Source: Acinetobacter venetianus RAG-1 = CIP 110063 (lineage in GTDB: Bacteria; Pseudomonadota; Gammaproteobacteria; Pseudomonadales; Moraxellaceae). Taken from it: a stretch of 64,000 nucleotides of DNA. The stretch covers positions 442,625 through 506,624 of the forward strand of contig NZ_KB849558.1 of NCBI RefSeq assembly GCF_000368585.1. The letters run 5' to 3'. Numbering within the stretch: position 1 is the stretch's first letter; the number at the start of each line of letters is the position of its first letter. Positions 1 to 64,000 of this stretch are shown piece after piece. A program made the translations under genes and the position numbers. Under the pieces are notes generated by a model. It was not told the DNA's origin. It saw nothing but the letters and a program-made list of their open reading frames with translations, and did not search any database.

Positions 1-1068
1 GACAAGGGAGATAAAGGCGACACTGGAGCGACAGGTAAGAGTGCTTATGAAATTGCGGTTGATAATGGCTATACGGGCACAGAACAACAATGGATAGAGG
101 GACAGCAAGGTCAAGGTGGCTCGTCACCATTCTTAGATGCGAAAGCTAATGAATCTAGTACTGGTGCAAAAGCGACAGGTGCAGGTGCAACAGCATTGGG
201 CGATGGTGCTATAGCTGATGGCAATAATAATACGGTTGTTGGTTCAGGAGCATCTGCTACAGGAGAATCGAATACTGTAGTGGGTAAAGGTAACAAAGTT
301 GAAGGAAATCGCTCAGGGGCATTCGGCGATCCAAACGTAATTCAGGCAAACGACAGTTATGCTGTCGGCAATGACAATACCATCACAGGGGATAGAACTT
401 TTGTTGTTGGTAATAATGTAAATACTTCAGCTAAAAATGCTGTTGTGTTGGGTAATGATTCTGCCTCAGATCGAGATAACACTGTATCAGTTGGCGCTTC
501 AGGTCAAGAGCGTCAAATTATTCATGTCGCAGCGGGTGTTCAAGATACTGATGCAGTTAACCTCAAACAAATGAAAGATGCTGATGCAAAAGTTCTAAGT
601 GATGCTAAAACGTATGCTGATGTTGGTGATCAGGCAACTTTAAGTAGCGCTAAAGGTTATACAGATAGCCGTGAAACCGTCATGCGACAAGAGTACAAAA
701 CTGCTGATGCTAAAGTATTATCAGATGCGAAAGCTTACACTGATACAAAAGTGACTGATCTAGAAAATAGTTTTAGGGATGTATCAAATCGTGTAGATCA
801 AACCAATCAAACCGTTAGAAAGAATCGTGATATTGCTGCACAAGGTATTGCAGGTATTAGTGCGATGACAAATATTCCGATGCCTGCAGAAGCAGGAGCT
901 TCAACTGTTGGTGTAGGTATGGGTTATTACGATAGTCAGTCCGCGATCGCAGTGGGAGCAAGTCATTACTTTGATAATGGTGTCGCAATTAAAGGCGCAT
1001 TCTCAACTGGCTTTAATAATGGTAATACAACCGCTGTAGGTGCTGGTGTTTCCTATTCTTGGAAATAA
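1..1068 (+). CDS. Trimeric autotransporter adhesin, 3' part (YadA/Ata type)
   Basis: The frame is open from the first base to the TAA at 1066-1068, so the gene is cut by the left edge and 355 residues are visible. The first dozen residues are Gly-X-Y triplets of collagen type. A head region follows with NTVVG/GNGNK-like YadA repeats (about residues 70-165), then a neck (AAGVQDTDAVN, about 178-190), a coiled-coil stalk with repeated DAKVLSDAKAY units, and a C-terminal anchor of about 70 residues with alternating strands ending SYSWK. In this family three chains form one outer-membrane barrel that exports and displays the stalk for adhesion. The missing N-terminus should hold the signal peptide and more head. 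A hairpin terminator follows. The family call is firm; the ligand is unknown. Confidence 0.9.
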   Translation, partial: DKGDKGDTGATGKSAYEIAVDNGYTGTEQQWIEGQQGQGGSSPFLDAKANESSTGAKATGAGATALGDGAIADGNNNTVVGSGASATGESNTVVGKGNKVEGNRSGAFGDPNVIQANDSYAVGNDNTITGDRTFVVGNNVNTSAKNAVVLGNDSASDRDNTVSVGASGQERQIIHVAAGVQDTDAVNLKQMKDADAKVLSDAKTYADVGDQATLSSAKGYTDSRETVMRQEYKTADAKVLSDAKAYTDTKVTDLENSFRDVSNRVDQTNQTVRKNRDIAAQGIAGISAMTNIPMPAEAGASTVGVGMGYYDSQSAIAVGASHYFDNGVAIKGAFSTGFNNGNTTAVGAGVSYSWK

Positions 1069-1087
1069 CACATCATGTATGAATAAC

Positions 1088-1124
1088 AAGTAGGTAAGTA
1101 CTCGAAGGTACTTACCTACTTTTA
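1088..1124 (+). terminator. Rho-independent terminator of the adhesin gene
   Basis: A perfect 13-bp stem (1088-1100 with 1109-1121) and an 8-nt loop are followed by a short T-rich run, 20 nt after the adhesin stop codon. Confidence 0.8.
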
Positions 1125-1298
1125 TTTGATAGAGATGTAAATAAAAAATAGAGGATTTGTATCGACTTATTTTCATAGTTGTATATTCAAGGAACATTAA
1201 AGCAACGACTCTACAAAATAAGCGCTTGTCAGGCATGGCGTTTTGTTAAGCCTATGCCTATAATATGCCTACTTGAAAATCAGTAGACTGTGATTGGT

Positions 1299-2306
1299 AT
1301 GTTATATTCATTGGCTCGCCCTTTGTTGTTTACTTTAGCACCAGAGCGTGCACATGAACTCACACTTTCTATGCTTGATAAAGCGCATAAGTTGGGTTTT
1401 ATGCATCAAAAAGTTGCTGCAAAACCTGTAACTTGCATGGGTATCGAGTTTCCAAATCCTGTTGGTCTGGCCGCGGGTTTGGATAAAAATGGTGCGCATA
1501 TCGATGCTTTAGCAGCATTAGGTTTCGGTTTTATCGAAATTGGTACAATCACTCCGCGTCCTCAAGCCGGCAATCCTCAGCCACGTTTATTCCGTATTCC
1601 TGAAGCAAAAGCCATTATTAACCGTATGGGTTTTAATAATGATGGTGTTGATAAACTGATTGAAAATGTTAAATCATCAAAGTTTAAAGGGATTTTAGGA
1701 ATTAATATCGGAAAAAATGCGGATACTCCTGTCGAAGAAGCTGTTTCTGATTATTTGATTTGTTTAGAAAAAGTATATAATTACGCTTCATATATTACAG
1801 TCAATATTTCCTCTCCAAACACTAAAAATCTGCGTAGCTTACAAAGTGGTGATGCACTTACAGAGTTATTACAAACTTTGAAAGATCGACAGCTAGAACT
1901 TGCTGAACAATATAATCATTATGTTCCTTTAGTGCTCAAAGTTGCTCCTGATCTTACACCAGAAGATATTTCATTTATTTCAGCTCAACTCATTCAGTTC
2001 AAAATTGATGGTCTTATTGTGACGAATACGACGCTTGGTCGTGATGGTGTTGAAAACCTTCCAAATGGTAATGAGGCAGGCGGATTGTCTGGTGCACCAG
2101 TATTTGAAAAGAGTACTGAGTGTTTACGTCAATTTTCTAAAGTGCTGAACGGACAGATTCCACTCATTGGTGTTGGTGGTATTTTAAATGGTGAGCAAGC
2201 TGTAGCAAAACAGCAAGCAGGAGCGAGCTTGGTTCAAGTTTATAGTGGCCTTATTTATACAGGTCCAACGCTTATTAAAGATTGTGTTAACGCGATGACA
2301 GTGTGA
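1299..2306 (+). CDS. pyrD: Dihydroorotate dehydrogenase (quinone), class 2
   Basis: The membrane-associated FMN enzyme oxidises dihydroorotate to orotate with quinone as acceptor, step four of UMP synthesis. The product of 335 residues has the N-terminal hydrophobic helix of class 2 enzymes ([20 protein letters not shown]), the FMN barrel segment [14 protein letters not shown], the substrate motif [11 protein letters not shown], and the phosphate-binding end IGVGGI. The frame can also start at a GTG at 1290, but ATG 1299 gives the usual MLYSLARP start of the family, so it is preferred. One base separates its stop codon from cvpA, so the two are probably cotranscribed. Confidence 0.96.
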
Positions 2307-2307
2307 A

Positions 2308-2901
2308 ATGAACACGCTTGATATCATTATTCTGATCATTTTGCTCATTGGAGGGCTAAACGGTTTGCGTCAAGGATTTATTAAAGCCTTTGCGAACTTG
2401 GTCGGATGGATATTTGCATTGATCATTGGGGCAAAGTACGCAGTTATATTGGCACCTGCAATGAGCAGTCTCAGCCAAGACCCTGTTGTGCAAAAAATTG
2501 CAGCTTTTGCTTTTATTGTATTGATCATTGTTGTGTGTACATGGATTGTTAGCGCACTTTTAAATGGGCTCTTGAAAAGTTTAAAACTGGGCCCATTAAA
2601 TCGTTTAGCAGGTGGTGCTTTTGGCTCTCTAAAAGGACTATTGATTGTTCTGATCGCCATGCAAGGTGTAGGACCTTGGGTGGATAGTTCTCCCCACTGG
2701 AAACAGTCAAAATTAATTCAGATTTTATTACCTTATGCTCCTTTGGCGACTGAAATTTCCAAAGATGCTGCAAATCAAGCTTTAGATCAAATGAGGTCTG
2801 AAGGTGCGCTATTGCATCGCCCTTCAACTGAAATGGACGAGTCAGAACGTGCTGCTACGGATCAGCGCGCTGATCATTCGACGAAAAATCCTTTTTATTA
2901 A
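2308..2901 (+). CDS. cvpA: CvpA family inner-membrane protein
   Basis: The protein has 197 residues with about four hydrophobic segments in the first 150 and a polar C-terminal tail rich in Ser, Asp and Arg. The opening ([23 protein letters not shown]) and the [13 protein letters not shown] segment fit the CvpA family. CvpA was named for colicin V production in E. coli; later work links it to envelope stress, and its biochemical role is not settled. It lies directly after pyrD and 40 nt before purF, the same cvpA-purF pairing found in many gammaproteobacteria. Confidence 0.9.
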
Positions 2902-2941
2902 TTGGGGTCAAACCCCGTTCCTAGCTTGTCGCGAGGTTGCT

Positions 2942-4480
2942 ATGTGTGGAGTTGTTGGGATAGCCGGTAAATCGCCAGTGAACCAAATGTTATTTGATGC
3001 CTTGACGATGTTACAACATCGTGGACAAGATGCAGCAGGTATTGTTACTTGCCATCAAGGGCGTTTGTTCCTCCGCAAAGACAACGGTATGGTGCGCGAT
3101 GTATTCCATACTCGTCATATGCGTGCTTTGCTTGGTAACTATGGTATTGGACACGTACGTTATCCAACAGCGGGTTCTTCTAGCAGTGCAGAAGCGCAAC
3201 CATTTTATGTAAACTCACCTTACGGTATCACGCTTGCACATAATGGTAACTTAACCAACGCAGCTGAAATTCATGATGATCTGTTTAAAACAGATTTACG
3301 TCATATGAATACTGATTCTGACTCAGAAGTATTACTTAACGTATTTGCGCATGAGCTACAGAAAATTGGTACTTTAAATCCAACACCTGAAGATATTTTC
3401 CATACGGTTTCTCGCGTTCATGAGCGCTGCAAAGGTGCTTATGGTGTAGTTGCGATGATTACAGGGCATGGTTTGGTTGGCTTCCGTGATCCAAATGGTA
3501 TCCGTCCGTTGATCTACGGCTCAAGAGAAACTGATCAAGGTACAGAATATATTATTGCTTCAGAGTCAGTTGCAATTACTGCGCTTGGTTTCAAAATTGA
3601 ACGTGATATTGCACCAGGTGAAGCTATCTTTATCGACAGCGAAGGTCGATTATTCTCTAAGCAATGTGCAGTTAATCCTGAATACCGTCCATGTATTTTT
3701 GAATACGTTTATTTTGCTCGTCCAGACGCAACAATTGATGGTATTTCAGTTTATAAAGCTCGTTTGAAAATGGGCGAAAAGCTTGCGCATAAAATCCTAA
3801 AAGAATGGGGTGAGGAGCATGACATTGATGTTGTGATTCCAATCCCTGATACAAGCCGTACATCAGCTTTAGAGTTGGCAAATATTTTAGGCGTGAAGTT
3901 CCGTGAAGGTTTCATGAAAAACCGTTATATCGGTCGTACCTTTATTATGCCAGGTCAGCAACAACGTAAAAAATCAGTTCGTCAAAAACTGAATCCGGTA
4001 GAGCTTGAATTTAAAGACAAAAATGTTCTTTTAGTCGATGACTCAATTGTACGTGGTACAACGTGTAATGAAATCATTCAGATGGCGCGTGACTCTGGTG
4101 CGAAAAAAGTATTCTTTGCCTCAGCAGCACCGATGGTGAAGTATCCAAACGTGTATGGTATTGATATGCCAGCAAAATCTGAGCTTATTGCTTCTGATCG
4201 TACAGTTGAAGAAATTCGTGAAATTATCGGTGCAGATCGTTTAATTTTCCAAGAAATTGAAGATCTGAAAAATGCAGTGCGTACAAGCAAAGTTCCTGAT
4301 TTAAGAGAGTTTGACTGTTCTGTCTTTGATGGTGTTTATGTTGCTGGTGGCATTGATAACGACTATTTAATTAACCTTGAGTTAAAACGTAGCGATACAG
4401 CAAAGAAAAAAACTGATGGTTATATTGATGTAAATATTGATGCAGCTTCAGTTGATTTAACAGGTATTAAAGAAGAGTAA
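2942..4480 (+). CDS. purF: Amidophosphoribosyltransferase
   Basis: This enzyme makes phosphoribosylamine from PRPP and glutamine, the first committed step of purine synthesis. ATG 2942 gives [10 protein letters not shown], placing the catalytic Cys at position 2 where removal of Met exposes it. The frame is open further upstream, but an earlier start would bury that Cys, so it is rejected. The N-terminal Ntn glutaminase domain shows the [10 protein letters not shown] and HNGNLTN motifs. The phosphoribosyltransferase half carries the PRPP loop [13 protein letters not shown]. At 512 residues it is close to the E. coli protein (505). A strong hairpin terminator follows. Confidence 0.97.
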
Positions 4481-4496
4481 TCATTTTAATATCCAG

Positions 4497-4523
4497 AAAA
4501 GCGGGAATTTCCCGCTTTTTTAT
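4497..4523 (+). terminator. Rho-independent terminator after purF
   Basis: A 10-bp stem (4497-4506 with 4510-4519) with a three-base loop is followed by a T run, 16 nt past the purF stop. Confidence 0.85.
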
Positions 4524-4583
4524 TTTATGATACAGAAGGCGCTAATGCCTCGGATAGAAACAATGTAATAAGGAAAATTTACA

Positions 4584-6473
4584 TTGAAAGAAATGAGCCA
4601 TTATTTAATTGAAAATAAGAATATTGCGTGGTCAGTTAGTTTCTGTATTCTCGCAATGTTATTAACCGTCTTTATTCTCAATTTAATTTTGGGTTTGGTG
4701 GTGCATTTCTTTGATTACACCCAGCTGATTTGGTGGCATGTTCTCAGTCCGTATTTCATCTTTCTGCTTTTCTTTGTCTTAGTTTGGTCTGTTTGTGCTG
4801 AGCTTTATGTGTTGCGTGAAGGTGGACATTCGCTTGCCAAGCAATTAAAAGCTCGTCGTCTTGTTTTTGATGAAAGTACCCCTGAAGAAAGCACCGCACT
4901 TAAAGTAGTAGAGCAAGTCGCGCGTAGTTTTGCAATTGATACACCAGCAGTGTATGTATTGCCCGATGAAGTCGGTGTTAATGCCTTAACAGCAGGATTT
5001 AAATCACAGGATATTGTGATTATTCTAACTTGGGGTGCTTTGCAGAACTTAGATGAACTTGAGCTGTATGGCTTACTTAGTTATGAGTTCAATCAAATTC
5101 TATCTGGTGAAGCTGTTGAAAACACCAAGCTTAAAATTTTATACAGCGGACTAACAACGTTCAGTCAATGGGGAAGTAAATTAGCTCAGGCAGGCTATAA
5201 CCCTTATGCAACTTCCTATCGAAATAAGTTTGAAACGATTTTCGTGGCAATCGGTGGCGTGATTTGGCTGATTGGTAGTTTGGGTATTTTAATTACTCGT
5301 TTAATCAAATATTTGACTTTGAGTGGTCGAACTTTCCGTAATGATTTGAAAACCATGCGGTTGATGAATAACAATGCCAATATCCAAACGTTATTAAGAA
5401 TTTATGTGCATCATACTGGTTCGCAGATTCATAGTGCTTATTCTGAATCAATCTCGCATATGTGCTTTGCCAATTCATTGAGTCCGCAAAGCTGGATGAA
5501 TATTCATCCAAGTATTAAAGATCGTATCTACGAACTGAATCCAACACTGTTGCAAGATTTACAGCTAGAAAATCTGCGCAAACTTCGAAATCGACCATTA
5601 TTCAGTTTGTTTCGATCATTAGAAGAAGAAATTACCGATATTACGACACCTTGGAGTTCACCGCAGCCTTTACCTTTATTGCGTTTGTCTCCAATTAGTT
5701 TTGCGTTGAATGATGCCATTAAGCCTTTGAATCCTGAGATGCGTAAAAATAAAAAGCGTCCAGAGTTAATCCAACGTGCTATGCAGACCGCAACGGGTTC
5801 TAGAGAAGTGATGGTGGCGATCTTGATGATTCGTCAATATCGAGAGTTTATTCCTCAAGATGCACCTGTGAGCCATGCGATTGTAGATGCTTTGTTGAAT
5901 CTTGATGGCCGTATTCATGTGCAAATTTTCCATGATGCTTGTAAAAATATTGGTCATATGCCAACCAGTATTGCCCGTCAATTTTTAACTAAGCTTGCTT
6001 GTATCATTCAGGAAGATGGCGAAGTTGGTTTACTTGATGCTTTGCTACTTGAACGAGTCAAACATGAGTTAAATTTGATGCCTGCACATTTACCAACAGC
6101 TATTGAAGATGTTAAATCGCAGATTGTTCATTTGGTTGATGCATTATTGCATGTTCAACAAATCAATAGTCCGAATCAGTTAGAAGTGCGTGAACGTATT
6201 TTAAGAAAGATTTTAACTGCTGTTGAAATGCAAACTTTTGCTGATATTTCAGATGAACCTTTAGATTTAGCTGAAATCCTAAATGATGTCTCAGGCCTGT
6301 TATTACGTGATCGTCTAAATATCTTGGCGATTGCTGAACGCTGCTTGTGGAGTGATCGGATTATTACTCAGGACGAGCTAGATGTTTTGGAATTGCTGTA
6401 TTGGCGTTTAGGATTTGATACCAAAGATGTTGTTGAACAAATGCAAAAGAAAAACAGCTTGATGATTATCTAG
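4584..6473 (+). CDS. Membrane protein related to M48 peptidases, catalytic motif degenerate
   Basis: The product of about 629 residues has two N-terminal membrane segments, a third hydrophobic segment near residues 210-235, and a long C-terminal region with a TerB-like end (EILNDVSGLLLRDRLNILAIAERCLWSD). After the second membrane segment, the order ALKVVEQVARSFAIDTPAVYVLPDEVGVNALTAGF followed by LDELELYGLLSYEFNQILSGE matches the N-terminal layout of M48 zinc peptidases. There the core HExxH reads YEFNQ, so both His zinc ligands are missing and proteolysis is unlikely. The TTG start is chosen because AAGGAAA (4570-4576) sits 7 nt upstream; ATG 4593 is the alternative. The gene stands alone between purF and uppP. 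Confidence 0.72.
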   Translation: MKEMSHYLIENKNIAWSVSFCILAMLLTVFILNLILGLVVHFFDYTQLIWWHVLSPYFIFLLFFVLVWSVCAELYVLREGGHSLAKQLKARRLVFDESTPEESTALKVVEQVARSFAIDTPAVYVLPDEVGVNALTAGFKSQDIVIILTWGALQNLDELELYGLLSYEFNQILSGEAVENTKLKILYSGLTTFSQWGSKLAQAGYNPYATSYRNKFETIFVAIGGVIWLIGSLGILITRLIKYLTLSGRTFRNDLKTMRLMNNNANIQTLLRIYVHHTGSQIHSAYSESISHMCFANSLSPQSWMNIHPSIKDRIYELNPTLLQDLQLENLRKLRNRPLFSLFRSLEEEITDITTPWSSPQPLPLLRLSPISFALNDAIKPLNPEMRKNKKRPELIQRAMQTATGSREVMVAILMIRQYREFIPQDAPVSHAIVDALLNLDGRIHVQIFHDACKNIGHMPTSIARQFLTKLACIIQEDGEVGLLDALLLERVKHELNLMPAHLPTAIEDVKSQIVHLVDALLHVQQINSPNQLEVRERILRKILTAVEMQTFADISDEPLDLAEILNDVSGLLLRDRLNILAIAERCLWSDRIITQDELDVLELLYWRLGFDTKDVVEQMQKKNSLMII

Positions 6474-6601
6474 AATCTACTGATAAATTTTTGCTTATTG
6501 TGCTGTCAAAATTATTACGTGACAGTCACATAAAATATTCTTATTTACATGTAAGCTTGCCATTTATTTTTATTTTTGTATTTACGCTTTTTGAGTAAGT
6601 T

Positions 6602-7402
6602 ATGGAACATATTGAAATTTTAAAAGCCTTATTTTTAGGTTTTATCGAGGGTCTTACCGAATTCTTACCCATTTCAAGTACAGGGCATTTGATCTTATTT
6701 GGTCATATGATTGACTTCCATTCTGATGATGGTCGTGTATTTGAAGTTGTTATTCAGCTGGGTGCAATTTTGGCGGTATGTTGGTTATACCGCCAAAAGA
6801 TTGTGGACTTGATTAAAGGTTTCTTTAGTGGAGATACTGAGGCAAGACACTTTACCTTTAGTGTTTTATTGGCTTTTATCCCTGCTGTCGTGATTGGTAT
6901 TTTCGCTGTTGATTTCATCAAAAGTGTATTGTTTAGCCCACTTGTTGTGGCAATTGCTTTGATTGTCGGTGGTTTAATTATTTTCTGGGTTGAGTCGATT
7001 AAGTTTGATCATAAAACCACTGAAGCAACAAAAATTACCTATAAACAAGCATTTTTAGTGGGTTGTGCGCAGTGTGTTGCAATGATTCCTGGAACATCTC
7101 GCTCAGGTGCAACGATTGTCGGTGGAATGTTCTCTGGCCTATCTCGTAAAGCAGCAACCGAGTTTTCTTTCTTCTTGGCAATGCCAACCATGTTAGGTGC
7201 AGCTGTATTTGATTTAGCACGTAATGCGGATGTCCTGACGCAAGAAAACATGCTGAATATCGGTGTTGGTTTTGTGGCGGCATTTATTGCAGCGCTACTT
7301 GTAGTGAGTGCATTAGTAAAGTTTGTTGAACGTCATACTTTGCGTGTGTTTGCTTGGTATCGTATTGTGCTTGGTATCATTTTATTGTTCATTTTCCTAT
7401 AA
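6602..7402 (+). CDS. uppP: Undecaprenyl-diphosphatase
   Basis: This integral membrane phosphatase (also called BacA) recycles undecaprenyl pyrophosphate to the monophosphate carrier used for peptidoglycan and surface glycans. The 266 residues include both signature motifs: [15 protein letters not shown] at about residues 17-31, with the catalytic Glu and Ser-rich loop, and PGTSRSGAT at about 163-171. Around eight hydrophobic segments can be seen. It is a single-gene unit closed by a hairpin terminator. Confidence 0.96.
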
Positions 7403-7418
7403 ATAATTAAAAAATAAG

Positions 7419-7449
7419 CCTCTTTTAGAAAGATGACTAAAAGAGGCAA
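7419..7449 (+). terminator. Hairpin terminator after uppP
   Basis: GCCTCTTTTA (7419-7428) pairs with TAAAAGAGGC (7439-7448), 16 nt after the uppP stop. No long T run follows, so it is somewhat weaker than the purF terminator. Confidence 0.65.
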
Positions 7450-7514
7450 ATTCTAAGTTAAACTGTTTCACCTTAATTTCGCTCTTTTTATTTTTAAACT
7501 GGTTCAATAGCAAC

Positions 7515-8312
7515 ATGACAATAGCAAAAATGAATGCCCGGGATTTGATCATTGATTTACTTCTAGGGTTACAAGGTCGTGAGATCTCGATTAAACAAAT
7601 TATTATTGCAGGGAAACTTTTTGAGATTAGTGAAAATAGCATACGGGTCGCGGTAACTAGATTATCTGGTGACGGTGTCATTGAGGCGATTGAACGAGGG
7701 GTTTATCAATTTACACTGCAATCACATGAATGGGCAGATGTGATGCTCAACCGTAAGAACGGAATTAAACAAACCAAAAAATGGAATCAGCAATATTTAG
7801 CTGTGTTTACAGGTGAGTTGGGTCGTGTCGATCGTACCGCTTTAAATCGTCGAGAACGAGCGTTAAAACATTTTGGTTTTAAAGAATTAGAGCAAGGGAT
7901 TTATATTCGTCCAGATAATTTGGCAATTTCATTTGATCATCTTTTTACTGAATTAAAAGCTTCAGGCTTAGAGAGTAGTGCCAAGATTTGTCAGATTTCT
8001 CATTTTGATCAAGACACAGTAGAAAAGATCTATCAGTTATGGCCAATAGAGCATCTCAATCAGCACTATAAAAAATACAGTCAAATGATTCAGGAGTGGT
8101 TGCTGACGGTAAGTCAATTAAGCTTGGAAGCAGCAGCTAGAGAATCGTTATTACTCGGTCGCCAAACGATTTCACTATTAATGAACGATCCGTTATTGCC
8201 CAAAGATTTTGTTGATGTGCAACTAAGAGATCAATTTGCGACAAGCGTTCAACAGCTAGATCGAACAGGTTTGGAATTGTGGCAGAAGTTTTATGAACTC
8301 AGTTTAGAGTAA
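7515..8312 (+). CDS. PaaX family transcriptional regulator
   Basis: The 265 residues fit the PaaX family: an N-terminal winged-helix region (ARDLIIDLLLGLQGREISIKQIIIAGKLFEISENSIRVAVTRL, about residues 8-50) and a C-terminal PaaX-like domain. PaaX itself represses phenylacetate degradation and is relieved by phenylacetyl-CoA. No paa catabolic genes are in this window, so that ligand should not be assumed. The gene lies 120 nt upstream of a fatty acid desaturase in the same direction, which suggests local control of lipid genes. The ATG at 7515 has only a weak ribosome site. Confidence 0.75.
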   Translation: MTIAKMNARDLIIDLLLGLQGREISIKQIIIAGKLFEISENSIRVAVTRLSGDGVIEAIERGVYQFTLQSHEWADVMLNRKNGIKQTKKWNQQYLAVFTGELGRVDRTALNRRERALKHFGFKELEQGIYIRPDNLAISFDHLFTELKASGLESSAKICQISHFDQDTVEKIYQLWPIEHLNQHYKKYSQMIQEWLLTVSQLSLEAAARESLLLGRQTISLLMNDPLLPKDFVDVQLRDQFATSVQQLDRTGLELWQKFYELSLE

Positions 8313-8432
8313 AGATTGATTACAAATATTACTAAAAAATAAATTTTAATAGATTGACAGAAATATTACTTAATTTAAAATAAAATTAAGATTTATGTAT
8401 TTATAAAATTAGAACAATTGTAGGTAAGGGAT

Positions 8433-9416
8433 ATGAATACGCGTATAGCAATCAGTGATTTATTCACGAGAGATGAAATAACGGAATTAACAACTAAATC
8501 AGATTTGCATGGTGGCTGGGCTGTTTTTTCTACTTGGGCAGTCATTGGCGGTACTTTTGCTACCGTGGCCGGATTTTGGGAATATTTACCGAATTGGGGA
8601 AAATTATTACTCTGTATTGCTGCGCTAATTATTCTGGCAGGTCGTCAGTTAGCTTTGGCAATCATCATGCACGATGCTTCTCATCAAAGTTTATTCAAAA
8701 CGAAATGGTTAAATGACACTTTAACGGACTGGTTGTGTGCTCGTCCAATCTGGAATGATTTGCATAAGTATCGTGCCCATCATCTGCGTCATCATAGTAA
8801 GACTTCTACAATGGATGATCCTGATTTATCGCTTGTAACAGGATTTCCGACGACGAAGAAATCGTTAATGCGTAAATTTATACGTGATTTATCTGGCGTG
8901 ACTGGATTTAAGTTTGCAGTTGGTCGGGTATTGATGGACGTTGAGAAAATGGAGTGGACGGTGTCGAATGACCGTCGTTGGATTTATCAAGAAGGTCGTC
9001 GTTGGTTTGATTATCCCAAAACATTCTTAAAAAATAGTGGTGGTGCGATTGTAACCAATGCAGCTTTATTTTCAGCTTTATGGGCATCAGGGCATCCTAA
9101 ACTGTATGCACTTTGGGTGCTGGCTTATTTGACACCATTTCCATTGTTTTTGCGAGTTCGTTCGATGGCTGAACATGCTGGTATGGAGACCAGTCATAGC
9201 GCATTAACCAACACACGAACCACAAAGGCAGGCTATATTGCTCGGGCTTTAGTTGCACCAATTCATGTGAATTTCCATAAAGAGCATCATTTGATGGCTA
9301 CTGTTCCATATTTCAAATTGCCAAAGATGCATCAAATGTTACGCGATAAAGGCCATGTCGATGAAGCGCCGACATATTGGCAAGTTTTAAATGAGCTTTC
9401 TAATCAAGCCGAATAA
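8433..9416 (+). CDS. Membrane fatty acid desaturase
   Basis: A 327-residue membrane-bound di-iron desaturase. The three histidine boxes are present: HDASH at about residue 80, HHLRHH at about 115, and HKEHH at about 282, with hydrophobic segments between them. Enzymes of this superfamily introduce double bonds or hydroxyl groups in acyl chains; the exact position and substrate cannot be read here. The start has a TAAGGG site 2 nt upstream. It is followed 53 nt later by a hotdog thioesterase in the same direction, so they probably form a lipid-remodelling pair under the PaaX-like regulator. Confidence 0.88.
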   Translation: MNTRIAISDLFTRDEITELTTKSDLHGGWAVFSTWAVIGGTFATVAGFWEYLPNWGKLLLCIAALIILAGRQLALAIIMHDASHQSLFKTKWLNDTLTDWLCARPIWNDLHKYRAHHLRHHSKTSTMDDPDLSLVTGFPTTKKSLMRKFIRDLSGVTGFKFAVGRVLMDVEKMEWTVSNDRRWIYQEGRRWFDYPKTFLKNSGGAIVTNAALFSALWASGHPKLYALWVLAYLTPFPLFLRVRSMAEHAGMETSHSALTNTRTTKAGYIARALVAPIHVNFHKEHHLMATVPYFKLPKMHQMLRDKGHVDEAPTYWQVLNELSNQAE

Positions 9417-9469
9417 AATTTGAAACGGATATCTTAAAAAAACATCACATTGAAAAATTTGGAAAGCAG

Positions 9470-9886
9470 ATGAAGATTGGAAAACATGAAATTATTGATT
9501 TTTTGGCTCAAGAGTTTCCACAAGCACTTAAAAAAACCAGCATTGAAGAAATCACCGATAAAGGCGCTCAGTTATTGTATCAAATTGATGCTGATGACTT
9601 GCGTCCTGGACAAACGGTTTCTGGTCCAACACTGATGTTGGTGGCTGATTTCTCGCTCTATGTGGCAATCATGGGTCATATTGGTTTGGTGACGATGGCC
9701 GTTACAACCAACATGACCATTAACTTCTTTCGAAAACCGAATGGGAATCAAAATATTCGGGCAGTGTGTAAACTGATTAAAGTAGGTAAAACATTAGTTA
9801 CAGGTGAGGTTTGGCTCTATTCTTTAGATGATGATGAGCCTGTCGCTCATGTGATTGGAACCTATGCGATTCCACAAAAATCATAA
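9470..9886 (+). CDS. PaaI family thioesterase (hotdog fold)
   Basis: A 138-residue single-domain hotdog protein. The segment RPGQTVSGPTLMLVADFSLYVAIMGHIG, followed by TTNMTINFFRKP, is the family pattern of central helix and second strand. Members hydrolyse acyl-CoA or acyl-ACP thioesters; the substrate here is unknown. A GGAAAG ribosome site lies just before ATG 9470. The close spacing to the desaturase suggests cotranscription. Confidence 0.8.
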   Translation: MKIGKHEIIDFLAQEFPQALKKTSIEEITDKGAQLLYQIDADDLRPGQTVSGPTLMLVADFSLYVAIMGHIGLVTMAVTTNMTINFFRKPNGNQNIRAVCKLIKVGKTLVTGEVWLYSLDDDEPVAHVIGTYAIPQKS

Positions 9887-10008
9887 AATCTTTAAAAATA
9901 ACAATCAGCAATCGTGCAAAACATAACAACAATTCAGTATGCGAAATAGTAAGAACATGCTAAAAATAGAATGTTCAAATTTATTTGTTCTTATTATTTT
10001 CTATTTCT

Positions 10009-10785
10009 ATGACCATACCGCTTGATTTAATTCCTTTATCACAGCTTGACATAAATCAAGAACATATCTTGGCGATTAAGCGTAATGATTTAGTCCCGTT
10101 GCTGAATGATCCGCATCGTTTAAATCATTATGCTGATCATTTGGTGCAAGCTCAAAGCGTACTCTTAAATGGTGTTGATCCTAAATTGAATCAGCAATTG
10201 AGCGAAGTTATTCATCAAATTATTCAACAACTGTCTCGTTCGAATAAGTATCTGGGTCAACGAAAATTTAATGTATTGCAAAAATGGCTAGGGATCGACA
10301 TCGAGTACGATGCTGGTCAGATCAAATACCTAAAGAATTTTGATCGTTTAATTGATGAGGCAAATTATCTCAGTCAAAAATTACAGATAGAGATTCAAAA
10401 ATCTCAATCACGGTTACAGCAGGTTGTCGGTTTAAGAGAGCAAATGGCTGAGTATATTCGTGCTGCTGAAGAGTTCTTGCAAGAGTATCCTCAGTTCAGT
10501 AAGCAACAAACTTTAGATCACTTTGTAGAGCGACTGTCTAAAAAAATAAACACCTTACAAACCTTACAAACCAGTAATGATATTGCATTAAAACAAATGC
10601 AGTTATCACAACATTTATCATTTAGCTTATTAGATCGTTTTAAAGAGGCGCAGCAGGTTTTGATTCCAGCATGGCGCTATCATTTGGAACAAAGTCGAGA
10701 GAGCAATTCGACAAAGACACTTGAACAGTTGGATAAAAGCAGAGAACATCTCATTCAAAATCTTAAGAAATCATTACAGAAATAA
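10009..10785 (+). CDS. Hypothetical protein of the TelA operon
   Basis: A soluble, helix-rich protein of 258 residues with many Gln, Leu and Lys and coiled-coil character from about residue 80 to the end. It has no signal peptide or membrane segment, and no catalytic motif was recognised. The frame may also start at TTG 9985, but ATG 10009 (MTIPLDLIPLSQ) looks like the natural start. It ends 12 nt before the TelA gene, which has its own good ribosome site, so it probably works with TelA. Confidence 0.7.
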   Translation: MTIPLDLIPLSQLDINQEHILAIKRNDLVPLLNDPHRLNHYADHLVQAQSVLLNGVDPKLNQQLSEVIHQIIQQLSRSNKYLGQRKFNVLQKWLGIDIEYDAGQIKYLKNFDRLIDEANYLSQKLQIEIQKSQSRLQQVVGLREQMAEYIRAAEEFLQEYPQFSKQQTLDHFVERLSKKINTLQTLQTSNDIALKQMQLSQHLSFSLLDRFKEAQQVLIPAWRYHLEQSRESNSTKTLEQLDKSREHLIQNLKKSLQK

Positions 10786-10797
10786 GAGGGGAATATT

Positions 10798-11922
10798 ATG
10801 TCTAATTCAGAACTGAGCAATTCATCAAATGAACTGGTTGTTAATCAAGAGCAACGCTTTGAACAACTTAACTTGAAAGAATTGGGCTTACAGGTTCAAG
10901 ACTTTGCAGAAGTAATGGATGCACATCAAGAGCTTGCTGACATTAGTACGACAGTTGTTGCTGAATATGGTAAAAATATTGCCAATAAAACATCTACATA
11001 TACAGATGAGTTGCTTAATCTTGTTCAAAACAAAGACTTAGATGCAACTGGGCAAAAGCTAAATGAAGTTGTGCAAGTTGCACAGCAGTTGAATACGACA
11101 AGCATTTTAAATAAATCAAAGAGTTCAGGATTCTTTGGCGGATTGCTAAGTAAGTTTAAAGGTGCAAAGCAAAGTTTTGACCAACACTTTAATACGACAA
11201 AAGAACAGATTGATGTTCTTGTGAAAGAAATTGAAAGTTCTCAGTCTGGTTTGAAAGCACGGGTTGGAACTTTGGACAAAATGTTTGATGCCGTTCAAGA
11301 TGAATATAAACAACTTGGTGTTTATATTGCTGCTGGACAATTGAAGCAACAAGACATTCAACAACAGATTTCAACACTTACAACTCAAGAGCAAGATCAA
11401 CAGACAACACAGCAGATTTATGATTTAAATCATTTGGCAAATAATCTGGAAAAGCGAGTCAGTGATTTGCAGGTTTTACAACAATCTGCAATGCAAACTT
11501 TGCCGATGATTCGGATCATTCAATCCAACAATTTAATGTTGGTTGATAAGTTCTATGCGATCAAAAACATTACGCTTCCTGCATGGAAAAACCAGATTAG
11601 CTTAGCGATTTCATTGCAGGAACAAAAAAATAGTGTGCAGTTAGCCAAAGCAATTGATGACACGACAAATGATTTATTGCGTCGAAATGCTGAATTATTG
11701 CATCAAAACTCGGTCGATACCGCAAAAGCGAATCAGCGCTCGGTTATTGATGTCGAAACCCTTGAACATGTGCAAAATACCCTCATTAAAACTGTAAATG
11801 ATGTGATTCAGATTCAGAAAGAGGGGATGCAAAAACGTGCTGAAGCAACGACACGTTTACGTGCATTACAAGAGAGTTTGAATCAATTGGTTCTAGAAAA
11901 TAGCCAATCTTTTCAATCATGA
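10798..11922 (+). CDS. telA: TelA/YaaN family protein (toxic anion resistance)
   Basis: A 374-residue soluble protein that is almost entirely alpha-helical. The order of helices and motifs such as SGFFGGLLSKFKGAKQ, LVDKFYAIKNITLPAWKNQI and the closing THEL-like helices match the TelA family, first linked to tellurite resistance and also found with stress and phage-related genes. The biochemical activity of the family is not established. AGAGGGG lies just upstream of ATG 10798. It sits in the middle of a tight three-gene operon. Confidence 0.88.
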   Translation: MSNSELSNSSNELVVNQEQRFEQLNLKELGLQVQDFAEVMDAHQELADISTTVVAEYGKNIANKTSTYTDELLNLVQNKDLDATGQKLNEVVQVAQQLNTTSILNKSKSSGFFGGLLSKFKGAKQSFDQHFNTTKEQIDVLVKEIESSQSGLKARVGTLDKMFDAVQDEYKQLGVYIAAGQLKQQDIQQQISTLTTQEQDQQTTQQIYDLNHLANNLEKRVSDLQVLQQSAMQTLPMIRIIQSNNLMLVDKFYAIKNITLPAWKNQISLAISLQEQKNSVQLAKAIDDTTNDLLRRNAELLHQNSVDTAKANQRSVIDVETLEHVQNTLIKTVNDVIQIQKEGMQKRAEATTRLRALQESLNQLVLENSQSFQS

Positions 11923-11942
11923 TTTAAGCAGAGGAAAAATCA

Positions 11943-12857
11943 TTGTCACCGATAGACGAGTTCAGTGTACAGCCAATTGATCAGCGTTTAGTGGTTTTAA
12001 AAAAACGCCAACGTCATCTGATGATTTGGTTTTTTTTAAGCAGTGCTTTGGTGTTAATGACGATCACTGCATTGTTTTTCCAAAAAGAATTTGTCTATCG
12101 TTTTTTTGATCTTTCTATGCATGTTAAAACTTTGGACTTGCCTTACCATGTTCAAGATCTAATTCCATTTAAACAGCCAGTAGATTATTTTTTTAATTTA
12201 CTGTCTTGGTTTGGCTGGTTATTTATAAAAATATTCGTTGCATTCATTGGTGCATTTTTATTACTACGTTGGGCAAAAAAATTAAACTTTTTTCGACAAC
12301 GTTTTCAAGCTTGGACACTGCGAGTCGTTGCTTGGATCATTGCTTTCACACTGTTATGGTCAGGTATGAGTTATATTCAGTATGACTGGCAAGATGAAAC
12401 TGAAAAAGCTTATCAGCAGTGGATGAGCTATAAAAATAATATTATCGAAAGCCAAATCGCACAGGATTTGAATCAGTCGAATGCTTCTGCAACTGAGAAA
12501 GCTTATGTGTTGGCGCAAGTCGCTTTATTGCATGATCCGATAGACCGAAAAACTGCCAATATTTATGTAAATCAGCTAATTAATGCAGAGCGAAATAATC
12601 CTACAGAGTTCCAAAAGTACGATTTCAAGCCTGAGCAATTATGGGTTATGCAACAACAGCTCTACGGCAAAAGTATTACATTAATGACACAGCCATTGGA
12701 TTTACGTGCCCAACAGGCTGAGCGTATCGCTCAAATCGTAAATGTGGTGGTGTGGGGATTGCTGTTCGTCACAATAGCGATAAGTATGGTTTTATATTTT
12801 TTAGCATCTCATTTGAAAAGTCGACGTAATCGAATTGCACATCAACTTGATGCTTAG
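11943..12857 (+). CDS. Membrane protein of the TelA operon
   Basis: A 304-residue inner-membrane protein with about four hydrophobic segments (roughly residues 28-47, 85-105, 122-142 and 265-288) and a polar domain of about 120 residues between the last two. No known family was recognised. It starts at TTG 11943 with GAGGA at 11931-11935, a spacing of 7 nt, and follows telA by 20 nt. A TelA-associated membrane partner is a reasonable inference from the operon. Confidence 0.75.
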   Translation: MSPIDEFSVQPIDQRLVVLKKRQRHLMIWFFLSSALVLMTITALFFQKEFVYRFFDLSMHVKTLDLPYHVQDLIPFKQPVDYFFNLLSWFGWLFIKIFVAFIGAFLLLRWAKKLNFFRQRFQAWTLRVVAWIIAFTLLWSGMSYIQYDWQDETEKAYQQWMSYKNNIIESQIAQDLNQSNASATEKAYVLAQVALLHDPIDRKTANIYVNQLINAERNNPTEFQKYDFKPEQLWVMQQQLYGKSITLMTQPLDLRAQQAERIAQIVNVVVWGLLFVTIAISMVLYFLASHLKSRRNRIAHQLDA

Positions 12858-12984
12858 CCTTGTATTCGGTTTATCCGATCAAACTCATAAAAACATACTG
12901 TTTTACCTATTTAACGCTTTTGCGTACTATAGCCTCATTGAATGAATTTAGCAGATTTTAAAGTCTTAGCATTTGGAGAAATAC

Positions 12985-14550
12985 ATGTTAGATCAAAATA
13001 TTAAAAATCAATTAAAAGCTTACTTAGAACGTTTAGAAAGTCCAATCGAGTTGGTTGCCGCTTTAGATGAGTCTGACAAAGCAGAAAAAATCAGAGAACT
13101 TGTGACTGAGATTGCTGAACTTTCTGACCAAGTTACGGCGCGTTTTGACGGTTCAAACGCTCGCCGTCCTAGTTTTGGTGTGGCTAAAGCAGGCGAACAA
13201 CCTCGTGTGTTCTTTGCAGGCTTACCAATGGGACATGAGTTTACTTCTTTGATCTTAGCATTACTACAAGTATCTGGTTATGCACCTAAAGTCTCTGATG
13301 AAGTTTTAGCTCAAATCAAAGGCTTAAATTTAACTGCAAACTTTGATGTGTTTGTATCTTTAAGCTGTCATAACTGTCCAGATGTAGTGCAAGCATTAAA
13401 CCTAATTGCGATTAATAATCCAAATACTACGGCAACCATGATTGATGGTGCTTTCTTCCAAGACGAAGTTGAAGAACGCAAAATCTTAGCAGTACCCATG
13501 GTATTCCAAGACAATCAGCATATCGGTCAAGGTCGTATGACTTTGGAAGAAATCGTGGCTAAGTTAGATACTAACTCTGGTGAGAAAGATGCTGCTGTGA
13601 TCAATGCCAAGGATGCATTTGATGTATTGGTGATTGGTGGTGGTCCTGCGGGTGGTACAGCAGCGATCTATGCAGCACGTAAGGGCATCAAAACAGGTAT
13701 CGTTGCTGAGCGCTTTGGTGGTCAGGTGATGGATACCATGGATATTGAAAACTTTACCACGGTTCAAAAAACGGTTGGTCCGAAGTTTGCGCAAGATATG
13801 GAAGCGCATGTACGTGAATATGGCGTAGACATCATGAACTTGCAACGCGTCAGCAAAATCACTGGTGCAGATCAAACAGCCAATGGTTTGGTTGAAGTTG
13901 AACTTGAGAATGGTGCTAAGCTTGAATCAAAAACCATCATTCTATCAACAGGTGCACGTTGGAGAGAAATGAATGTACCAGGTGAAGCAGAATACCGTAC
14001 TCGTGGTGTTGCCTACTGCCCACACTGTGATGGTCCATTATTCAAAGGCAAACGTGTTGCCGTGATTGGTGGCGGTAACTCTGGTGTTGAAGCTGCGATT
14101 GACCTTGCAGGGATTGTTGAGCATGTGACTTTGGTGGAGTTCGATACCAAACTTCGTGCAGACCAAGTCTTGCAAGATAAGTTAAATAGCTTACCAAACA
14201 CCACAGTGATCATGAATGCTTTAAGTACGGAAGTGGTGGGTGATGGTTCTCAAGTTACAGCATTGAAATATAAAGACCGTACCACAGATGTTGAACATAC
14301 TGTAGAACTTGCAGGAATCTTTGTACAAATTGGTTTATTACCAAATACAGATTTCTTAAAGAACAGTGCGGTTGAACTCAGCAATCGTGGTGAGATCGTG
14401 ATTAATGATCGTAACGAAACCAATGTTAAAGGTGTGTTTGCGGCAGGTGACTGTACGACCGTGCCTTACAAGCAAATTATCATTGCGACAGGTGAAGGTG
14501 CGAAGGCTTCTCTCTCTGCTTTTGATTACATGATTCGTTCAGGCGTATAA
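12985..14550 (+). CDS. ahpF: Alkyl hydroperoxide reductase subunit F
   Basis: This flavoprotein passes electrons from NADH through FAD and disulfides to the peroxiredoxin AhpC. The 521 residues equal the E. coli length. The N-terminal tandem thioredoxin-like domain carries CHNC at 128-131 and the thioredoxin-reductase-like part has CPHC at 345-348, plus two dinucleotide motifs ([17 protein letters not shown] and [15 protein letters not shown]). ATG 12985 is preferred over a further upstream start because GGAGA at 12975-12979 is correctly spaced. No ahpC is adjacent, so the partner must lie elsewhere. Confidence 0.96.
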
Positions 14551-14560
14551 ATCGACTGAT

Positions 14561-14594
14561 ATAAAAAAGCCCCAATTTATTGGGGCTTTTTTAT
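14561..14594. terminator. Bidirectional terminator between ahpF and the lipase-like gene
   Basis: A 15-bp stem (14561-14575 with 14580-14594) has A and T runs on its two sides, so it can serve both convergent genes. Confidence 0.9.
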
Positions 14595-14596
14595 AC

Positions 14597-16615
14597 TTAA
14601 TTTTTTGGTTTATACAAACCATGATCAACCAAGTGTTGGCGTAAAATACGACGCAATTCTAAAACTGCAGCTGGTGTTTCTTGAATTGAATGTCCACCTG
14701 GAAGTATTTTTTCTGAAACAGCACCATCTAAATGAGCGCTTTTATAAGTCACAATTCCATCTGTGATCACATTTGGATCATCACTTTTGGTAATGTTGCC
14801 CATGATAGAGTGGAACACCAAGCCTTTTTCCGGTGGAATATCAGCGGTAAGCTCCATAAATTTAGATTTTTTACTGAGATCACTTGGTCCATTTTGAATG
14901 ACATCATTAGTGAGTGTTTTCACGAAATCTTTTAGATCAACATCATCACTGGTTAATGTATCTGCTAACGTAGTTAAGAAAGTTGCAGGAAGTTTAATAA
15001 TTTTACGTGCTGCTAAGGTAAACCATCGATCGGCATAGTCTGTACCACGATGCGGTGCAGCGAGGAAAATCGCACGATCAAAGTTTGTAATTGGTTCCAT
15101 TTTCAAGCGTTCACCAATCACAGGATGTTTTCTTAAACGTGTTTGCTGACGATTGCTCATCATTGCGAGTGCTTGTTTTGATATGTCTGCATCACTAACC
15201 AGCAATCGGCTGATGATTCCGCCCATACTATGTCCAATAAGCACAGAATCTTTAGCTGCTGGATCTTTTGGATTTAGTGATGCAAAAGCTTGTTTGAGCA
15301 ATGCATAAATTTGAAAGCGACTCTCTAAAATTGGCATATTGGTAGAATAAAAAATCTGCCAAACTTGGTAGTGCTCACGTAAAACTGGATCACCCATGAT
15401 GTCATTGGTCACAGCAATCCATGCTTCAGGGCTACTGGCCAAACCATGTACCAATACAATCACTTTTTTATTCGGATTATACGGTTCGAGCATATATAAA
15501 TGAGGCATAGTTAAACGTTGATCACGATCAATCAAGGTTAAATAGGCCGCAGCACCTAAGTTATTTTCTGCAAGCCAAAGTCCATAGGGTGCTGAGAAAT
15601 TTGCAGCGAGAGAGTATGTTTTTCCAGCAATATCAACTTTATCTACACTGTAGGGATCATAAACTTTAATTTCGAAATTGGGACTATTTAAAACATCGTC
15701 AACTGTTGCAGTTCTCTTTTTCGGTTGCGCAATAATGGTTGCTGCTAAATAGCGGGCTTTGTGAATATTTGGATTGATCCCTTTCGGATAATGATAGGTG
15801 AGAGGGTCAAGAATGTATTTATTTTCTAATTTTGATGGGTCACTCGCTGGAAATACCGCAACGAAATCTGAACCAAAACCATCTCGACGATTGATCGCAC
15901 GTAAACCAGAAAAGTTCATATTATAACTAGAGATAAACTTCTCTAATTTCATATTTTGCAGTCGTTGATAAGCTTGTATATCAATGGTGTAGGTACTTTT
16001 ACCAATTTTTAAGGTTGGTGCAATATCTTGAGAGGGTGTTCTCACATTATAGACATTTACCAGCTGTGTAAGGGCTTGGTTATAGAAATCTCTAATCTGA
16101 ACTTGTCGGTTATCAAAAATTCGTTCTTGCGGTTGGCGCGAGGTTTTAAATAGATAAGCATAGCTATAGCGCAGACTTTTATCTAAAGCTTCTAGTTCTT
16201 GATCAATACATTTTTCATAGTTTTGCTGAATAATCTTTTGTTCATCATCAGACTTATGCTTACTTAATTTGCTAATTTTACATTCCGAAGATTCAGAAAG
16301 AAGCTTAGATTTAGCAAGATACAACTCACTCGCTGTAGAGAGCAATTGCTCATCAATAATTTCTGGAATCTTATGTAGATCAGCAATACATTGATCTGGA
16401 TTCTGCATACAGACTTTTGATTCTTTACCAGACATCGAAAGAACATTCAGGCTGGCTTCACTCAGTTTTTTCTGAGTTAAGATACTGTTACGTTCGTTGG
16501 CGATTGTGACATTTAATGCCTGTTGTTTGAGACTAACAACTTGGCAACCACTCATTACGATTGTGCTCAGTATCGTGAGGGCGAAGAGACGATAATTTGG
16601 CTTGAATGCAGGCAT
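14597..16615 (-). CDS. Alpha/beta hydrolase (lipase-like) lipoprotein
   Basis: A large serine hydrolase with an N-terminal lipobox (IVMSGC, Cys at about residue 24 of the chosen start), so it is probably anchored in the outer membrane. A helical N-terminal region of roughly 170 residues precedes the hydrolase fold. The fold shows VLVHGLASS as the oxyanion region, the nucleophile elbow GHSMGG (Ser at about 463) and a late GGHS that may supply the catalytic His. The longer reading from 16684 would put 23 extra residues before the signal peptide and reach into the upstream terminator, so Met at 16615 is chosen. The substrate is unknown; esterase or lipase activity is inferred. Confidence 0.82.
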   Translation of the reverse strand: MPAFKPNYRLFALTILSTIVMSGCQVVSLKQQALNVTIANERNSILTQKKLSEASLNVLSMSGKESKVCMQNPDQCIADLHKIPEIIDEQLLSTASELYLAKSKLLSESSECKISKLSKHKSDDEQKIIQQNYEKCIDQELEALDKSLRYSYAYLFKTSRQPQERIFDNRQVQIRDFYNQALTQLVNVYNVRTPSQDIAPTLKIGKSTYTIDIQAYQRLQNMKLEKFISSYNMNFSGLRAINRRDGFGSDFVAVFPASDPSKLENKYILDPLTYHYPKGINPNIHKARYLAATIIAQPKKRTATVDDVLNSPNFEIKVYDPYSVDKVDIAGKTYSLAANFSAPYGLWLAENNLGAAAYLTLIDRDQRLTMPHLYMLEPYNPNKKVIVLVHGLASSPEAWIAVTNDIMGDPVLREHYQVWQIFYSTNMPILESRFQIYALLKQAFASLNPKDPAAKDSVLIGHSMGGIISRLLVSDADISKQALAMMSNRQQTRLRKHPVIGERLKMEPITNFDRAIFLAAPHRGTDYADRWFTLAARKIIKLPATFLTTLADTLTSDDVDLKDFVKTLTNDVIQNGPSDLSKKSKFMELTADIPPEKGLVFHSIMGNITKSDDPNVITDGIVTYKSAHLDGAVSEKILPGGHSIQETPAAVLELRRILRQHLVDHGLYKPKN

Positions 16616-16686
16616 TAGAATTCTATAAATATGCACAAAGATTATGGTTATCATACGAAATTTAATCGCTTTTTCAATGTACATAA

Positions 16687-16718
16687 AAAAATAGACCGTG
16701 AAAAAACGGTCTATTTTT
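16687..16718 (-). terminator. Terminator of the TPR-like lipoprotein gene
   Basis: A 13-bp stem (16687-16699 with 16706-16718) lies just after the lipoprotein stop at 16736 and has a T run when read on the minus strand. Confidence 0.8.
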
Positions 16719-16735
16719 ACAAAAAAGGATGCAAA

Positions 16736-17635
16736 TTAGTTCAGAACTTGCCAAACGTTCCAGCGTTTACCAGATTCAACTTCTTTGATTAAACGGTCGG
16801 TTACTTCTGCTTCATCAGGGTAATTGATCTTGTAGTTCTTTAACGTTTGAATTGCATTTTTCTTTTGCTCTAACCATAAATAGTTATTTGCAGCAGAAAG
16901 GTAAGCTTCTTGAACACCACCTTTAATTGCTTTGTCTAAGTAAGGAATGGCTTCACGTTGACCACCGCCTTCAGATAGACCGAAACCAAACCAGAAATTT
17001 GTTTCAGGATCATTTGGTTTGATCGCTAAAATACGTTGTGCATAATTCAAAGACTTCGATGTGTATGACGTACCTAAGTCTAAATTACGCGCCATAACGC
17101 TCGCTTTAAATGCACGTGTGAGAACATCCAGAGAAGCATTTGGCTTTTCCGCTAAAGCATCAAGTTTTTGAGTGATTTCTTTCAATTTTACTTCGTAGCC
17201 TTTGCGCTCTTGGCGATCAGGGAAGCGAGGTGGGTAATGACGAGCTTTACCTTCAACAAGTTGTAAGAAATCATCGATTTCAGTGACATCAACTTCATTC
17301 TCACCCGCGAGAACAGCATATTTCATGTTGCGTTCTTTGCTATCAATCGTTGGTACTATGAGTTTATTGATATCTAAAGTTGCAGATTTTGATGGATCGT
17401 TTTGTAGAGAAACTACCATTTTTGTTACAGGTTGTGCAGAGGCATCTTTGAGTGCAACTTCAAAACTTGGAGGCGCATCATAGTTGGTTGGATTTAAAGC
17501 ATAAAATGGTGCAGTAGGTTCTGGTTCTTTAAAAACGAACGGTTCGGTTGCCTTGTCCTTTTTAGTGGGAGCGATACCACAGGCCGTCAAAACAGAAGTT
17601 GAAAGTACAAGTAGTGCCAAAGGCTTAAAATTCAT
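16736..17635 (-). CDS. TPR-like lipoprotein of unknown function
   Basis: A 299-residue protein with a lipoprotein signal peptide (LVLSTSVLTAC, Cys at about residue 19). After a Pro/Ala-rich linker, the C-terminal half contains helical repeats of tetratricopeptide type (for example NDPETNFWFGFGLSEGGGQREAIPYLDKAI and a following copy). Such repeats usually bind protein partners in the periplasm. It is a single-gene unit with its own terminator, upstream of the lipase-like gene. No specific function can be assigned. Confidence 0.75.
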   Translation of the reverse strand: MNFKPLALLVLSTSVLTACGIAPTKKDKATEPFVFKEPEPTAPFYALNPTNYDAPPSFEVALKDASAQPVTKMVVSLQNDPSKSATLDINKLIVPTIDSKERNMKYAVLAGENEVDVTEIDDFLQLVEGKARHYPPRFPDRQERKGYEVKLKEITQKLDALAEKPNASLDVLTRAFKASVMARNLDLGTSYTSKSLNYAQRILAIKPNDPETNFWFGFGLSEGGGQREAIPYLDKAIKGGVQEAYLSAANNYLWLEQKKNAIQTLKNYKINYPDEAEVTDRLIKEVESGKRWNVWQVLN

Positions 17636-17748
17636 GCTTTACATCCATTAATTTTAGTTAAATGAGAGGTAGATCGTTGGTTTTACCAGTCTAGGAAAAG
17701 CAAAACCAACTTGCAATGAGAAGCATGTTACATTTTTTATAAATTGTA

Positions 17749-18567
17749 TTATGTTGCTGAAGTTTTACTCTGTGCCTCACATTCACGACGTAGTTCATCA
17801 ATGATTTTGAGTTCTTCTTTACTAAATGGTTGAGTTTTTGAGCTTTGCCCTTTAAAGGTTGGGTCAAGCAAAGAAAGACGTTGGCAGAGTGTTGTCATAC
17901 GCTTCTCATTTTGTTGCATACGATCGAGTAAAACACGAATACCCTCCAAAATTGGATCAGATTGGTCTTGTGTAGTGGCATAGGGTTCAAAGCCAATAGT
18001 CGCTGCATAATCACGGCGACGCGCTTCTTGTTCAGTTTGCTCAGTTGTTGCTTGTTCTTTGAAAATATAACGTGCTGGGCTGCCGACCGCAGTTACACCT
18101 TCAGGCACTTCTTTGGTAACGACAGCATTAGAACCAACTTTAGCACCTTTATGTACTGTAAATGGTCCTAATATTTTCGCGCCTGCGCCTACAACTACCC
18201 CATCCTCAAGTGTTGGATGTCGTTTACCTTTATTCCATGTTGTACCACCTAGCGTCACACCATGATAAAGCGTTACGTCATCACCAATTTCAGCAGTTTC
18301 ACCAATCACCACACCCATGCCGTGGTCAATGAAGAAACGTTTTCCAATTTTTGCACCGGGATGGATTTCGATACCTGTTGCAAATCGGCTAAAAGAGGAA
18401 AGTAAACGTGCCGTACCTTTATATTCTTTTTTCCAGAGCTCATGTGCCATACGATGCATAATCAACGCATGAATTCCTGGATACGTTGTTAAAACTTCAA
18501 GTGTATTTCGAGCAGCAGGATCACGCGCAAATACAGCTTCGATATCTTCTTTAAGCTGTTTAATCAT
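17749..18567 (-). CDS. cysE: Serine O-acetyltransferase
   Basis: CysE acetylates L-serine with acetyl-CoA, the entry step of cysteine synthesis. The 272-residue protein has the N-terminal helical region and the left-handed beta-helix with hexapeptide repeats, including [23 protein letters not shown] and [10 protein letters not shown], which carry the catalytic Asp-His pair. The C-terminal tail is long and charged, as in the longer CysE group. AAGGAGG lies just upstream of the ATG, inside the end of trmJ; the two genes overlap by 8 nt and are probably translated together. Confidence 0.93.
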
Positions 18568-19399
18568 GAGAATGATCCTCCTTGTTAGTTTTTTTCCATG
18601 AGCCGTTGGCTAATGCTTGTGCACGACTGAAAATACCACGTAGTAAATGATACTCCATACGATCTAATTGTATTCTGCCAAATAAACGACGCAAACGTAA
18701 AGGGAGTAAGCGCGGGTTATTTGGATCTAGAAACTCGATATCAGTCAACATCTTCTCAAGATGTGGATAAAATTCTTCCATCTGTTGTTGGGTGACTAGA
18801 GGCTCATCCCATTCCATGCTTTGCTGTTGTTTAAGCTGCATGTGGTCATTTGGAATTTCAGTATTAGAATGATTTTGTTCTAAAGCTGCCATACGCAATT
18901 CGTAGCAAACCACTTGAATTGCTTGTGCAACGTTTAACACTCCATATTCAGGATTCACTGGAATCGTTAAATGATAGTTTGCCAATGCGAGTTCTTCATT
19001 GGTCAGTCCACGATCTTCGCGACCAAACACAATCGCAATATTTTGATCTTTACTTGCAGCTTGTAATGCTTCTGTTGCAGCAGGGCGCACGTCCAATAGA
19101 GGCCAAGGAATGGTACGACTGCGGGCACTTGTACCAAAAACAATGTGGCAGTCTTGGATGGCTTGTTCTAAAGTCTCAACGATCTCAATTTTTTCAATCA
19201 GATCTTGTGCACCAGCAGCAAGTGCATCAATGTCTGGATGCGGATAAGTTTTCGGTGCAACAAGTACAAGTTTTGATAACCCCATTGTTTTCATTGCACG
19301 TAAAGCACTACCAATATTTGCAGGGAGTGTCGTATTGACCATCACAATACGCACATGCTCCAAATGTTTGGACACATTATTTTGGTCAAACTGATTCAT
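18560..19399 (-). CDS. trmJ: tRNA (cytidine/uridine-2'-O-)-methyltransferase TrmJ
   Basis: A SPOUT-class methyltransferase that modifies position 32 of tRNAs. The 279 residues show the SpoU pattern: the N-terminal strand [24 protein letters not shown], then [13 protein letters not shown] (the knot motif 2) and [24 protein letters not shown] (motif 3). The C-terminal helices are typical for the TrmJ dimer. It overlaps cysE by 8 nt and follows dnaE by 13 nt, so dnaE-trmJ-cysE look like one transcript. Confidence 0.92.
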
Positions 19400-19412
19400 A
19401 TATTATCCAAAA

Positions 19413-22400
19413 TTAAGAGTATTGAGAGACTTCGGCTTGATAAAGATCTAAAGCTTCATCCATTGACATATTTGCAGGCGGTGGGGCAACAACACTGACT
19501 TTGGGTGTTTCAACCGCTTTAGCCGCTTTTGATTTGACTTGGTATTCGATGTGAATCGCTTCTTTACCAAAGTAATCACGTAATTTACCCAGTAATTCAT
19601 CTAGTGGTGCAACTTTCCATTGAGGGCCTAGATGTAATTCAGCCGTTGCAAAACTTTGCTCTACTTGTATATGTATGCCGATATGTTGGCACATATCGAC
19701 ATTGCAATAAGGTAGCAACATATTCTGTAAATCTTTGGCTAATGTTTTGGTTATTAAATCATTTGGCAAACGAATTTGAATGCTTTGTGCACGCTTTTGG
19801 CGAATTTCATTTAAGTTAAAAGCTTTGCTTAATCGAGCCATCGGACGATCAAAGCCTTCACGCTCGTAGATTTCACCTTCAATGACCACAACCTGCTCTA
19901 AGCGAACAATATCTTTGTAACGTTGGAAGCGTTCGTGATTACAACTGACTTCAATACGCGCTGTACCATCATCAAGCGTGATCATGATGCGATTTGGGAA
20001 GTTTGCGACATCTAGTACTAGACCTGCAAATACTGTGGTTAGACCACGACGTGTCGGTGTAACTTCATTGAGTTTTGCAGGGATAAATGATTTCAATTCA
20101 GGGCGATAAACATCAATTGGATGACCTGTTAAATACAAACCAAGTGTATCTTTTTCACCTTTTAAGCGAATTTCATCAGACCATGGTTTTACAGGTTTAG
20201 CAGGTTTACGTTGAACCTCTTCAACTTCACCAAACAGGTCCATGATACCTGTTTCACGGTTGCTCCGCGCTTGTTCAGCTGCTTGAACAGCTTCAGGAAG
20301 TTGCGCCATTAAACTTGAGCGTTCGATACCAAGACAATCCAATGCACCTGCTCGAATAAGTGCTTCAAGGGTACGTTTATTGATTTTTTTAAGGTCAATA
20401 CGATGGCAGAAATCAAATAGATCTTTATAAGGTCCGTCATTAACCCGTGAATCAATCACAGATTGCATAGCTTGCTCACCAACGCCTTTGATCGCGCCTA
20501 AACCATAAACAATCGTTTGTTCATCACTTGCATGGAAGTGATAGAGCGACATATTTACAGAGGGTGGAAGCACTTCTAATTTGTTATTACGGCAGTCATC
20601 AATCAAGAACACGACACTATCGGTGTTTTGCATTTCCGATGACATCACCGCAGCCATAAATTCAGCTGGATAATGCGCTTTTAACCAAGCTGTATGGTAG
20701 GCAACCAGTGCATACGCGGCGGCATGGGATTTGTTAAAGCCATAACCTGCAAACTTTTCCATGTAGTCGAAAATATGGTTGGCAGTGGCTTCGTCAATCT
20801 CTTTTTCAGCAGCACCTTTAATAAAGATTTGGCGTTGTTTCACCATTTCTTCAGGTTTTTTCTTACCCATTGCACGGCGAAGTAAATCTGCACCGCCAAG
20901 CGTATAACCCGCGCAGAACTGAGCAGCTTGCATGACCTGTTCTTGGTAAACCATGATCCCGTAAGTAGGTTCAAGGACACCTTCTAGTAAAGGGTGTAGG
21001 TATTCAAACTCTCCACCATGCATACGATGGATGAAGTCGGGGATTAGATCCATCGGACCCGGACGGTATAAGGATACGAATGCAATAATTTCTTCGAATT
21101 TGCTTGGCCTTGCTTCTTTTAGCATTTTTTTCATACCGACGGATTCAAACTGGAATACCGCGGTTGTATTGGCTTCAGCAAAGACTAAGTATGCATCTTT
21201 ATCATCTAAAGGCACATTGGAAATATTGAGGGGTACTTCGGATTTGATGCGCTTATTAATATTCTGAACCGCATCTTCAATTACAGTTAAGTTACGCAAA
21301 CCCAAGAAGTCGAACTTAACTAGACCCGCAGCTTCAACGTCATCTTTATCGTATTGTGCAACACGGTTAGTACCATCTGCATCACACAGCACGGCAGAGT
21401 AATCAGTAATTTTACCCGGCGCAATGACCACACCACCCGCATGCTTACCTGTATTACGTGTAATACCTTCGAGTTTAAGTGCCATTTCCCAAATTTCACT
21501 GGCATCATCATTATCTGGGTTAGCAGGGTTGGTGACAATATCTTTGAGTTGAGGTTCAAGTTCAATTGCTTGCTTTAAGTCAACTCCGAGCGGCTTAGTT
21601 GGAACCATTTTCGAGATGCGATCTGCTAAACCATAAGATTTACCCAAGACACGTGCAACGTCTCGAATCGCACCTTTTGCGGCCATCGTACCAAAGGTTG
21701 CAATCTGTGAAACAGCCTGACGACCATAGTTTTGTGCCACATATTCAATAACACGGTCACGACCTGCGATACAGAAATCGACATCGAAGTCGGGCATCGA
21801 AACACGTTCTGGATTCAAGAAACGTTCGAAGAGTAGATCGTAACGAAGTGGATCAAGGTCTGTAATTTTTAAGCTATAAGCGACTAAAGAGCCTGCACCA
21901 GAACCACGACCCGGTCCAACAGGCACACCATTATTTTTTGCCCACTGAATGAAGTCCATGACAATTAAGAAGTAGCCAGGAAAGCCCATTTTCAAGATAA
22001 TGTCGACTTCATACTTAATTCGTTCATCGTAAGGCTTACGAATGTCAGCCCAGTCTTCATCACGTTCAGCGATTGGATAAAGATGATTTAAGCGTTCTTC
22101 TAGACCTTCACGGGATAAATGTTCGAAATAAGTATCGATGGTATAACCATCGGGAATAGGAAAGTCTGGTAAGAAATAAGTACCTAACTGCAACTCAACG
22201 TTGCATCGTTTTGCAATTTGATAGGTGTTTTCGATTGCACTAGGAATATCTGAAAATAGTTCAGACATTTGCTCAGCTGTTTTGAAATATTGTTCAGTAC
22301 TATAGTTTTTAGGTCGTTTATCATCGCCTAATACATAACCATCAGCAATACATACACGTGCTTCATGTGCTTCAAAGTCATCTTGTTCAACAAAGTGAAC

Positions 22401-22976
22401 GTCATTATGCGCAACGACGCCAATTTGATATTTTGCTGCAAGTTTTACTGCTTGCTGAATAAAATCCTCTTCACCACTACGATTGGTACGGGTGAGGGCG
22501 AGATACACACGATTACCAAATTTTTCAATCCACGCTTCTAATAATGGTTCTGCCTTTTGCGGATTTGATGAGCATAGCATTCGGCCAACATCACTGTGTT
22601 GGCCTAAAAGAATGATTAAATCTTCTGATTGCTCAAGTACCCATTCTTTTTGAATGCATGGAATACTCAGTTGTTGACCTTCAATAAATCCGCGAGAAAC
22701 GATTTCTGTGAGATTTCGCCAACCTGTATTGCTCATTGCCAATAGGGTTGCTTTATGCTCAGCATCATTTAAGCGAATGACACTTCCCATAATCGGTTTA
22801 ATACCTTTGCCGAGGCAAGCACCATAAAATTTGACCGCGGCATGTAGGTTCGATAGGTCAGTAATGGCTAAAGCAGGCATTTCTTCAGCGACTGCAACTT
22901 TGACCAAATCTGGTATGCGAACAATCGATTCGGTGATCGAAAATTCTGTATGAATACCGAGATGAACAAACTGCAT
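19413..22976 (-). CDS. dnaE: DNA polymerase III alpha subunit
   Basis: The replicative polymerase, 1187 residues, of normal DnaE1 length. The N-terminal PHP domain begins FVHLGIHTEFSITES; the usual first His cluster HxH is only partly kept, as in many DnaE1 proteins. The polymerase core has the catalytic motif PDFDVDF at about residues 394-400 and GPGRGSGAGSLVAY before it. Later parts include the helix-hairpin-helix region and an OB domain (DGTARIEVSCNHERF). The gene heads the cluster dnaE-trmJ-cysE on the minus strand. Confidence 0.97.
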   Translation of the reverse strand: MQFVHLGIHTEFSITESIVRIPDLVKVAVAEEMPALAITDLSNLHAAVKFYGACLGKGIKPIMGSVIRLNDAEHKATLLAMSNTGWRNLTEIVSRGFIEGQQLSIPCIQKEWVLEQSEDLIILLGQHSDVGRMLCSSNPQKAEPLLEAWIEKFGNRVYLALTRTNRSGEEDFIQQAVKLAAKYQIGVVAHNDVHFVEQDDFEAHEARVCIADGYVLGDDKRPKNYSTEQYFKTAEQMSELFSDIPSAIENTYQIAKRCNVELQLGTYFLPDFPIPDGYTIDTYFEHLSREGLEERLNHLYPIAERDEDWADIRKPYDERIKYEVDIILKMGFPGYFLIVMDFIQWAKNNGVPVGPGRGSGAGSLVAYSLKITDLDPLRYDLLFERFLNPERVSMPDFDVDFCIAGRDRVIEYVAQNYGRQAVSQIATFGTMAAKGAIRDVARVLGKSYGLADRISKMVPTKPLGVDLKQAIELEPQLKDIVTNPANPDNDDASEIWEMALKLEGITRNTGKHAGGVVIAPGKITDYSAVLCDADGTNRVAQYDKDDVEAAGLVKFDFLGLRNLTVIEDAVQNINKRIKSEVPLNISNVPLDDKDAYLVFAEANTTAVFQFESVGMKKMLKEARPSKFEEIIAFVSLYRPGPMDLIPDFIHRMHGGEFEYLHPLLEGVLEPTYGIMVYQEQVMQAAQFCAGYTLGGADLLRRAMGKKKPEEMVKQRQIFIKGAAEKEIDEATANHIFDYMEKFAGYGFNKSHAAAYALVAYHTAWLKAHYPAEFMAAVMSSEMQNTDSVVFLIDDCRNNKLEVLPPSVNMSLYHFHASDEQTIVYGLGAIKGVGEQAMQSVIDSRVNDGPYKDLFDFCHRIDLKKINKRTLEALIRAGALDCLGIERSSLMAQLPEAVQAAEQARSNRETGIMDLFGEVEEVQRKPAKPVKPWSDEIRLKGEKDTLGLYLTGHPIDVYRPELKSFIPAKLNEVTPTRRGLTTVFAGLVLDVANFPNRIMITLDDGTARIEVSCNHERFQRYKDIVRLEQVVVIEGEIYEREGFDRPMARLSKAFNLNEIRQKRAQSIQIRLPNDLITKTLAKDLQNMLLPYCNVDMCQHIGIHIQVEQSFATAELHLGPQWKVAPLDELLGKLRDYFGKEAIHIEYQVKSKAAKAVETPKVSVVAPPPANMSMDEALDLYQAEVSQYS

Positions 22977-23192
22977 AGAAGGAATATCCTGTTTTCAAAC
23001 CAACGCATAGTTTAGCACGCAAACCCAAAATGACATGCCTAATATTTTGGCAAACCGTAGTTCGCCGTAAATGATTTTAAAAAAAGTTAAAATTTAACGT
23101 ATGAATTTTCAGTGTTTATAAATAATGATGTACTAAGATTGATTTGTAGATAGAATGTATTCGTATAAAAATGTAGCAAAGTGAGTCACATA

Positions 23193-24077
23193 ATGAAATT
23201 AAAGAATATCGCTCTTTCCATATTATTAATGAGCAGTTTATGGGATGTTGCTCATGCTGAGGACGTTGTATTTAGTCAGGAGTTAGTACAGCAAGCAAAA
23301 TCAGGGGATGCGGTCGCTCAAAATAATTTAGGGGATGCTTATTACTATGGCTATGACGTTGAGAAAGACTTTGATAAAGCTTTAGACTGGTTTAAAAAAG
23401 CGGCTGCAAAGGGCAATGCAGATGCACTTTTCTCAGTTGGTTATATGTATGATTATGGCGAAGGTGTTGAGGAAGATAATCCAACTGCTCTGAAATGGTA
23501 TACACAAGCGGCTCAGAAAGGTCAGCTCTATGCGCAATACTATCTCGGTTTTCTTTACCTGTATGGTGATGACGGCGTTACTGTAAATACTAAAAAAGGT
23601 TTGGAGTGGATGACAAAGTCAGCGGATGCTGGACTAGATATTGCTCAAGCAGAACTTGGTCATTTATATAATGATGGTATTGAAGGTGTTCCGCAAGATT
23701 TGAAGAAAGCCCTTGCATATTACCGTTTGGCGGTAAAACAAGGCGAACCTGCTGCTATCAATAACTTGGGTATTTACTATTTAGAAGGTAAAGGTGGAAT
23801 TAAACAAGATTATAAAGAAGCACTTAGATTATTTACTTTAGCATCAGAAGCTGAGAATGGTTTAGGTTCATCTAATATTGCTTATATTTATGAAGAGGGC
23901 AAAGGCGTAGCAAAAAACTATACGAAAGCAGCTGCGTATTACGAGCTTGCGGTTGAGCAAGGTGAAAATGATTGCTTATTAGATCTCGCTAGATTGTTTG
24001 GAAAAGGCGGCTTTGGTTTAACCAAGAACACAGAGATTTCTCAACAATACGAAGATCAGTGGGATGAGTTGCAATAA
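23193..24077 (+). CDS. Sel1-repeat periplasmic protein
   Basis: A secreted protein of 294 residues. ATG 23193 gives a clean signal peptide (LKNIALSILLMSSLWDVAHA), which a GTG at 23181 would only lengthen. After it, about seven Sel1-like repeats (a TPR variant of about 36 residues with AQNNLGDAYYYG and the pattern A...LG..Y..G.GV..D..KAL.WY) fill the protein. Sel1 proteins usually act as scaffolds for protein contacts. No partner can be named from the neighbourhood. A bidirectional terminator follows. Confidence 0.85.
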   Translation: MKLKNIALSILLMSSLWDVAHAEDVVFSQELVQQAKSGDAVAQNNLGDAYYYGYDVEKDFDKALDWFKKAAAKGNADALFSVGYMYDYGEGVEEDNPTALKWYTQAAQKGQLYAQYYLGFLYLYGDDGVTVNTKKGLEWMTKSADAGLDIAQAELGHLYNDGIEGVPQDLKKALAYYRLAVKQGEPAAINNLGIYYLEGKGGIKQDYKEALRLFTLASEAENGLGSSNIAYIYEEGKGVAKNYTKAAAYYELAVEQGENDCLLDLARLFGKGGFGLTKNTEISQQYEDQWDELQ

Positions 24078-24096
24078 CCAAAGTGATTTAGAGTTA

Positions 24097-24130
24097 TAAA
24101 AAGAGGAAGCATTGAAGCTTCCTCTTTTTA
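24097..24130. terminator. Bidirectional terminator between the Sel1 gene and the aminotransferase
   Basis: A 14-bp perfect stem (24097-24110 with 24117-24130) has A/T runs at both sides, between two convergent genes. Confidence 0.9.
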
Positions 24131-24133
24131 TGT

Positions 24134-25564
24134 TTAACGCATCTTTGATAAGAAACGACTTAAACGATTAATTGCTTCACGTAATTCGTTCTCCGCAGGT
24201 AAGAATACTACGCGGAAGTGATCTGGTGTTGGCCAGTTAAAACCAGTACCTTGAACCAATAAGACTTTTTCTGCAGTTAATAAATCGAGCATTAACTTCT
24301 CATCATCTTCTACAGGATAAATTTCAGGATCAAGTCGAGGGAAGCAATACATTGCGCCTTCAGGTTTTACACAGCTTACACCTGGAATTTCATTTAACAT
24401 TTCCCAAGCAATATTACGTTGTTCATAGAGGCGACCGCCTGGACGAATCAAATCATTAATAGACTGATAGCCACCTAGAGCTGTTTGAATTGCATATTGT
24501 GCTTGATGGTTGGCGCAAAGACGCATTGAAGCCAACATATCTAAACCTTCAATATAGTCAGCAGCACGTTTCTTGTCACCAGTTATCGCCATCCAACCCG
24601 CACGATAACCTGCTATACGATAAGCTTTAGATAAACCATTGAATGAGATACAAAGCTGATCACCAGCCAATGCTGCTAAAGCAACATGCTCGATACCGTC
24701 ATAAATGATTTTGTCGTAAATTTCATCTGCAAATAAAATCAAATCATGTTTTTTAGCTAAAGCAACGATTTGTTCTAATACATGCCGTGGGTAAACAGCA
24801 CCAGTTGGGTTATTTGGATTGATAACAACGATACCACGGGTATTTGGCGTGATTTTACTTTCCATATCCGCAATATCAGGATACCAGTAGTTTTCTTCAT
24901 CACATTTATAATGAATTGCTGTACCACCAGAAAGATTGACAGCGGCTGTCCATAATGGATAGTCAGGCATTGGAACGAGCATTTCATCGCCGTCATCCAA
25001 TAAACCTTGCATTGCCATTACGATGAGTTCAGATACACCATTGCCAACGTATACATCATTGACATGCATATCGAAAATGCCTTTTTGCTGATAATACTGG
25101 CAAATCGCTTTACGCGCAGGGAAGATACCTTTTGAATCTGTATAACCAATTGCATTCGGCAGGTTTAAGGCAACGTCATTAATAATTTCTTGTGGTGCTT
25201 CAAAACCAAATGGAGCAGGGTTGCCGATATTGAGCTTGATGATTTTATGCCCTTGCTCTTCCATTTCATTGGCGGCGCGCAATACTGGTCCACGAATGTC
25301 GTAACAAACATGCTCAAGTTTAGATGATTTTTTGATTTCTCTAGTAGTTTGAGCTGAGTGGGATGTAGCAGTATTCTTAGACATAGAAGGGCTCACCTTT
25401 GCATATCGGTATAAGTAACTCTTAAAGGTTTCGACTGTAACCAAATTCAGGTTGTGTTGATCTCTCAGTAATTCAACAATCTTTTCATGGGTAAAGCCTG
25501 ATTGTTGATATTGCCTGATGGTTGGTAAAAGATTTTTAAAAACCACACTTTTTTTCTGTGACAT
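24134..25564 (-). CDS. alaA: Alanine transaminase AlaA-type with N-terminal extension
   Basis: A PLP-dependent class I/II aminotransferase. From about residue 75 on it matches AlaA (YfbQ), which interconverts pyruvate/glutamate and alanine/2-oxoglutarate: LNIGNPAPFGFEAP, NPNNPTGAVY, and FNGLSKAYRIAGYRAGWM with the PLP lysine. The 476 residues are about 70 longer than E. coli AlaA (405). The extra part (PTIRQYQQSGFTHEKIVELL..., then YLYRYAKV) resembles a small helical DNA-binding unit joined by a Ser/Thr-rich linker. The start at 25564 is the first Met of a continuous open frame. The extension's role is inferred only. Confidence 0.87.
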   Translation of the reverse strand: MSQKKSVVFKNLLPTIRQYQQSGFTHEKIVELLRDQHNLNLVTVETFKSYLYRYAKVSPSMSKNTATSHSAQTTREIKKSSKLEHVCYDIRGPVLRAANEMEEQGHKIIKLNIGNPAPFGFEAPQEIINDVALNLPNAIGYTDSKGIFPARKAICQYYQQKGIFDMHVNDVYVGNGVSELIVMAMQGLLDDGDEMLVPMPDYPLWTAAVNLSGGTAIHYKCDEENYWYPDIADMESKITPNTRGIVVINPNNPTGAVYPRHVLEQIVALAKKHDLILFADEIYDKIIYDGIEHVALAALAGDQLCISFNGLSKAYRIAGYRAGWMAITGDKKRAADYIEGLDMLASMRLCANHQAQYAIQTALGGYQSINDLIRPGGRLYEQRNIAWEMLNEIPGVSCVKPEGAMYCFPRLDPEIYPVEDDEKLMLDLLTAEKVLLVQGTGFNWPTPDHFRVVFLPAENELREAINRLSRFLSKMR

Positions 25565-25793
25565 TTTTTGTCCTATACAACCGAGCTGAATAAGAATAAC
25601 ACTATCTTTGCTTACTTGAAAGATAAAGTAAATAAATTTTGCTTACTTTTATTTTTTAAATTTGCTCACTATTTGCTATCTAATATTAAGCATTCAAAAT
25701 ATAAGAAATTGTACGATCTGAGACTAGAGTTTTTGTTTTGAATGGCGTAAATATAAAACCTGAACTTTAACAACAGAATAAAAGGTGCAGGTT

Positions 25794-26213
25794 ATGGGTA
25801 AAGTAAATAAGACGGATCGCGAGTGGCAAAGAGAATTATCCGCAGAAGAATATCGTATTACTCGTCAAAAAGGCACAGAACCAGCATTTACAGGACAATA
25901 TTGGAATAGTAAGCAACAAGGTATATATGTATGTCGTTGTTGTGGTGCTGAGTTATTTACATCAGAAACGAAATACGACAGTGGATGTGGTTGGCCAAGC
26001 TTTTTCAGACCAATCGATGGCACAGCAATAGATGAACATGAAGATTTATCGCATGGTATGGTCAGAACAGAAATAGTCTGCCATGATTGCGAGGCACATT
26101 TGGGTCATGTGTTTGAGGATGGCCCACAGCCGACGGGACTGCGTTATTGCGTGAATTCGGCATCATTACAACTTAAAACACAAGAAAAGAATGACGAGGA
26201 AACTTATCCATGA
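25794..26213 (+). CDS. msrB: Peptide-methionine (R)-S-oxide reductase
   Basis: MsrB repairs methionine-R-sulfoxide in proteins. The 139 residues hold the two zinc CxxC pairs (CRCCGAEL and [12 protein letters not shown]) and the catalytic region RYCVNSASL with the active Cys. ATG 25794 is chosen over the GTG three codons earlier because AAAGGTG lies just upstream. Its stop codon overlaps the start of the glutathione peroxidase gene by 4 nt (ATGA), so the two form a redox-repair operon. Confidence 0.94.
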
Positions 26214-26695
26214 GTAACATTTATCAGTTTGAAGCTGAATTGTTAGAGGGAGAAACAAAGGCATTTGCTGATTATAAAGGCAAGGTCATGCTGATTGTAA
26301 ATACTGCAAGTAAATGTGGGTTTACACCACAATTTGCAGGGCTTGAGAAACTCTATGAAAAATATAAATCTCAAGGTTTAGAGGTATTAGGTTTTCCTTG
26401 CAATCAATTCGGGGGACAAGACCCAGGAACAAATAAAGAGATCGGTTCATTTTGCCAGCGTAATTATGGGGTGAATTTCCCAATGTTTGCTAAAGTGGAT
26501 GTAAAAGGGCCTGAGGCGCATGTTATTTTTCGTTATTTAACACGAGAGGCAAAGGGAATTTTAGGTAGTCGTAATATTAAGTGGAATTTCACTAAGTTTT
26601 TAGTTGGACGCAATGGTGAGGTTTTAGGGCGTTATGCACCAACAACTAAACCAGAAGCATTAGAAGCTGATATTGAAAAGGCATTATCAAAGTAA
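26210..26695 (+). CDS. Glutathione peroxidase
   Basis: A 161-residue non-selenium glutathione peroxidase. It reduces hydroperoxides with thioredoxin or glutathione. The active Cys lies in [11 protein letters not shown] at about residue 37, with the Gln partner in [12 protein letters not shown] and the Trp in KWNFTKFLV. It starts inside the msrB stop codon, which supports joint translation and a shared role in oxidative damage repair. Confidence 0.93.
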
Positions 26696-26729
26696 GTGTT
26701 GCTATCCCAGAATTAATTGAGGTTTCTGT

Positions 26730-27569
26730 TTGGACTCAACGGTTGAATTTTGGACTCATCCAGCCATGCCTTATGTTGAAACACGTAGGGCATGTCAAAG
26801 TCGCATATGTTATCAATCACACAGCCATCCCACATTTTCAATTGGTGCTGTGGATGAAGGGCAAAGTTGTTTTTCAAGTGCTTTTGGCAAAAATGAAATA
26901 ATCAAAGCTAAAAGTATCGTTGTTATTCCTGCACATGTTGAACACTCATGTAATCCATTCTCTAATCAAGCATGGAGCTACCAAATGATGCATCTTGATG
27001 CAGCATGGTTAATGAGGCTGTTAAACGAGTTAGAGATAGAAATTGGCAAAACATGCACTCAGCAGATTACATCTTTTCCAAAACTAAGACCAAAGATTAT
27101 TCATCATGTTAAAGTTTATGAAGCTTTTACTGAATTAAATAACATCTTGTTTGATAAAAAAATTTCACTATTCGAAAAAGAACAATCTCTCATTCAGGTT
27201 TTAACCGAGATTCTTATACCGAATTTTGAGTGGGAAAGCATAAGTTTTTCTGGTTATTTTCAGCAATATTTACCAGATTTGATTCTCCATCTTCAGTCAG
27301 ATGTTGAGGATTTATCTTTAACGCATTTAGCTGAAAAAATGAAAATCAGCCGCTATGCGTTGATTCGCTTATTTAAACATTATTTTGGTTTCACACCGCA
27401 TGCCTATCAACTGAATCACAAGATCAATCAAGCGCGTGAACGATTGAAAGTTGGTGCTGATATTGCTCAAGTGGCATATGAGCTTGAGTTTGTTGATCAG
27501 AGTCATTTTCATCGTGTTTTTAAAAAGCTGACTGGTGTAACTCCTAAGCAATATTCTAAAAAAGCGTAA
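26730..27569 (+). CDS. AraC family transcriptional regulator
   Basis: A 279-residue regulator. The N-terminal half is a cupin-like sensing domain (SHSHPTFSIGAVDEG, then IVVIPAHVEHSCNP). The C-terminal 100 residues form the double helix-turn-helix (LTHLAEKMKISRYALIRLFKHYFGFTPHAYQ and VAYELEFVDQSHFHRVFKKLTGVTPKQY). TTG 26730 has a GAGG site at about 26719 and gives the usual FWTHPAMPYVETR opening; ATG 26766 is the alternative. It precedes a LysE exporter by 73 nt, its likely target. Confidence 0.87.
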   Translation: MDSTVEFWTHPAMPYVETRRACQSRICYQSHSHPTFSIGAVDEGQSCFSSAFGKNEIIKAKSIVVIPAHVEHSCNPFSNQAWSYQMMHLDAAWLMRLLNELEIEIGKTCTQQITSFPKLRPKIIHHVKVYEAFTELNNILFDKKISLFEKEQSLIQVLTEILIPNFEWESISFSGYFQQYLPDLILHLQSDVEDLSLTHLAEKMKISRYALIRLFKHYFGFTPHAYQLNHKINQARERLKVGADIAQVAYELEFVDQSHFHRVFKKLTGVTPKQYSKKA

Positions 27570-27642
27570 TCCTCGCAATTTTATACAAGAACATAATTCA
27601 GCACTTTTTTACTCTAGCTCCTGATTTTTTAGGAGTAGATCT

Positions 27643-28266
27643 ATGGAGCTTTTTCTGACCATTGCAGTAACACATTTCATTGCATTACTGATGCCCGGGG
27701 CAGACTTCTTTTTAATTTTAAAAACTCTTTTGCAAATTCAGAAAGTTGCAGCACGAGTGACTTGTTTTGGTATTGCGTTAGGTAATGCCATTATTTTAGT
27801 GGTTATTTATTGCAGTTTATTTATTATTGGTGCAGTAAAAACTGAATTATTGATAGGGATGAAATGGTTAGGGGCATTTTATTTTATATATCTTGCTGTT
27901 CAATGCTTTCGATCGGCTCGCCTTAGTCAGATTATTCGAGGTCAATCGGAAAATACGTCTTATGTTCATCCGAATGAAAATCTATTCAAGTCTTTTCTAC
28001 TAGGATTACTTTCGAGTTTATTAAATCCTAAAAATCTGATGTTTTATAGCGTTTTGGTGATCTTGATTTATCCTCAATATAATTTTGTTCAAAACTTTTT
28101 GATTTGTTCATGGATGGTCCTTTTGGTACTGATTTGGAATCTAAGTATTGTGCAATTCATGAGTTCGAATATTTATTTATCATGGTTAAATCAGCATATT
28201 CATCATTTGTATTATCTTGCTGGTACGAGCTTTCTCTTTTTCATGTTGGTGCTGGTATTTTCCTAA
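27643..28266 (+). CDS. LysE family amino acid exporter
   Basis: A 207-residue inner-membrane protein with about six hydrophobic segments. The N-terminal LMPGADFFLILKTLL and the later LLNPKNLMFYSVLV are the paired motifs of LysE/RhtB exporters, which remove amino acids or derivatives with the proton gradient. AGGAG lies 7 nt before the ATG. The upstream AraC-type gene is the likely regulator. The substrate is not known. Confidence 0.86.
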   Translation: MELFLTIAVTHFIALLMPGADFFLILKTLLQIQKVAARVTCFGIALGNAIILVVIYCSLFIIGAVKTELLIGMKWLGAFYFIYLAVQCFRSARLSQIIRGQSENTSYVHPNENLFKSFLLGLLSSLLNPKNLMFYSVLVILIYPQYNFVQNFLICSWMVLLVLIWNLSIVQFMSSNIYLSWLNQHIHHLYYLAGTSFLFFMLVLVFS

Positions 28267-28269
28267 ATA

Positions 28270-28297
28270 AAAAAGACGGTGATTAAACCGTCTTTTC
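28270..28297. terminator. Terminator between the LysE and RND genes
   Basis: A 10-bp stem (28271-28280 with 28287-28296) with A and T runs at the two sides serves two convergent genes. Confidence 0.85.
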
Positions 28298-28308
28298 TGA
28301 GTAAATGA

Positions 28309-31300
28309 TTACGATGACTCAATCGGTTGCTGCTTGGTTTTTCTAAAACTATGCAATTTTCGATTGATATCATCAATGAATGTATATACCACAGGAATTA
28401 CCAGTAAAGATAAGAATGTACTGGTAATTAATCCACCTATAACTGAGATTGCCATTGGCGCACGGAAACTTGGGTCTGTACCAATCCCAAGTGCAATGGG
28501 TAACATGCCAGCGCCCATTGCTAGCGTCGTCATGATGATCGGACGTGCACGCTTATGGCAGGCATCTAATAGGGCATTTATCCTAGAATATTCTTTTTCC
28601 TTTCTTGCAATAATCGCGTAGTCCACGAGCAGAATCGAGTTCTTACTTGCGATACCCATTAGCATAATCAGGCCAATTAAACTTGGCATAGAGAAACTAC
28701 TTTTTGCTAAAAGGAGTAAAACAAATGCACCGCCGAGTGATAAAGGCAATGCAACCAAAATCGTAATTGGCTGTAAGAAGTCTTTGAATAGAAGGACTAA
28801 AACGACATAGATACAGAGTACGCCAGTTAACATTGCCAAGCCAAAGCTTGAGAATAACTCTTGCATGACTTCTGCATCACCGATGTTGGTGCGTTTTACT
28901 GTTGGTGGTAGATTTTTCATCGTTGGCAATTGATCAACTTTGGCAGCAACATCACCTAAAGGTTGATTGTTGAGTTCAATGTTGAAGTTAATGTTACGCA
29001 AACGATTGAAGCGATCAATTTGAGAAGGCCCACTTTCAATATTCACCTCCGCAATCGTACCGAGCATAATTGGACCACGACTACCTTTAACCATGAGCCG
29101 TTTCATGAGTTCCTGATCTTGACGTGCTTGTAACGGTAGTTTGATTACGATAGGAACTTGGCGTTGCGAGAGGTTGAGTTTCGCTAAGTTTTGATCAAAA
29201 TCTCCCGCCGTCGCGATACGTAAAGTTTCAGCAATGTCATAAGTAGTAACACCTAAATCAGCGGCTTTCGCAAAATCAGGTCGAATCACCAACTCAGGTC
29301 GAATCAATGCAGCACTTGAAGTAATACTACCGATATTAGGAATCGTGCGTAATTCACGTTCTAGCTTACGTGCGGTTGACATTAAAGTTTCAGGATCATC
29401 ACCTGAAAGTGAAAGTTGGTATTGGCTATTATTTCCAGCTAAACCAACTTGAATACGTGCTCCGGGCACAGGGGAAAGTCGTTGACGTATTTCATTTTCA
29501 ATATCTTGTAAACTTGCGCTTCGATCTGATCGTTCTGTGGTTTGGATCGTTAGCGTTGCTTTACGAGGTTCTGTTGATGCACCACCCGCAAACGGATCAG
29601 TTCCCGCCGCACCACCACCAATCGTAGTGTAAATGCTTTTTATTTCAGGATGATCTTTAATTAAATCACGCGCATATTCCGCCGTTTTTAACGTATCGGC
29701 AAATTGTGAGCCTGGTGTTAGCTCAAGGCGGACTTGTGTTTGACCTGTATCTGGCGGTGGCACAAAGCCTGTTGGGAGTAATGGAATCAGCATCACTGAG
29801 CCAATAAAAAAGGCAATCGCACCGAATAGGGTAACCCAACGATGATTTAGACACCAAGTCACTAAACTCATATAGCCACGCATAACATGTCCATCTTTAG
29901 AACGATCATGGGCTAATCGAGTTGTTCCTTGGTCATTTAAAGCAATTTGATTTTCTTCAGTTGTGTCTATTTTGCCCACCCAAGGCTTGAGAATATATGC
30001 AGACATCATTGGGGTCAGTAGGCGAGCGACGAGTAATGATGCAAAGATCGCAAGCGCAGCAGTCCAACCAAATTGAACAAAGAATTTACCGGCTATACCG
30101 CTCATAAATGCAGTTGGTAAGAACACTGCAATCAAGGTGAATGTCGTTGCAATGACAGCGAGGCCAATTTCATCAGCAGCTTCCATTGCTGCTTCGTAAG
30201 GTGTTTTACCCATCCTCAAATGTCGAATGATATTTTCAATTTCAACAATTGCATCATCGACCAAGATGCCGACAACCAAGGACATTGCAAGTAGGGTTAC
30301 GGTATTTAGTGTAAATCCAAAGTAATACATACCAATCATGGCAGGTAGGATTGAAAGTGGTAGAGCGGTTGCAGCAATAATTGTTGCTCGCCAATCACGT
30401 AAGAATAACCAAACCACTAAAATCGCTAAAATTGCACCTTCATATAACAGTGACATTGATCCTTTGTAGTTATCAGCTACAGGTTTTACGAAGTTAAATG
30501 CTTCTGTAATTTTTATATCAGGGTGCGCAGCTTTGAGTTTATCCAGTGCTTCGATTACGCCTTTTTCAACATCGACTTCACTTGCACCTTTACTGCGAGT
30601 GATTTCAAAACCAATAACAGGTTTGCCATTTAACAGTGCTGCGGAGCGTCTTTCAGCAATGCCATCATGAATTTTTGCAACTTGATCTAAGCGAATATGA
30701 CGTCCATCACTTAGTGCAATATCCATTGAACCAATTTCATCAGCAGTTTTTACCGTTGCAATGGTACGAATGGACTGTTCGCTACCCCCAATCTTGGTTT
30801 GACCACCAGAAGCATCTTGCTGTGTTAGTCTAAGTTGGCGTGTAATATCTGTTGCCGTTGCATTCAGTGCTAACAGTTTTTCTGGATCAAGTTCTACTTC
30901 AACTTGGCGGGTAACACCGCCAACGCGAGAAACAGCTCCAACACCTTTAACTTGAAGCATCGCACGCGAGATATCATAGTCTACAAACCATGACAGGGCT
31001 TCTTCATCCATCTTCGGAGATTGGATGGTATATGTGAGAATAGGAGAGCCGGATAGATTAATTTTACTAACAATTGGATCTCTTAAATCAGCAGGAAGAT
31101 CAGAGCGAACTTGTGAAACAGCGTTGCGCACATCATCAACGGCTTCTTGTAAGGGTTTCTCTAATTGAAATTCGGCTGTGACAGTTACTACACCATCTTG
31201 AATTTTAGTGTATTGATTTCTTAATCCTTGTAAGGTTGCTATTGAGTTTTCTATTTTTCGGGCAACTTCTGTCTCAAGTTGTGGTGGTGCTGCACCGGGA

Positions 31301-31452
31301 AGTGCTGCCGTGACAGTCACCATCGGTAATTCAATGTCTGGAAACTGTTGGATTTTCATCCAGTGAAAACAAAGTAGACCTGCCAAACCCAACATAATGA
31401 AGAGCAGAATGCCGGGAATCGGATTTCGGATTGACCAAGCGGAGAAATTCAT
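28309..31452 (-). CDS. RND efflux transporter permease
   Basis: A 1047-residue RND pump of the hydrophobe/amphiphile type, with the duplicated layout of twelve membrane segments and two large periplasmic loops. The start FSAWSIRNPIPGILLFIMLG and the Asp pair GILVDDAIVEIENI at about residues 399-400 (proton relay in TM4) are clear, as is the second-half motif LMGIASKNSILLVDYA. It lies 10 nt after the adaptor gene and probably needs a TolC-type outer-membrane partner encoded elsewhere. Its closest relatives are MdtB/AcrB-like; the substrate is not known. Confidence 0.93.
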   Translation of the reverse strand: MNFSAWSIRNPIPGILLFIMLGLAGLLCFHWMKIQQFPDIELPMVTVTAALPGAAPPQLETEVARKIENSIATLQGLRNQYTKIQDGVVTVTAEFQLEKPLQEAVDDVRNAVSQVRSDLPADLRDPIVSKINLSGSPILTYTIQSPKMDEEALSWFVDYDISRAMLQVKGVGAVSRVGGVTRQVEVELDPEKLLALNATATDITRQLRLTQQDASGGQTKIGGSEQSIRTIATVKTADEIGSMDIALSDGRHIRLDQVAKIHDGIAERRSAALLNGKPVIGFEITRSKGASEVDVEKGVIEALDKLKAAHPDIKITEAFNFVKPVADNYKGSMSLLYEGAILAILVVWLFLRDWRATIIAATALPLSILPAMIGMYYFGFTLNTVTLLAMSLVVGILVDDAIVEIENIIRHLRMGKTPYEAAMEAADEIGLAVIATTFTLIAVFLPTAFMSGIAGKFFVQFGWTAALAIFASLLVARLLTPMMSAYILKPWVGKIDTTEENQIALNDQGTTRLAHDRSKDGHVMRGYMSLVTWCLNHRWVTLFGAIAFFIGSVMLIPLLPTGFVPPPDTGQTQVRLELTPGSQFADTLKTAEYARDLIKDHPEIKSIYTTIGGGAAGTDPFAGGASTEPRKATLTIQTTERSDRSASLQDIENEIRQRLSPVPGARIQVGLAGNNSQYQLSLSGDDPETLMSTARKLERELRTIPNIGSITSSAALIRPELVIRPDFAKAADLGVTTYDIAETLRIATAGDFDQNLAKLNLSQRQVPIVIKLPLQARQDQELMKRLMVKGSRGPIMLGTIAEVNIESGPSQIDRFNRLRNINFNIELNNQPLGDVAAKVDQLPTMKNLPPTVKRTNIGDAEVMQELFSSFGLAMLTGVLCIYVVLVLLFKDFLQPITILVALPLSLGGAFVLLLLAKSSFSMPSLIGLIMLMGIASKNSILLVDYAIIARKEKEYSRINALLDACHKRARPIIMTTLAMGAGMLPIALGIGTDPSFRAPMAISVIGGLITSTFLSLLVIPVVYTFIDDINRKLHSFRKTKQQPIESS

Positions 31453-31462
31453 TTTAATTCTC

Positions 31463-32644
31463 CTATTCGGTTACAAGCTGTTTGGTCAATGGTGTTTCAG
31501 GAATATCTTTAGCGATCGTCACCAAATCACCATCGGTTAAGAAGCCTGTGCCTGATGAAACGAGTTTGACATTACTATTTGCCAAATCTAAGATTTCAAC
31601 CCGATCACCAACGCGACGTCCAACAGAAACTTTCTGTTGGCTGACACGGTTTTGCTGATCGACGATAAATATATAAGAAAAGCCATCGCGTAACAGCAAC
31701 GCAGTCTGTGGAATCGTGAGCGCCGATTTTTGGCCTAAATCAAATTCGCCTTTTACAAACATGCCCATCCGAACAGCTTGTGTTGTTGGTAGGTCAACAT
31801 AAACCAAGCCATAACGAGTCTGCGGATCAATCACAGGAGCAATCATACGCACCTTACCTGAAACTGCTGGTTGAGCTGGATCAGGAGAGAAGACACGAGC
31901 ATTCATGCCTTCTTTTAACTTGTATAAATCTTCAGAAGTGACTTCAGCACGCCACTCCAATCGCTGATCTCTGATCAGGCGGAATAGCTCTTGACCTGTT
32001 TGAGCAAGTGATCCAACAGTAGCGGTACGTGCTGAGATGACACCATTGTCTGGTGCGACAATCTGAGTCTGAGCTAAACGAAGCTGATTACTATCTATTT
32101 GTGCTTTCGCAGCATCAAGACGAGCTTGAGCAGTCGCTTGCGAGGTTTGATATTGGGTGGATTCTTGTGCAGAAATCGCACCTGTATTTTTAAGTTGCTG
32201 GATGCGTTTATTATTGGTAATTGCATCGGCTAAAACTGCCTGTGCTTCTGTATAGCTTGCTTTTGCAGCCGCTAAATCGGCTCGAATCGTATCGCTATTG
32301 ATTTCGGCCAGAACTTGCCCACGACGAACTTTATCGCCTACATTGACATTAACCTTTGTTAGTCGTTGTCCCGAAAGCTCACTACTAATAACAACTTCTT
32401 GCCAAGCTGCGATATTTCCATTGGCTGTAAAGGTTTGCTTCCAGTTCTGAACTTCTGGTTGAATTACCGTTACTGTTAATGCAGCCTTAGGCGATAAATT
32501 GCCATCGTTTTGATCTTTGTTTTTGGCTGTATTTTTATCAGCCTTAACTTGCCAAATCACGACACCGATCATTAAAATTACGATGATGATTGCTAATATA
32601 AACCAAACTTTTTTCTTAGTTTTCTGAGGAGTTTGAGAAGCCAT
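31463..32644 (-). CDS. RND efflux periplasmic adaptor (MFP)
   Basis: A 393-residue membrane fusion protein that joins the RND pump to the outer-membrane channel. An N-terminal signal-anchor segment (VWFILAIIIVILMIGVVIW) is followed by the lipoyl half-motif (GNIAAWQEVVISSELSG), a helical hairpin, the second half (TATVGSLAQTGQELFRLI) and a beta-barrel domain. No lipobox is seen. It is the first gene of the two-gene pump operon, on the minus strand. Confidence 0.9.
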   Translation of the reverse strand: MASQTPQKTKKKVWFILAIIIVILMIGVVIWQVKADKNTAKNKDQNDGNLSPKAALTVTVIQPEVQNWKQTFTANGNIAAWQEVVISSELSGQRLTKVNVNVGDKVRRGQVLAEINSDTIRADLAAAKASYTEAQAVLADAITNNKRIQQLKNTGAISAQESTQYQTSQATAQARLDAAKAQIDSNQLRLAQTQIVAPDNGVISARTATVGSLAQTGQELFRLIRDQRLEWRAEVTSEDLYKLKEGMNARVFSPDPAQPAVSGKVRMIAPVIDPQTRYGLVYVDLPTTQAVRMGMFVKGEFDLGQKSALTIPQTALLLRDGFSYIFIVDQQNRVSQQKVSVGRRVGDRVEILDLANSNVKLVSSGTGFLTDGDLVTIAKDIPETPLTKQLVTE

Positions 32645-32756
32645 CTTTCCATAGTTAACTTAATATTGATGGCTAAGTATAGACGAAGATTTCAACAGAT
32701 GGTCAATCACGGATGGATGGATGCAAAAATTAATAGATGCACACCATCCGTTTTAG

Positions 32757-33209
32757 TTAGAGCGGTAGCAAACGATTGGTCACTACATTTTTCATCACAA
32801 TAGTTGAGGTTAATCGTTGAACATTAGGCAGTGCAGATAAGCTATCATCATAAAGTTTTTGGAAGCTGGCTAAGTCTTTAGCTACGACATGTAATAAATA
32901 GTCTGGATTGCCAAATAAGCGTTGAGCTTGAATCACATTAGCAATATCACTGACTTTCTCTTCAAAATTTGATAAGGCTTTCTTATCACCATCTTTTAAC
33001 GTCACGAAAATAATCGCGGAAAAATTAAAGCCAATTTGCGAAGCATCCAGATCAGCATGATAGCCTTTAATAATTCCCAGTTCTTCTAATGCCTTCACTC
33101 GACGGTGACAAGGGGATAGGCTTAAGCCAACCCTTTCAGCGAGTTCTGTAACAGATAATCGCCCATTGGCTTGAAGTTCAGCAAGAATTTTCTTATCAGT
33201 GCGATCCAT
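32757..33209 (-). CDS. Lrp/AsnC family regulator
   Basis: A 150-residue regulator with an N-terminal helix-turn-helix (DKKILAELQANGRLSVTELAERVGLSLSPCHRRVKALEELG) and a C-terminal RAM (ACT-like) ligand domain (FNFSAIIFVTLK ... GNPDYLLHVVAKDLASF). These regulators sense amino acids. It is divergent from a LysE exporter, with a 154-nt region between, so it probably controls that exporter in response to an amino acid. Confidence 0.9.
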   Translation of the reverse strand: MDRTDKKILAELQANGRLSVTELAERVGLSLSPCHRRVKALEELGIIKGYHADLDASQIGFNFSAIIFVTLKDGDKKALSNFEEKVSDIANVIQAQRLFGNPDYLLHVVAKDLASFQKLYDDSLSALPNVQRLTSTIVMKNVVTNRLLPL

Positions 33210-33363
33210 ATAGAAGAATTTACCCTATAGCTTTTAAAATGTAGAAACATTTGAAAGAACATTTCCATCATTAAAGCATATTCTCTCAAACCAGTCTTCA
33301 CCATTTGGTGAAAAATAAATTCTGATTTCAAAAGTAATTTGCTTTGCTGCTCTAGGTGCAATT

Positions 33364-33981
33364 ATGGAAATGAATGTTGTTCTTGCTTTCTGGTGTGTTT
33401 CCATTTTATTTGTCTTAACACCTGGGGCGGATTGGGCGTATGCGATTTTGGCAGGTATAAAGGGTAAATTTATCGTCACTGCTGTTACAGGTTTGGTGCT
33501 GGGGCATTTTATTGCCATTCTCTGTGTTGCTGCTGGAGTGGGGGCTTTGCTCAGCCATTATCCTGTTTTGTTAACAGGGCTGACCATTGCAGGTGCATGC
33601 TATTTGTTGTGGATGGGGATAAATTTACTGATTAAACCTGCTGTTATTTCAAATCATTCAGATCAAAATGTTGCATTAGATTCTGCTAAATTATGGTTGA
33701 TTAAAGGTATTGGAATTAGTGGCTTAAATCCAAAGGTTTTATTACTTTTCTTTGCTTTACTACCACCATTTATTCATCCGCAAATGGCATTGTCTCCAAC
33801 CGCGCAAATCATGTCACTTGGGGTCATTCATTTAATTAGTTGTGCGATTGTCTACGTTTTAGTTGGGTTTGCTGCAAAGAAACTATTAAGTACCCGACCT
33901 TATGCGGTCAAAATTGTTAGTCGAATTTCAGGAGGGCTTATGGTAATGATTGGATTGATTTTAATTGTAGGTCAGAGTTAG
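33364..33981 (+). CDS. LysE family translocator
   Basis: A 205-residue membrane protein with about six hydrophobic segments. The motif LTPGADWAYAILAGIKG near the N-terminus and GLNPKVLLLFFALLPPF in the second half are the LysE/RhtB signature. It is transcribed away from an Lrp-type regulator gene and closes with a hairpin terminator. An amino acid substrate is likely but not identified. Confidence 0.87.
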   Translation: MEMNVVLAFWCVSILFVLTPGADWAYAILAGIKGKFIVTAVTGLVLGHFIAILCVAAGVGALLSHYPVLLTGLTIAGACYLLWMGINLLIKPAVISNHSDQNVALDSAKLWLIKGIGISGLNPKVLLLFFALLPPFIHPQMALSPTAQIMSLGVIHLISCAIVYVLVGFAAKKLLSTRPYAVKIVSRISGGLMVMIGLILIVGQS

Positions 33982-33991
33982 TCCGTGATAA

Positions 33992-34019
33992 AAGAATCCA
34001 CGTTGTTACGTGGATTCTT
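33992..34019. terminator. Terminator between the LysE and dapC genes
   Basis: An 11-bp stem (33992-34002 with 34009-34019) lies between two convergent genes. Confidence 0.8.
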
Positions 34020-34028
34020 AATAGTAGG

Positions 34029-35198
34029 CTATAAAATATTTTTCAAGCGTTTAACAACTTCTTCACATTGCGCTAGATCTGCGACCAATGCCATACGGAC
34101 ATGACCTTCACCCGGATTACCTTGTTCTGTATCACGAGATAAATAACGCCCAGGTAAAACTTTAATATTGGCTTTTTCTAGGAGTAATTTTGCAAAAGTT
34201 TCGTCATTATCCACTTTCAGCCAATAGTAGAAGCCCGCATCAGGTTTTTGCAATGGAAGTAAATGTCCAAGTTCAGATTGGAATAACTCAAACTTTGCAC
34301 GGTATTGCTTACGATTTTCTTCAACATGTGTTTCATCATCCCAAGCAGCAATAGATGCTAATTGATGCTGCACTGGCATTGCCGCGCCATGATAAGTACG
34401 ATATTGCAAATATGGTTTTAACAAAGCCGCATCACCTGCAACAAAACCAGAACGCATACCCGGCAAATTTGAGCGTTTAGAAAGTGAGTGGAATACGATA
34501 CAGTTTTTATAATCGTCTCGTCCTATTTCTGCGCACACTTCTAGTAGACCAATAGGTGCTTGATCAAACCAAAGCTCTGAATAGCATTCATCAGAAGCAA
34601 TTACAAAGTTGTATTGATCTGAAAGTGCAATCAGCTTTTTAAATTGTTCTTTTGATAACACTGCACCCGTTGGATTGCCCGGTGTACATACAAATAATAA
34701 TGCTGTTTTTTCCCAAACTTCAGCAGGAACAGCATCAAAATCACCTAGATATCCATTTTCTTCTGTACAGTTAATGAAGTAAGGTTTTGCGCCTGAGAGC
34801 AATGCCGCACCTTCATAAATCTGATAGAAAGGATTTGGCATAACGATATAAGGTGCATCTTCGCGCTTAATTAATGCTTGAACAAAAGAAAAAATACCTT
34901 CGCGTGTACCAGAAACAGGCAAGATATGATCTTCTGCACTAATTTGATTCAATTTGAAGCGCTGAGTGAGCCATTTTGCAATACTTTGACGCAGTTCAGG
35001 TAAGCCTTTGCTATTTGGATAAGTCGATAAATGTGCAAAATTTGCAATAATCGCTTGTTTAACGAACTCAGGCGCAGGATGTTTTGGCTCACCAATTGAT
35101 AGTGGAATCAAAGGCAGATTTGCAGGTTGCACATCTTTGAAAAGTTGGTTTAACTTTTCAAATGGATAAGGATGCAATAGAGACAAGCTGGAGTTCAT
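34029..35198 (-). CDS. dapC: Succinyldiaminopimelate transaminase
   Basis: A 389-residue PLP aminotransferase that makes N-succinyl-LL-diaminopimelate in lysine and peptidoglycan synthesis. The opening SLLHPYPFEKLNQLF and PLIPLSIGEPKHPAPEF, together with FVCTPGNPTGAVL and the lysine motif FHSLSKRSNLPGMRSGFVAG, fit DapC. It lies 64 nt downstream of glnD, a neighbour pair known in Acinetobacter and Pseudomonas. A hairpin lies between them. Confidence 0.9.
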   Translation of the reverse strand: MNSSLSLLHPYPFEKLNQLFKDVQPANLPLIPLSIGEPKHPAPEFVKQAIIANFAHLSTYPNSKGLPELRQSIAKWLTQRFKLNQISAEDHILPVSGTREGIFSFVQALIKREDAPYIVMPNPFYQIYEGAALLSGAKPYFINCTEENGYLGDFDAVPAEVWEKTALLFVCTPGNPTGAVLSKEQFKKLIALSDQYNFVIASDECYSELWFDQAPIGLLEVCAEIGRDDYKNCIVFHSLSKRSNLPGMRSGFVAGDAALLKPYLQYRTYHGAAMPVQHQLASIAAWDDETHVEENRKQYRAKFELFQSELGHLLPLQKPDAGFYYWLKVDNDETFAKLLLEKANIKVLPGRYLSRDTEQGNPGEGHVRMALVADLAQCEEVVKRLKNIL

Positions 35199-35226
35199 TT
35201 AAACAATTACCCAAGATAAGTGTGGA

Positions 35227-35253
35227 GAATCCTTCTTTTGAAAAGAAGGATTC
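35227..35253 (-). terminator. Hairpin after glnD
   Basis: A 13-bp inverted repeat (35227-35239 with 35241-35253) lies between the glnD stop and dapC. The tight loop and short T run suggest partial termination or transcript processing. Confidence 0.55.
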
Positions 35254-35262
35254 AGTAGGATT

Positions 35263-37929
35263 CTAAGATGGATTACAAATTTGATTAGATGCTTCATCTA
35301 AAGCAGCTTTCAAGGTTTCCGCAAAAAGTTTAACTTCTTCGTCATTCAGCAGTACACCATTTTTCTTGGTGACAAAGAAAATATCTTCCGCACGCTCGCC
35401 CAACGTTGCAATTTTGGCTGAGTGAATATCGAGACCTTGCAACATAAATAACGCACCAATACGCGCTAACAAACCCGGTTGATCGAGTGTAGAAATTTCT
35501 ACCATATGTTGTTGTAAGGCTGGGTTAAGTACGATATCAACTGTATTTTGAATGTCAAAATGACGTAAATGACGAGGAATCCGACGTTGCATGATCCCCG
35601 GATACTGATCTGAATGACTCAATGCATCGACCAGTGCAGATTTAACTTTTCGTTCACGTTCAGGGTCTGTCAATAATGTGCCGAAACGATCGAGTACCAA
35701 GTAAGTATCTAAACTAAAATCTGTACTTGCCGTGATAATTTTTGCGTCTTGAACATCGAGATTCATGCGATCCAATACAGCAACGGTTGTTGCAAAGAGA
35801 TTTGCTTGATCGCGAGTGTAGATAAAGATTTGCACTGCATCTTGTGCTGCATTTCGATGTGCACGTAACAAGACCAACGGCTCTGGATTATCACCGTGTT
35901 GTAAAATAGCTTGCGTGTGCCATGCAATTTCATTGGCAGATTCTTTTACGAAATATTCATCACCAAGTTCTTGCCAAACTTTTTCGACTTCGGCTAATGA
36001 AAAATCATTTACAAGCAATTCACTGGCAGCGAATTTAGTATCTTCAATGAGCATTTGATAATCAACAGGTCGGCCTAAACCAGAACGAATGACATCACGC
36101 GCATAGGTGTAGAGTTGACGCATCAATGAAGCACGCCATGTATTCCAAAGCTTAGGATTTGTGGCATTAATATCTGCAACAGTCAATGTGTACAAGTAGT
36201 CTAAGTGCTCCATGTCACCGACTTTTTCAGCGAACTCTTTGACTTCATCAGGGTCAGAAATATCTTTTTTCTGTGCAGTAAGTGACATCAGTAGGTGATT
36301 GTTGATTAACCATGCAACGAGTTTACATTCACGTTCAGTAAAGCCATGCGTGCGGCAGAATTCAATTGCATCGATTGCCCCGAGTTCACTGTGATCACCA
36401 CCGCGACCTTTGGCAATATCATGGAAAATTGCTGCTAAATAAACAATGTCATGTCGAGCAATACGTTGGAATACTGAACTGACGACAGGGAAGTCTTTAG
36501 CAAACTCAGGTTCTTTAAAACGACTGAGGTTACGTAGTAAAAGTAGGGTATGGGCATCGACGGTATAAATATGGAAAAGATCGTATTGCATCAATCCCAT
36601 AATTTGCCCGAAAGCGGGAATATAATTGCCTAGAACACCATATCGTTTCATCGCAACCATAGTGTCGTATAATCGATGTGGTGAGCGAATAATCGACATA
36701 AACAAGGCTTGGTGTTCAGGATTGTCACGGAAACGTTGATCGATACGTTTTGCAGCTAAAACTAACAAGCGTAAGGTACGGGCACGAATACCTGTAATTT
36801 CTGGGCGATTTGCAAGTAGATAAAAGATTTCTAAAATTGCACTTGGTTCTTCAGAGAAAACCTTATGGTGTTGAACAGCAAGTTTGCCATCTACAATTTT
36901 GAAACGATCATTAATGTCTTCAATTTCACGTTCATAATCGGTCAAACGTGGCGTAATCACTGATTCATTGAAGTAGGCGAGTAGCATTTCGTTTAAAGTA
37001 GAAATTTGCTGAGCAGTCCGATAATAACGCTTCATGAACTGTTCAACAGCGAAATTGACAGGCTGACCTTCTTCACGCACATAGCCAAATTTTGCAGCAA
37101 TGTCACGTTGATATTCAAACAATAATCGATTTTCATCACGCTTGGCTAAACGATGTAAATGGGTACGAATTTCCCATAAAAAGCTTTCAGCTTCTTCGAG
37201 AACTCCCAGCTCAAACTCAGTAATAAAACCGAGATGTACAAGGTCATAGATACGATTGACACGGAAATGGCGCTTAGCAATCCAACCGATTTGATTAATA
37301 TCTCTGATACCGCCGGGTGCATTTTTAATATCAGGTTCTAAATTGCTTTCAGTATTGTTGTGCTGCGCATATCTTTTTGCTTGCTCTTGCATTTTGGCAT
37401 CATAGAAAGTTTTATCCGTCCATGTTTGCGCAACGATACGACGTGGCCATTTAGCAAGTTGTTCATTGCCTGTTATCAGACGAGCTTCAATCAGTGTGGT
37501 TGCAACAGTTAGATCATTTGCAGCTTGATCTACGCAGTTTTGAATGGTACGAACACTGGTACCCGGTTTAAAATTTCCAACATCCCAAAGTGATGAAATA
37601 AAAGCAGAAATGAGTTTACCTTGCTCCTCACTAATTTCATCTTCTGATAAAATCATAATGTCGGTATCTGAATAAGGCAGCATTTCACGGCGGCCATAAC
37701 CGCCGACAGCAAATAAACCTAATTCAGTTTGATCTAAACCTGCGTGATTCCATAAAAAAATCAGAGCTTCATCAATAGAGTTTGATCGAGCTTTGATGAC
37801 TTCACGGATAGGTTGTCCATTTTCATAACTCTCTTGTAATTGTTTCTCTACTTCTGTTCGCCATTGATTAATGGCTTGAATATCATGATGACTGGTGACG
37901 TAGTTCAACAATGGAGATGTATTGATCAT
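35263..37929 (-). CDS. glnD: Bifunctional uridylyltransferase/uridylyl-removing enzyme GlnD
   Basis: GlnD senses glutamine and adds or removes UMP on PII proteins, and so controls nitrogen assimilation. The 888 residues contain the nucleotidyltransferase motif [16 protein letters not shown] at about 77-92, an HD domain with [15 protein letters not shown] at about 502 (the removing activity), and two ACT domains at the C-terminus (from about residue 695 and 800). All key residues are visible. It lies upstream of dapC on the minus strand. Confidence 0.96.
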
Positions 37930-37999
37930 GAAAATGTTCTTCTATCAAAGTCTTTCTTTATCCTGAAACCACTTGATTGTGGCTCAGGATTCAGGTGGT

Positions 38000-39208
38000 T
38001 TAAGCGTTTGTTTGAACACTCACTTGGTCAGCGGCATGTTGTGCCAACTCACGCGCTAAATCTGTATTTTCGGCACGCGCTGTTGCAACACCCATACGAC
38101 GGCGTTTGAAGCCTTCTGGTTTTCCAAATAAGCGTAAATCTGTATTCGGATTTGCCAAAGCAAGATCTAAGCCAGTAAAGCTAAGATTTTTCGCATCTAC
38201 ACCTGCATAGATCACTGCACTTGCAGCAACACTATGGCGCTCTGTATTTACAGGTAAACCTAAAATTGCACGCGCATGTAATTCAAATTCGCTTTGGAAT
38301 TGAGAAGCTAAAGTCACTAAGCCTGTGTCATGTGGGCGAGGCGATACTTCGCTAAACCAAACTTTATCGCCTTTTACGAATAACTCTACACCAAAAATAC
38401 CGCAACCGCCTAAAGCAGTTGTTACTTTATTTGCAATACGTTTTGCTTCATCTAAAGCCGCAGCTGTCATTGGTTGAGGTTGCCAACTTTCAACATAATC
38501 ACCCGCATCTTGACGGTGACCAATCGGATCACAGTAATGGGTTTCGATTTCGGTAGTTTCAGGATTTTTGGCGCGAACAGTTAAAAGCGTAATTTCAAAA
38601 TCGAAGTCAATTTGAGACTCGATAATCACAGTCCCTTGATTTACGCGGCCACCTTGCATCGCATAATCCCAAGCAGCATCGACTTCATCAAAGCTTTTTA
38701 CGCGAGATTGACCTTTACCTGATGAAGACATAACAGGTTTAACGAAATTTGGATAACCAATATCATCACAAGCCGCGCGGAAGCTTTCTAAAGTACTTGC
38801 AAAACGGTAAGCAGATGTTGGCAGTCCTAACTCTTCTGCAGCTAAGCGACGAATACCTTCACGGTTCATGGTGAGGTTGACAGCTTTTGCTGATGGAATG
38901 ACTGTAGCTGTTTGACTCTGTTCAATTTCAACTAAAACCTCAGTTGCAATCGCTTCGATTTCAGGGACAATTAAATTGGGTTTTATTTCTTCGATAAGTT
39001 TTTTTAATTCAACAGGATCAGCCATATTCAATGTATAAGAATAATGTGCTACTTGCATTGCAGGTGCGTGATCATAGCGATCAGCTGCATGAACTTCGAC
39101 ACCTAAGCGTTGTAAAGAAATAACAACTTCTTTCCCAAGCTCTCCAGAACCTAACAGTAAAACCTTAAATGCAGAAGATTGAAGTGGAGTTCCAAGAGTG
39201 ACGCTCAT
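38000..39208 (-). CDS. purT: Formate-dependent phosphoribosylglycinamide formyltransferase
   Basis: PurT uses formate and ATP to formylate GAR in purine synthesis, an alternative to PurN. The 402 residues match the family: the N-terminal [21 protein letters not shown], the ATP-grasp segment [14 protein letters not shown], and [16 protein letters not shown]. It is a single minus-strand gene upstream of glnD. Confidence 0.96.
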
Positions 39209-39337
39209 GCGAATAATCCTATCCTGAGTAATTTGTGTTTAAGCATAGCAGAACTTGTTGCTGAGTTAAGCTTGTGTGATACAAAAAAAGTTGTTTTTGT
39301 TAGACAAAAAAGATGATCTAAATCTGTTTTTTCAGAA

Positions 39338-39727
39338 TTAGACATTGACTTGGTAATTCAGCAGAAGTTCATTAGCATTTTGACCTCGAATTCCCCAATT
39401 ACTTCTAGGTGTTTCAAATATTGTAATTTCAATGTCTTGTGCTGAAATACCACAGTGTTGATAAATATTAGAAAATAGAGTTTGGATCAGTTTTTTCTTG
39501 GCTTCGATTGTCCGACCTTCGAACATTGATATCTCAATAATGGTGTAGTGATCACTACGATCTGTAGGATAAATAAAGTCATCTGTTTCAAGACGGATAA
39601 AGCGCTGAAACCTCTTTTCAATTGGATAATTTAAGCTTTCGACCAAGGCATCATGAATAGCTTCAGAAAGTAAGTTTCGGTATTGATCAATCGTTTTGCT
39701 CAATGCATAAATTTTGATTTGTGACAT
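39338..39727 (-). CDS. Tautomerase family protein with Ser at the Pro1 position
   Basis: A 129-residue tautomerase-superfamily protein of the longer, fused-beta type. The family segment RSDHYTIIEISMFEGRTIEAKKKLIQ and the end SPQDLEITIFETPRSNWGIRG-like part are well kept. Members normally begin Met-Pro, and the freed Pro1 is the catalytic base. Here the second codon at 39722-39724 reads TCA (Ser), one base from CCA (Pro). The rest of the fold is intact, so the protein is probably made but cannot work by the usual mechanism. It is a single gene. Confidence 0.82.
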   Translation of the reverse strand: MSQIKIYALSKTIDQYRNLLSEAIHDALVESLNYPIEKRFQRFIRLETDDFIYPTDRSDHYTIIEISMFEGRTIEAKKKLIQTLFSNIYQHCGISAQDIEITIFETPRSNWGIRGQNANELLLNYQVNV

Positions 39728-39906
39728 GAATATATGATTCCAAGTGATTTAATTATTTTGAAGACAATTATGGGTCTAACCTTAGCATAAAATTGATAAA
39801 TCTCAGGTTGATCAGACTTCGATGATAAAAAGGTAACAATGATTGAGTATTGCAACTGAATTGACTAGGATTATGGGCAAATGTTTCATCGACGATTTGG
39901 TTAGAT

Positions 39907-40371
39907 ATGTTGAACAGAAAAACTCATCTTGTGGCTTTGATGCTATGCAGTACAGTTCTAATGACTGCATGCGGGAACTCAAATAATGAAGCTGAAAAAA
40001 AGGTTGAAATTAAACCAGCACCAAAATTGAGTAATGATGCGACAACATATGCAAATGCAGCATGGGATTTAATCAATCAAATTGATCCAATTGTTTATCA
40101 GAAACAAACAACAGAAATCGAAGATAAAGTAAGAAAACCATTGCGTCAGCTTAGTACAGATTGGCGTATTAATGTGAAAATGACTGATTCGGTGACGGAA
40201 GGGAAATATGCCTTATGTCGTAAGGCTTTAACAAGTTTGGATACTTGGGCGAGAGAAGTAAAAGACAATCCAACCGCTTCGAGCCAAAAACAAGCTGACT
40301 ACGAGCGTGATAAGGCACAGTGTAAAGATGCAATTGATAATCCAGCGTTAGGCAATACTTCTCCGAAGTAA
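39907..40371 (+). CDS. Small lipoprotein of unknown function
   Basis: A 154-residue protein with a lipoprotein signal peptide (ALMLCSTVLMTAC, Cys at about residue 22). The mature part is polar and helical and contains two further Cys (about residues 103 and 136) that could form a disulfide. No family was recognised. It has no close operon partners: 179 nt upstream and 166 nt downstream are non-coding. Confidence 0.7.
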   Translation: MLNRKTHLVALMLCSTVLMTACGNSNNEAEKKVEIKPAPKLSNDATTYANAAWDLINQIDPIVYQKQTTEIEDKVRKPLRQLSTDWRINVKMTDSVTEGKYALCRKALTSLDTWAREVKDNPTASSQKQADYERDKAQCKDAIDNPALGNTSPK

Positions 40372-40537
40372 AACTAAAACTGACTACGATAAATATTGCT
40401 ATTTTTTAAGTAAAAGATAGTAATATTTTTAGAATAGATACAAAATATATCCAAAGAATTGACTTGGTTATGGGTAAACCGTAGGATGAATTTCCTAAGT
40501 TATATAAGGAATCTGTGGTTAAAAACCAAGTTCGCAT

Positions 40538-41668
40538 ATGGATACTCCCAGTTTAATTTCTGAAACCGTTCATCAATTTTCATTCGCTTCCATTTTTCAT
40601 GGCGATCTTTTGCTTTTACTGCTGTATGTCGTTTTAGCATTACTTTTTTCTTTTTTGTGTTCGATTGCAGAAGCAACATTATTAAGTATCACACCAAGCT
40701 ACATTGCGAGGCTTAAAGAGACCAAGCCTAAAAAGGCTGAGCAATTAAGACGCTTGAAAGAAGACAATATTGACCAATCATTGGCTGCTATTTTAACCGT
40801 CAATACCATTGCACATACAGTCGGTGCGATTGGTGCAGGCGCAAAAGCAACGTCTGTTTTTGGTGAGGTTTGGTTTGGTGTTTTCTCCGCAGTAATGACC
40901 TTACTCATCCTGTTTGTTTCGGAAATTGTTCCAAAAACATTAGGTGCGGTGTATTGGCGTCAACTTGCTGGACCAACTGGCGTTTATGTTAATTTCTTAA
41001 TTAAAGCCATGTATCCTTTAATCGTGATCTCGGAAAAGTTAACTAAGTTAATTTCTGGCGGTACCAAAGCAAATCAGTTTAGTCGTGATGAGTTTGTTGC
41101 GATGGCTGGGATTGGTAAAGAAGAAGGCATGTTGAATGATCGAGAGTCTAAAATCATTCGAAATCTTTTCCTCTTTAAATCTTTGGATGCGAGCACTGTC
41201 ATGACGCCTCGTGTAGTAGTGTCGGCATTACAAAAAGATTTAACAGTTGATGAAGTTTTATCTGCCCCAAAAAGCTCAAATTTTTCAAGACTGCCAATTT
41301 ATGATCAAGACTTGGATAGCGTTGTTGGCTTTGTTTTGCGTGAAGATTTATTGGTTGCAAAGAACCAAGGTCAGGGTAGTCGAATAATTAGCGACTTCAA
41401 AAGAGAAATTGTTACGGTTATGGCAAAAACACCATTATCAAAATTAATGGAAGTTTTGTTGGAACAAAGACAACATATTGCATTGGTCGTGGGTGAGTTT
41501 GGAGATACTAAAGGGGTCGTTACTTTAGAAGATGTCGTTGAAACATTGCTAGGTATCGAGATTCTCGATGAGGGCGACAAAGTAGAAGATATGCAGAAAC
41601 TTGCTCGACAACTATGGGTGAAAAGGGCTGAAAAAATTGGCATTTATTTAGAACCGCCAACACAATAA
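40538..41668 (+). CDS. CNNM/CBS-domain membrane protein (HlyC/CorC-like, short form)
   Basis: A 376-residue protein with the DUF21/CNNM membrane domain (about residues 20-210, three to four hydrophobic segments, SIAEATLLSITPSYIARL and SEIVPKTLGAVYW) followed by a CBS pair (SSNFSRLPIYDQDLDSVVGFV, GEFGDTKGVVTLEDVVETLLG). Relatives take part in magnesium or cobalt homeostasis. The C-terminal CorC/HlyC domain seen in many members is missing: the chain ends about 40 residues after the second CBS. Confidence 0.85.
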   Translation: MDTPSLISETVHQFSFASIFHGDLLLLLLYVVLALLFSFLCSIAEATLLSITPSYIARLKETKPKKAEQLRRLKEDNIDQSLAAILTVNTIAHTVGAIGAGAKATSVFGEVWFGVFSAVMTLLILFVSEIVPKTLGAVYWRQLAGPTGVYVNFLIKAMYPLIVISEKLTKLISGGTKANQFSRDEFVAMAGIGKEEGMLNDRESKIIRNLFLFKSLDASTVMTPRVVVSALQKDLTVDEVLSAPKSSNFSRLPIYDQDLDSVVGFVLREDLLVAKNQGQGSRIISDFKREIVTVMAKTPLSKLMEVLLEQRQHIALVVGEFGDTKGVVTLEDVVETLLGIEILDEGDKVEDMQKLARQLWVKRAEKIGIYLEPPTQ

Positions 41669-41704
41669 TCAATAAAAGTGTGTCAGCCTAATTGGTTGGC
41701 ATGC

Positions 41705-42415
41705 TTATTCTGTAAAAAATCCTGAGGATGCCAGCATCCTCAACCCCTCTAAATTCAGCACTTCTATTTTTTTAAATCCAAGCTGAATTACACCTTGTTT
41801 TTCAAATACATTGAGTTCTTGATTTACCGTTTGTCTTGATACAGTCAGCATATTGGCAAGTTGGTCTTGAGAAATATGGATGTTCAAATCTTGAATACTG
41901 GATCGATTGCCATAACCCTCTAAAATAAACAGCAATCGTTGTGCTAAGCGCTGGGTTATGCTTTGGGTCTGAATCGCAATTTGCTCTAAAAATACATAGC
42001 GGAGTTTTTGGCTAGTCAGCAAAGCAAAGTAATACCAATAATACGGATGTTGATCTAATAGTTGCTTCAGGGGTTCGGCAGGAATTTGAAGAACAACACT
42101 TCTTTTTAAGGCAATTGCATCATGCGAGCGAGGTTGTTTGTCGATTAAGGAGATTTCGCCAAACCACATGATTGGTTCTGCGATTGCAGCAATTGCTTCA
42201 TTACCATTGACATCAATATATCCCAAGCTGATAGAGCCTTCTAAAACACCATAGACACCATCAAACTTGTCTTGGGCATTAAATACAGCAGTATTTTTTT
42301 CTACAGATTGCTTTTTACTGTGCTCAATAATGAACTCTTGAAACGGCTTGTCTAAGCGACTAAACCAAGAATTTTGCTGTAAATGCTGGATATATGCATG
42401 TTCTAACACAATCAT
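41705..42415 (-). CDS. Crp/Fnr family transcriptional regulator
   Basis: A 236-residue regulator with an N-terminal cyclic-nucleotide-type beta-barrel (FNAQDKFDGVYGVLEGSISLGYID) and a C-terminal winged helix (ISQDQLANMLTVSRQTVNQELNVFEKQGVIQL). No Cys cluster typical of Fnr is seen, so it is not an Fe-S oxygen sensor. It is monocistronic, convergent with the CNNM gene and divergent from the Mpo1-like gene, with about 100 nt between the latter two. Its ligand is unknown. Confidence 0.88.
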   Translation of the reverse strand: MIVLEHAYIQHLQQNSWFSRLDKPFQEFIIEHSKKQSVEKNTAVFNAQDKFDGVYGVLEGSISLGYIDVNGNEAIAAIAEPIMWFGEISLIDKQPRSHDAIALKRSVVLQIPAEPLKQLLDQHPYYWYYFALLTSQKLRYVFLEQIAIQTQSITQRLAQRLLFILEGYGNRSSIQDLNIHISQDQLANMLTVSRQTVNQELNVFEKQGVIQLGFKKIEVLNLEGLRMLASSGFFTE

Positions 42416-42515
42416 TCCTTTGTAAATATGAATCCATTTGTCAGCTACATGACAACTTCACTTTGATTTTTCTAATAGATTAATAGCATAACTGAATTGA
42501 TCTGAGGAAAATAAA

Positions 42516-43049
42516 ATGACAAATTTGGAACGTCTATTGAGTCAGTATGCAGCTTATCATTTAGACAGAAATAATATTGTGACCCATTTTGTGGGTATTC
42601 CATTAATTGTTTTTTCTATTCTATGCTTAAGTGCTCGGGCTGCAGTTGATATATCTGGCTTTTCGGTCACTTTGGCTATCATACTCATAGTTTTAAGTAG
42701 CGTTTACTATCTTTCATTAGATAAGTTATTTGGCATTTTGATGCTTATTCTATTTGTCTTGGTTTATCCATTGGCTATCAAAATTGCTGCATTGTCGATG
42801 TGGAGTTGGTTGGGCGCTAGCATTGGTATTTTTTTGGTGGGATGGGTATTCCAATTCATCGGGCATTATTTTGAGAAGAAAAAGCCAGCCTTTGTTGATG
42901 ATCTGATTGGTCTAGCAATCGGACCATTATTCGTCTTGGCAGAGTTTGTATTCTTACTGGGCTTCCGTAAATCATTACATCAACGTATTTTAAAAGAAGC
43001 ACAAATGAAACGTGCTGAAATGGATATGAAACCGCAAATAGTGTCTTAA
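42516..43049 (+). CDS. Mpo1-like (DUF962) membrane protein
   Basis: A 177-residue protein with about four hydrophobic segments. It has the family signature: YAAYHLDRNNIVTHFVGIPLIV at the N-terminus and WVFQFIGHYFEKKKPAFVDDLIGLAIGPLFVLAE later, with conserved His residues. Yeast Mpo1 is an iron-dependent dioxygenase of 2-hydroxy fatty acids; whether the bacterial protein does the same is not known. A TGAGGAAA site precedes the ATG. A bidirectional terminator follows. Confidence 0.85.
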   Translation: MTNLERLLSQYAAYHLDRNNIVTHFVGIPLIVFSILCLSARAAVDISGFSVTLAIILIVLSSVYYLSLDKLFGILMLILFVLVYPLAIKIAALSMWSWLGASIGIFLVGWVFQFIGHYFEKKKPAFVDDLIGLAIGPLFVLAEFVFLLGFRKSLHQRILKEAQMKRAEMDMKPQIVS

Positions 43050-43075
43050 ATCGAAGTCTAAAATATCAATCAAAT

Positions 43076-43110
43076 AAAAACCGCCAATAAGATCATTATT
43101 GGCGGTTTTT
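43076..43110. terminator. Bidirectional terminator between the Mpo1-like gene and ychF
   Basis: A 15-bp perfect stem (43076-43090 with 43096-43110) has A and T runs at its two sides. Confidence 0.92.
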
Positions 43111-43127
43111 TAGATTAGAAAATCGAT

Positions 43128-44219
43128 TTATACGTTAAAACGGAAGTGTAAAACATCGCCATCTTGAACGATGTAAGTCTTACCTTCTAAACGCCATTTA
43201 CCAGCTTCTTTAGCGCCATTTTCACCGTTATATTGAATGAAGTCGTCATAAGCCACACACTCAGCACGGATAAAGCCTTTTTCGAAGTCAGTATGAATGA
43301 CACCAGCCGCTTGTGGCGCAGTTGCTCCGACTTTAACTGTCCAAGCACGAACTTCTTGTACACCCGCAGTGAAATAGGTTTGTAGGCCTAGCAGTTTATA
43401 ACCTGCACGAATCACAACATTTAAGCCTGGTTCTTCCATACCCATCGCTTCCAAGAATTCAGCGCGATCTTCATCTTCTAATAATGAAATTTCAGCTTCG
43501 ATTTGGTTGCAAAGTGGTACAACAATGGCATTTTCTTCAGCAGCGAGTTTTTGTACTGCTTCAAGATGTGGGTTATTTTCAAAACCGTCTTCTGCAACGT
43601 TAGCAATATACATGGTTGGTTTAAGTGTCATTAAACCAAAACCGCGAACCGCTTTACGTTCGTCATCAGACAGGTCAGCTGCACGCGCTGGTTTACCTTC
43701 ATCAAGCAAAGGTTGGATTTTTTCTAAAACTGCTTTGGTTGCAAGCGCTTCTTTATCACCACCTTTTGCTGCTTTAGTTAAACGTAACAAAGCTTTTGCA
43801 ACGGTATCAAGGTCAGCAAGTGCAAGTTCAGTGTTAATAGTTGCGATATCATCTAATGGGTCAATTTTACCATTTACGTGAATCACGTTTTCATCTTCAA
43901 AACAACGAACCACATGCGCAATTGCATCAGTTTCACGGATGTTTGCAAGGAATTGGTTACCCAAACCTTCACCTTTTGAGGCACCAGCAACCAAACCTGC
44001 GATGTCAACGAATTCCATTGTGGTTGGTAAGATGCGCTGTGGTTTTACAATTGCAGCAAGTTTATCTAAGCGTGAATCTGGAACAGGTACAATCCCTGTA
44101 TTTGGTTCAATGGTACAGAACGGAAAGTTTTCAGCTGCAATCGCTGCCTTTGTTAATGCATTAAATAATGTAGATTTACCTACGTTTGGCAGACCAACAA
44201 TACCGCAATTAAAACCCAT
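43128..44219 (-). CDS. ychF: Redox-regulated ATPase/GTPase YchF (Obg family)
   Basis: A ribosome-associated ATPase of 363 residues, identical in length to E. coli YchF. The P-loop [16 protein letters not shown] begins at about residue 8, and the switch region [21 protein letters not shown] and the C-terminal TGS domain ([28 protein letters not shown]) are clear. The frame is open four codons further, but Met at 44219 gives the standard [16 protein letters not shown] start, so it is preferred. Confidence 0.96.
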
Positions 44220-44270
44220 GAAACCACTCACAAATGTGTTATATAAAAATTGCTGCTGATTTTACATGAA

Positions 44271-44291
44271 AGCCATGACAAAGTCATGGCT
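44271..44291. terminator. Hairpin between ychF and metI
   Basis: A 9-bp perfect stem (44271-44279 with 44283-44291) lies between the metI stop and the ychF start, without a long T run. It may end the sulfur operon on the minus strand. Confidence 0.45.
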
Positions 44292-44313
44292 AGAGCAGAT
44301 TATCAATTCGACA

Positions 44314-44973
44314 TTAAACTTTGCGTTTATCCAGCTGTTTGGCAATATGATCACCTGTACTTTGCACCAATATCACTAAAACAATAAGAACTAAAATCAC
44401 GGCTAACATCACTTGCATATCAAAACGCTGATAGCCATAGCGATAGGCAATATCACCGAGTCCACCCGCACCAATCGCACCTGCGATAGCAGAAGAACTG
44501 ATCATGGTGACAATGGTCACAGTAAAGCCTGCGATGATGCCTGATAATGCTTCGGGAAGTAGTACGTGCCAAAGAATCTGTTTGCGGTTACAGCCCATGG
44601 CTTGTGCGGCTTCAATCAGACCTTGATCGACTTCACGTAAGCTGACTTCTGCAATACGTGCAAAGAAGGGAATGGCAGCAATGGTTAAGGGTACAATCGC
44701 GGCTAATACGCCATAGCTAGTGCCGACAATCCAGCGGGTAAATGGAATCAATGCCACCATTAAAATCAGGAAAGGGACAGAACGGGTAATGTTAATGATC
44801 CAGCCTAAGGACTGATTTATTTTCTTAGATGGATAGATACCAAAATCTGCAGTACTCACCAAAATTAAGGCTATTGGCAGACCAATTAAAAAGGCAATAA
44901 AGGCAGAAACCCCTACCATCACTAAGGTGTCGATTGTGCCTGTCAGTAATAGATCAATGAGTTGATTGTACAT
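44314..44973 (-). CDS. metI: Methionine-type ABC transporter permease
   Basis: A 219-residue MetI-like permease with five to six membrane segments. The EAA loop (EVDQGLIEAAQAMGCNRKQILWHVLLPEALSGIIAG), which contacts the ATPase, is well kept. It overlaps metN by 20 nt and is the last gene of a six-gene operon for sulfur compounds. The transported molecule may be methionine or another sulfur compound. Confidence 0.93.
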   Translation of the reverse strand: MYNQLIDLLLTGTIDTLVMVGVSAFIAFLIGLPIALILVSTADFGIYPSKKINQSLGWIINITRSVPFLILMVALIPFTRWIVGTSYGVLAAIVPLTIAAIPFFARIAEVSLREVDQGLIEAAQAMGCNRKQILWHVLLPEALSGIIAGFTVTIVTMISSSAIAGAIGAGGLGDIAYRYGYQRFDMQVMLAVILVLIVLVILVQSTGDHIAKQLDKRKV

Positions 44974-46024
44974 AACCGATCACCTCAAGTTGTGTAATGG
45001 CAGGGTGTTTTTCAAATTGTGCATCATTTAAGTCAAATTCGAGATTGCGAATCCCGATGATCAATGAGCCGATAGTACGCTGCTGAATGCTATCAATTTG
45101 ACTGTAATACACTTGAACTGGACTATTAAAACTGCCCAGCAATTCATACAGATCAGGAACCGATTTCGATTCACTTACATATTTGAGTTTTAAAATCTGC
45201 TGTGTGGTGTGCTGATCAGCAGATTGGCTCAGCTCAAAGGGTAAATTCACTTGTTCAAAATTGAGTAATTCCTGCGTGATTTGTTGTTGCGGATTGGAAA
45301 ATACCGACCAGACTTGCCCAGCTTCAACAATTTCACCCTGATCAATTACGATGACTTGATCGCAAATTTCTTGGATGACCTGCATTTCATGGGTGATCAA
45401 GACAATGGTTAAACCAAGGTCTCGGTTGATTTGTTTTAATAAGGACAGAATATTGGCGGTACTCTCAGGGTCGAGTGCCGAGGTAGCTTCATCACAGAGC
45501 AGGATTTCAGGCTGAGAAACCAAGGCCCGCGCGATACCGACACGTTGTTTTTGCCCACCAGACAGTTGAGCAGGGTAATCATTTCGCTTTGCCTCTAATC
45601 CCACCAGCGTCAGTACCTCACTGACCTGTTGTTCGATCTCAGCCTTTTCATAACCCGCAATACGTAGCGGTAAAGCCACATTTTCCCACACGGTTTTGGC
45701 TGACATTAAATTAAAGTGCTGAAAAATCATGCCAATTTTTTGTCGTGTTTTGATCAGTTCAGCATGACCCAATTCAGCAATATTCTGCTGGTGAATCAAA
45801 ATACTGCCTGTATCAATCGCTTCAAGACCATTCAAGGTACGGATCAGTGAGGATTTACCCGCACCACTTTTCCCGATAATGCCAACAATCTGTGCTTTGG
45901 GAATATCCACATTAATGTCTTTTAATGCATGTAAGCGTTGGCCCTGTACATCATAAAACTTATTTAAACCGCGTATTTTCAGATGCGGGACTGAAAAATT
46001 GACCTGTGAACCAAAACTCACCAT
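44954..46024 (-). CDS. metN: Methionine-type ABC transporter ATP-binding protein
   Basis: A 356-residue ATPase with Walker A (GIIGKSGAGKSSLIR), signature LSGGQKQRVGIARAL and Walker B ILLCDEATSALD, followed by a C-terminal NIL-type regulatory domain (about 265 to the end) that binds methionine in MetN. The frame is open further upstream, but Met at 46024 has AAGGAGA at the right distance, so it is the start. It lies 11 nt after metQ and overlaps metI. Confidence 0.94.
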   Translation of the reverse strand: MVSFGSQVNFSVPHLKIRGLNKFYDVQGQRLHALKDINVDIPKAQIVGIIGKSGAGKSSLIRTLNGLEAIDTGSILIHQQNIAELGHAELIKTRQKIGMIFQHFNLMSAKTVWENVALPLRIAGYEKAEIEQQVSEVLTLVGLEAKRNDYPAQLSGGQKQRVGIARALVSQPEILLCDEATSALDPESTANILSLLKQINRDLGLTIVLITHEMQVIQEICDQVIVIDQGEIVEAGQVWSVFSNPQQQITQELLNFEQVNLPFELSQSADQHTTQQILKLKYVSESKSVPDLYELLGSFNSPVQVYYSQIDSIQQRTIGSLIIGIRNLEFDLNDAQFEKHPAITQLEVIGYVQSTH

Positions 46025-46035
46025 GATTGTTCTCC

Positions 46036-46866
46036 TTATTTCCAACCTGGGAACCACAACGTTGGACCGAAATCGCTATCCAATGCAGCTTTGACCTTCG
46101 GTGAGTTTTGATAAATCTCGACAAATTTCTGTAGTTTATTATCCTTGTCCTGATAGTCATCACGAACCACAAATAAAATCGCATAACGTTTATTGGTGTT
46201 GTCATCAAACAATAAGGCACTTTCAGGATCAGTCGTCTTAGCTAAACGTAAGTAATGTGGATAGCCAAAAGCGAGATCAACATCATCAATGGCTCGTGCA
46301 GTTTGCGGGCCTTCAACTTCGGTAAATTTCAGGTTCTTCGGATTCGCTGTAATATCTTTAAGTGCAGAAAGATGATTGTTGCTGTCTTTCAGCTCAATCA
46401 ACTTGGCTTGTTGCAATAGCAATAAAGCACGCCCTTGATTAACTGGATCATTGGGAATGGCAACCGTTGCACCATTCGGGAGTTCATCGAAACTTTTATA
46501 TTTTTTTGAATACAGTCCCACATGCGAAGCCGCACCTGCAGCAAATGACTTTAATTTAAAGCCAGTTTCTTTAATGGCATTATCCAAAAAAGGTTGATGC
46601 TGAAAAAAGTTCGCATCGATATCACCATGATTTAAAGTGATGTTAGGCGTATTCCAGTCGGAAAACTCAACCAATTTGACATTCAAACCTTGCTGTTTGG
46701 CTTCATCTGCTGCAACTTGCAGTGGATGAGCAAAAGAAGGACTAATCCCAATCACCAGTTCACTGCTATGGTTCTGTCTTTGTTTATTCCAAATCAATAA
46801 GGCAATAATCGCAACAACAACGACAAGGCCAATACCCAACCATTTTTTAGAGGCTGTTTGAGCCAT
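46036..46866 (-). CDS. metQ: MetQ/NlpA family substrate-binding protein
   Basis: A 276-residue periplasmic binding protein of the NlpA/MetQ family: VIGISPSFAHPLQVAADEAKQQG, HGDIDANFFQHQPFLD and IPNDPVNQGRALLLLQ. Unlike E. coli MetQ it has no lipobox; the N-terminus (KKWLGIGLVVVVAIIALLIW) looks like an uncleaved membrane anchor. Met at 46866 is the start because GGAGA lies just upstream. It is cotranscribed with metN and metI and follows a flavin monooxygenase gene by 27 nt. Confidence 0.88.
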   Translation of the reverse strand: MAQTASKKWLGIGLVVVVAIIALLIWNKQRQNHSSELVIGISPSFAHPLQVAADEAKQQGLNVKLVEFSDWNTPNITLNHGDIDANFFQHQPFLDNAIKETGFKLKSFAAGAASHVGLYSKKYKSFDELPNGATVAIPNDPVNQGRALLLLQQAKLIELKDSNNHLSALKDITANPKNLKFTEVEGPQTARAIDDVDLAFGYPHYLRLAKTTDPESALLFDDNTNKRYAILFVVRDDYQDKDNKLQKFVEIYQNSPKVKAALDSDFGPTLWFPGWK

Positions 46867-46893
46867 ATATTTCTCCAATTCTTTTATTAAATG

Positions 46894-48306
46894 TTAACCA
46901 CTAATTTCTTCAATTATTTTTAGGTGATGTGTGTTGTTCTGCGTTCTACATCGGAACTGATCGGCAGGATGGCTTGCAGTTAAATGATCGCCTTGGGCAA
47001 AGAGTTTATTGCGTAATGAACCTGTGGCATATTCAGTTTTATAACGTCCACGTTGTTGTAACTCTGGAATCACCAGTCGAATAAAATCATGATGTGATTC
47101 AGGTGCAACAGTACGAGTCAGGTTAAAACCATCAATGCCAGTTTGATCGAGTAGCTCAATGAGGTATTGCGCAACCTCTGCGCCACTGCCCACAATCAAT
47201 GGATAACGTCCACCAAGAACATGCTGCGCTTTCAGACCATTTTTACTGATACGTTGTTCTTTAAACTTTTCATTGACGGAAGCAATACTGTTGCTCTTTT
47301 GATAGGGGATCGCTTCATCATCTTCGAACTTGGCAAGGTCAATACCGACTGAACTGGCATAATGTGCTAAACCTGCTTCAGGGCTGGCATATTGACGATA
47401 TTCAGCCAGTTTTTGCTGGGCGAGTTCATTTGTTTCAGCCACAACTACAGTAATGCCGACAAAGATTTTAATCGCATCTTCATCACGACCTTGCTGTGTT
47501 GCTTGTAGTCTTATCTTATTGACTTGCTGACGAATCTTTTCAGGTTGATCACCACCAATGAAAATACATTCGGCATGACGCGTGGCAAACTGTAGTCCTT
47601 TCGGTGAAGCACCTGCTTGGAAGAGTGTTGGCGTACGTTGAACCGATGGTGCAACCTGAAATACTCCTTGGCTTTGGTAATGTTGACCTTGATGATTGAT
47701 CGAGTGGACTTTGTTTGGATCAGTAAAAATACGCTGTTGCTTGTCTTTCTTTAAGGCATCATTTTCCCAAGAACCTTCCCAATATTTATAACAAAGCTGT
47801 AAGAACTCCTCGGCCTGATCATAACGTGCATCGTGATCTTTTAAACCTTTTTGCCCAATTAAGCGTTCGGCACTGTCCAGATAACCTGTGACAATATTCC
47901 AGCCCAGACGACCTCGGGTTAAATGATCAAGACTGGCAAAACGGCGTGCAAATTGGTAGGGCTGTTCATAGCTGAGATTGACGGTCACGCCAAAGCTTAA
48001 ATTCTGTGTCACCAAAGCCATTGCCGAAACTAGGGTAGAAGGGTCATGACTAGGCAACTGGATCGACTCTTTTAAAGTCAGATCGATCCCATTCTGATAG
48101 ACATCATAAACACCCGTAATATCTGCGAGAAATAAGCCATCAAACAAACCTTGCTCTAAGGTTTGTGCCAATTCAGTCCAATAATTCAGCTCATTAAAAC
48201 GGTGTGATTGATCGCGTGGATGGGTCCACAAGCCATGATTGATATGGCCAACACAGTTCATATCAAAAGCATTCAGTAAAATTTTCTTCGGGAGATTTTG
48301 ACTCAT
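46894..48306 (-). CDS. FMN-dependent monooxygenase (NtaA/SnaA/DszA family)
   Basis: A luciferase-like monooxygenase of 470 residues. The family pattern is clear: HINHGLWTHPRDQSHRFNELNYWTELAQTLEQGLFDGLFLADI, RGRLGWNIVTGYLDSAERL, and LFQAGASPKGLQFATRHAE. Relatives cleave or oxidise sulfur or nitrogen compounds such as dibenzothiophene sulfone, and need a reduced FMN supply. The ATG lies within the stop codon of the upstream SfnB-like gene (ATGA), so translation is coupled. Its place before metQNI suggests oxidation of an imported organosulfur compound. Confidence 0.86.
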   Translation of the reverse strand: MSQNLPKKILLNAFDMNCVGHINHGLWTHPRDQSHRFNELNYWTELAQTLEQGLFDGLFLADITGVYDVYQNGIDLTLKESIQLPSHDPSTLVSAMALVTQNLSFGVTVNLSYEQPYQFARRFASLDHLTRGRLGWNIVTGYLDSAERLIGQKGLKDHDARYDQAEEFLQLCYKYWEGSWENDALKKDKQQRIFTDPNKVHSINHQGQHYQSQGVFQVAPSVQRTPTLFQAGASPKGLQFATRHAECIFIGGDQPEKIRQQVNKIRLQATQQGRDEDAIKIFVGITVVVAETNELAQQKLAEYRQYASPEAGLAHYASSVGIDLAKFEDDEAIPYQKSNSIASVNEKFKEQRISKNGLKAQHVLGGRYPLIVGSGAEVAQYLIELLDQTGIDGFNLTRTVAPESHHDFIRLVIPELQQRGRYKTEYATGSLRNKLFAQGDHLTASHPADQFRCRTQNNTHHLKIIEEISG

Positions 48307-49529
48307 CACAGCGTCCCTCGGCGTGGTGGTAAGATACCGTTCAGGACATAATTGCCAATAAAGTAATATTTCCAGCGCGCAGCATCATGTAAGGTATGAA
48401 CCCGTGCATTACGCCAATGACGATCAAGAGCATCAGCACGTTGGCTGCCACGACTACCTGCTAATTCAATCAATTTAGATGATGCCTTTAATGCTGTTTC
48501 AGTACTATGTGCACGAACTTTGGCGACATCAATTGAGGCTTTGGCTAAGGTCTCAGCATTCAACCCATATTTAGCAGCATCAACAGATCGAGCTGCTTGT
48601 TTGAGGAGTAATTCGCTGGCTTTGACATCGGTTGCCACACGACCAAGCTCAGACAGGGTTAAGGGGTCTTGAGTTGCGGACTCAATATTGGCATCAATCC
48701 AAGGACGCGCCACACGCACACGCGCTAGGGTTTCTTCAAAGGCTGCACGGGCAATCCCGACTTCAATTGCAGCATGCATGATTTGAGCAAATGGCCCCAC
48801 CAAGGACAGTTGTTTAAAGGCAGCATCAAAAGGAATCACATCCTCTTTGGCGACAAAAACTTGATTAAACTTTACTGTGCCGCTGCCTGTGGTGCGTTGC
48901 CCAAAGCCTGACCAATCATCAATCACTTCTAAACCTTGGCTGTCTCTTTGTACAAAAGCCAAAAATTCATTGCCTGCTTCATCAACGGCTAGTGTTGGAA
49001 TACGATGTGCAAACAGGCTACCCGTGCAATAAAACTTTTCTCCTTGAATCAGATAACCATTTTCGCTTGGAATTAATGTTGTTTGCTTATGTGCAGATGT
49101 GCGAGTTTTAAATTCAGCCAGTGCATTACCAAAACGAGCACCTTGTAAAACTTCTTGATAGAGGCGTTTCTTTTGCGCTTCCGTACCAGTATTACGCAGT
49201 ACTTCTAATGCATAAAAATGATTTTGTGGAATTTGACCAATTGAACCATCCGCACCACTAAATAAAGCGATGACTTTGGCAAGGGTTAGACTTGAAACCT
49301 CTGCACCACCGTACTGTTTAGGTACGGTAATCGCCCATAAACCTGATTGGCTATAGGCTTCTATTTCTGTGAAAGGTAAGTTCCGATTGGCATCGCGTTC
49401 AACCGCTGCTTGTTTAAACTGTTCACTTAGTTGAATAGCAATGTCCAGTGCTTCTGCATCGCTTTGAATGATATGCGCTGTTTTAAAATTGGTTTTGGCA
49501 AAGCCTTGTAATTCTTGGTATGAGGTCAT
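48306..49529 (-). CDS. sfnB: SfnB family acyl-CoA dehydrogenase-like protein (second copy)
   Basis: A 407-residue flavoprotein of the acyl-CoA dehydrogenase fold. The region LWAITVPKQYGGAEVSSLTLAKVIALFSGADGSIGQIPQNHF and the C-terminal RADALDRHWRNARVHTLHDAARWKYYFIGNYVLNG match the SfnB group, linked to use of sulfones and other sulfur sources. Met at 49529 is the start because AAGGAGA lies just upstream; the frame is open 45 codons further. It lies 13 nt after a homologous copy and overlaps the monooxygenase by 4 nt. Confidence 0.84.
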   Translation of the reverse strand: MTSYQELQGFAKTNFKTAHIIQSDAEALDIAIQLSEQFKQAAVERDANRNLPFTEIEAYSQSGLWAITVPKQYGGAEVSSLTLAKVIALFSGADGSIGQIPQNHFYALEVLRNTGTEAQKKRLYQEVLQGARFGNALAEFKTRTSAHKQTTLIPSENGYLIQGEKFYCTGSLFAHRIPTLAVDEAGNEFLAFVQRDSQGLEVIDDWSGFGQRTTGSGTVKFNQVFVAKEDVIPFDAAFKQLSLVGPFAQIMHAAIEVGIARAAFEETLARVRVARPWIDANIESATQDPLTLSELGRVATDVKASELLLKQAARSVDAAKYGLNAETLAKASIDVAKVRAHSTETALKASSKLIELAGSRGSQRADALDRHWRNARVHTLHDAARWKYYFIGNYVLNGILPPRRGTL

Positions 49530-49542
49530 AATGATTTTCTCC

Positions 49543-50754
49543 TTAAATCCAAGCATGGCGGGCAGGGTGGGTACCATTGAGGTAATAGTCGCCGATGGCA
49601 TGGAATTTCCAACGCACAGGATCGTGTAAGGTATGTACGCGAGCATTGCGCCAATGTTGATCAAGATTGTGTTGGCTCAGGCTGGCACGGCTGCCACCAA
49701 GTTCCAGTAGCTTTTCGGAGATATGCAGGGCAGCATCATTGGCATAAATTTTTGCTTCTGCTACTAAAATAGAAGCGCGCGCGACTTGCTCGGCAGAAAT
49801 CTCAGCGATTTGATCAAGTTCATCCAGATATTCGGCAGCATCATCCAGTAATAAAATCGCTGCATCGAGCAGGATGTTGAGCTTGCCAACTTCTTGTAGG
49901 GTGTAATGTTCTTCACTGGCTTTTTCTACACCTGAATCGATGATCGGTCTTGCTTTACGAATGCTAGATAAGGTGTCGTCAAAAGCTGCTTCGGCAATAC
50001 CAACATCAATGGCAACCTGCAAAAGTTGAGAATACGCACCGCGCACATTTGGGGTGTCAGCAATAATGCGCTCATCAAAAAATAGTGTACGATCAACGAC
50101 AACATTGCGTAGTTTTACCGTTCCACTGGCTGTAGTACGTTGACCAAAGCCATTCCAGTCATTAATCACTTCGACACCAGTAGCATGGCGATCAACGATC
50201 ACCAATACTGTATAGCCATCGGGGTGTAAGGCACGAATCGCTAACCAATCTGCAAAGCTAGTGCCTGTAGAGTAAAATTTTTCCCCATTTAAAAGGTATT
50301 GACCATTTTCCAACGTTAACTTGGTTTGAATGGTTTTGGTATCTTTAGAATTTTTTTCAGGCCCACCATTGGCAATGCGTTTACCTGCAAGAATTTCAGC
50401 GTAGATAAACTTCTTTTGTGCATCTGAACCAGTGATATTAATCAAATTTAAAAGACCGAATTGGTTTTGTGGAATTTGTCCAACATTGGCATCGGCTTTA
50501 CTTAAAATACGAAACACATGAGCTAAGGTTTTATTAGAAACAAATGCGCCACCATAGTCTTTAGGTACACGGATTCCACCTAGACCTTTTTGACTAAACT
50601 GAATAATCTGTTCACTGGGCAAGATACGCTGTTGATCTCGGATATTTCGTTCTTCTAATGCAAAGTCAGCAACTTGATAGGCAGCATTGATGGCCTGCTG
50701 ATCATTTGAAATCAGTTGTATTTGAACTTGAATCACTGATTGATTACTGGACAT
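49543..50754 (-). CDS. sfnB: SfnB family acyl-CoA dehydrogenase-like protein (first copy)
   Basis: A 403-residue flavoprotein homologous to the next gene. Shared parts include GGIRVPKDYGGAFVSNKTLAHVF, ADANVGQIPQNQFG and HWRNARVHTLHDPVRWKFHAIGDYYLNG. The two probably arose by duplication and now differ clearly in sequence, so they may act on different compounds or as a hetero-oligomer. AGAGGTG lies just upstream of the ATG. It is the first gene of the six-gene sulfur operon. Confidence 0.84.
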   Translation of the reverse strand: MSSNQSVIQVQIQLISNDQQAINAAYQVADFALEERNIRDQQRILPSEQIIQFSQKGLGGIRVPKDYGGAFVSNKTLAHVFRILSKADANVGQIPQNQFGLLNLINITGSDAQKKFIYAEILAGKRIANGGPEKNSKDTKTIQTKLTLENGQYLLNGEKFYSTGTSFADWLAIRALHPDGYTVLVIVDRHATGVEVINDWNGFGQRTTASGTVKLRNVVVDRTLFFDERIIADTPNVRGAYSQLLQVAIDVGIAEAAFDDTLSSIRKARPIIDSGVEKASEEHYTLQEVGKLNILLDAAILLLDDAAEYLDELDQIAEISAEQVARASILVAEAKIYANDAALHISEKLLELGGSRASLSQHNLDQHWRNARVHTLHDPVRWKFHAIGDYYLNGTHPARHAWI

Positions 50755-51111
50755 GTGAGCACCTCTAATAGATAAGAGATACTTTACAAAAGTTTTACTT
50801 TTCCACTAAACCATCAGTTATGGCTTGAATATCACAATAAGTATTAAGCATTTTTTATGAGAAAAGTAACAAAAAAATAGATAATGAATAGCTATTTAAA
50901 ACAGTTGCTTAGAGTTTTTAAAATTGCATTGATCAACACAAAAAGGCTATTTCTATGAAATAGATGAATAATCTCTCCAATAATATTGATAAAGACTTTT
51001 AGCCAAAATTAGAAAAGATCAAGCAAAAATGACATTGTCTTGAAGGACTTTTACTTCTAAAGTATGAAAAACCTTATGTTTCATGAGTAGAAAAATAAAT
51101 TTGGAGAGTCT
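50755..51111. other. Divergent intergenic region between sfnB and the GST gene
   Basis: About 357 nt of A+T-rich DNA without a convincing ORF. It should hold the promoters of the minus-strand sulfur operon and of the GST gene, which has GGAG at about 51106. A plausible sigma-70 pair for the GST gene is TTGAAG near 51039 with TATGAA near 51063. No clear sigma-54 site of the type known for sfn genes was found on the minus strand. Confidence 0.4.
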
Positions 51112-51882
51112 ATGCGGGTTTTATACCAATTTCCTTTGTCTCACTATTGTGAAAAAGCTCGCTGGTTGTTAGATCATAAGGAGTTGGACTATGTTGCACA
51201 TAATTTAATTCCTGGTTTTCACCGTGCGTTTACCTATCTTAAGTCAGGACAATATCTGTTGCCGATGCTAAAAGATGATAAACAATGGATTGCTGATTCA
51301 ACACAAATCGCGCTGTATTTAGATACAACTTATCCTGAGCATGCCTTATTAAGACGTGATGAACAATTACGTGAACATGCACTTGAAATTGATCAACTTG
51401 CAAATGAGCTAGGTATTCATGTGCGCCGTTGGTCATTAGCTCAAGCACTCTCAGTTGGCGATCATCCTTTAGAAATTATGATGGGTGAGCAAGGCTATTT
51501 ACGCCAGTTTGAAAAAATTTCCAAGCCGATTTTAAAAAGTCTGGTATCAACTAACTATAAGCTTAACCCTGAAAAAGTTGCGCAATCAAAATTGCGTATG
51601 ACAGAGCTGATCACTGATTTAAACCTCAAATTGATCGAAAATCAGGGACGTTATTTGGTCGGTGATCGTTTAGGTTTGGCTGATATTGCAGTTTGTTCGT
51701 TCCTTGCACCTTTATTATTAATTAAAGGAACGCCTTGGGAATTGGAAAATGATGATATTGAACAGTTTTCAGGTGAGCTAAAAGAATATCATGACTATTT
51801 GCTTGATTTGCCATTAGGGCAATATGTCCAACGTATTTATGCAACAGAGCGCAATGCGAGAGTTGATTGGCGTGGCATGTAA
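51112..51882 (+). CDS. Glutathione S-transferase family protein
   Basis: A 256-residue GST-like protein. The N-terminal thioredoxin-like domain starts VLYQFPLSHYCEKARWLLDHKELDY, where Ser or Cys before EKARW could contact glutathione, and contains the ADSTQIALYLD segment. The C-terminal helical domain has GRYLVGDRLGLADIAVCSFLAPL. It is a single gene with its own terminator, divergent from the sulfur operon. The substrate is unknown. Confidence 0.85.
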   Translation: MRVLYQFPLSHYCEKARWLLDHKELDYVAHNLIPGFHRAFTYLKSGQYLLPMLKDDKQWIADSTQIALYLDTTYPEHALLRRDEQLREHALEIDQLANELGIHVRRWSLAQALSVGDHPLEIMMGEQGYLRQFEKISKPILKSLVSTNYKLNPEKVAQSKLRMTELITDLNLKLIENQGRYLVGDRLGLADIAVCSFLAPLLLIKGTPWELENDDIEQFSGELKEYHDYLLDLPLGQYVQRIYATERNARVDWRGM

Positions 51883-51894
51883 TTCAAAGTGATC

Positions 51895-51928
51895 AAAAAG
51901 CCCTAAATTTTTAATTAGGGCTTTTTTA
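51895..51928 (+). terminator. Terminator after the GST gene
   Basis: A 12-bp stem (51895-51906 with 51915-51926) is followed by a T run, 12 nt past the GST stop. Confidence 0.9.
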
Positions 51929-52339
51929 TGAGAAAAAAATAAGATTTTTCTTAAAAATGTAAGAAATAAATGACTAATTATTTTCTAATTTAAAAGATAA
52001 TTCGTTTTATATGGGAAATATTGGAATTTATTTCCAAATTTACTTTAAAAAAACTGAAAAGAGGGAAATAATTATAAAAGTGCTTTGCTATCTTATGTTT
52101 CAGGGTGTGATGGGGATCGAAACAAGTTGTTCAACTATTGGGAGATGAGTTGAACATTTGCTCAAAAGGTCTTGTTTCGGCTTTGGGACAAAGATAAATC
52201 ACAAATTTATCGGAATCATGTTTGCGTTATCCATGCAACATCGTCAAAAGTTAAACGAATGTTTTCCCTTGACCCTTAAAAATTCACGAACATATAAACA
52301 GTTCCGATAAAAACTGAATTTGATAATGAGGACTGTGAA
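51929..52339 (+). other. Long leader region upstream of the Lrp-type gene
   Basis: About 410 nt without a supported ORF. It begins A+T-rich, contains the nested inverted repeats at 52118-52179 listed separately, and ends with ATGAGGAC just before the ATG at 52340. The length and the structured middle are unusual for a small regulator gene. Confidence 0.4.
52118..52179. ncRNA. Possible structured RNA or leader element
   Basis: Two nested perfect inverted repeats: an outer 9-bp helix (52118-52126 with 52171-52179) and an inner 8-bp helix (52129-52136 with 52148-52155). They leave an 11-nt apical loop and a 15-nt one-sided bulge (52156-52170). No T run follows, so it is not a simple terminator. 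It could be a small RNA or a leader structure for the Lrp-type gene 160 nt downstream. It matches no riboswitch class that could be recognised by eye. Confidence 0.35.
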
Positions 52340-52810
52340 ATGGAATTAGATCGTTTTGATAAGCAAATTTTAGAAATTTTGACTCATGAAGACGTAAATC
52401 TGAATGAATTGTCAGAGCGTATTAATCTGTCTGTCAGCTCAGTCCATCGTCGAATCAAAAATTTGATTGAATCCCAAGTGATGGGACAGCTCAAGCGAGA
52501 AATTAATTTTAATAAACTTGGTTTTAGTCTGCATATTCTTTTGCAAGTTTCGTTGAGTAAACACGATAGTGAAACTTTTGATAAGTTCTTACAAGAAATT
52601 GAAGATATCCCAGAAGTGACCAATGCATTTCTCGTGACGGGGCAGAGCGCTGATTTTATTTTAGAATTAGTGGCGCGAAATATGGATGATTATAGTGAAA
52701 TCTTATTACGTCGTATTGGTAAGATCGATAGTGTCGTTGCGCTTCACTCTAGCTTTGTGATTAAAGAATACAATGTTTTTAATTGCTATAAACTTTTAAA
52801 TAAGCTATAA
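52340..52810 (+). CDS. Lrp/AsnC family regulator
   Basis: A 156-residue regulator: N-terminal helix-turn-helix (DKQILEILTHEDVNLNELSERINLSVSSVHRRIKNL) and a C-terminal RAM domain (LGFSLHILLQVSLSKHD ... VTGQSADFILELVARNMDDY). It is not adjacent to an obvious target: yebC is convergent and the GST lies far upstream. Autoregulation through the long leader is possible. GAGGA lies upstream of the ATG. Confidence 0.88.
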   Translation: MELDRFDKQILEILTHEDVNLNELSERINLSVSSVHRRIKNLIESQVMGQLKREINFNKLGFSLHILLQVSLSKHDSETFDKFLQEIEDIPEVTNAFLVTGQSADFILELVARNMDDYSEILLRRIGKIDSVVALHSSFVIKEYNVFNCYKLLNKL

Positions 52811-52838
52811 AAAATGCATCTAAAAAGATGCATTTTTT
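52809..52838. terminator. Bidirectional terminator between the Lrp gene and yebC
   Basis: A 13-bp perfect stem (52809-52821 with 52826-52838) with A and T runs lies between two convergent genes. Confidence 0.9.
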
Positions 52839-52853
52839 ACTATTCTGAATGAA

Positions 52854-53603
52854 TTAAGCATCAAGTTGCGTTAATACATCTTCAGAGAATTCAACGTTGG
52901 TATAAACGTTTTGAACATCATCTAGATCTTCAAGCATATCAATCATTTTCATGATTTGTTTGGCTTGATCAATATCATTGATTTCAGCTTTAGTCGATGG
53001 GCTCATCACAACTTCAGCATTGTCCGATTTTAAACCTGCTGCTGTGAGCGCATCTTGTACATCACCAAAGCTTTCTGGGCTAGTGATGACGAGAATACTA
53101 TCTTCATCAATCTCGATGTCATCAGCACCTGCTTCTAAAGCAACTTCCATGACTTTGTCTTCTAAAGAAACATCTTCAAAAGAAATTTCACCACGTTTAG
53201 TAAACAGGTAGGCTACCGAACCGTTGGTTCCCAAGTTACCATTGGTTTTAGAGAAGCAGTGACGTACGTCAGGTACAGTACGGTTTAAGTTATCTGTCAT
53301 TGTTTCTACAATAACTGCAACACCGCCCACACCATAACCTTCATAGGTTACTTCTTTTAAATCATCATTGTCTTCACCGCCAGCACCACGTTGGATTGCA
53401 CGATTGATGGTGTCACGTGTCATATTGACTGAAAGTGCTTTTTCAACAACAGCACGCAAACGAGGGTTGCTCGCTGCGTCTGGACCGCCTAAACGTGCAG
53501 CGGTTACGATCTCACGGATATATTTAGTAAAAACTTTACCGCGACTTGCATCTTGTTTAGCTTTACGATGCTTAATATTGGCCCATTTAGAATGACCCGC
53601 CAT
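52854..53603 (-). CDS. yebC: YebC/PmpR family protein
   Basis: A 249-residue member of the YebC/TACO1 family, starting [23 protein letters not shown] and containing [26 protein letters not shown] and the later acidic region. These proteins act as transcription regulators in some species, and recent work links them to translation of difficult sequences. GGAG lies before the ATG. It is a single gene. Confidence 0.94.
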
Positions 53604-53741
53604 GGAAGTAACTCCAAAAAATTAAAACTTAAAAAAGTGCACGAATATTAGCATAGCGATGGTTTTGTTGAAAACAGCCATGTTCCATATTCAAAACTTA
53701 AAATCACAGTCACTTTACAAAGATTGATCGAAACAATGAGC

Positions 53742-54299
53742 TTAGCTAATTTTTACATCAATTCCATATTCTGCATAAAGTGATTTAATTTTTTCTAAGT
53801 CTTGTTGAAGATCCGTAGGGTAGACTTTCCCTAAAATACCGCCTTTCTTCGTACGAGCATTTGCATACATTAGAATGATAGGCACATTCGCTGCCTTAGC
53901 TATATGCCAAAAACCTGTACGGATTGGCTTTCGAGTTTCACCATCTTTGGCACGCGTTGCTTCTGGGGCAATTACAAGGTTGAAATTTTCATTTTGATTA
54001 AATAAGTCAACCATTTGCGTAACAATATCTTTATTTGCTTTACGATCAACAGGGATGCCACCAAGCTTTTCTAGAATTGGTTTAAGTGGACCTTTAAAAA
54101 GCTCTTTTTTGATGAGAGTATGAATTTTAAGCTCTAAAATTTCGAATAAAGCTAAAGATAAGATCGTATCTAAGTTCGATGTGTGTTCAAATCCAATAAT
54201 AACTTGCTTCTTTTCCAAGATAGTTGGATCAACTTTGTATTCCCAACCTGTTGCTTTAAAAATAGATTTTCCTAAAAATTTTTTCATATTCTTTATCAT
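53742..54299 (-). CDS. 1-acyl-glycerol-3-phosphate acyltransferase-like protein
   Basis: A 185-residue protein of the PlsC-type acyltransferase superfamily. The motif HTSNLD (HX4D) at about residues 38-43 is the catalytic pair, GGIPVDRKAN matches the second block, and NLVIAPEATRAK the third. It lacks a long hydrophobic anchor. It probably acylates a lysophospholipid. The start may be Met at 54299 or 54287. It is the last gene before the A+T-rich prophage region. Confidence 0.82.
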   Translation of the reverse strand: MIKNMKKFLGKSIFKATGWEYKVDPTILEKKQVIIGFEHTSNLDTILSLALFEILELKIHTLIKKELFKGPLKPILEKLGGIPVDRKANKDIVTQMVDLFNQNENFNLVIAPEATRAKDGETRKPIRTGFWHIAKAANVPIILMYANARTKKGGILGKVYPTDLQQDLEKIKSLYAEYGIDVKIS

Positions 54300-54544
54300 T
54301 ACAAATGAATTTCAGCAGTTTAATCCGAGTTCTATATAAAATATATGGCTGAAAATTTAAGATCACAAGAAAATTTGGATGTCTCTAAAATGATCAAAAC
54401 AAGGAAATATTTTCTTTACTCAGCTTGCGAATATCAGGTGGATTTATCTAAGAATATGATTTTAAAAGTAATTTTATAAAATCATCTGTTTGTAATTTTA
54501 TTTGACTAATATCAGGCATCTTTAATCATTAGCATTGTGATTTA
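54300..54544. other. Intergenic region upstream of the tRNA remnant
   Basis: No convincing gene. A 44-codon open frame (54345-54479, plus strand) has no ribosome site. A TTGACT box at about 54502 with an A/T-rich -10 region about 17 nt later could be the former promoter of the tRNA gene that begins at 54545. Confidence 0.35.
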
Positions 54545-54577
54545 GGGTCTATAGCTCAGTTGGTTAGAGCAACGGAC
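54545..54577 (+). pseudogene. 5' fragment of a tRNA gene
   Basis: The 5' half of a tRNA is clear: a 7-nt acceptor strand (GGGTCTA), U8 and A9, a D stem GCTC/GAGC with loop AGTTGGTTA, then A and the first anticodon-stem strand ACGGA. After C at 54577 the sequence no longer fits: position 33 is G, and no TCCGT strand, T arm or acceptor 3' strand follows. The amino acid cannot be told because the anticodon is lost. It marks the left edge of the prophage-like region. Confidence 0.75.
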
Positions 54578-54663
54578 GGCGAGTTGATGTAGACAAATCT
54601 GAATTGTTTTAATGCGCCGGCTTAAGATTTTTTATAAAAAAACTGAGAGAATTGTAAACAAAA

Positions 54664-54695
54664 AAAGCGCCGACTCGGAAAAGTTGGCGCTTTAT
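54664..54695 (+). terminator. Hairpin terminator at the left edge of the prophage remnant
   Basis: A 12-bp stem with one G-T pair (54664-54675 with 54682-54693) is followed by a weak T-rich tract. It is preceded by A-rich DNA, so it could act in both directions. Confidence 0.6.
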
Positions 54696-54869
54696 ATTTG
54701 ATATTTAAGTAGAAGCTATGTAAAAAATCAGTTGTAAAATCGTATCAATATTATTAAAAATCAAAGATTAAGCATATTGTTTTGTCGAAAAATAAGCATT
54801 ATCTTTACTCCATGTTTGCAAACATAATAACTTTAACTTTATGAAAATTAATGATTTTTAGGAGAAATT

Positions 54870-55301
54870 ATGTTTATTTTTGAGGAAGGTCGAGAAGCCT
54901 ACAACAAATTCATGACAACTATACTCACTCAAACTATTTTTGGTGGTATTGCTTTTCTTCTTTTATATAAATCGAATGTACTGAAATTGGCATTTAATCA
55001 CGTTCCATTTTATATATTTACAGTATTTATATGGGTCGCATTTGCTTTCTGGATAGTCAATGCGTACATAGAATTTAATAACTCCTACAAGTGTTATTTA
55101 TATCCAAAGGTTAAAGGTGTTCAATTTTTAGAATTTTCAAGAAATGAAGCAATAAAAATTTCAGAAATATAGGAATGCGACAAAAAGCTAGCGATAGAAT
55201 ATTTTTTATTTCAGGTCTTAGTTATAGGTATTCTTATGTTCGCCTGTTTTGGATCTATCTTGTCTGCCGTGCAAATTGCGAATGGTGCAAATATTAGCTA
55301 A
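54870..55301 (+). pseudogene. Small membrane protein gene split by an in-frame TAG
   Basis: TTTAGGAGA precedes ATG 54870. The first 100 codons encode a protein with two hydrophobic segments (about 20-33 and 46-67). TAG at 55170-55172 stops it, but the same frame continues for 42 codons with a further strong membrane segment (EYFLFQVLVIGILMFACFGSIL) to a TAA at 55299-55301. A single nonsense change in a protein of about 143 residues is the simplest reading. No family was recognised. The 100-residue product may still be made. Confidence 0.65.
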
Positions 55302-55651
55302 TGAACATGTTGCCGGGATGCTTGATGCAATCCAAAACAAGCAGGTGCGAACCATAGAATATTTCATGAATTAGTATTTAGAGAAGTGACTAGGCTCTTT
55401 CAGATTACAAATAGCATGATTCAAGATTCTCTTGAGTTTAGTAAGGAGAAAGAGGATTCATATCAAAGTTGAATTCGTTTCACTATTGACCTTGTACAAA
55501 GGATATGACATATTTCTGCTATAGTGAGCGAAATTATAATGGTTCACTAGATATTTAAAAGCTCGCTAATGCGGGCTTTTTTTGTAGTGGGTACAATTAG
55601 GTAACGATTTTTATAAATTGTTTGAATGTTTTCAAAAGGTTTTTCCCTTTC
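55302..55651 (+). other. Non-coding stretch of the prophage remnant
   Basis: No gene of clear worth. A short frame at 55281-55373 (about 30 codons) may be debris of a phage gene. At 55557-55580 a hairpin followed by seven T is typical for a phage-type terminator. Confidence 0.4.
55557..55584 (+). terminator. Rho-independent terminator in the prophage remnant
   Basis: A 10-bp stem with one G-T pair (55557-55566 with 55571-55580), loop TAAT, is followed by a T run. Confidence 0.8.
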
Positions 55652-56035
55652 ATGTTTATAGAATTTAAAGATTTGAAGAAGAAAAGAAATATTGCTCTCA
55701 TGAGTGTAGTTTTACTTATATTTTGGGGAGTACATTCTATGATTAATAATAAGAATAATGTTCAGCGTGTTGAATCTGTAATATATACAGATGATACGAT
55801 AGGAAGAGAATTTGGCAAAGTTACCGACTATAGTATTAGAGCTGTTGGCGGTCCAAGTTCTTATGAATCCAAACAACCGGCATACTTTTACAAAGTTGAA
55901 ATAACTGGTGATAAGAATTATGGAGTTGTTAAATTATTAATTAACGAAGATCAGAAAGACGGAAAGCCTGTTTACACCATGCAAATACAAGACATTGGAT
56001 CAACTAATTTTCGTATAAAGATTGGAAAGAACTAA
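55652..56035 (+). CDS. Hypothetical protein with an N-terminal membrane segment
   Basis: From ATG 55652 the product has 127 residues. A short basic N-terminus is followed by one membrane segment (IALMSVVLLIFWGVHSM), and the rest is polar and looks beta-rich (YFYKVEITGDKNYGVVKLLINED). The last part weakly recalls Coa1-like domains, but this is not certain. The frame also has a TTG at 55622 without a ribosome site. It is one of three small orphan genes in a row, A+T-rich compared with the core chromosome. Confidence 0.6.
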   Translation: MFIEFKDLKKKRNIALMSVVLLIFWGVHSMINNKNNVQRVESVIYTDDTIGREFGKVTDYSIRAVGGPSSYESKQPAYFYKVEITGDKNYGVVKLLINEDQKDGKPVYTMQIQDIGSTNFRIKIGKN

Positions 56036-56135
56036 CTTCACAAAAATATTTTTTAATATCTGATTTTTTTTGAGGTTTTAAGTATAGTATTTGATTTAAA
56101 AATATATATAATCAAAAAAATTTTTGGTAAAAACC

Positions 56136-56558
56136 ATGCTTAATAAATTGTTTTTTTGTGCTTTATTTCTATCTTTAAGTGGATGTGCAGCAACTCAAGT
56201 TGACTATATTAAAATGGAAAAATTAGATCCTTACTCAACGGATAAGTTAATTATTGATGGTGTTGAATTTAATTTTAAGGATATAAGTAATAATGAGAAC
56301 ATTTGGGTTTATTTGCCAAATATAACTGTGTACAACAGTGAGCTTGAAAATAGATACAGAGAAATTGAATTTTTAGTTTTCATTGATAAACGTGGATATG
56401 TTAGACATATCAAAGTGTACAAGAGTACTGGTCTAGAAAACTTAGACAGAAAAATTGTCCATTTACTTATAAATAAGGCAAGAACAAAAGTTTGGCTAAA
56501 AGATGGGAAACCAGAGTGGATTGTTGCCCAACAAAAAATGGTCTTTATTCCAGAGTAA
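56136..56558 (+). CDS. Lipoprotein with a TonB-C-like domain
   Basis: From ATG 56136 the product has 140 residues. The N-terminus is a lipoprotein signal (FFCALFLSLSGC). The C-terminal half (IEFLVFIDKRGYVRHIKVYKSTGLENLDRKIVHLLINKARTKVW) follows the TonB C-terminal pattern, with a strand, then GYV, a small-residue turn, LD and a helix. No TonB box, proline-rich spacer or membrane anchor is present, so it is not an energy transducer. Its role is unknown. A hairpin terminator follows. Confidence 0.65.
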   Translation: MLNKLFFCALFLSLSGCAATQVDYIKMEKLDPYSTDKLIIDGVEFNFKDISNNENIWVYLPNITVYNSELENRYREIEFLVFIDKRGYVRHIKVYKSTGLENLDRKIVHLLINKARTKVWLKDGKPEWIVAQQKMVFIPE

Positions 56559-56584
56559 TAAATAGCACTTAAAGATGTTGTGTT

Positions 56585-56612
56585 AAAGCCGCCGTTGAGG
56601 CGGTTTTTTATG
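56585..56612 (+). terminator. Terminator after the TonB-C-like lipoprotein gene
   Basis: GCCGCC (56588-56593) pairs with GGCGGT (56599-56604), with a GTTGA loop and a T run after it. Confidence 0.75.
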
Positions 56613-56768
56613 AGTGAAAATTATGGAATCTTAGTTGCCGAAAGCAAAGCTAAACAAAACTATTTATAGGCCGAAAAGCAATAAAAGAATATGATAGGGA
56701 GTGGAGGTTTTTTTTAAATTTATATAAAATTTATTCATTCCAACGGTTTGTAATGAGCTATACATTTG

Positions 56769-57212
56769 ATGTTTAGGATACTATTGTTTTTTATTAGTTT
56801 AGTGGTTTTCAGTTCTGTATGCAGAGCCGATGATTTTTTCGAAAAAAAACCATCTATTTTAATTGTTAAAGAAGATAACTCTCATAATAAGACTGACAGC
56901 AATGAGAGTGTGGATTTTTTTGAGATATCAAATCAACTAAAAACAAAATGGGCAAATCAAAACTATAATTATATGACACAAAGAATTGAAGATGTATTTC
57001 AGACATCCGGTATGAGCGCTTATGATAAAACTCAATATAATGCACAAAATAAAACTTTAAATAATAAGCCTTATTTGAAGCTCATTGAGACTACACCTGA
57101 TAAAGGAGTAATTTCACAAGAAGAGTATCAGCAGCAAATAGAGCAAAGTAGAAAAAAGGAAATAGATGATAGAGATCTACTATACTTATTGGACAAGTAT
57201 TTTCAGAAGTAG
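56769..57212 (+). CDS. Hypothetical secreted protein
   Basis: A 147-residue protein with a signal peptide (MFRILLFFISLVVFSSVCRA). The mature part is very polar, with Asp, Lys, Asn and Gln, and its last third is helical and coiled-coil-like (ISQEEYQQQIEQSRKKEIDDRDLL). No family was recognised. The ribosome site is weak. It is closed by a UUCG hairpin. Confidence 0.6.
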   Translation: MFRILLFFISLVVFSSVCRADDFFEKKPSILIVKEDNSHNKTDSNESVDFFEISNQLKTKWANQNYNYMTQRIEDVFQTSGMSAYDKTQYNAQNKTLNNKPYLKLIETTPDKGVISQEEYQQQIEQSRKKEIDDRDLLYLLDKYFQK

Positions 57213-57275
57213 GTTATCATCAGCTAACAGAACAACAATAAAATAGTTTATTGAAATTGATTGTCAAAAATACGC

Positions 57276-57296
57276 CCACTTCGGTGGTTTTTTTTA
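57276..57296 (+). terminator. Terminator with a UUCG tetraloop
   Basis: CCAC (57276-57279), the loop TTCG and GTGG (57284-57287) are followed by an eight-T run, 60 nt after the secreted-protein gene. Confidence 0.75.
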
Positions 57297-57321
57297 TGCC
57301 TGAAGATTGAGGTGAAACAGA

Positions 57322-57684
57322 ATGAGCAGACCTTGCAGAGAGTTTGGATGTCCAAACCTAGTCAAATCAAGAAGCCAAAAAGGCTTCTATGATGATCATG
57401 CAGATAAGCGCAGTAATTGGAACAAACGACCTCAACGATCAGGCTCAACCACAGAGCGGGGCTATGGACATGCATGGCGCAAGCTTAGAGAACAAGTGCT
57501 TAAAAGAGATAATTATCTTTGCGTAAAACACTTCGCAATCGGTGAAGTTGTTATGGCCACTGATCTCGATCATATTGTCTCAAAGGAACAGGGTGGCACA
57601 GATGATATGGACAACCTGCAATCGCTATGCTCGCCGTGTCACCAAGAAAAGACAGCGCGAGAAGACAGCAAAAGCTCGCCGTGA
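57322..57684 (+). CDS. Phage HNH endonuclease
   Basis: A 120-residue HNH nuclease. The core is DLDHIVSKEQGGTDDMDNLQSLCSPCHQEKT, with the catalytic His in DHI, the Asn in DNLQ and the His in CHQEK. One zinc pair, LCSPC, is complete; the other, normally CxxC near residue 72, reads CVKH, so the fourth ligand may be His. In tailed phages this gene stands just before the terminase genes and assists packaging. GAGGTG lies upstream of the ATG. Confidence 0.87.
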   Translation: MSRPCREFGCPNLVKSRSQKGFYDDHADKRSNWNKRPQRSGSTTERGYGHAWRKLREQVLKRDNYLCVKHFAIGEVVMATDLDHIVSKEQGGTDDMDNLQSLCSPCHQEKTAREDSKSSP

Positions 57685-57785
57685 TGGGAGGTAGGATACA
57701 AAAAGTTCAGAAATTTACTCTGAAATGACCGCCCCCTAAGTCACATTTTTACGTGCGCGAAATTAAAAAATCGGGGTATTGACAA

Positions 57786-58100
57786 ATGAGTGGAGTTGCG
57801 ACCGTACCAGGGCGAGGTAGAAAGCCAAAACCTCAAGAGACAAAAAAGACATTAGGGAACAAAGGGAAGCGACCACTTAAAACGAATGTTCCTGAGTACA
57901 TCTCCGTAATGGACCATGCTGCCATGATGTGGCGCTCGATCATTCCTGAGTTGTTAAAGAATAAAGTATTTCGTATTACTGATATGCACAACGTTGAAGC
58001 ATTCTGTATTGCTGATTGTAAGAAATGTAGGGGTAATCACTTTATATGTAAATGGGGTAGCGGTTGGAAATGTAACCCATATAAGTGCGGTATCGGCTAA
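57786..58100 (+). pseudogene. Phage terminase small subunit (P27 type), truncated and fused
   Basis: The first 76 residues match P27-type small terminases (MSGVATVPGRGRKPKP, TLGNKGKRPLKTNVPEY, WRSIIPELLKNKVFRITDMHNVEAFC). The family then continues with a long helical C-terminus. Here the sequence after FCIAD at about 58015 is different and the frame ends at 58100. The downstream DNA encodes a LamG-like C-terminus instead, so this gene lost its 3' part by deletion and cannot start DNA packaging normally. Confidence 0.82.
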
Positions 58101-58234
58101 AACATTTTATTGGGGGGTAACGGTATTTCTACCGATTATTGGAGAGGCATTGTTGATGAGGTAAGAGTGACTATCGGTGTTGCAAGATATACAACCAACT
58201 TCACATCACAAACGAAAGAATATCATGACTTCTA
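58016..58234 (+). pseudogene. C-terminal remnant of a phage LamG-like tail protein
   Basis: Two frames read together give the end of a concanavalin-type (LamG) domain. One frame gives ITLYVNGVAVGNV and SAVSAKTFY. After a one-base shift at the T/G run near 58115, the other gives GGNGISTDYWRGIVDEVRVT and a closing YTTNFTSQTKEYHDF before TAA at 58232-58234. WRGIVDEVRVT followed by GVARYT is a hallmark of the LamG end in phage tail and tip proteins. The gap to the terminase fragment is only a few bases, so the whole head and tail gene block is missing. Confidence 0.72.
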
Positions 58235-58330
58235 ATCCTCCTTTCCTGAGATAAAAGCACTTTAATCTTCAATTTAGTGATAGATCCGTTATAAACTACT
58301 AACATATTGAAAATATTAAGTTTGAATTTT

Positions 58331-59773
58331 ATGAAAAATAAAATAGTAATTCCAATGGTGCTTGGGGGAATTATTTGTATTTATGTACTTTATCTTATGG
58401 GATGGACACCCGTTTACACCCTAGATGATGCATACATAGTACAACATTCGGTTAATAATTTTGTTAACTTTAAAAGCGAGTCAGTGTTTTTAGATTCTGC
58501 AAAAAACTCAGGGCTGACAAGCATTGTGCATGTAGGATTAATTACACTCATTGCTTTTGTTTTTGATACAAATTGGAGTCAATTTTTAATAGCTTCTCTA
58601 AGCTACATATTATTTCTTGTAGCAATCTTTTTATATTCATTTAAGTCGACTAAAAATATAGTCACAAGTTTCTGTCTAACCTTATTAGCAGCTGTTTCTG
58701 GATACGTAATTGAGCAGTTTTTTAATGGGCTTGAAACAGGCTTACTCATCTTTTTAGTCACTATAAGTTTAATTTTGTTTAGAAATGGAGTACCACAGCA
58801 AAAGTTAGCATTTGCATTGTTACCAGTATTGCCATTTGTACGACCTGAATTGTCATTTCTAAGCGCGATAATATGTGTTAGAGCTGCTTTTTTTTATTTT
58901 AAAAACAATCAAAAAAGCGAGTTTTCAAGAGCATTTTTTATCTTAGTGATAGCTTCAGCAATGGTCGCAATTTACGCAATCATTTTGACTGGAAATATAT
59001 TACCTAATACAGCAGGAGCTAAATCATACTTTTTTGCTGAGTCGTGTAAGCAACTAGATGAAAAAATTAGAGTGTTAAATTCTGGTATTGGCAGGTTCTT
59101 GTCAAGCCTGGGAGTTCTTTCACTAGGTTTTATAGCAATTTTGTTTACTCGGTTAAGATTCGTTTTTCTTACATTTATTTCTATTTTTTACATATTGTAT
59201 TTGTTAGAGTTTTCAGGTGGTATTCATCACAATAATTACAGATATCAATACGTTTTTTATGCGTTCGCGATTATAGGGTTAATTGATTTTTTATCATTAA
59301 ATTTAGTTGCTAAATATAGTAAATATCTAAGTTTACTTATGCTAGTTCTAGGTTTGTATAGTGTCCCTAAAAACATTCACAATTTAAATACTTCTATTCA
59401 ATTTACTCAAAATGAAAATTTTACAGTTGGGGAGTGGGTAAAGGAGAATATCAGTAAGAATGATGTAATTTTGATTCATGATGCGGGTTATATCTCGACT
59501 GTAACTAATAGTAAGCTTGTAGATATAGTTGGACTCAAAACATCATATTCAGCCCAAGTAAACAAAGTTACTCGATTAGTAAATTGCGGAAATGATCCAA
59601 GAGCAATCGATGCTATAGCTACCAAATTTAATGCGAAATACTTTGTTGTTTTCGGTATGTGGGACGACATCTTTCAGTTAACAAACTCATTAAAAGTAAT
59701 GGGTTGGAAAGTTGAAGTAGCAGATAAATCTAGAGATGGAGCAGCTTATCGAGTATACAAGATTTCAAAATAA
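58331..59773 (+). CDS. GT-C type membrane glycosyltransferase
   Basis: A 480-residue membrane protein with about ten to eleven hydrophobic segments and a soluble C-terminal domain of about 110 residues. The Asp pair in LDDAYIV at about residues 32-33, after the first membrane segment, plus FFNGLETGLL and FVRPELSFLSAI, match GT-C enzymes that use lipid-linked sugars (DDAYI group). The start is ATG 58331; a TTG at 58307 is possible. Phage-borne transferases of this type often modify host surface glycans. The sugar and acceptor are unknown, and the gene appears intact. Confidence 0.72.
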   Translation: MKNKIVIPMVLGGIICIYVLYLMGWTPVYTLDDAYIVQHSVNNFVNFKSESVFLDSAKNSGLTSIVHVGLITLIAFVFDTNWSQFLIASLSYILFLVAIFLYSFKSTKNIVTSFCLTLLAAVSGYVIEQFFNGLETGLLIFLVTISLILFRNGVPQQKLAFALLPVLPFVRPELSFLSAIICVRAAFFYFKNNQKSEFSRAFFILVIASAMVAIYAIILTGNILPNTAGAKSYFFAESCKQLDEKIRVLNSGIGRFLSSLGVLSLGFIAILFTRLRFVFLTFISIFYILYLLEFSGGIHHNNYRYQYVFYAFAIIGLIDFLSLNLVAKYSKYLSLLMLVLGLYSVPKNIHNLNTSIQFTQNENFTVGEWVKENISKNDVILIHDAGYISTVTNSKLVDIVGLKTSYSAQVNKVTRLVNCGNDPRAIDAIATKFNAKYFVVFGMWDDIFQLTNSLKVMGWKVEVADKSRDGAAYRVYKISK

Positions 59774-59826
59774 CCTTTTTAAAAGTAACCATTTTCCCCG
59801 TATTCGTGGGGAGTATATCTAGAGAA

Positions 59827-59919
59827 ATGAAAATGGCAGAGCGAGTAAGTAGCGGTGTCGGGGTCGCAACTGTAATTCAAGTTTATGGTATGTGGTTCTT
59901 GATAGCTATAGTAGTTTAA
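59827..59919 (+). pseudogene. Short frame resembling the start of a phage holin
   Basis: A 30-codon frame from ATG 59827 gives MKMAERVSSGVGVATVIQ and then a hydrophobic stretch before TAA. The AERVSSGVG opening recalls the start of small phage holins, but the rest of such a protein is missing. It is probably a gene remnant. Confidence 0.35.
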
Positions 59920-59941
59920 ACGTTTTATCGAGAGGCTAAGG

Positions 59942-59976
59942 TTGACATTAATTAGTTTAGCATATACATTGTATAT
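59942..59976 (+). promoter_or_regulatory. Promoter with a perfect 15-bp palindromic operator
   Basis: TTGACA at 59942-59947 is a consensus -35 box, and a TACATT -10 box lies 17 nt further at 59965-59970. Over the -10 box, ATATACA (59962-59968) and TGTATAT (59970-59976) form a perfect inverted repeat around one central T. A second TATACAT follows at 59974-59980. This is well placed to be the autoregulatory site of the ribbon-helix-helix gene that starts 22 nt later. Confidence 0.65.
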
Positions 59977-59998
59977 ACATTTTGGGAATTAAAACGAT

Positions 59999-60193
59999 AT
60001 GGCTGAGTTACCCAAAAAAACTAAGGTGAATAAAAAAGATGGCCAACTCTTAATTCGTATTAATACGGCTGAGCGTGACGAGTTTATTCACCTATGTGAT
60101 AGCTTAGACACAAGTGCAGCTAGAGAATTAAGAAAATACATCCGTAGTTTTATAAAAAAACATCAGTCAACGGATAAACTAACCAAGGAGTAA
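59999..60193 (+). CDS. Ribbon-helix-helix type small regulator (putative)
   Basis: A 64-residue basic protein. The segment GQLLIRINTAERDEFIHLCDSLDTSAARELRKYIRSFIKK fits the ribbon-helix-helix pattern: a short strand (LLIRIN), a first helix (AERDEFIHLCDSL) and a second helix after TSAA. Proteins of this type bind operators as dimers, often in plasmids and phages. It is transcribed from a promoter with a palindromic operator and is followed by a 37-codon lysine-rich gene. Confidence 0.65.
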   Translation: MAELPKKTKVNKKDGQLLIRINTAERDEFIHLCDSLDTSAARELRKYIRSFIKKHQSTDKLTKE

Positions 60194-60197
60194 CATC

Positions 60198-60311
60198 GTG
60201 GCTAAACAAGTTAAATCCCTTAAAAAACAAATTAAAGCGCGCCTAAAGAAAATAGCTAAACATGAAGGCAAATTAGCTAAATTGAAAAAGAAACTTAAAA
60301 ATAAAAAGTAA
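60198..60311 (+). CDS. 37-residue lysine-rich peptide
   Basis: GTG 60198 has AAGGAG at 60185-60190, a spacing of 7 nt. The product is almost half lysine and forms a likely amphipathic helix or coiled coil (VKSLKKQIKARLKKIAKHEG, then KLAKLKKKLKN). It starts 4 nt after the regulator gene and shares its terminator, so the two are probably one operon. The function is not known; a nucleic acid binder or a toxin-like peptide are only possibilities. Confidence 0.6.
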   Translation: MAKQVKSLKKQIKARLKKIAKHEGKLAKLKKKLKNKK

Positions 60312-60340
60312 TCATTTTGATTAAACTCTGATTATAAGAA

Positions 60341-60372
60341 AACCCCTCAAGTTAATTTTTGAGGGGTTTTTA
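60341..60372 (+). terminator. Terminator of the regulator/peptide operon
   Basis: AACCCCTCAA (60341-60350) pairs with TTGAGGGGTT (60359-60368), followed by T's. Confidence 0.9.
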
Positions 60373-60455
60373 GTTTTTACAATAAGCGGTGAATATTTAA
60401 AAAATTGATTTATTTTCGTACTACTGAAAGCGTATTTCCATTCATCTTAATTTTT

Positions 60456-60483
60456 TTACAACTGTACTACTTTTAGTATACTG
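60456..60483 (+). promoter_or_regulatory. Promoter of the first secreted-paralogue gene
   Basis: TTTACA at 60456-60461 and TATACT at 60478-60483 lie 16 nt apart. The -10 box sits in the 8-bp palindrome AGTATACT (60476-60483), which recurs before the second paralogue. Confidence 0.55.
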
Positions 60484-60512
60484 ACCTTTCTATTACAACA
60501 AAGAGTATAAAA

Positions 60513-61326
60513 GTGAAAAAATTAGTTCTAGGATCTTTGATAACAATTGCTGCTACAAGTAATGTATTTGCTGAGTGCAGCTATATTTTAGATGCATCTA
60601 ACAACCAAATTGAGCAAATGCAACCAAATATTTCTCAAAAATTCTTGGAAGTAAATACTCTTAGCCAACAGGTTAACCAACCAATTGGGGTTTTTTGGGA
60701 ATAAATATATTTTTCTTGCAGGCTCTTCACTAGGAACACAAAATTTACTTAATTTTACTCAAAACCCCCAGACAACAGCTTTTGGCGATGTTGCTGTACA
60801 ACAAAATGGTATTTCAGTTTTTGAATATAAATTTAATAATTATCCTGCTCAACTAACAGGAGTTAATAGGCAAGTAATTAAGAGTGGTCTTATTATTTAT
60901 GCTGGTACACAAGATACTGATATTCAAAATATAGTTGTTAATGCCACCTTAGATAATGTAAATGAACCTTCTTATTTGCAAAGCACAAATCTTAATGTGA
61001 GTTTCTATAATTTTAAAACAAATCAAAATGCTAATTATACTTACCCTATATCAATACCATTGCAGAGTAATTTTAAGCTTGGCTTTTATATAAACCAAGA
61101 ATCCAAACAGATTGGATTAAATGTGAATGGTGTAAACAAAGGCTATATATTTGGATTGGAAAAGAAGATTGGTAAAATTTCATTTTTCCCAAGAGCAGAT
61201 ATAGAGGTTCCTCAAAATTCATCAATTATAGGGCAAAATTTAAAAGGAACATTGCTAACAAACAGTGCGGATATTTCTCTGTCGTATCCAGTTGGGGCGA
61301 CAGATATCTGTGGAAATGTAATCTAA
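60513..61326 (+). pseudogene. Secreted-protein paralogue 1, frameshifted
   Basis: Starting at GTG 60513, a signal peptide (LVLGSLITIAATSNVFA) leads to ECSYILDAS. The frame breaks at the six-T run 60691-60696: as written it ends at 60704, but with one T fewer it continues without a break to TAA at 61324-61326, giving about 270 residues. The restored C-terminal half has LGFYINQESKQIGLNVNGVNKGY and ends with DICGNVI, as in the other two copies. It is either a decayed gene or a sequencing error in the homopolymer. The function is unknown. Confidence 0.72.
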
Positions 61327-61364
61327 ATAAGATTTCCCTCTGGAAGTTCTTATATAACGAATTG

Positions 61365-61388
61365 ACCGCCTTTACAGGCGGTTTTTTA
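61365..61388 (+). terminator. Terminator after paralogue 1
   Basis: ACCGCC (61365-61370) pairs with GGCGGT (61377-61382), then a T run. Confidence 0.85.
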
Positions 61389-61400
61389 TTATCTGGAGAA

Positions 61401-61793
61401 ATGAAAATGCATGAGCATTTATCGATCAAAGCACTACCGTGAGTTTTAAAAATCTTTGCTGCAATTGTAGGCGCGATTTTCGCACTTATTTTAAGTGGAG
61501 ATATTGATAAGGAAGGGCGGATCAAGATCAATATTGGTGTTGTGATGAAGTTTGTTTTCAGTGTGGCTATTAGCTTATTTGGAGGGGCTGCATTCATTGA
61601 GTATTTTAACTTAGGTCATTATTCACACATGGCTCAAGGCTTTGTGATGCTTATGTTTGCTGTGTTTGGGATGTTGTGCATTGGTATCTTGTGCATTGGT
61701 ATCTTGTACCAAGCCGTACAATTAATGAAAGGCAAGTCACTTGCAGAAATTATTGTCGAAGTGAAAGAAACGTTTAGCTCAATTTTTAAATAA
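61401..61793 (+). pseudogene. Putative phage holin gene with an in-frame TGA
   Basis: CTGGAG lies 2 nt before ATG 61401. The frame is open for 13 codons, meets TGA at 61440-61442 (after SIKALP) and continues in the same frame to TAA at 61791-61793, about 130 codons in all. It has three hydrophobic segments in the order of a holin-type protein (LKIFAAIVGAIFALIL, KFVFSVAISLFGGAAFI, then a long third). A TGG codon changed to TGA is the simple explanation. A 15-bp tandem duplication lies in the third segment. A shorter product from 61545 (ATG) could exist. Confidence 0.65.
61674..61703 (+). repeat. 15-bp tandem duplication
   Basis: TTGTGCATTGGTATC occurs twice in a row (61674-61688 and 61689-61703), adding five residues (LCIGI) in frame within the third hydrophobic segment of the holin-like gene. 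Confidence 0.9.
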
Positions 61794-61867
61794 ATCAAAG
61801 CTAAGGCGATGTATCATTTCAGAGTATTTTCCTTTTATCCAAATTTTTAAATTACCGTACCGATTTA

Positions 61868-61875
61868 AGTATACT
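61868..61875 (+). promoter_or_regulatory. Promoter element before paralogue 2
   Basis: The palindrome AGTATACT recurs here within TTTAAGTATACTG, followed at a similar distance by TTCTATTA as upstream of paralogue 1. It holds the likely -10 box TATACT at 61870-61875. Confidence 0.5.
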
Positions 61876-61904
61876 GGGTGTTCTATTATAAAAAGGACAT
61901 ATTT

Positions 61905-62738
61905 GTGAAAGAGATTCTTCTAGGAACGATGATTAGTCTGGTAACTATGGGAAGTTCGTATGCAGCTTGTACTTATAATTTAAATGCAACGCAGGCCCAA
62001 GTTGATGCTGCGAATGCTTTAGGAGGTCGTCAGGCTTCTTTAATGCCAACAATTAATGTTACAGAACAAAAAGGTACAGCAGTAATTGGTCACTCTGGTA
62101 ATTCAGTTGATTAAATAGCGACATCTAGTAATTTTATAAGTAATGGTTCGATTAGTTCAACATTAACGGATAAAGCTGTTTTAGGCTCAAATATTGTTGC
62201 AACGGAGTTTGTTTTTGATATTTCTAATATCAAAGATATACCTCTAGGGACAAGTCATGAAATTCAACAACTAGCTGTACAGATATTAGGGGCTTCCAAC
62301 TCAAAAAATGAGTTAAGTTTGGATCTGGCTTATAGCGTGGTAAACAATGATCCAAACTATACAAATGGAGGTTATGTCACTTTAACAGGCGTAACTACCA
62401 AATTAGACTCCACTGGACAGCTAGAAGCTAAAGATTTTGATCGTAAATTAATATCTGTGGCAACACCTAGTGATGGTAAGGTTCGAATAGGTATTTATTT
62501 TAACCAAGTGGCGAAGCAATTAGGCTACATCATTAATGGTACTAATTATGGATATCTGAACATCAATGCTGAAAATGCTTTGAGCAATATCGGTTTCCAA
62601 GCAGTTTCTCAGCCATCTCCAAACACAGCTTCTAAGTTTCTCGGTAAACAGGTTTCAATCCAGATGATCACAGATGCACCAAACATCCAATTTACCTATC
62701 CAACTGGATCAAGTGATATTTGTGGAGTTGGTCTTTAA
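61905..62738 (+). pseudogene. Secreted-protein paralogue 2, in-frame TAA
   Basis: GTG 61905 has AAGGA about 8 nt upstream, as in the other copies. The signal peptide (ILLGTMISLVTMGSSYA) is followed by ACTYNLNAT. TAA at 62112-62114 is codon 70, yet the same frame runs on to TAA at 62736-62738, giving 277 codons in all. The later part keeps RIGIYFNQVAKQLGYIINGTNYGY and the end DICGVGL. A single nonsense change is the best explanation, since the frame after it is fully open. Confidence 0.74.
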
Positions 62739-62760
62739 TCATCAAAGAAGTTTTAAAAAA

Positions 62761-62786
62761 AATACCGCCGAAAGGCGGTATTTATC
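62761..62786 (+). terminator. Terminator with GAAA tetraloop after paralogue 2
   Basis: AATACCGCC (62761-62769) and GGCGGTATT (62774-62782) form a perfect stem around GAAA. The T tract after it is short. Confidence 0.8.
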
Positions 62787-62861
62787 TCCATCTATTTGAT
62801 ATTATAAATATTTTTATAATTTATTTATAGTAAACGTTGAATTATAAGAAAGGATTTAACT

Positions 62862-63653
62862 GTGAAAAATATAATCTTGGGTACAATTATTATCGCATCA
62901 ACAATAGGAAATAGCTTTGCAGCATGTACTTATAATTTGGATGCTAGTACTGCGGAAATTGAGGCATTACCTAGCAACATTCCAACTACAAAGTTTCCAA
63001 CTATTACAAATCAGAAAAGCTCATTTCTGATACCTAGTTTCCCATCCAACTCAAACACATTTCAAATGTATATGGGCACGAGTTCAGATATAGCACAAAA
63101 AATTTTGATCAATAGTGAAAATATTATTGCTGATAAAGGTATTGGTACCACGGGTGAGTATGCTGTTGAATTTTTAATTGATAACTTTATTAAAACTCCT
63201 ATTACAAACGGTAGTTATATTTCAATGGGGTATAGTTTTTTACTTTCAAATACAGATAAAAGTATAAAAGTGGGTACTATAAGTCTGGTCAATGAGCAGG
63301 CAAATGGTATTAATTTAAACGTTTCGCTATCTAAAGAAGATGGAAGTGGTGAAAATTCCTATACATACCCAATTTCTTCAATACCAGCTGCGGGATTAAG
63401 GATAGGGCTTTTTATCAATCAAAATTCTAAACAGATCGGTCTAAATATCAATGGTGTCAATAAAGGCTATATTGACTCTTTTACTACTACGCCAACTAAG
63501 ATAGGTTTTATTGAGTATGGTGTTGCATGGGGCTTTACTGCAGGAGACCCGAATATTGGTAAAACCATTTCAGGTGAACTCATTACAGATAAAAGTAAAA
63601 TTACTCTAAATTATGCAGCCAGTACCAAAGATATTTGTGAAATACCTTTGTAA
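62862..63653 (+). CDS. Secreted-protein paralogue 3, intact
   Basis: The only undamaged copy: 263 residues from GTG 62862, with an AAAGGA site upstream. A signal peptide (NIILGTIIIASTIGNSFA) is followed by ACTYNLDAS. The mature protein has no other membrane segment, few charged clusters and many Asn, Ser and Thr, and looks rich in beta strands. Its Cys are near the mature N-terminus and in the closing DICEIPL, so one disulfide may join the ends. The core LRIGLFINQNSKQIGLNINGVNKGY is shared with the other copies and recalls SPRY/ConA-like strands. The function is unknown. Confidence 0.75.
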   Translation: MKNIILGTIIIASTIGNSFAACTYNLDASTAEIEALPSNIPTTKFPTITNQKSSFLIPSFPSNSNTFQMYMGTSSDIAQKILINSENIIADKGIGTTGEYAVEFLIDNFIKTPITNGSYISMGYSFLLSNTDKSIKVGTISLVNEQANGINLNVSLSKEDGSGENSYTYPISSIPAAGLRIGLFINQNSKQIGLNINGVNKGYIDSFTTTPTKIGFIEYGVAWGFTAGDPNIGKTISGELITDKSKITLNYAASTKDICEIPL

Positions 63654-63695
63654 TTTCGATTAAATTTAAAACAAAACTCTATTTAACAATGATCG

Positions 63696-63722
63696 ACCCA
63701 CTCTTTTGAGTGGGTTTTTTAT
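63696..63722 (+). terminator. Terminator after paralogue 3
   Basis: ACCCACTC (63696-63703) pairs with GAGTGGGT (63708-63715), followed by a T run. Confidence 0.88.
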
Positions 63723-63739
63723 TACCTGGAGAAAAGTGA

Positions 63740-64000
63740 ATACAAGATTATTTTAAATATGCAATTGATTGGTTAGATGCGCATAACCTTACAGTGGTCG
63801 CTGTAATTCTGTCAGTGATTGTCGCGATCTTAAGATCACTCAAGAAACGTGGAAAGATCGACTGGTTAGAAGCTGTGTTGTGCGGATGTCTAACGTTAAC
63901 GATTGTGAGTGCATTAGAGTATTTAGCGTTACCTATGCAGCTTTCAATCTTTGTGGGTGGTATTGTGGGCTTCAAAGGCACACTTTGGGTAGATCGAATG
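63740..64000 (+). pseudogene. Lambda-type holin gene, partial, ATA in place of the start codon
   Basis: The frame encodes a small phage holin: an N-terminal helix (DYFKYAIDWLDAHN), a first membrane segment (LTVVAVILSVIVAILRSL), a basic loop, and second and third segments ending IFVGGIVGFKGTLWVDRM at the right edge. GGAGA at 63728-63732 is well placed, but the codon at the expected start (63740-63742) is ATA, and TGA lies one codon further upstream. Without a standard start it is probably silent; weak initiation at ATA is possible. It continues beyond the window. Confidence 0.65.

Follow-up and report, generated by a model that had tools for sequence, protein, structure and literature searches.

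The 64,000-nt stretch of DNA analysed here (the window) includes a prophage whose lysis block contains a stack of three different DUF4882 family members. With somewhat better than even confidence, we favor the view that these genes are lysogenic-conversion cargo, each encoding an exported lectin-type protein that would be diversified by domain exchange and would act on the envelope of the lysogen itself. The element that carries them is best explained as a decaying Acinetobacter prophage.

The DUF4882 array in the window

As the first-pass annotation had described, three homologous, co-directional genes stand beside two holin-type genes, both of which are damaged (Table 1). The features that it had listed as common to the three were also recovered: a GTG start, an [AE]C-x-Y motif, the core G-[FIL]-[YF]-[IF]-NQ..[SA]KQ.G...NG.N.GY and a DIC end. 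A signal peptide was called by eye in each copy. Copy 3 is the sole intact copy, again in agreement with the annotation, and copies 1 and 2 are broken by changes that it had left unspecified (Table 1). The holin gene that follows copy 3 extends beyond the window end, and a phage lysozyme gene comes next.

Table 1. Features of the DUF4882 array and its surroundings (coordinates in the 64,000-nt window).
Feature	Position	Strand	Basis or remark
LamG-like remnant	58101-58235		translation
Truncated remnant of small membrane (holin-position) protein	59833..59910	+	tblastn, 26 aa at 84.6% to L080 131-aa protein
64-aa ORF, phrog_19878-like	59999..60193	+	relatives in L080 and L138 lysis blocks
Intrinsic-terminator-like hairpin 5' of cargo unit 1	60338..60371	+	hairpin scan
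Copy 1 promoter-like region	60444..60482	+	degenerate upstream motif 60444-60453, TATACT 60477-60482; near-identical counterpart in L138
DUF4882 copy 1	60513..61326	+	GTG start, signal peptide, EC-x-Y; frame broken into 60513-60704 and 60685-61326
Intrinsic-terminator-like hairpin 3' of copy 1	61364..61383	+	
Holin-position small membrane protein, phrog_16485 (function unnamed)	61401..61793	+	in-frame stop
Copy 2 promoter-like region	61837..61875	+	degenerate motif 61837-61846, TATACT 61870-61875
DUF4882 copy 2	61905..62738	+	signal peptide from 61905; in-frame TAA at 62112-62114; listed pieces 61878-62114 and 62319-62738
GC-rich hairpin 3' of copy 2	62760..62783	+	terminator score on - strand only
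Copy 3 weak promoter-like sequence	62790..62831	+	degenerate motif 62790-62799, TATAGT 62826-62831
DUF4882 copy 3, intact, 263 aa	62862..63653	+	signal peptide, Cys22, Cys259
Intrinsic-terminator-like hairpin 3' of copy 3	63695..63716	+	
Holin gene without standard start codon	63740..64000	+	98% identical relative is PF05106 Phage_holin_3_1

The annotation had recognised no named family. This proved incorrect, as all three copies belong to PF16223 (DUF4882), which corresponds to phrog_21016. The E-values for PF16223 were 1.6e-17 (64.1 bits) for copy 3, 4.4e-17 (62.6 bits) for the C-terminal piece of copy 1 and 3.1e-16 (59.9 bits) for that of copy 2, against a curated cut-off of 32 bits; those for phrog_21016, in the same order, were 5.8e-33, 2.8e-17 and 7e-29. 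By these sequence matches the homology of the three copies is far beyond chance. The window copies share with the family the invariant N- and C-terminal cysteines and the conserved NQ..KQ.G...NG.N.GY hairpin. The annotation had counted a match to a described family against its reading; such a match exists in form, but the family concerned is itself a domain of unknown function. A literature search on DUF4882, PF16223 and phrog_21016, with coverage mostly outside subscription papers, returned no paper.

DUF4882 was found almost only in Acinetobacter among the genomes searched. An alignment-based scan recovered 49 IMG/VR loci (designated L) on 42 contigs, where single-protein scans had found few; 48 loci were kept after removal of L137, which has no DUF4882 ORF, and one of these, L090, is the prophage of the window itself. 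Two or three different DUF4882 copies occur together on 7 of the 42 viral contigs. No match to three different members was found among 50,697 records of isolated phages, a collection that may omit records near the genome of the window. The phylogenetic tree comprises 57 rows, leaving out sequences shorter than 135 aa, near-identical sequences and the duplicate loci L005, L006, L040, L078 and L090. Copy 2 groups with L119/L124 (100/97) and copy 3 with L039 (100/100), and copy 1 falls near L071/L080/L109 (87/92), a placement that is unsure because of its long branch. We therefore reject an origin by tandem duplication, as the three copies sit in separate lineages of the tree.

DUF4882 genes as probable phage morons

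The annotation had tied these genes to phage lysis modules and not to random sites. The tie holds among the viral relatives, since 28 of the 48 IMG/VR loci lie in a lysis block with an endolysin gene downstream of DUF4882 within four genes. Other copies neighbor head or tail genes, stand alone in a chromosome or belong to a pilus operon. We surveyed the site between the phrog_1024 gene and the endolysin gene in the best 80 of 521 loci with a phrog_1024 gene. DUF4882 was inserted in 16 of these 80 junctions, and in 40 empty ones the two genes were 15-47 nt apart (37 of them at 45-47 nt); these proportions are not frequencies, because the loci were chosen as those closest to the gene from an occupied phage. 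Ten further junctions showed some other gap or insert. Of the 14 left unscored, 13 (all but L188) each carried a different gene of ~192-212 aa directly after.

Judged from the sequence, the insert in occupied junctions begins past one terminator and closes with a second hairpin and a T-run, and the inserted unit in the 16 cases consists of terminator, promoter motif, ORF and terminator. In the window, hairpins of this kind lie 3' of copies 1 and 3. Known morons, among them lom and bor of lambda and gp15 of HK97, are units of promoter, gene and terminator placed between late genes. Like these, DUF4882 forms an independent unit between late genes that directly adjoin one another in sister phages; it differs from them in its predicted ConA-like fold, in retaining its leader across exchanges of the mature domain, and in the stacking of several different members in one prophage. 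At the level of the family, the empty sites, promoter motif and terminators thus support the idea of phage-carried morons that the annotation had raised. For the window array, insertion was judged by indirect comparison with L138 and L097 only. One study labels the A. baumannii prophage gene A1S_1158, a "putative signal peptide" gene, as a moron and lists it as recA-dependent (PMC3978071).

A putative promoter motif with a fixed spacing was defined post hoc from the same sequences in which it was counted: 44 of 57 distinct upstream regions outside pilus operons have it, and none of 18 from pilus operons. The 57 regions are distinct and not independent: the 50 with a TATA box collapse to 17 after clustering at 75%, of which 13 bear the motif. 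None of the three window copies has the strict motif, and all show degenerate forms only. A DNA-pattern search gave 12 matches at the commonest spacing. Ten of these lie at DUF4882 genes, nine from the defining set and one new. A general host regulon is unsupported, as the loose pattern yielded 18 matches against 22 for the reversed control in 12 genomes. Generic sigma-70-like sites in the region showed no excess over shuffled sequences (18 found, mean 18.9).

Exchange of mature domains behind a constant leader

The DNA of promoter and signal peptide can be 85-95% identical while the mature domains behind it share only ~35% protein identity. Measured as windowed DNA identity alone, the mosaic border falls at +60 to +90 nt. 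Among viral pairs, near-identical phages included, mature proteins were <45% identical in 101 of 237 with >80% promoter identity; as a converse control, promoters ≤50% identical were combined with mature proteins ≥70% identical in 10 of 803 pairs. Copy 1 provides two examples, with a leader 92% and a body 44% identical to L138, and a signal peptide 93%, a 3' flank 96-98% and a body 40% identical to L097. The 3' flank is similar in some swapped pairs only, and not in L104/L108 or L091/L109. Swapping between phages of an exported domain with a predicted lectin shape, behind a gene start that does not change, suggests changeable surface binding, and a constant leader with a swapped body is an arms-race-like signature.

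Predicted fold

A comparison with SPRY/ConA folds, which the annotation had suggested, was borne out by structure prediction: two predicted models of DUF4882 members (pLDDT 87.7 and 88.8) support a concanavalin A-like/SPRY jelly roll. Among the matches listed, one model aligned with a legume-lectin-like domain (VIA Z 11.4, rmsd 3.5, 173 aligned), and that of a second member, which has 30% identity with copy 3, with a GH16 enzyme (Z 11.2, rmsd 4.0, 204 aligned) and with the same legume-lectin-like chain (Z 10.3, rmsd 3.7, 174 aligned). As in ConA-like lectins, SPRY domains and GH16 enzymes, the predicted jelly roll spans nearly the whole mature chain, although sequence identity to them is 4-12% among the matches listed. 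A sequence search of solved structures gave a best match of only E 1.1. The catalytic motif of GH16 glycosidases is E-[ILV]-D-x-(x)-E; the strict pattern was found in 0 of 82 distinct DUF4882 proteins and the looser E.D.{2,3}E in 3. Because enzymes and protein-binding SPRY domains share the fold, glycan binding does not follow from it. Exactly two cysteines are present from the CxY motif onward in 80 of the 82 proteins.

Relatives in pilus operons

Comparison of coordinates placed a DUF4882 relative directly 3' of a MrkD-like tip adhesin gene in 17 of 43 adhesin-bearing genomes. The remaining 26 have no DUF4882 gene next to the adhesin (one undecided, its contigs being broken); the genome of the window is among them, so that DUF4882 is not needed for the pilus there. 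By gene order and domains, the operon is of the Acu/FimA type (A1S_1510-1507; A. baylyi acuADCG), and in many strains its tip adhesin gene is followed by DUF4882. Its DUF4882 copy appears by eye to be lipoprotein-like or N-anchored and has no promoter motif. Within PF16223, the Pfam model scores these apparently membrane-anchored members highest, whereas the prophage forms look anchorless and exported and mostly have their own promoter motif. Six DUF4882 sequences scanned with Pfam had no match to a Fimbrial/FimA domain, while the pilin and tip adhesin of the operon do match.

Possible functions

An adhesion or biofilm factor, which would bind glycans of the matrix or the host, either by itself or together with chaperone-usher pili, and so raise the fitness of the lysogen, is possible, though we would not expect it. 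Besides the relatives that follow the tip adhesin, one motif-bearing DUF4882 copy is found 3' of a Csu-type pilus operon, and one report implicates a chaperone-usher operon of the Acu/FimA kind in the formation of biofilms and pellicles (PMC4216135). The 26 genomes without DUF4882 beside the adhesin and the missing Fimbrial domain speak against such a role. We consider superinfection exclusion rather unlikely; here the exported lectin-type protein would mask or occupy a variable receptor on the lysogen (capsule, LOS or pilus), so that phages dependent on it could not adsorb, and domain exchange would track receptor variety. Carriage by prophages, the mosaic mature domain and the contigs with two or three copies fit this explanation, and receptor inactivation is given as the most described mechanism of the kind in a review (PMC11436027). 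The relatives outside prophages do not fit it, above all those in pilus operons, where exclusion has no obvious role.

That DUF4882 is produced along with the lysis genes as a periplasmic helper of holin and endolysin or of envelope disruption appears quite improbable: the gene shares a strand with the holin-position and endolysin genes and is often their direct neighbor, but in 40 of the 80 sister junctions the flanking genes are 15-47 nt apart without it, it has its own promoter motif and terminator, and other copies occur in the different settings listed above (head or tail genes, chromosomes, pilus operons). A decoy or bacteriocin-like effector, which the annotation had also considered, would be secreted against other cells; we regard this as very improbable. 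Apparent export and diversity would suit an effector, and there are two faint similarities, namely a sub-threshold Pfam match of the copy 2 C-terminal piece to Anthrax-tox_M (E 0.081, 12.7 bits, cut-off 25) and a weak partial match to ShosA (E 0.008, 13.5 bits) in one of five proteins compared with PADLOC defence models, the other four having no match. Profile searches gave no toxin family above cut-off, however, and no conserved neighbor fit for immunity was seen, which leaves the proposal unsupported.

For lysogenic conversion by an exported lectin-type protein, we propose the following sequence of events. Three moron units would have become stacked in the lysis block of the decaying prophage, each with a promoter region, a gene for an exported protein and a hairpin or terminator, and most likely transcribed separately from the phage genes. 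The product would be expressed in the lysogen and exported via the Sec pathway, with the ends of its jelly roll probably stapled by one disulfide, and could then act outside the cytoplasm as a lectin-type binder. Its target would most probably lie in the lysogen's own envelope, as either a surface glycan or a component of a pilus or adhesin, and binding would then alter how the lysogen adheres or whether other phages can reach their receptors. Recombination may renew specificity by joining varied mature domains to a promoter-signal peptide leader that stays constant.

If surface glycan or pilus binding is true, prophage content would be linked to adhesion, biofilm and phage susceptibility in Acinetobacter. 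DUF4882, so far unstudied in this genus, becomes a testable system with a mobile gene, its own promoter motif, a predicted lectin fold, a swappable mature domain and a sister gene within a type of pilus operon that has been linked to biofilm. A bolder extension, which we judge unlikely, is that temperate phages of Acinetobacter keep a dedicated repertoire of exported lectin-fold proteins, diversified by recombination, with one constant leader, swappable bodies and several kinds stacked per prophage, that matches the variable surface glycans or pili of the hosts and thereby excludes rival phages; this would be a new class of receptor-masking conversion protein sharing ancestry with a pilus-operon component. 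Purifying selection acts on copy 3, whose dN/dS is ~0.14 against its 73% relative.

DUF4882 genes in the prophage lysis block

A decaying prophage has its lysis block in the final 4 kb of the window. The first-pass annotation described three homologous genes in a row beside holin-type genes, without recognising a named family. Its observation was right; the genes are co-directional and all encode proteins of DUF4882, a family that already has a name. Copy 3 and the C-terminal pieces of copies 1 and 2 matched PF16223 (DUF4882) above the cut-off as well as phrog_21016, both families without known function. Two holin-type genes, each damaged, lie between and after the copies, followed by a phage lysozyme gene. 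No DUF4882 copy was found in the own genome outside this block.

Coordinates of DUF4882 genes and neighbouring features
Feature	Sequence	Positions	Orientation	State
DUF4882 copy 1	window	60513-61326	co-directional with copies 2, 3	frame broken
DUF4882 copy 2	window	61905-62738	co-directional with copies 1, 3	internal stop
DUF4882 copy 3	window	62862-63653	co-directional with copies 1, 2	intact, 263 aa
488-aa membrane protein	window	58307-59773		
Largely phage-like DNA	G000:C3 (own genome)	about 499000-593000		
Locus L154, with a DUF4882 gene	G099:C6	796582-799620		IS-interrupted
Solitary DUF4882	locus L063	8713-9489		

Named relatives, from Acinetobacter sp. NIPH 2100 (73% identity to copy 3) and from A. 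lwoffii and A. baumannii records, point to Acinetobacter as the host genus. Copy 3 and the 73% relative differ by a dN of 0.16 and a dS of 1.15, a mark of purifying selection on copy 3 despite the damage in the adjacent holin-type genes. When C-terminal sequences were placed in a maximum-likelihood tree, copies 1–3 belonged to three separate lineages; the array therefore grew by separate acquisitions.

A polytopic membrane protein of 488 aa is encoded by an insertion that separates the remnants of tail genes from the lysis block. It had no match at E up to 1 in Pfam, NCBIfam or PDB sequences, and is possibly, by its sequence, a membrane glycosyltransferase-type conversion gene. The largely phage-like DNA (roughly 90 kb, including the window from about 56 kb on) appears to extend from the yebC/lrp side to a chaperone-usher pilus operon, two places that are close neighbours in the relatives L043, L050 and L057. 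This interval is an apparent prophage hot spot. In two further relatives (L076, L081), DUF4882 genes lie near the same place.

Predicted fold and export

AlphaFold2 gave mostly beta models both for copy 3 (pLDDT 87.7) and for a prophage member with 30% identity to it (pLDDT 88.8). With VIA-align, the nearest structure to copy 3 was a legume-lectin-like domain (Z 11.4, rmsd 3.5, 173 aligned), tied with SPRY domains and GH16 enzymes. For the second model GH16 enzymes came first (Z 11.2, rmsd 4.0, 204 aligned), and the same lectin-like domain scored Z 10.3 (rmsd 3.7, 174 aligned). The predicted fold is thus ConA-like, in line with the earlier guess of a SPRY/ConA fold. The strict GH16 catalytic motif occurred in 0/82 distinct proteins. 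Exactly two cysteines, counted from the CxY motif, are present in 80 of the 82; Cys22 and Cys259 of copy 3, invariant in alignments, would form an N-to-C disulfide in the periplasm. Judged by eye, prophage forms carry a plain signal peptide, whereas those from pilus operons differ in having a linker and an N-terminus that is lipobox-like or anchored.

DUF4882 as phage cargo

Scanning IMG/VR with an alignment yielded 49 loci on 42 contigs. The 48 loci that have a DUF4882 ORF were sorted by a fixed rule, one locus being counted twice. An endolysin gene lies at most four same-strand genes downstream of DUF4882 in 28 loci, including the window's own prophage; six loci are beside the tape-measure gene, ten among head or tail-completion genes, and five have copies elsewhere or unassigned. 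Two or three distinct copies share a contig in seven of the 42 cases.

To test for a moron, a recognised kind of cargo gene, empty sites were sought at the best 80 of 521 loci of the phrog_1024 gene (no named function), the gene that precedes the endolysin. DUF4882 lies between the two genes in 16 of these 80, and in 40 the gap is 15–47 nt (45–47 nt in 37 of those); ten have other gaps or inserts, and 14, with another gene next, were left unscored by the script. The typical empty junction consists of the stop, a terminator hairpin, a ribosome-binding site and the endolysin. An occupied junction reads stop, hairpin, promoter motif, DUF4882, second hairpin with a T-run, then the endolysin directly or after a further stretch; promoter, gene and terminator are thus arranged as in a moron. 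A different insert with a 190-aa gene (gap 924 nt) is found at L198, L200, L202, L205 and L207, and yet others at L167, L197, L212 and L220. As several different inserts occupy it, this junction is a site for cargo in general.

The motif RTCNG(N)WTT, 33–35 nt before a TATA[ACT]T box, was derived post hoc from the same upstream sequences in which it was counted, and precedes 44 of 57 distinct non-pilus DUF4882 starts; the box is mostly 33–37 nt before the start codon. The motif is found in 0/18 pilus-operon copies and, in strict form, in 0/3 window copies; copies 1 and 2 keep a TATACT box with a degenerate upstream motif, and copy 3 is weaker. A pattern search of 12 genomes returned 18 matches, and in 12 of them the elements are exactly 24 nt apart. 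Ten of these 12 precede DUF4882 genes, nine already known and one new, namely L154, where a perfect motif precedes the IS-interrupted gene. This gene comes right after a Csu-type pilus operon, recognised by an usher end and an SCPU-domain tip gene. The remaining two matches share an identical sequence and come from two genomes. Since the loose pattern is not in excess over the reversed control (18 vs 22 matches in the 12 genomes), the motif looks like a promoter that moves together with its gene, not like the mark of a wide regulon. In the window block, generic sigma-70-like sites did not exceed shuffles (18 vs a mean of 18.9), and terminator-like hairpins did (6 vs 2.5, sd 1.7).

Constant leaders and exchanged bodies

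DNA identity across units is often 84–95% in the promoter and signal peptide and near background in the mature region. Identities for promoter, signal, body and downstream were 92, 88, 41 and 92% between loci L104 and L117, and 92, 92, 44 and 80% between copy 1 and L138; between copy 1 and L097 the upstream region reached only 55%, with 93, 40 and 98% for the rest. In the pairs L104/L108 and L091/L109 the leader is constant, yet the 3' flanks also diverge. The switch from leader to body falls at +60 to +90 nt, where the signal peptide ends and the first mature residues follow. Among 48 viral units, whose pairs are not independent and were compared by identity, promoters exceed 80% identity in 237 of 1128 pairs, and mature proteins are below 45% identical in 101 of those 237. 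Such constant leaders and exchanged bodies are what one would expect if an exported binding domain were under diversifying selection.

The analysis shows the cargo anatomy, the mosaicism and, in models, the fold. DUF4882 is then best read as a moron of lysogenic conversion with a lectin-type product that would act on the envelope. The gene would be transcribed in the lysogen, and its exported product would act there through a ligand; for the resulting phenotype, the two leading candidates are adhesion or biofilm formation on the one hand and the masking of phage receptors on the other.

Relatives in pilus operons

Beyond a curiosity of this window, DUF4882 is a mobile, modular and largely genus-restricted family of apparently exported, predicted ConA-fold proteins. 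PF16223 matched at 51 places in 29 of 119 Acinetobacter genomes; across 390 genomes drawn evenly from the order, and hence mostly from other genera, it matched only the own genome plus one weak hit. The neighbourhoods are of three kinds: pilus operon, prophage and solitary chromosomal gene. Of 18 matches with E < 1e-80, 17 directly follow a MrkD-like tip adhesin and the last is at a contig end. The chaperone-usher operon, its domains checked by profile, has the order pilin, PapD chaperone, PapC usher, tip adhesin, DUF4882, also seen in one named plasmid annotation and two chromosome-size A. baumannii records. By coordinates, DUF4882 follows the adhesin in 17 of the 43 genomes with such an adhesin; one of the 17 copies has an internal stop. 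The own-genome operon has no DUF4882, so the gene is optional there. Judged by gene order and domains rather than by sequence against ATCC 17978, the DUF4882-bearing operon is probably A1S_1510-1507 of A. baumannii; A1S_1510-1507 and its A. baylyi homologue acuADCG are linked to pellicle, biofilm and adhesion in a published study (PMC4216135).

Solitary DUF4882 genes at L063, L079, L083 and L085 lie beside or near exported proteins of cluster c40, whose member at L063 had no Pfam match. These surroundings look like a candidate Acinetobacter surface-filament cluster.
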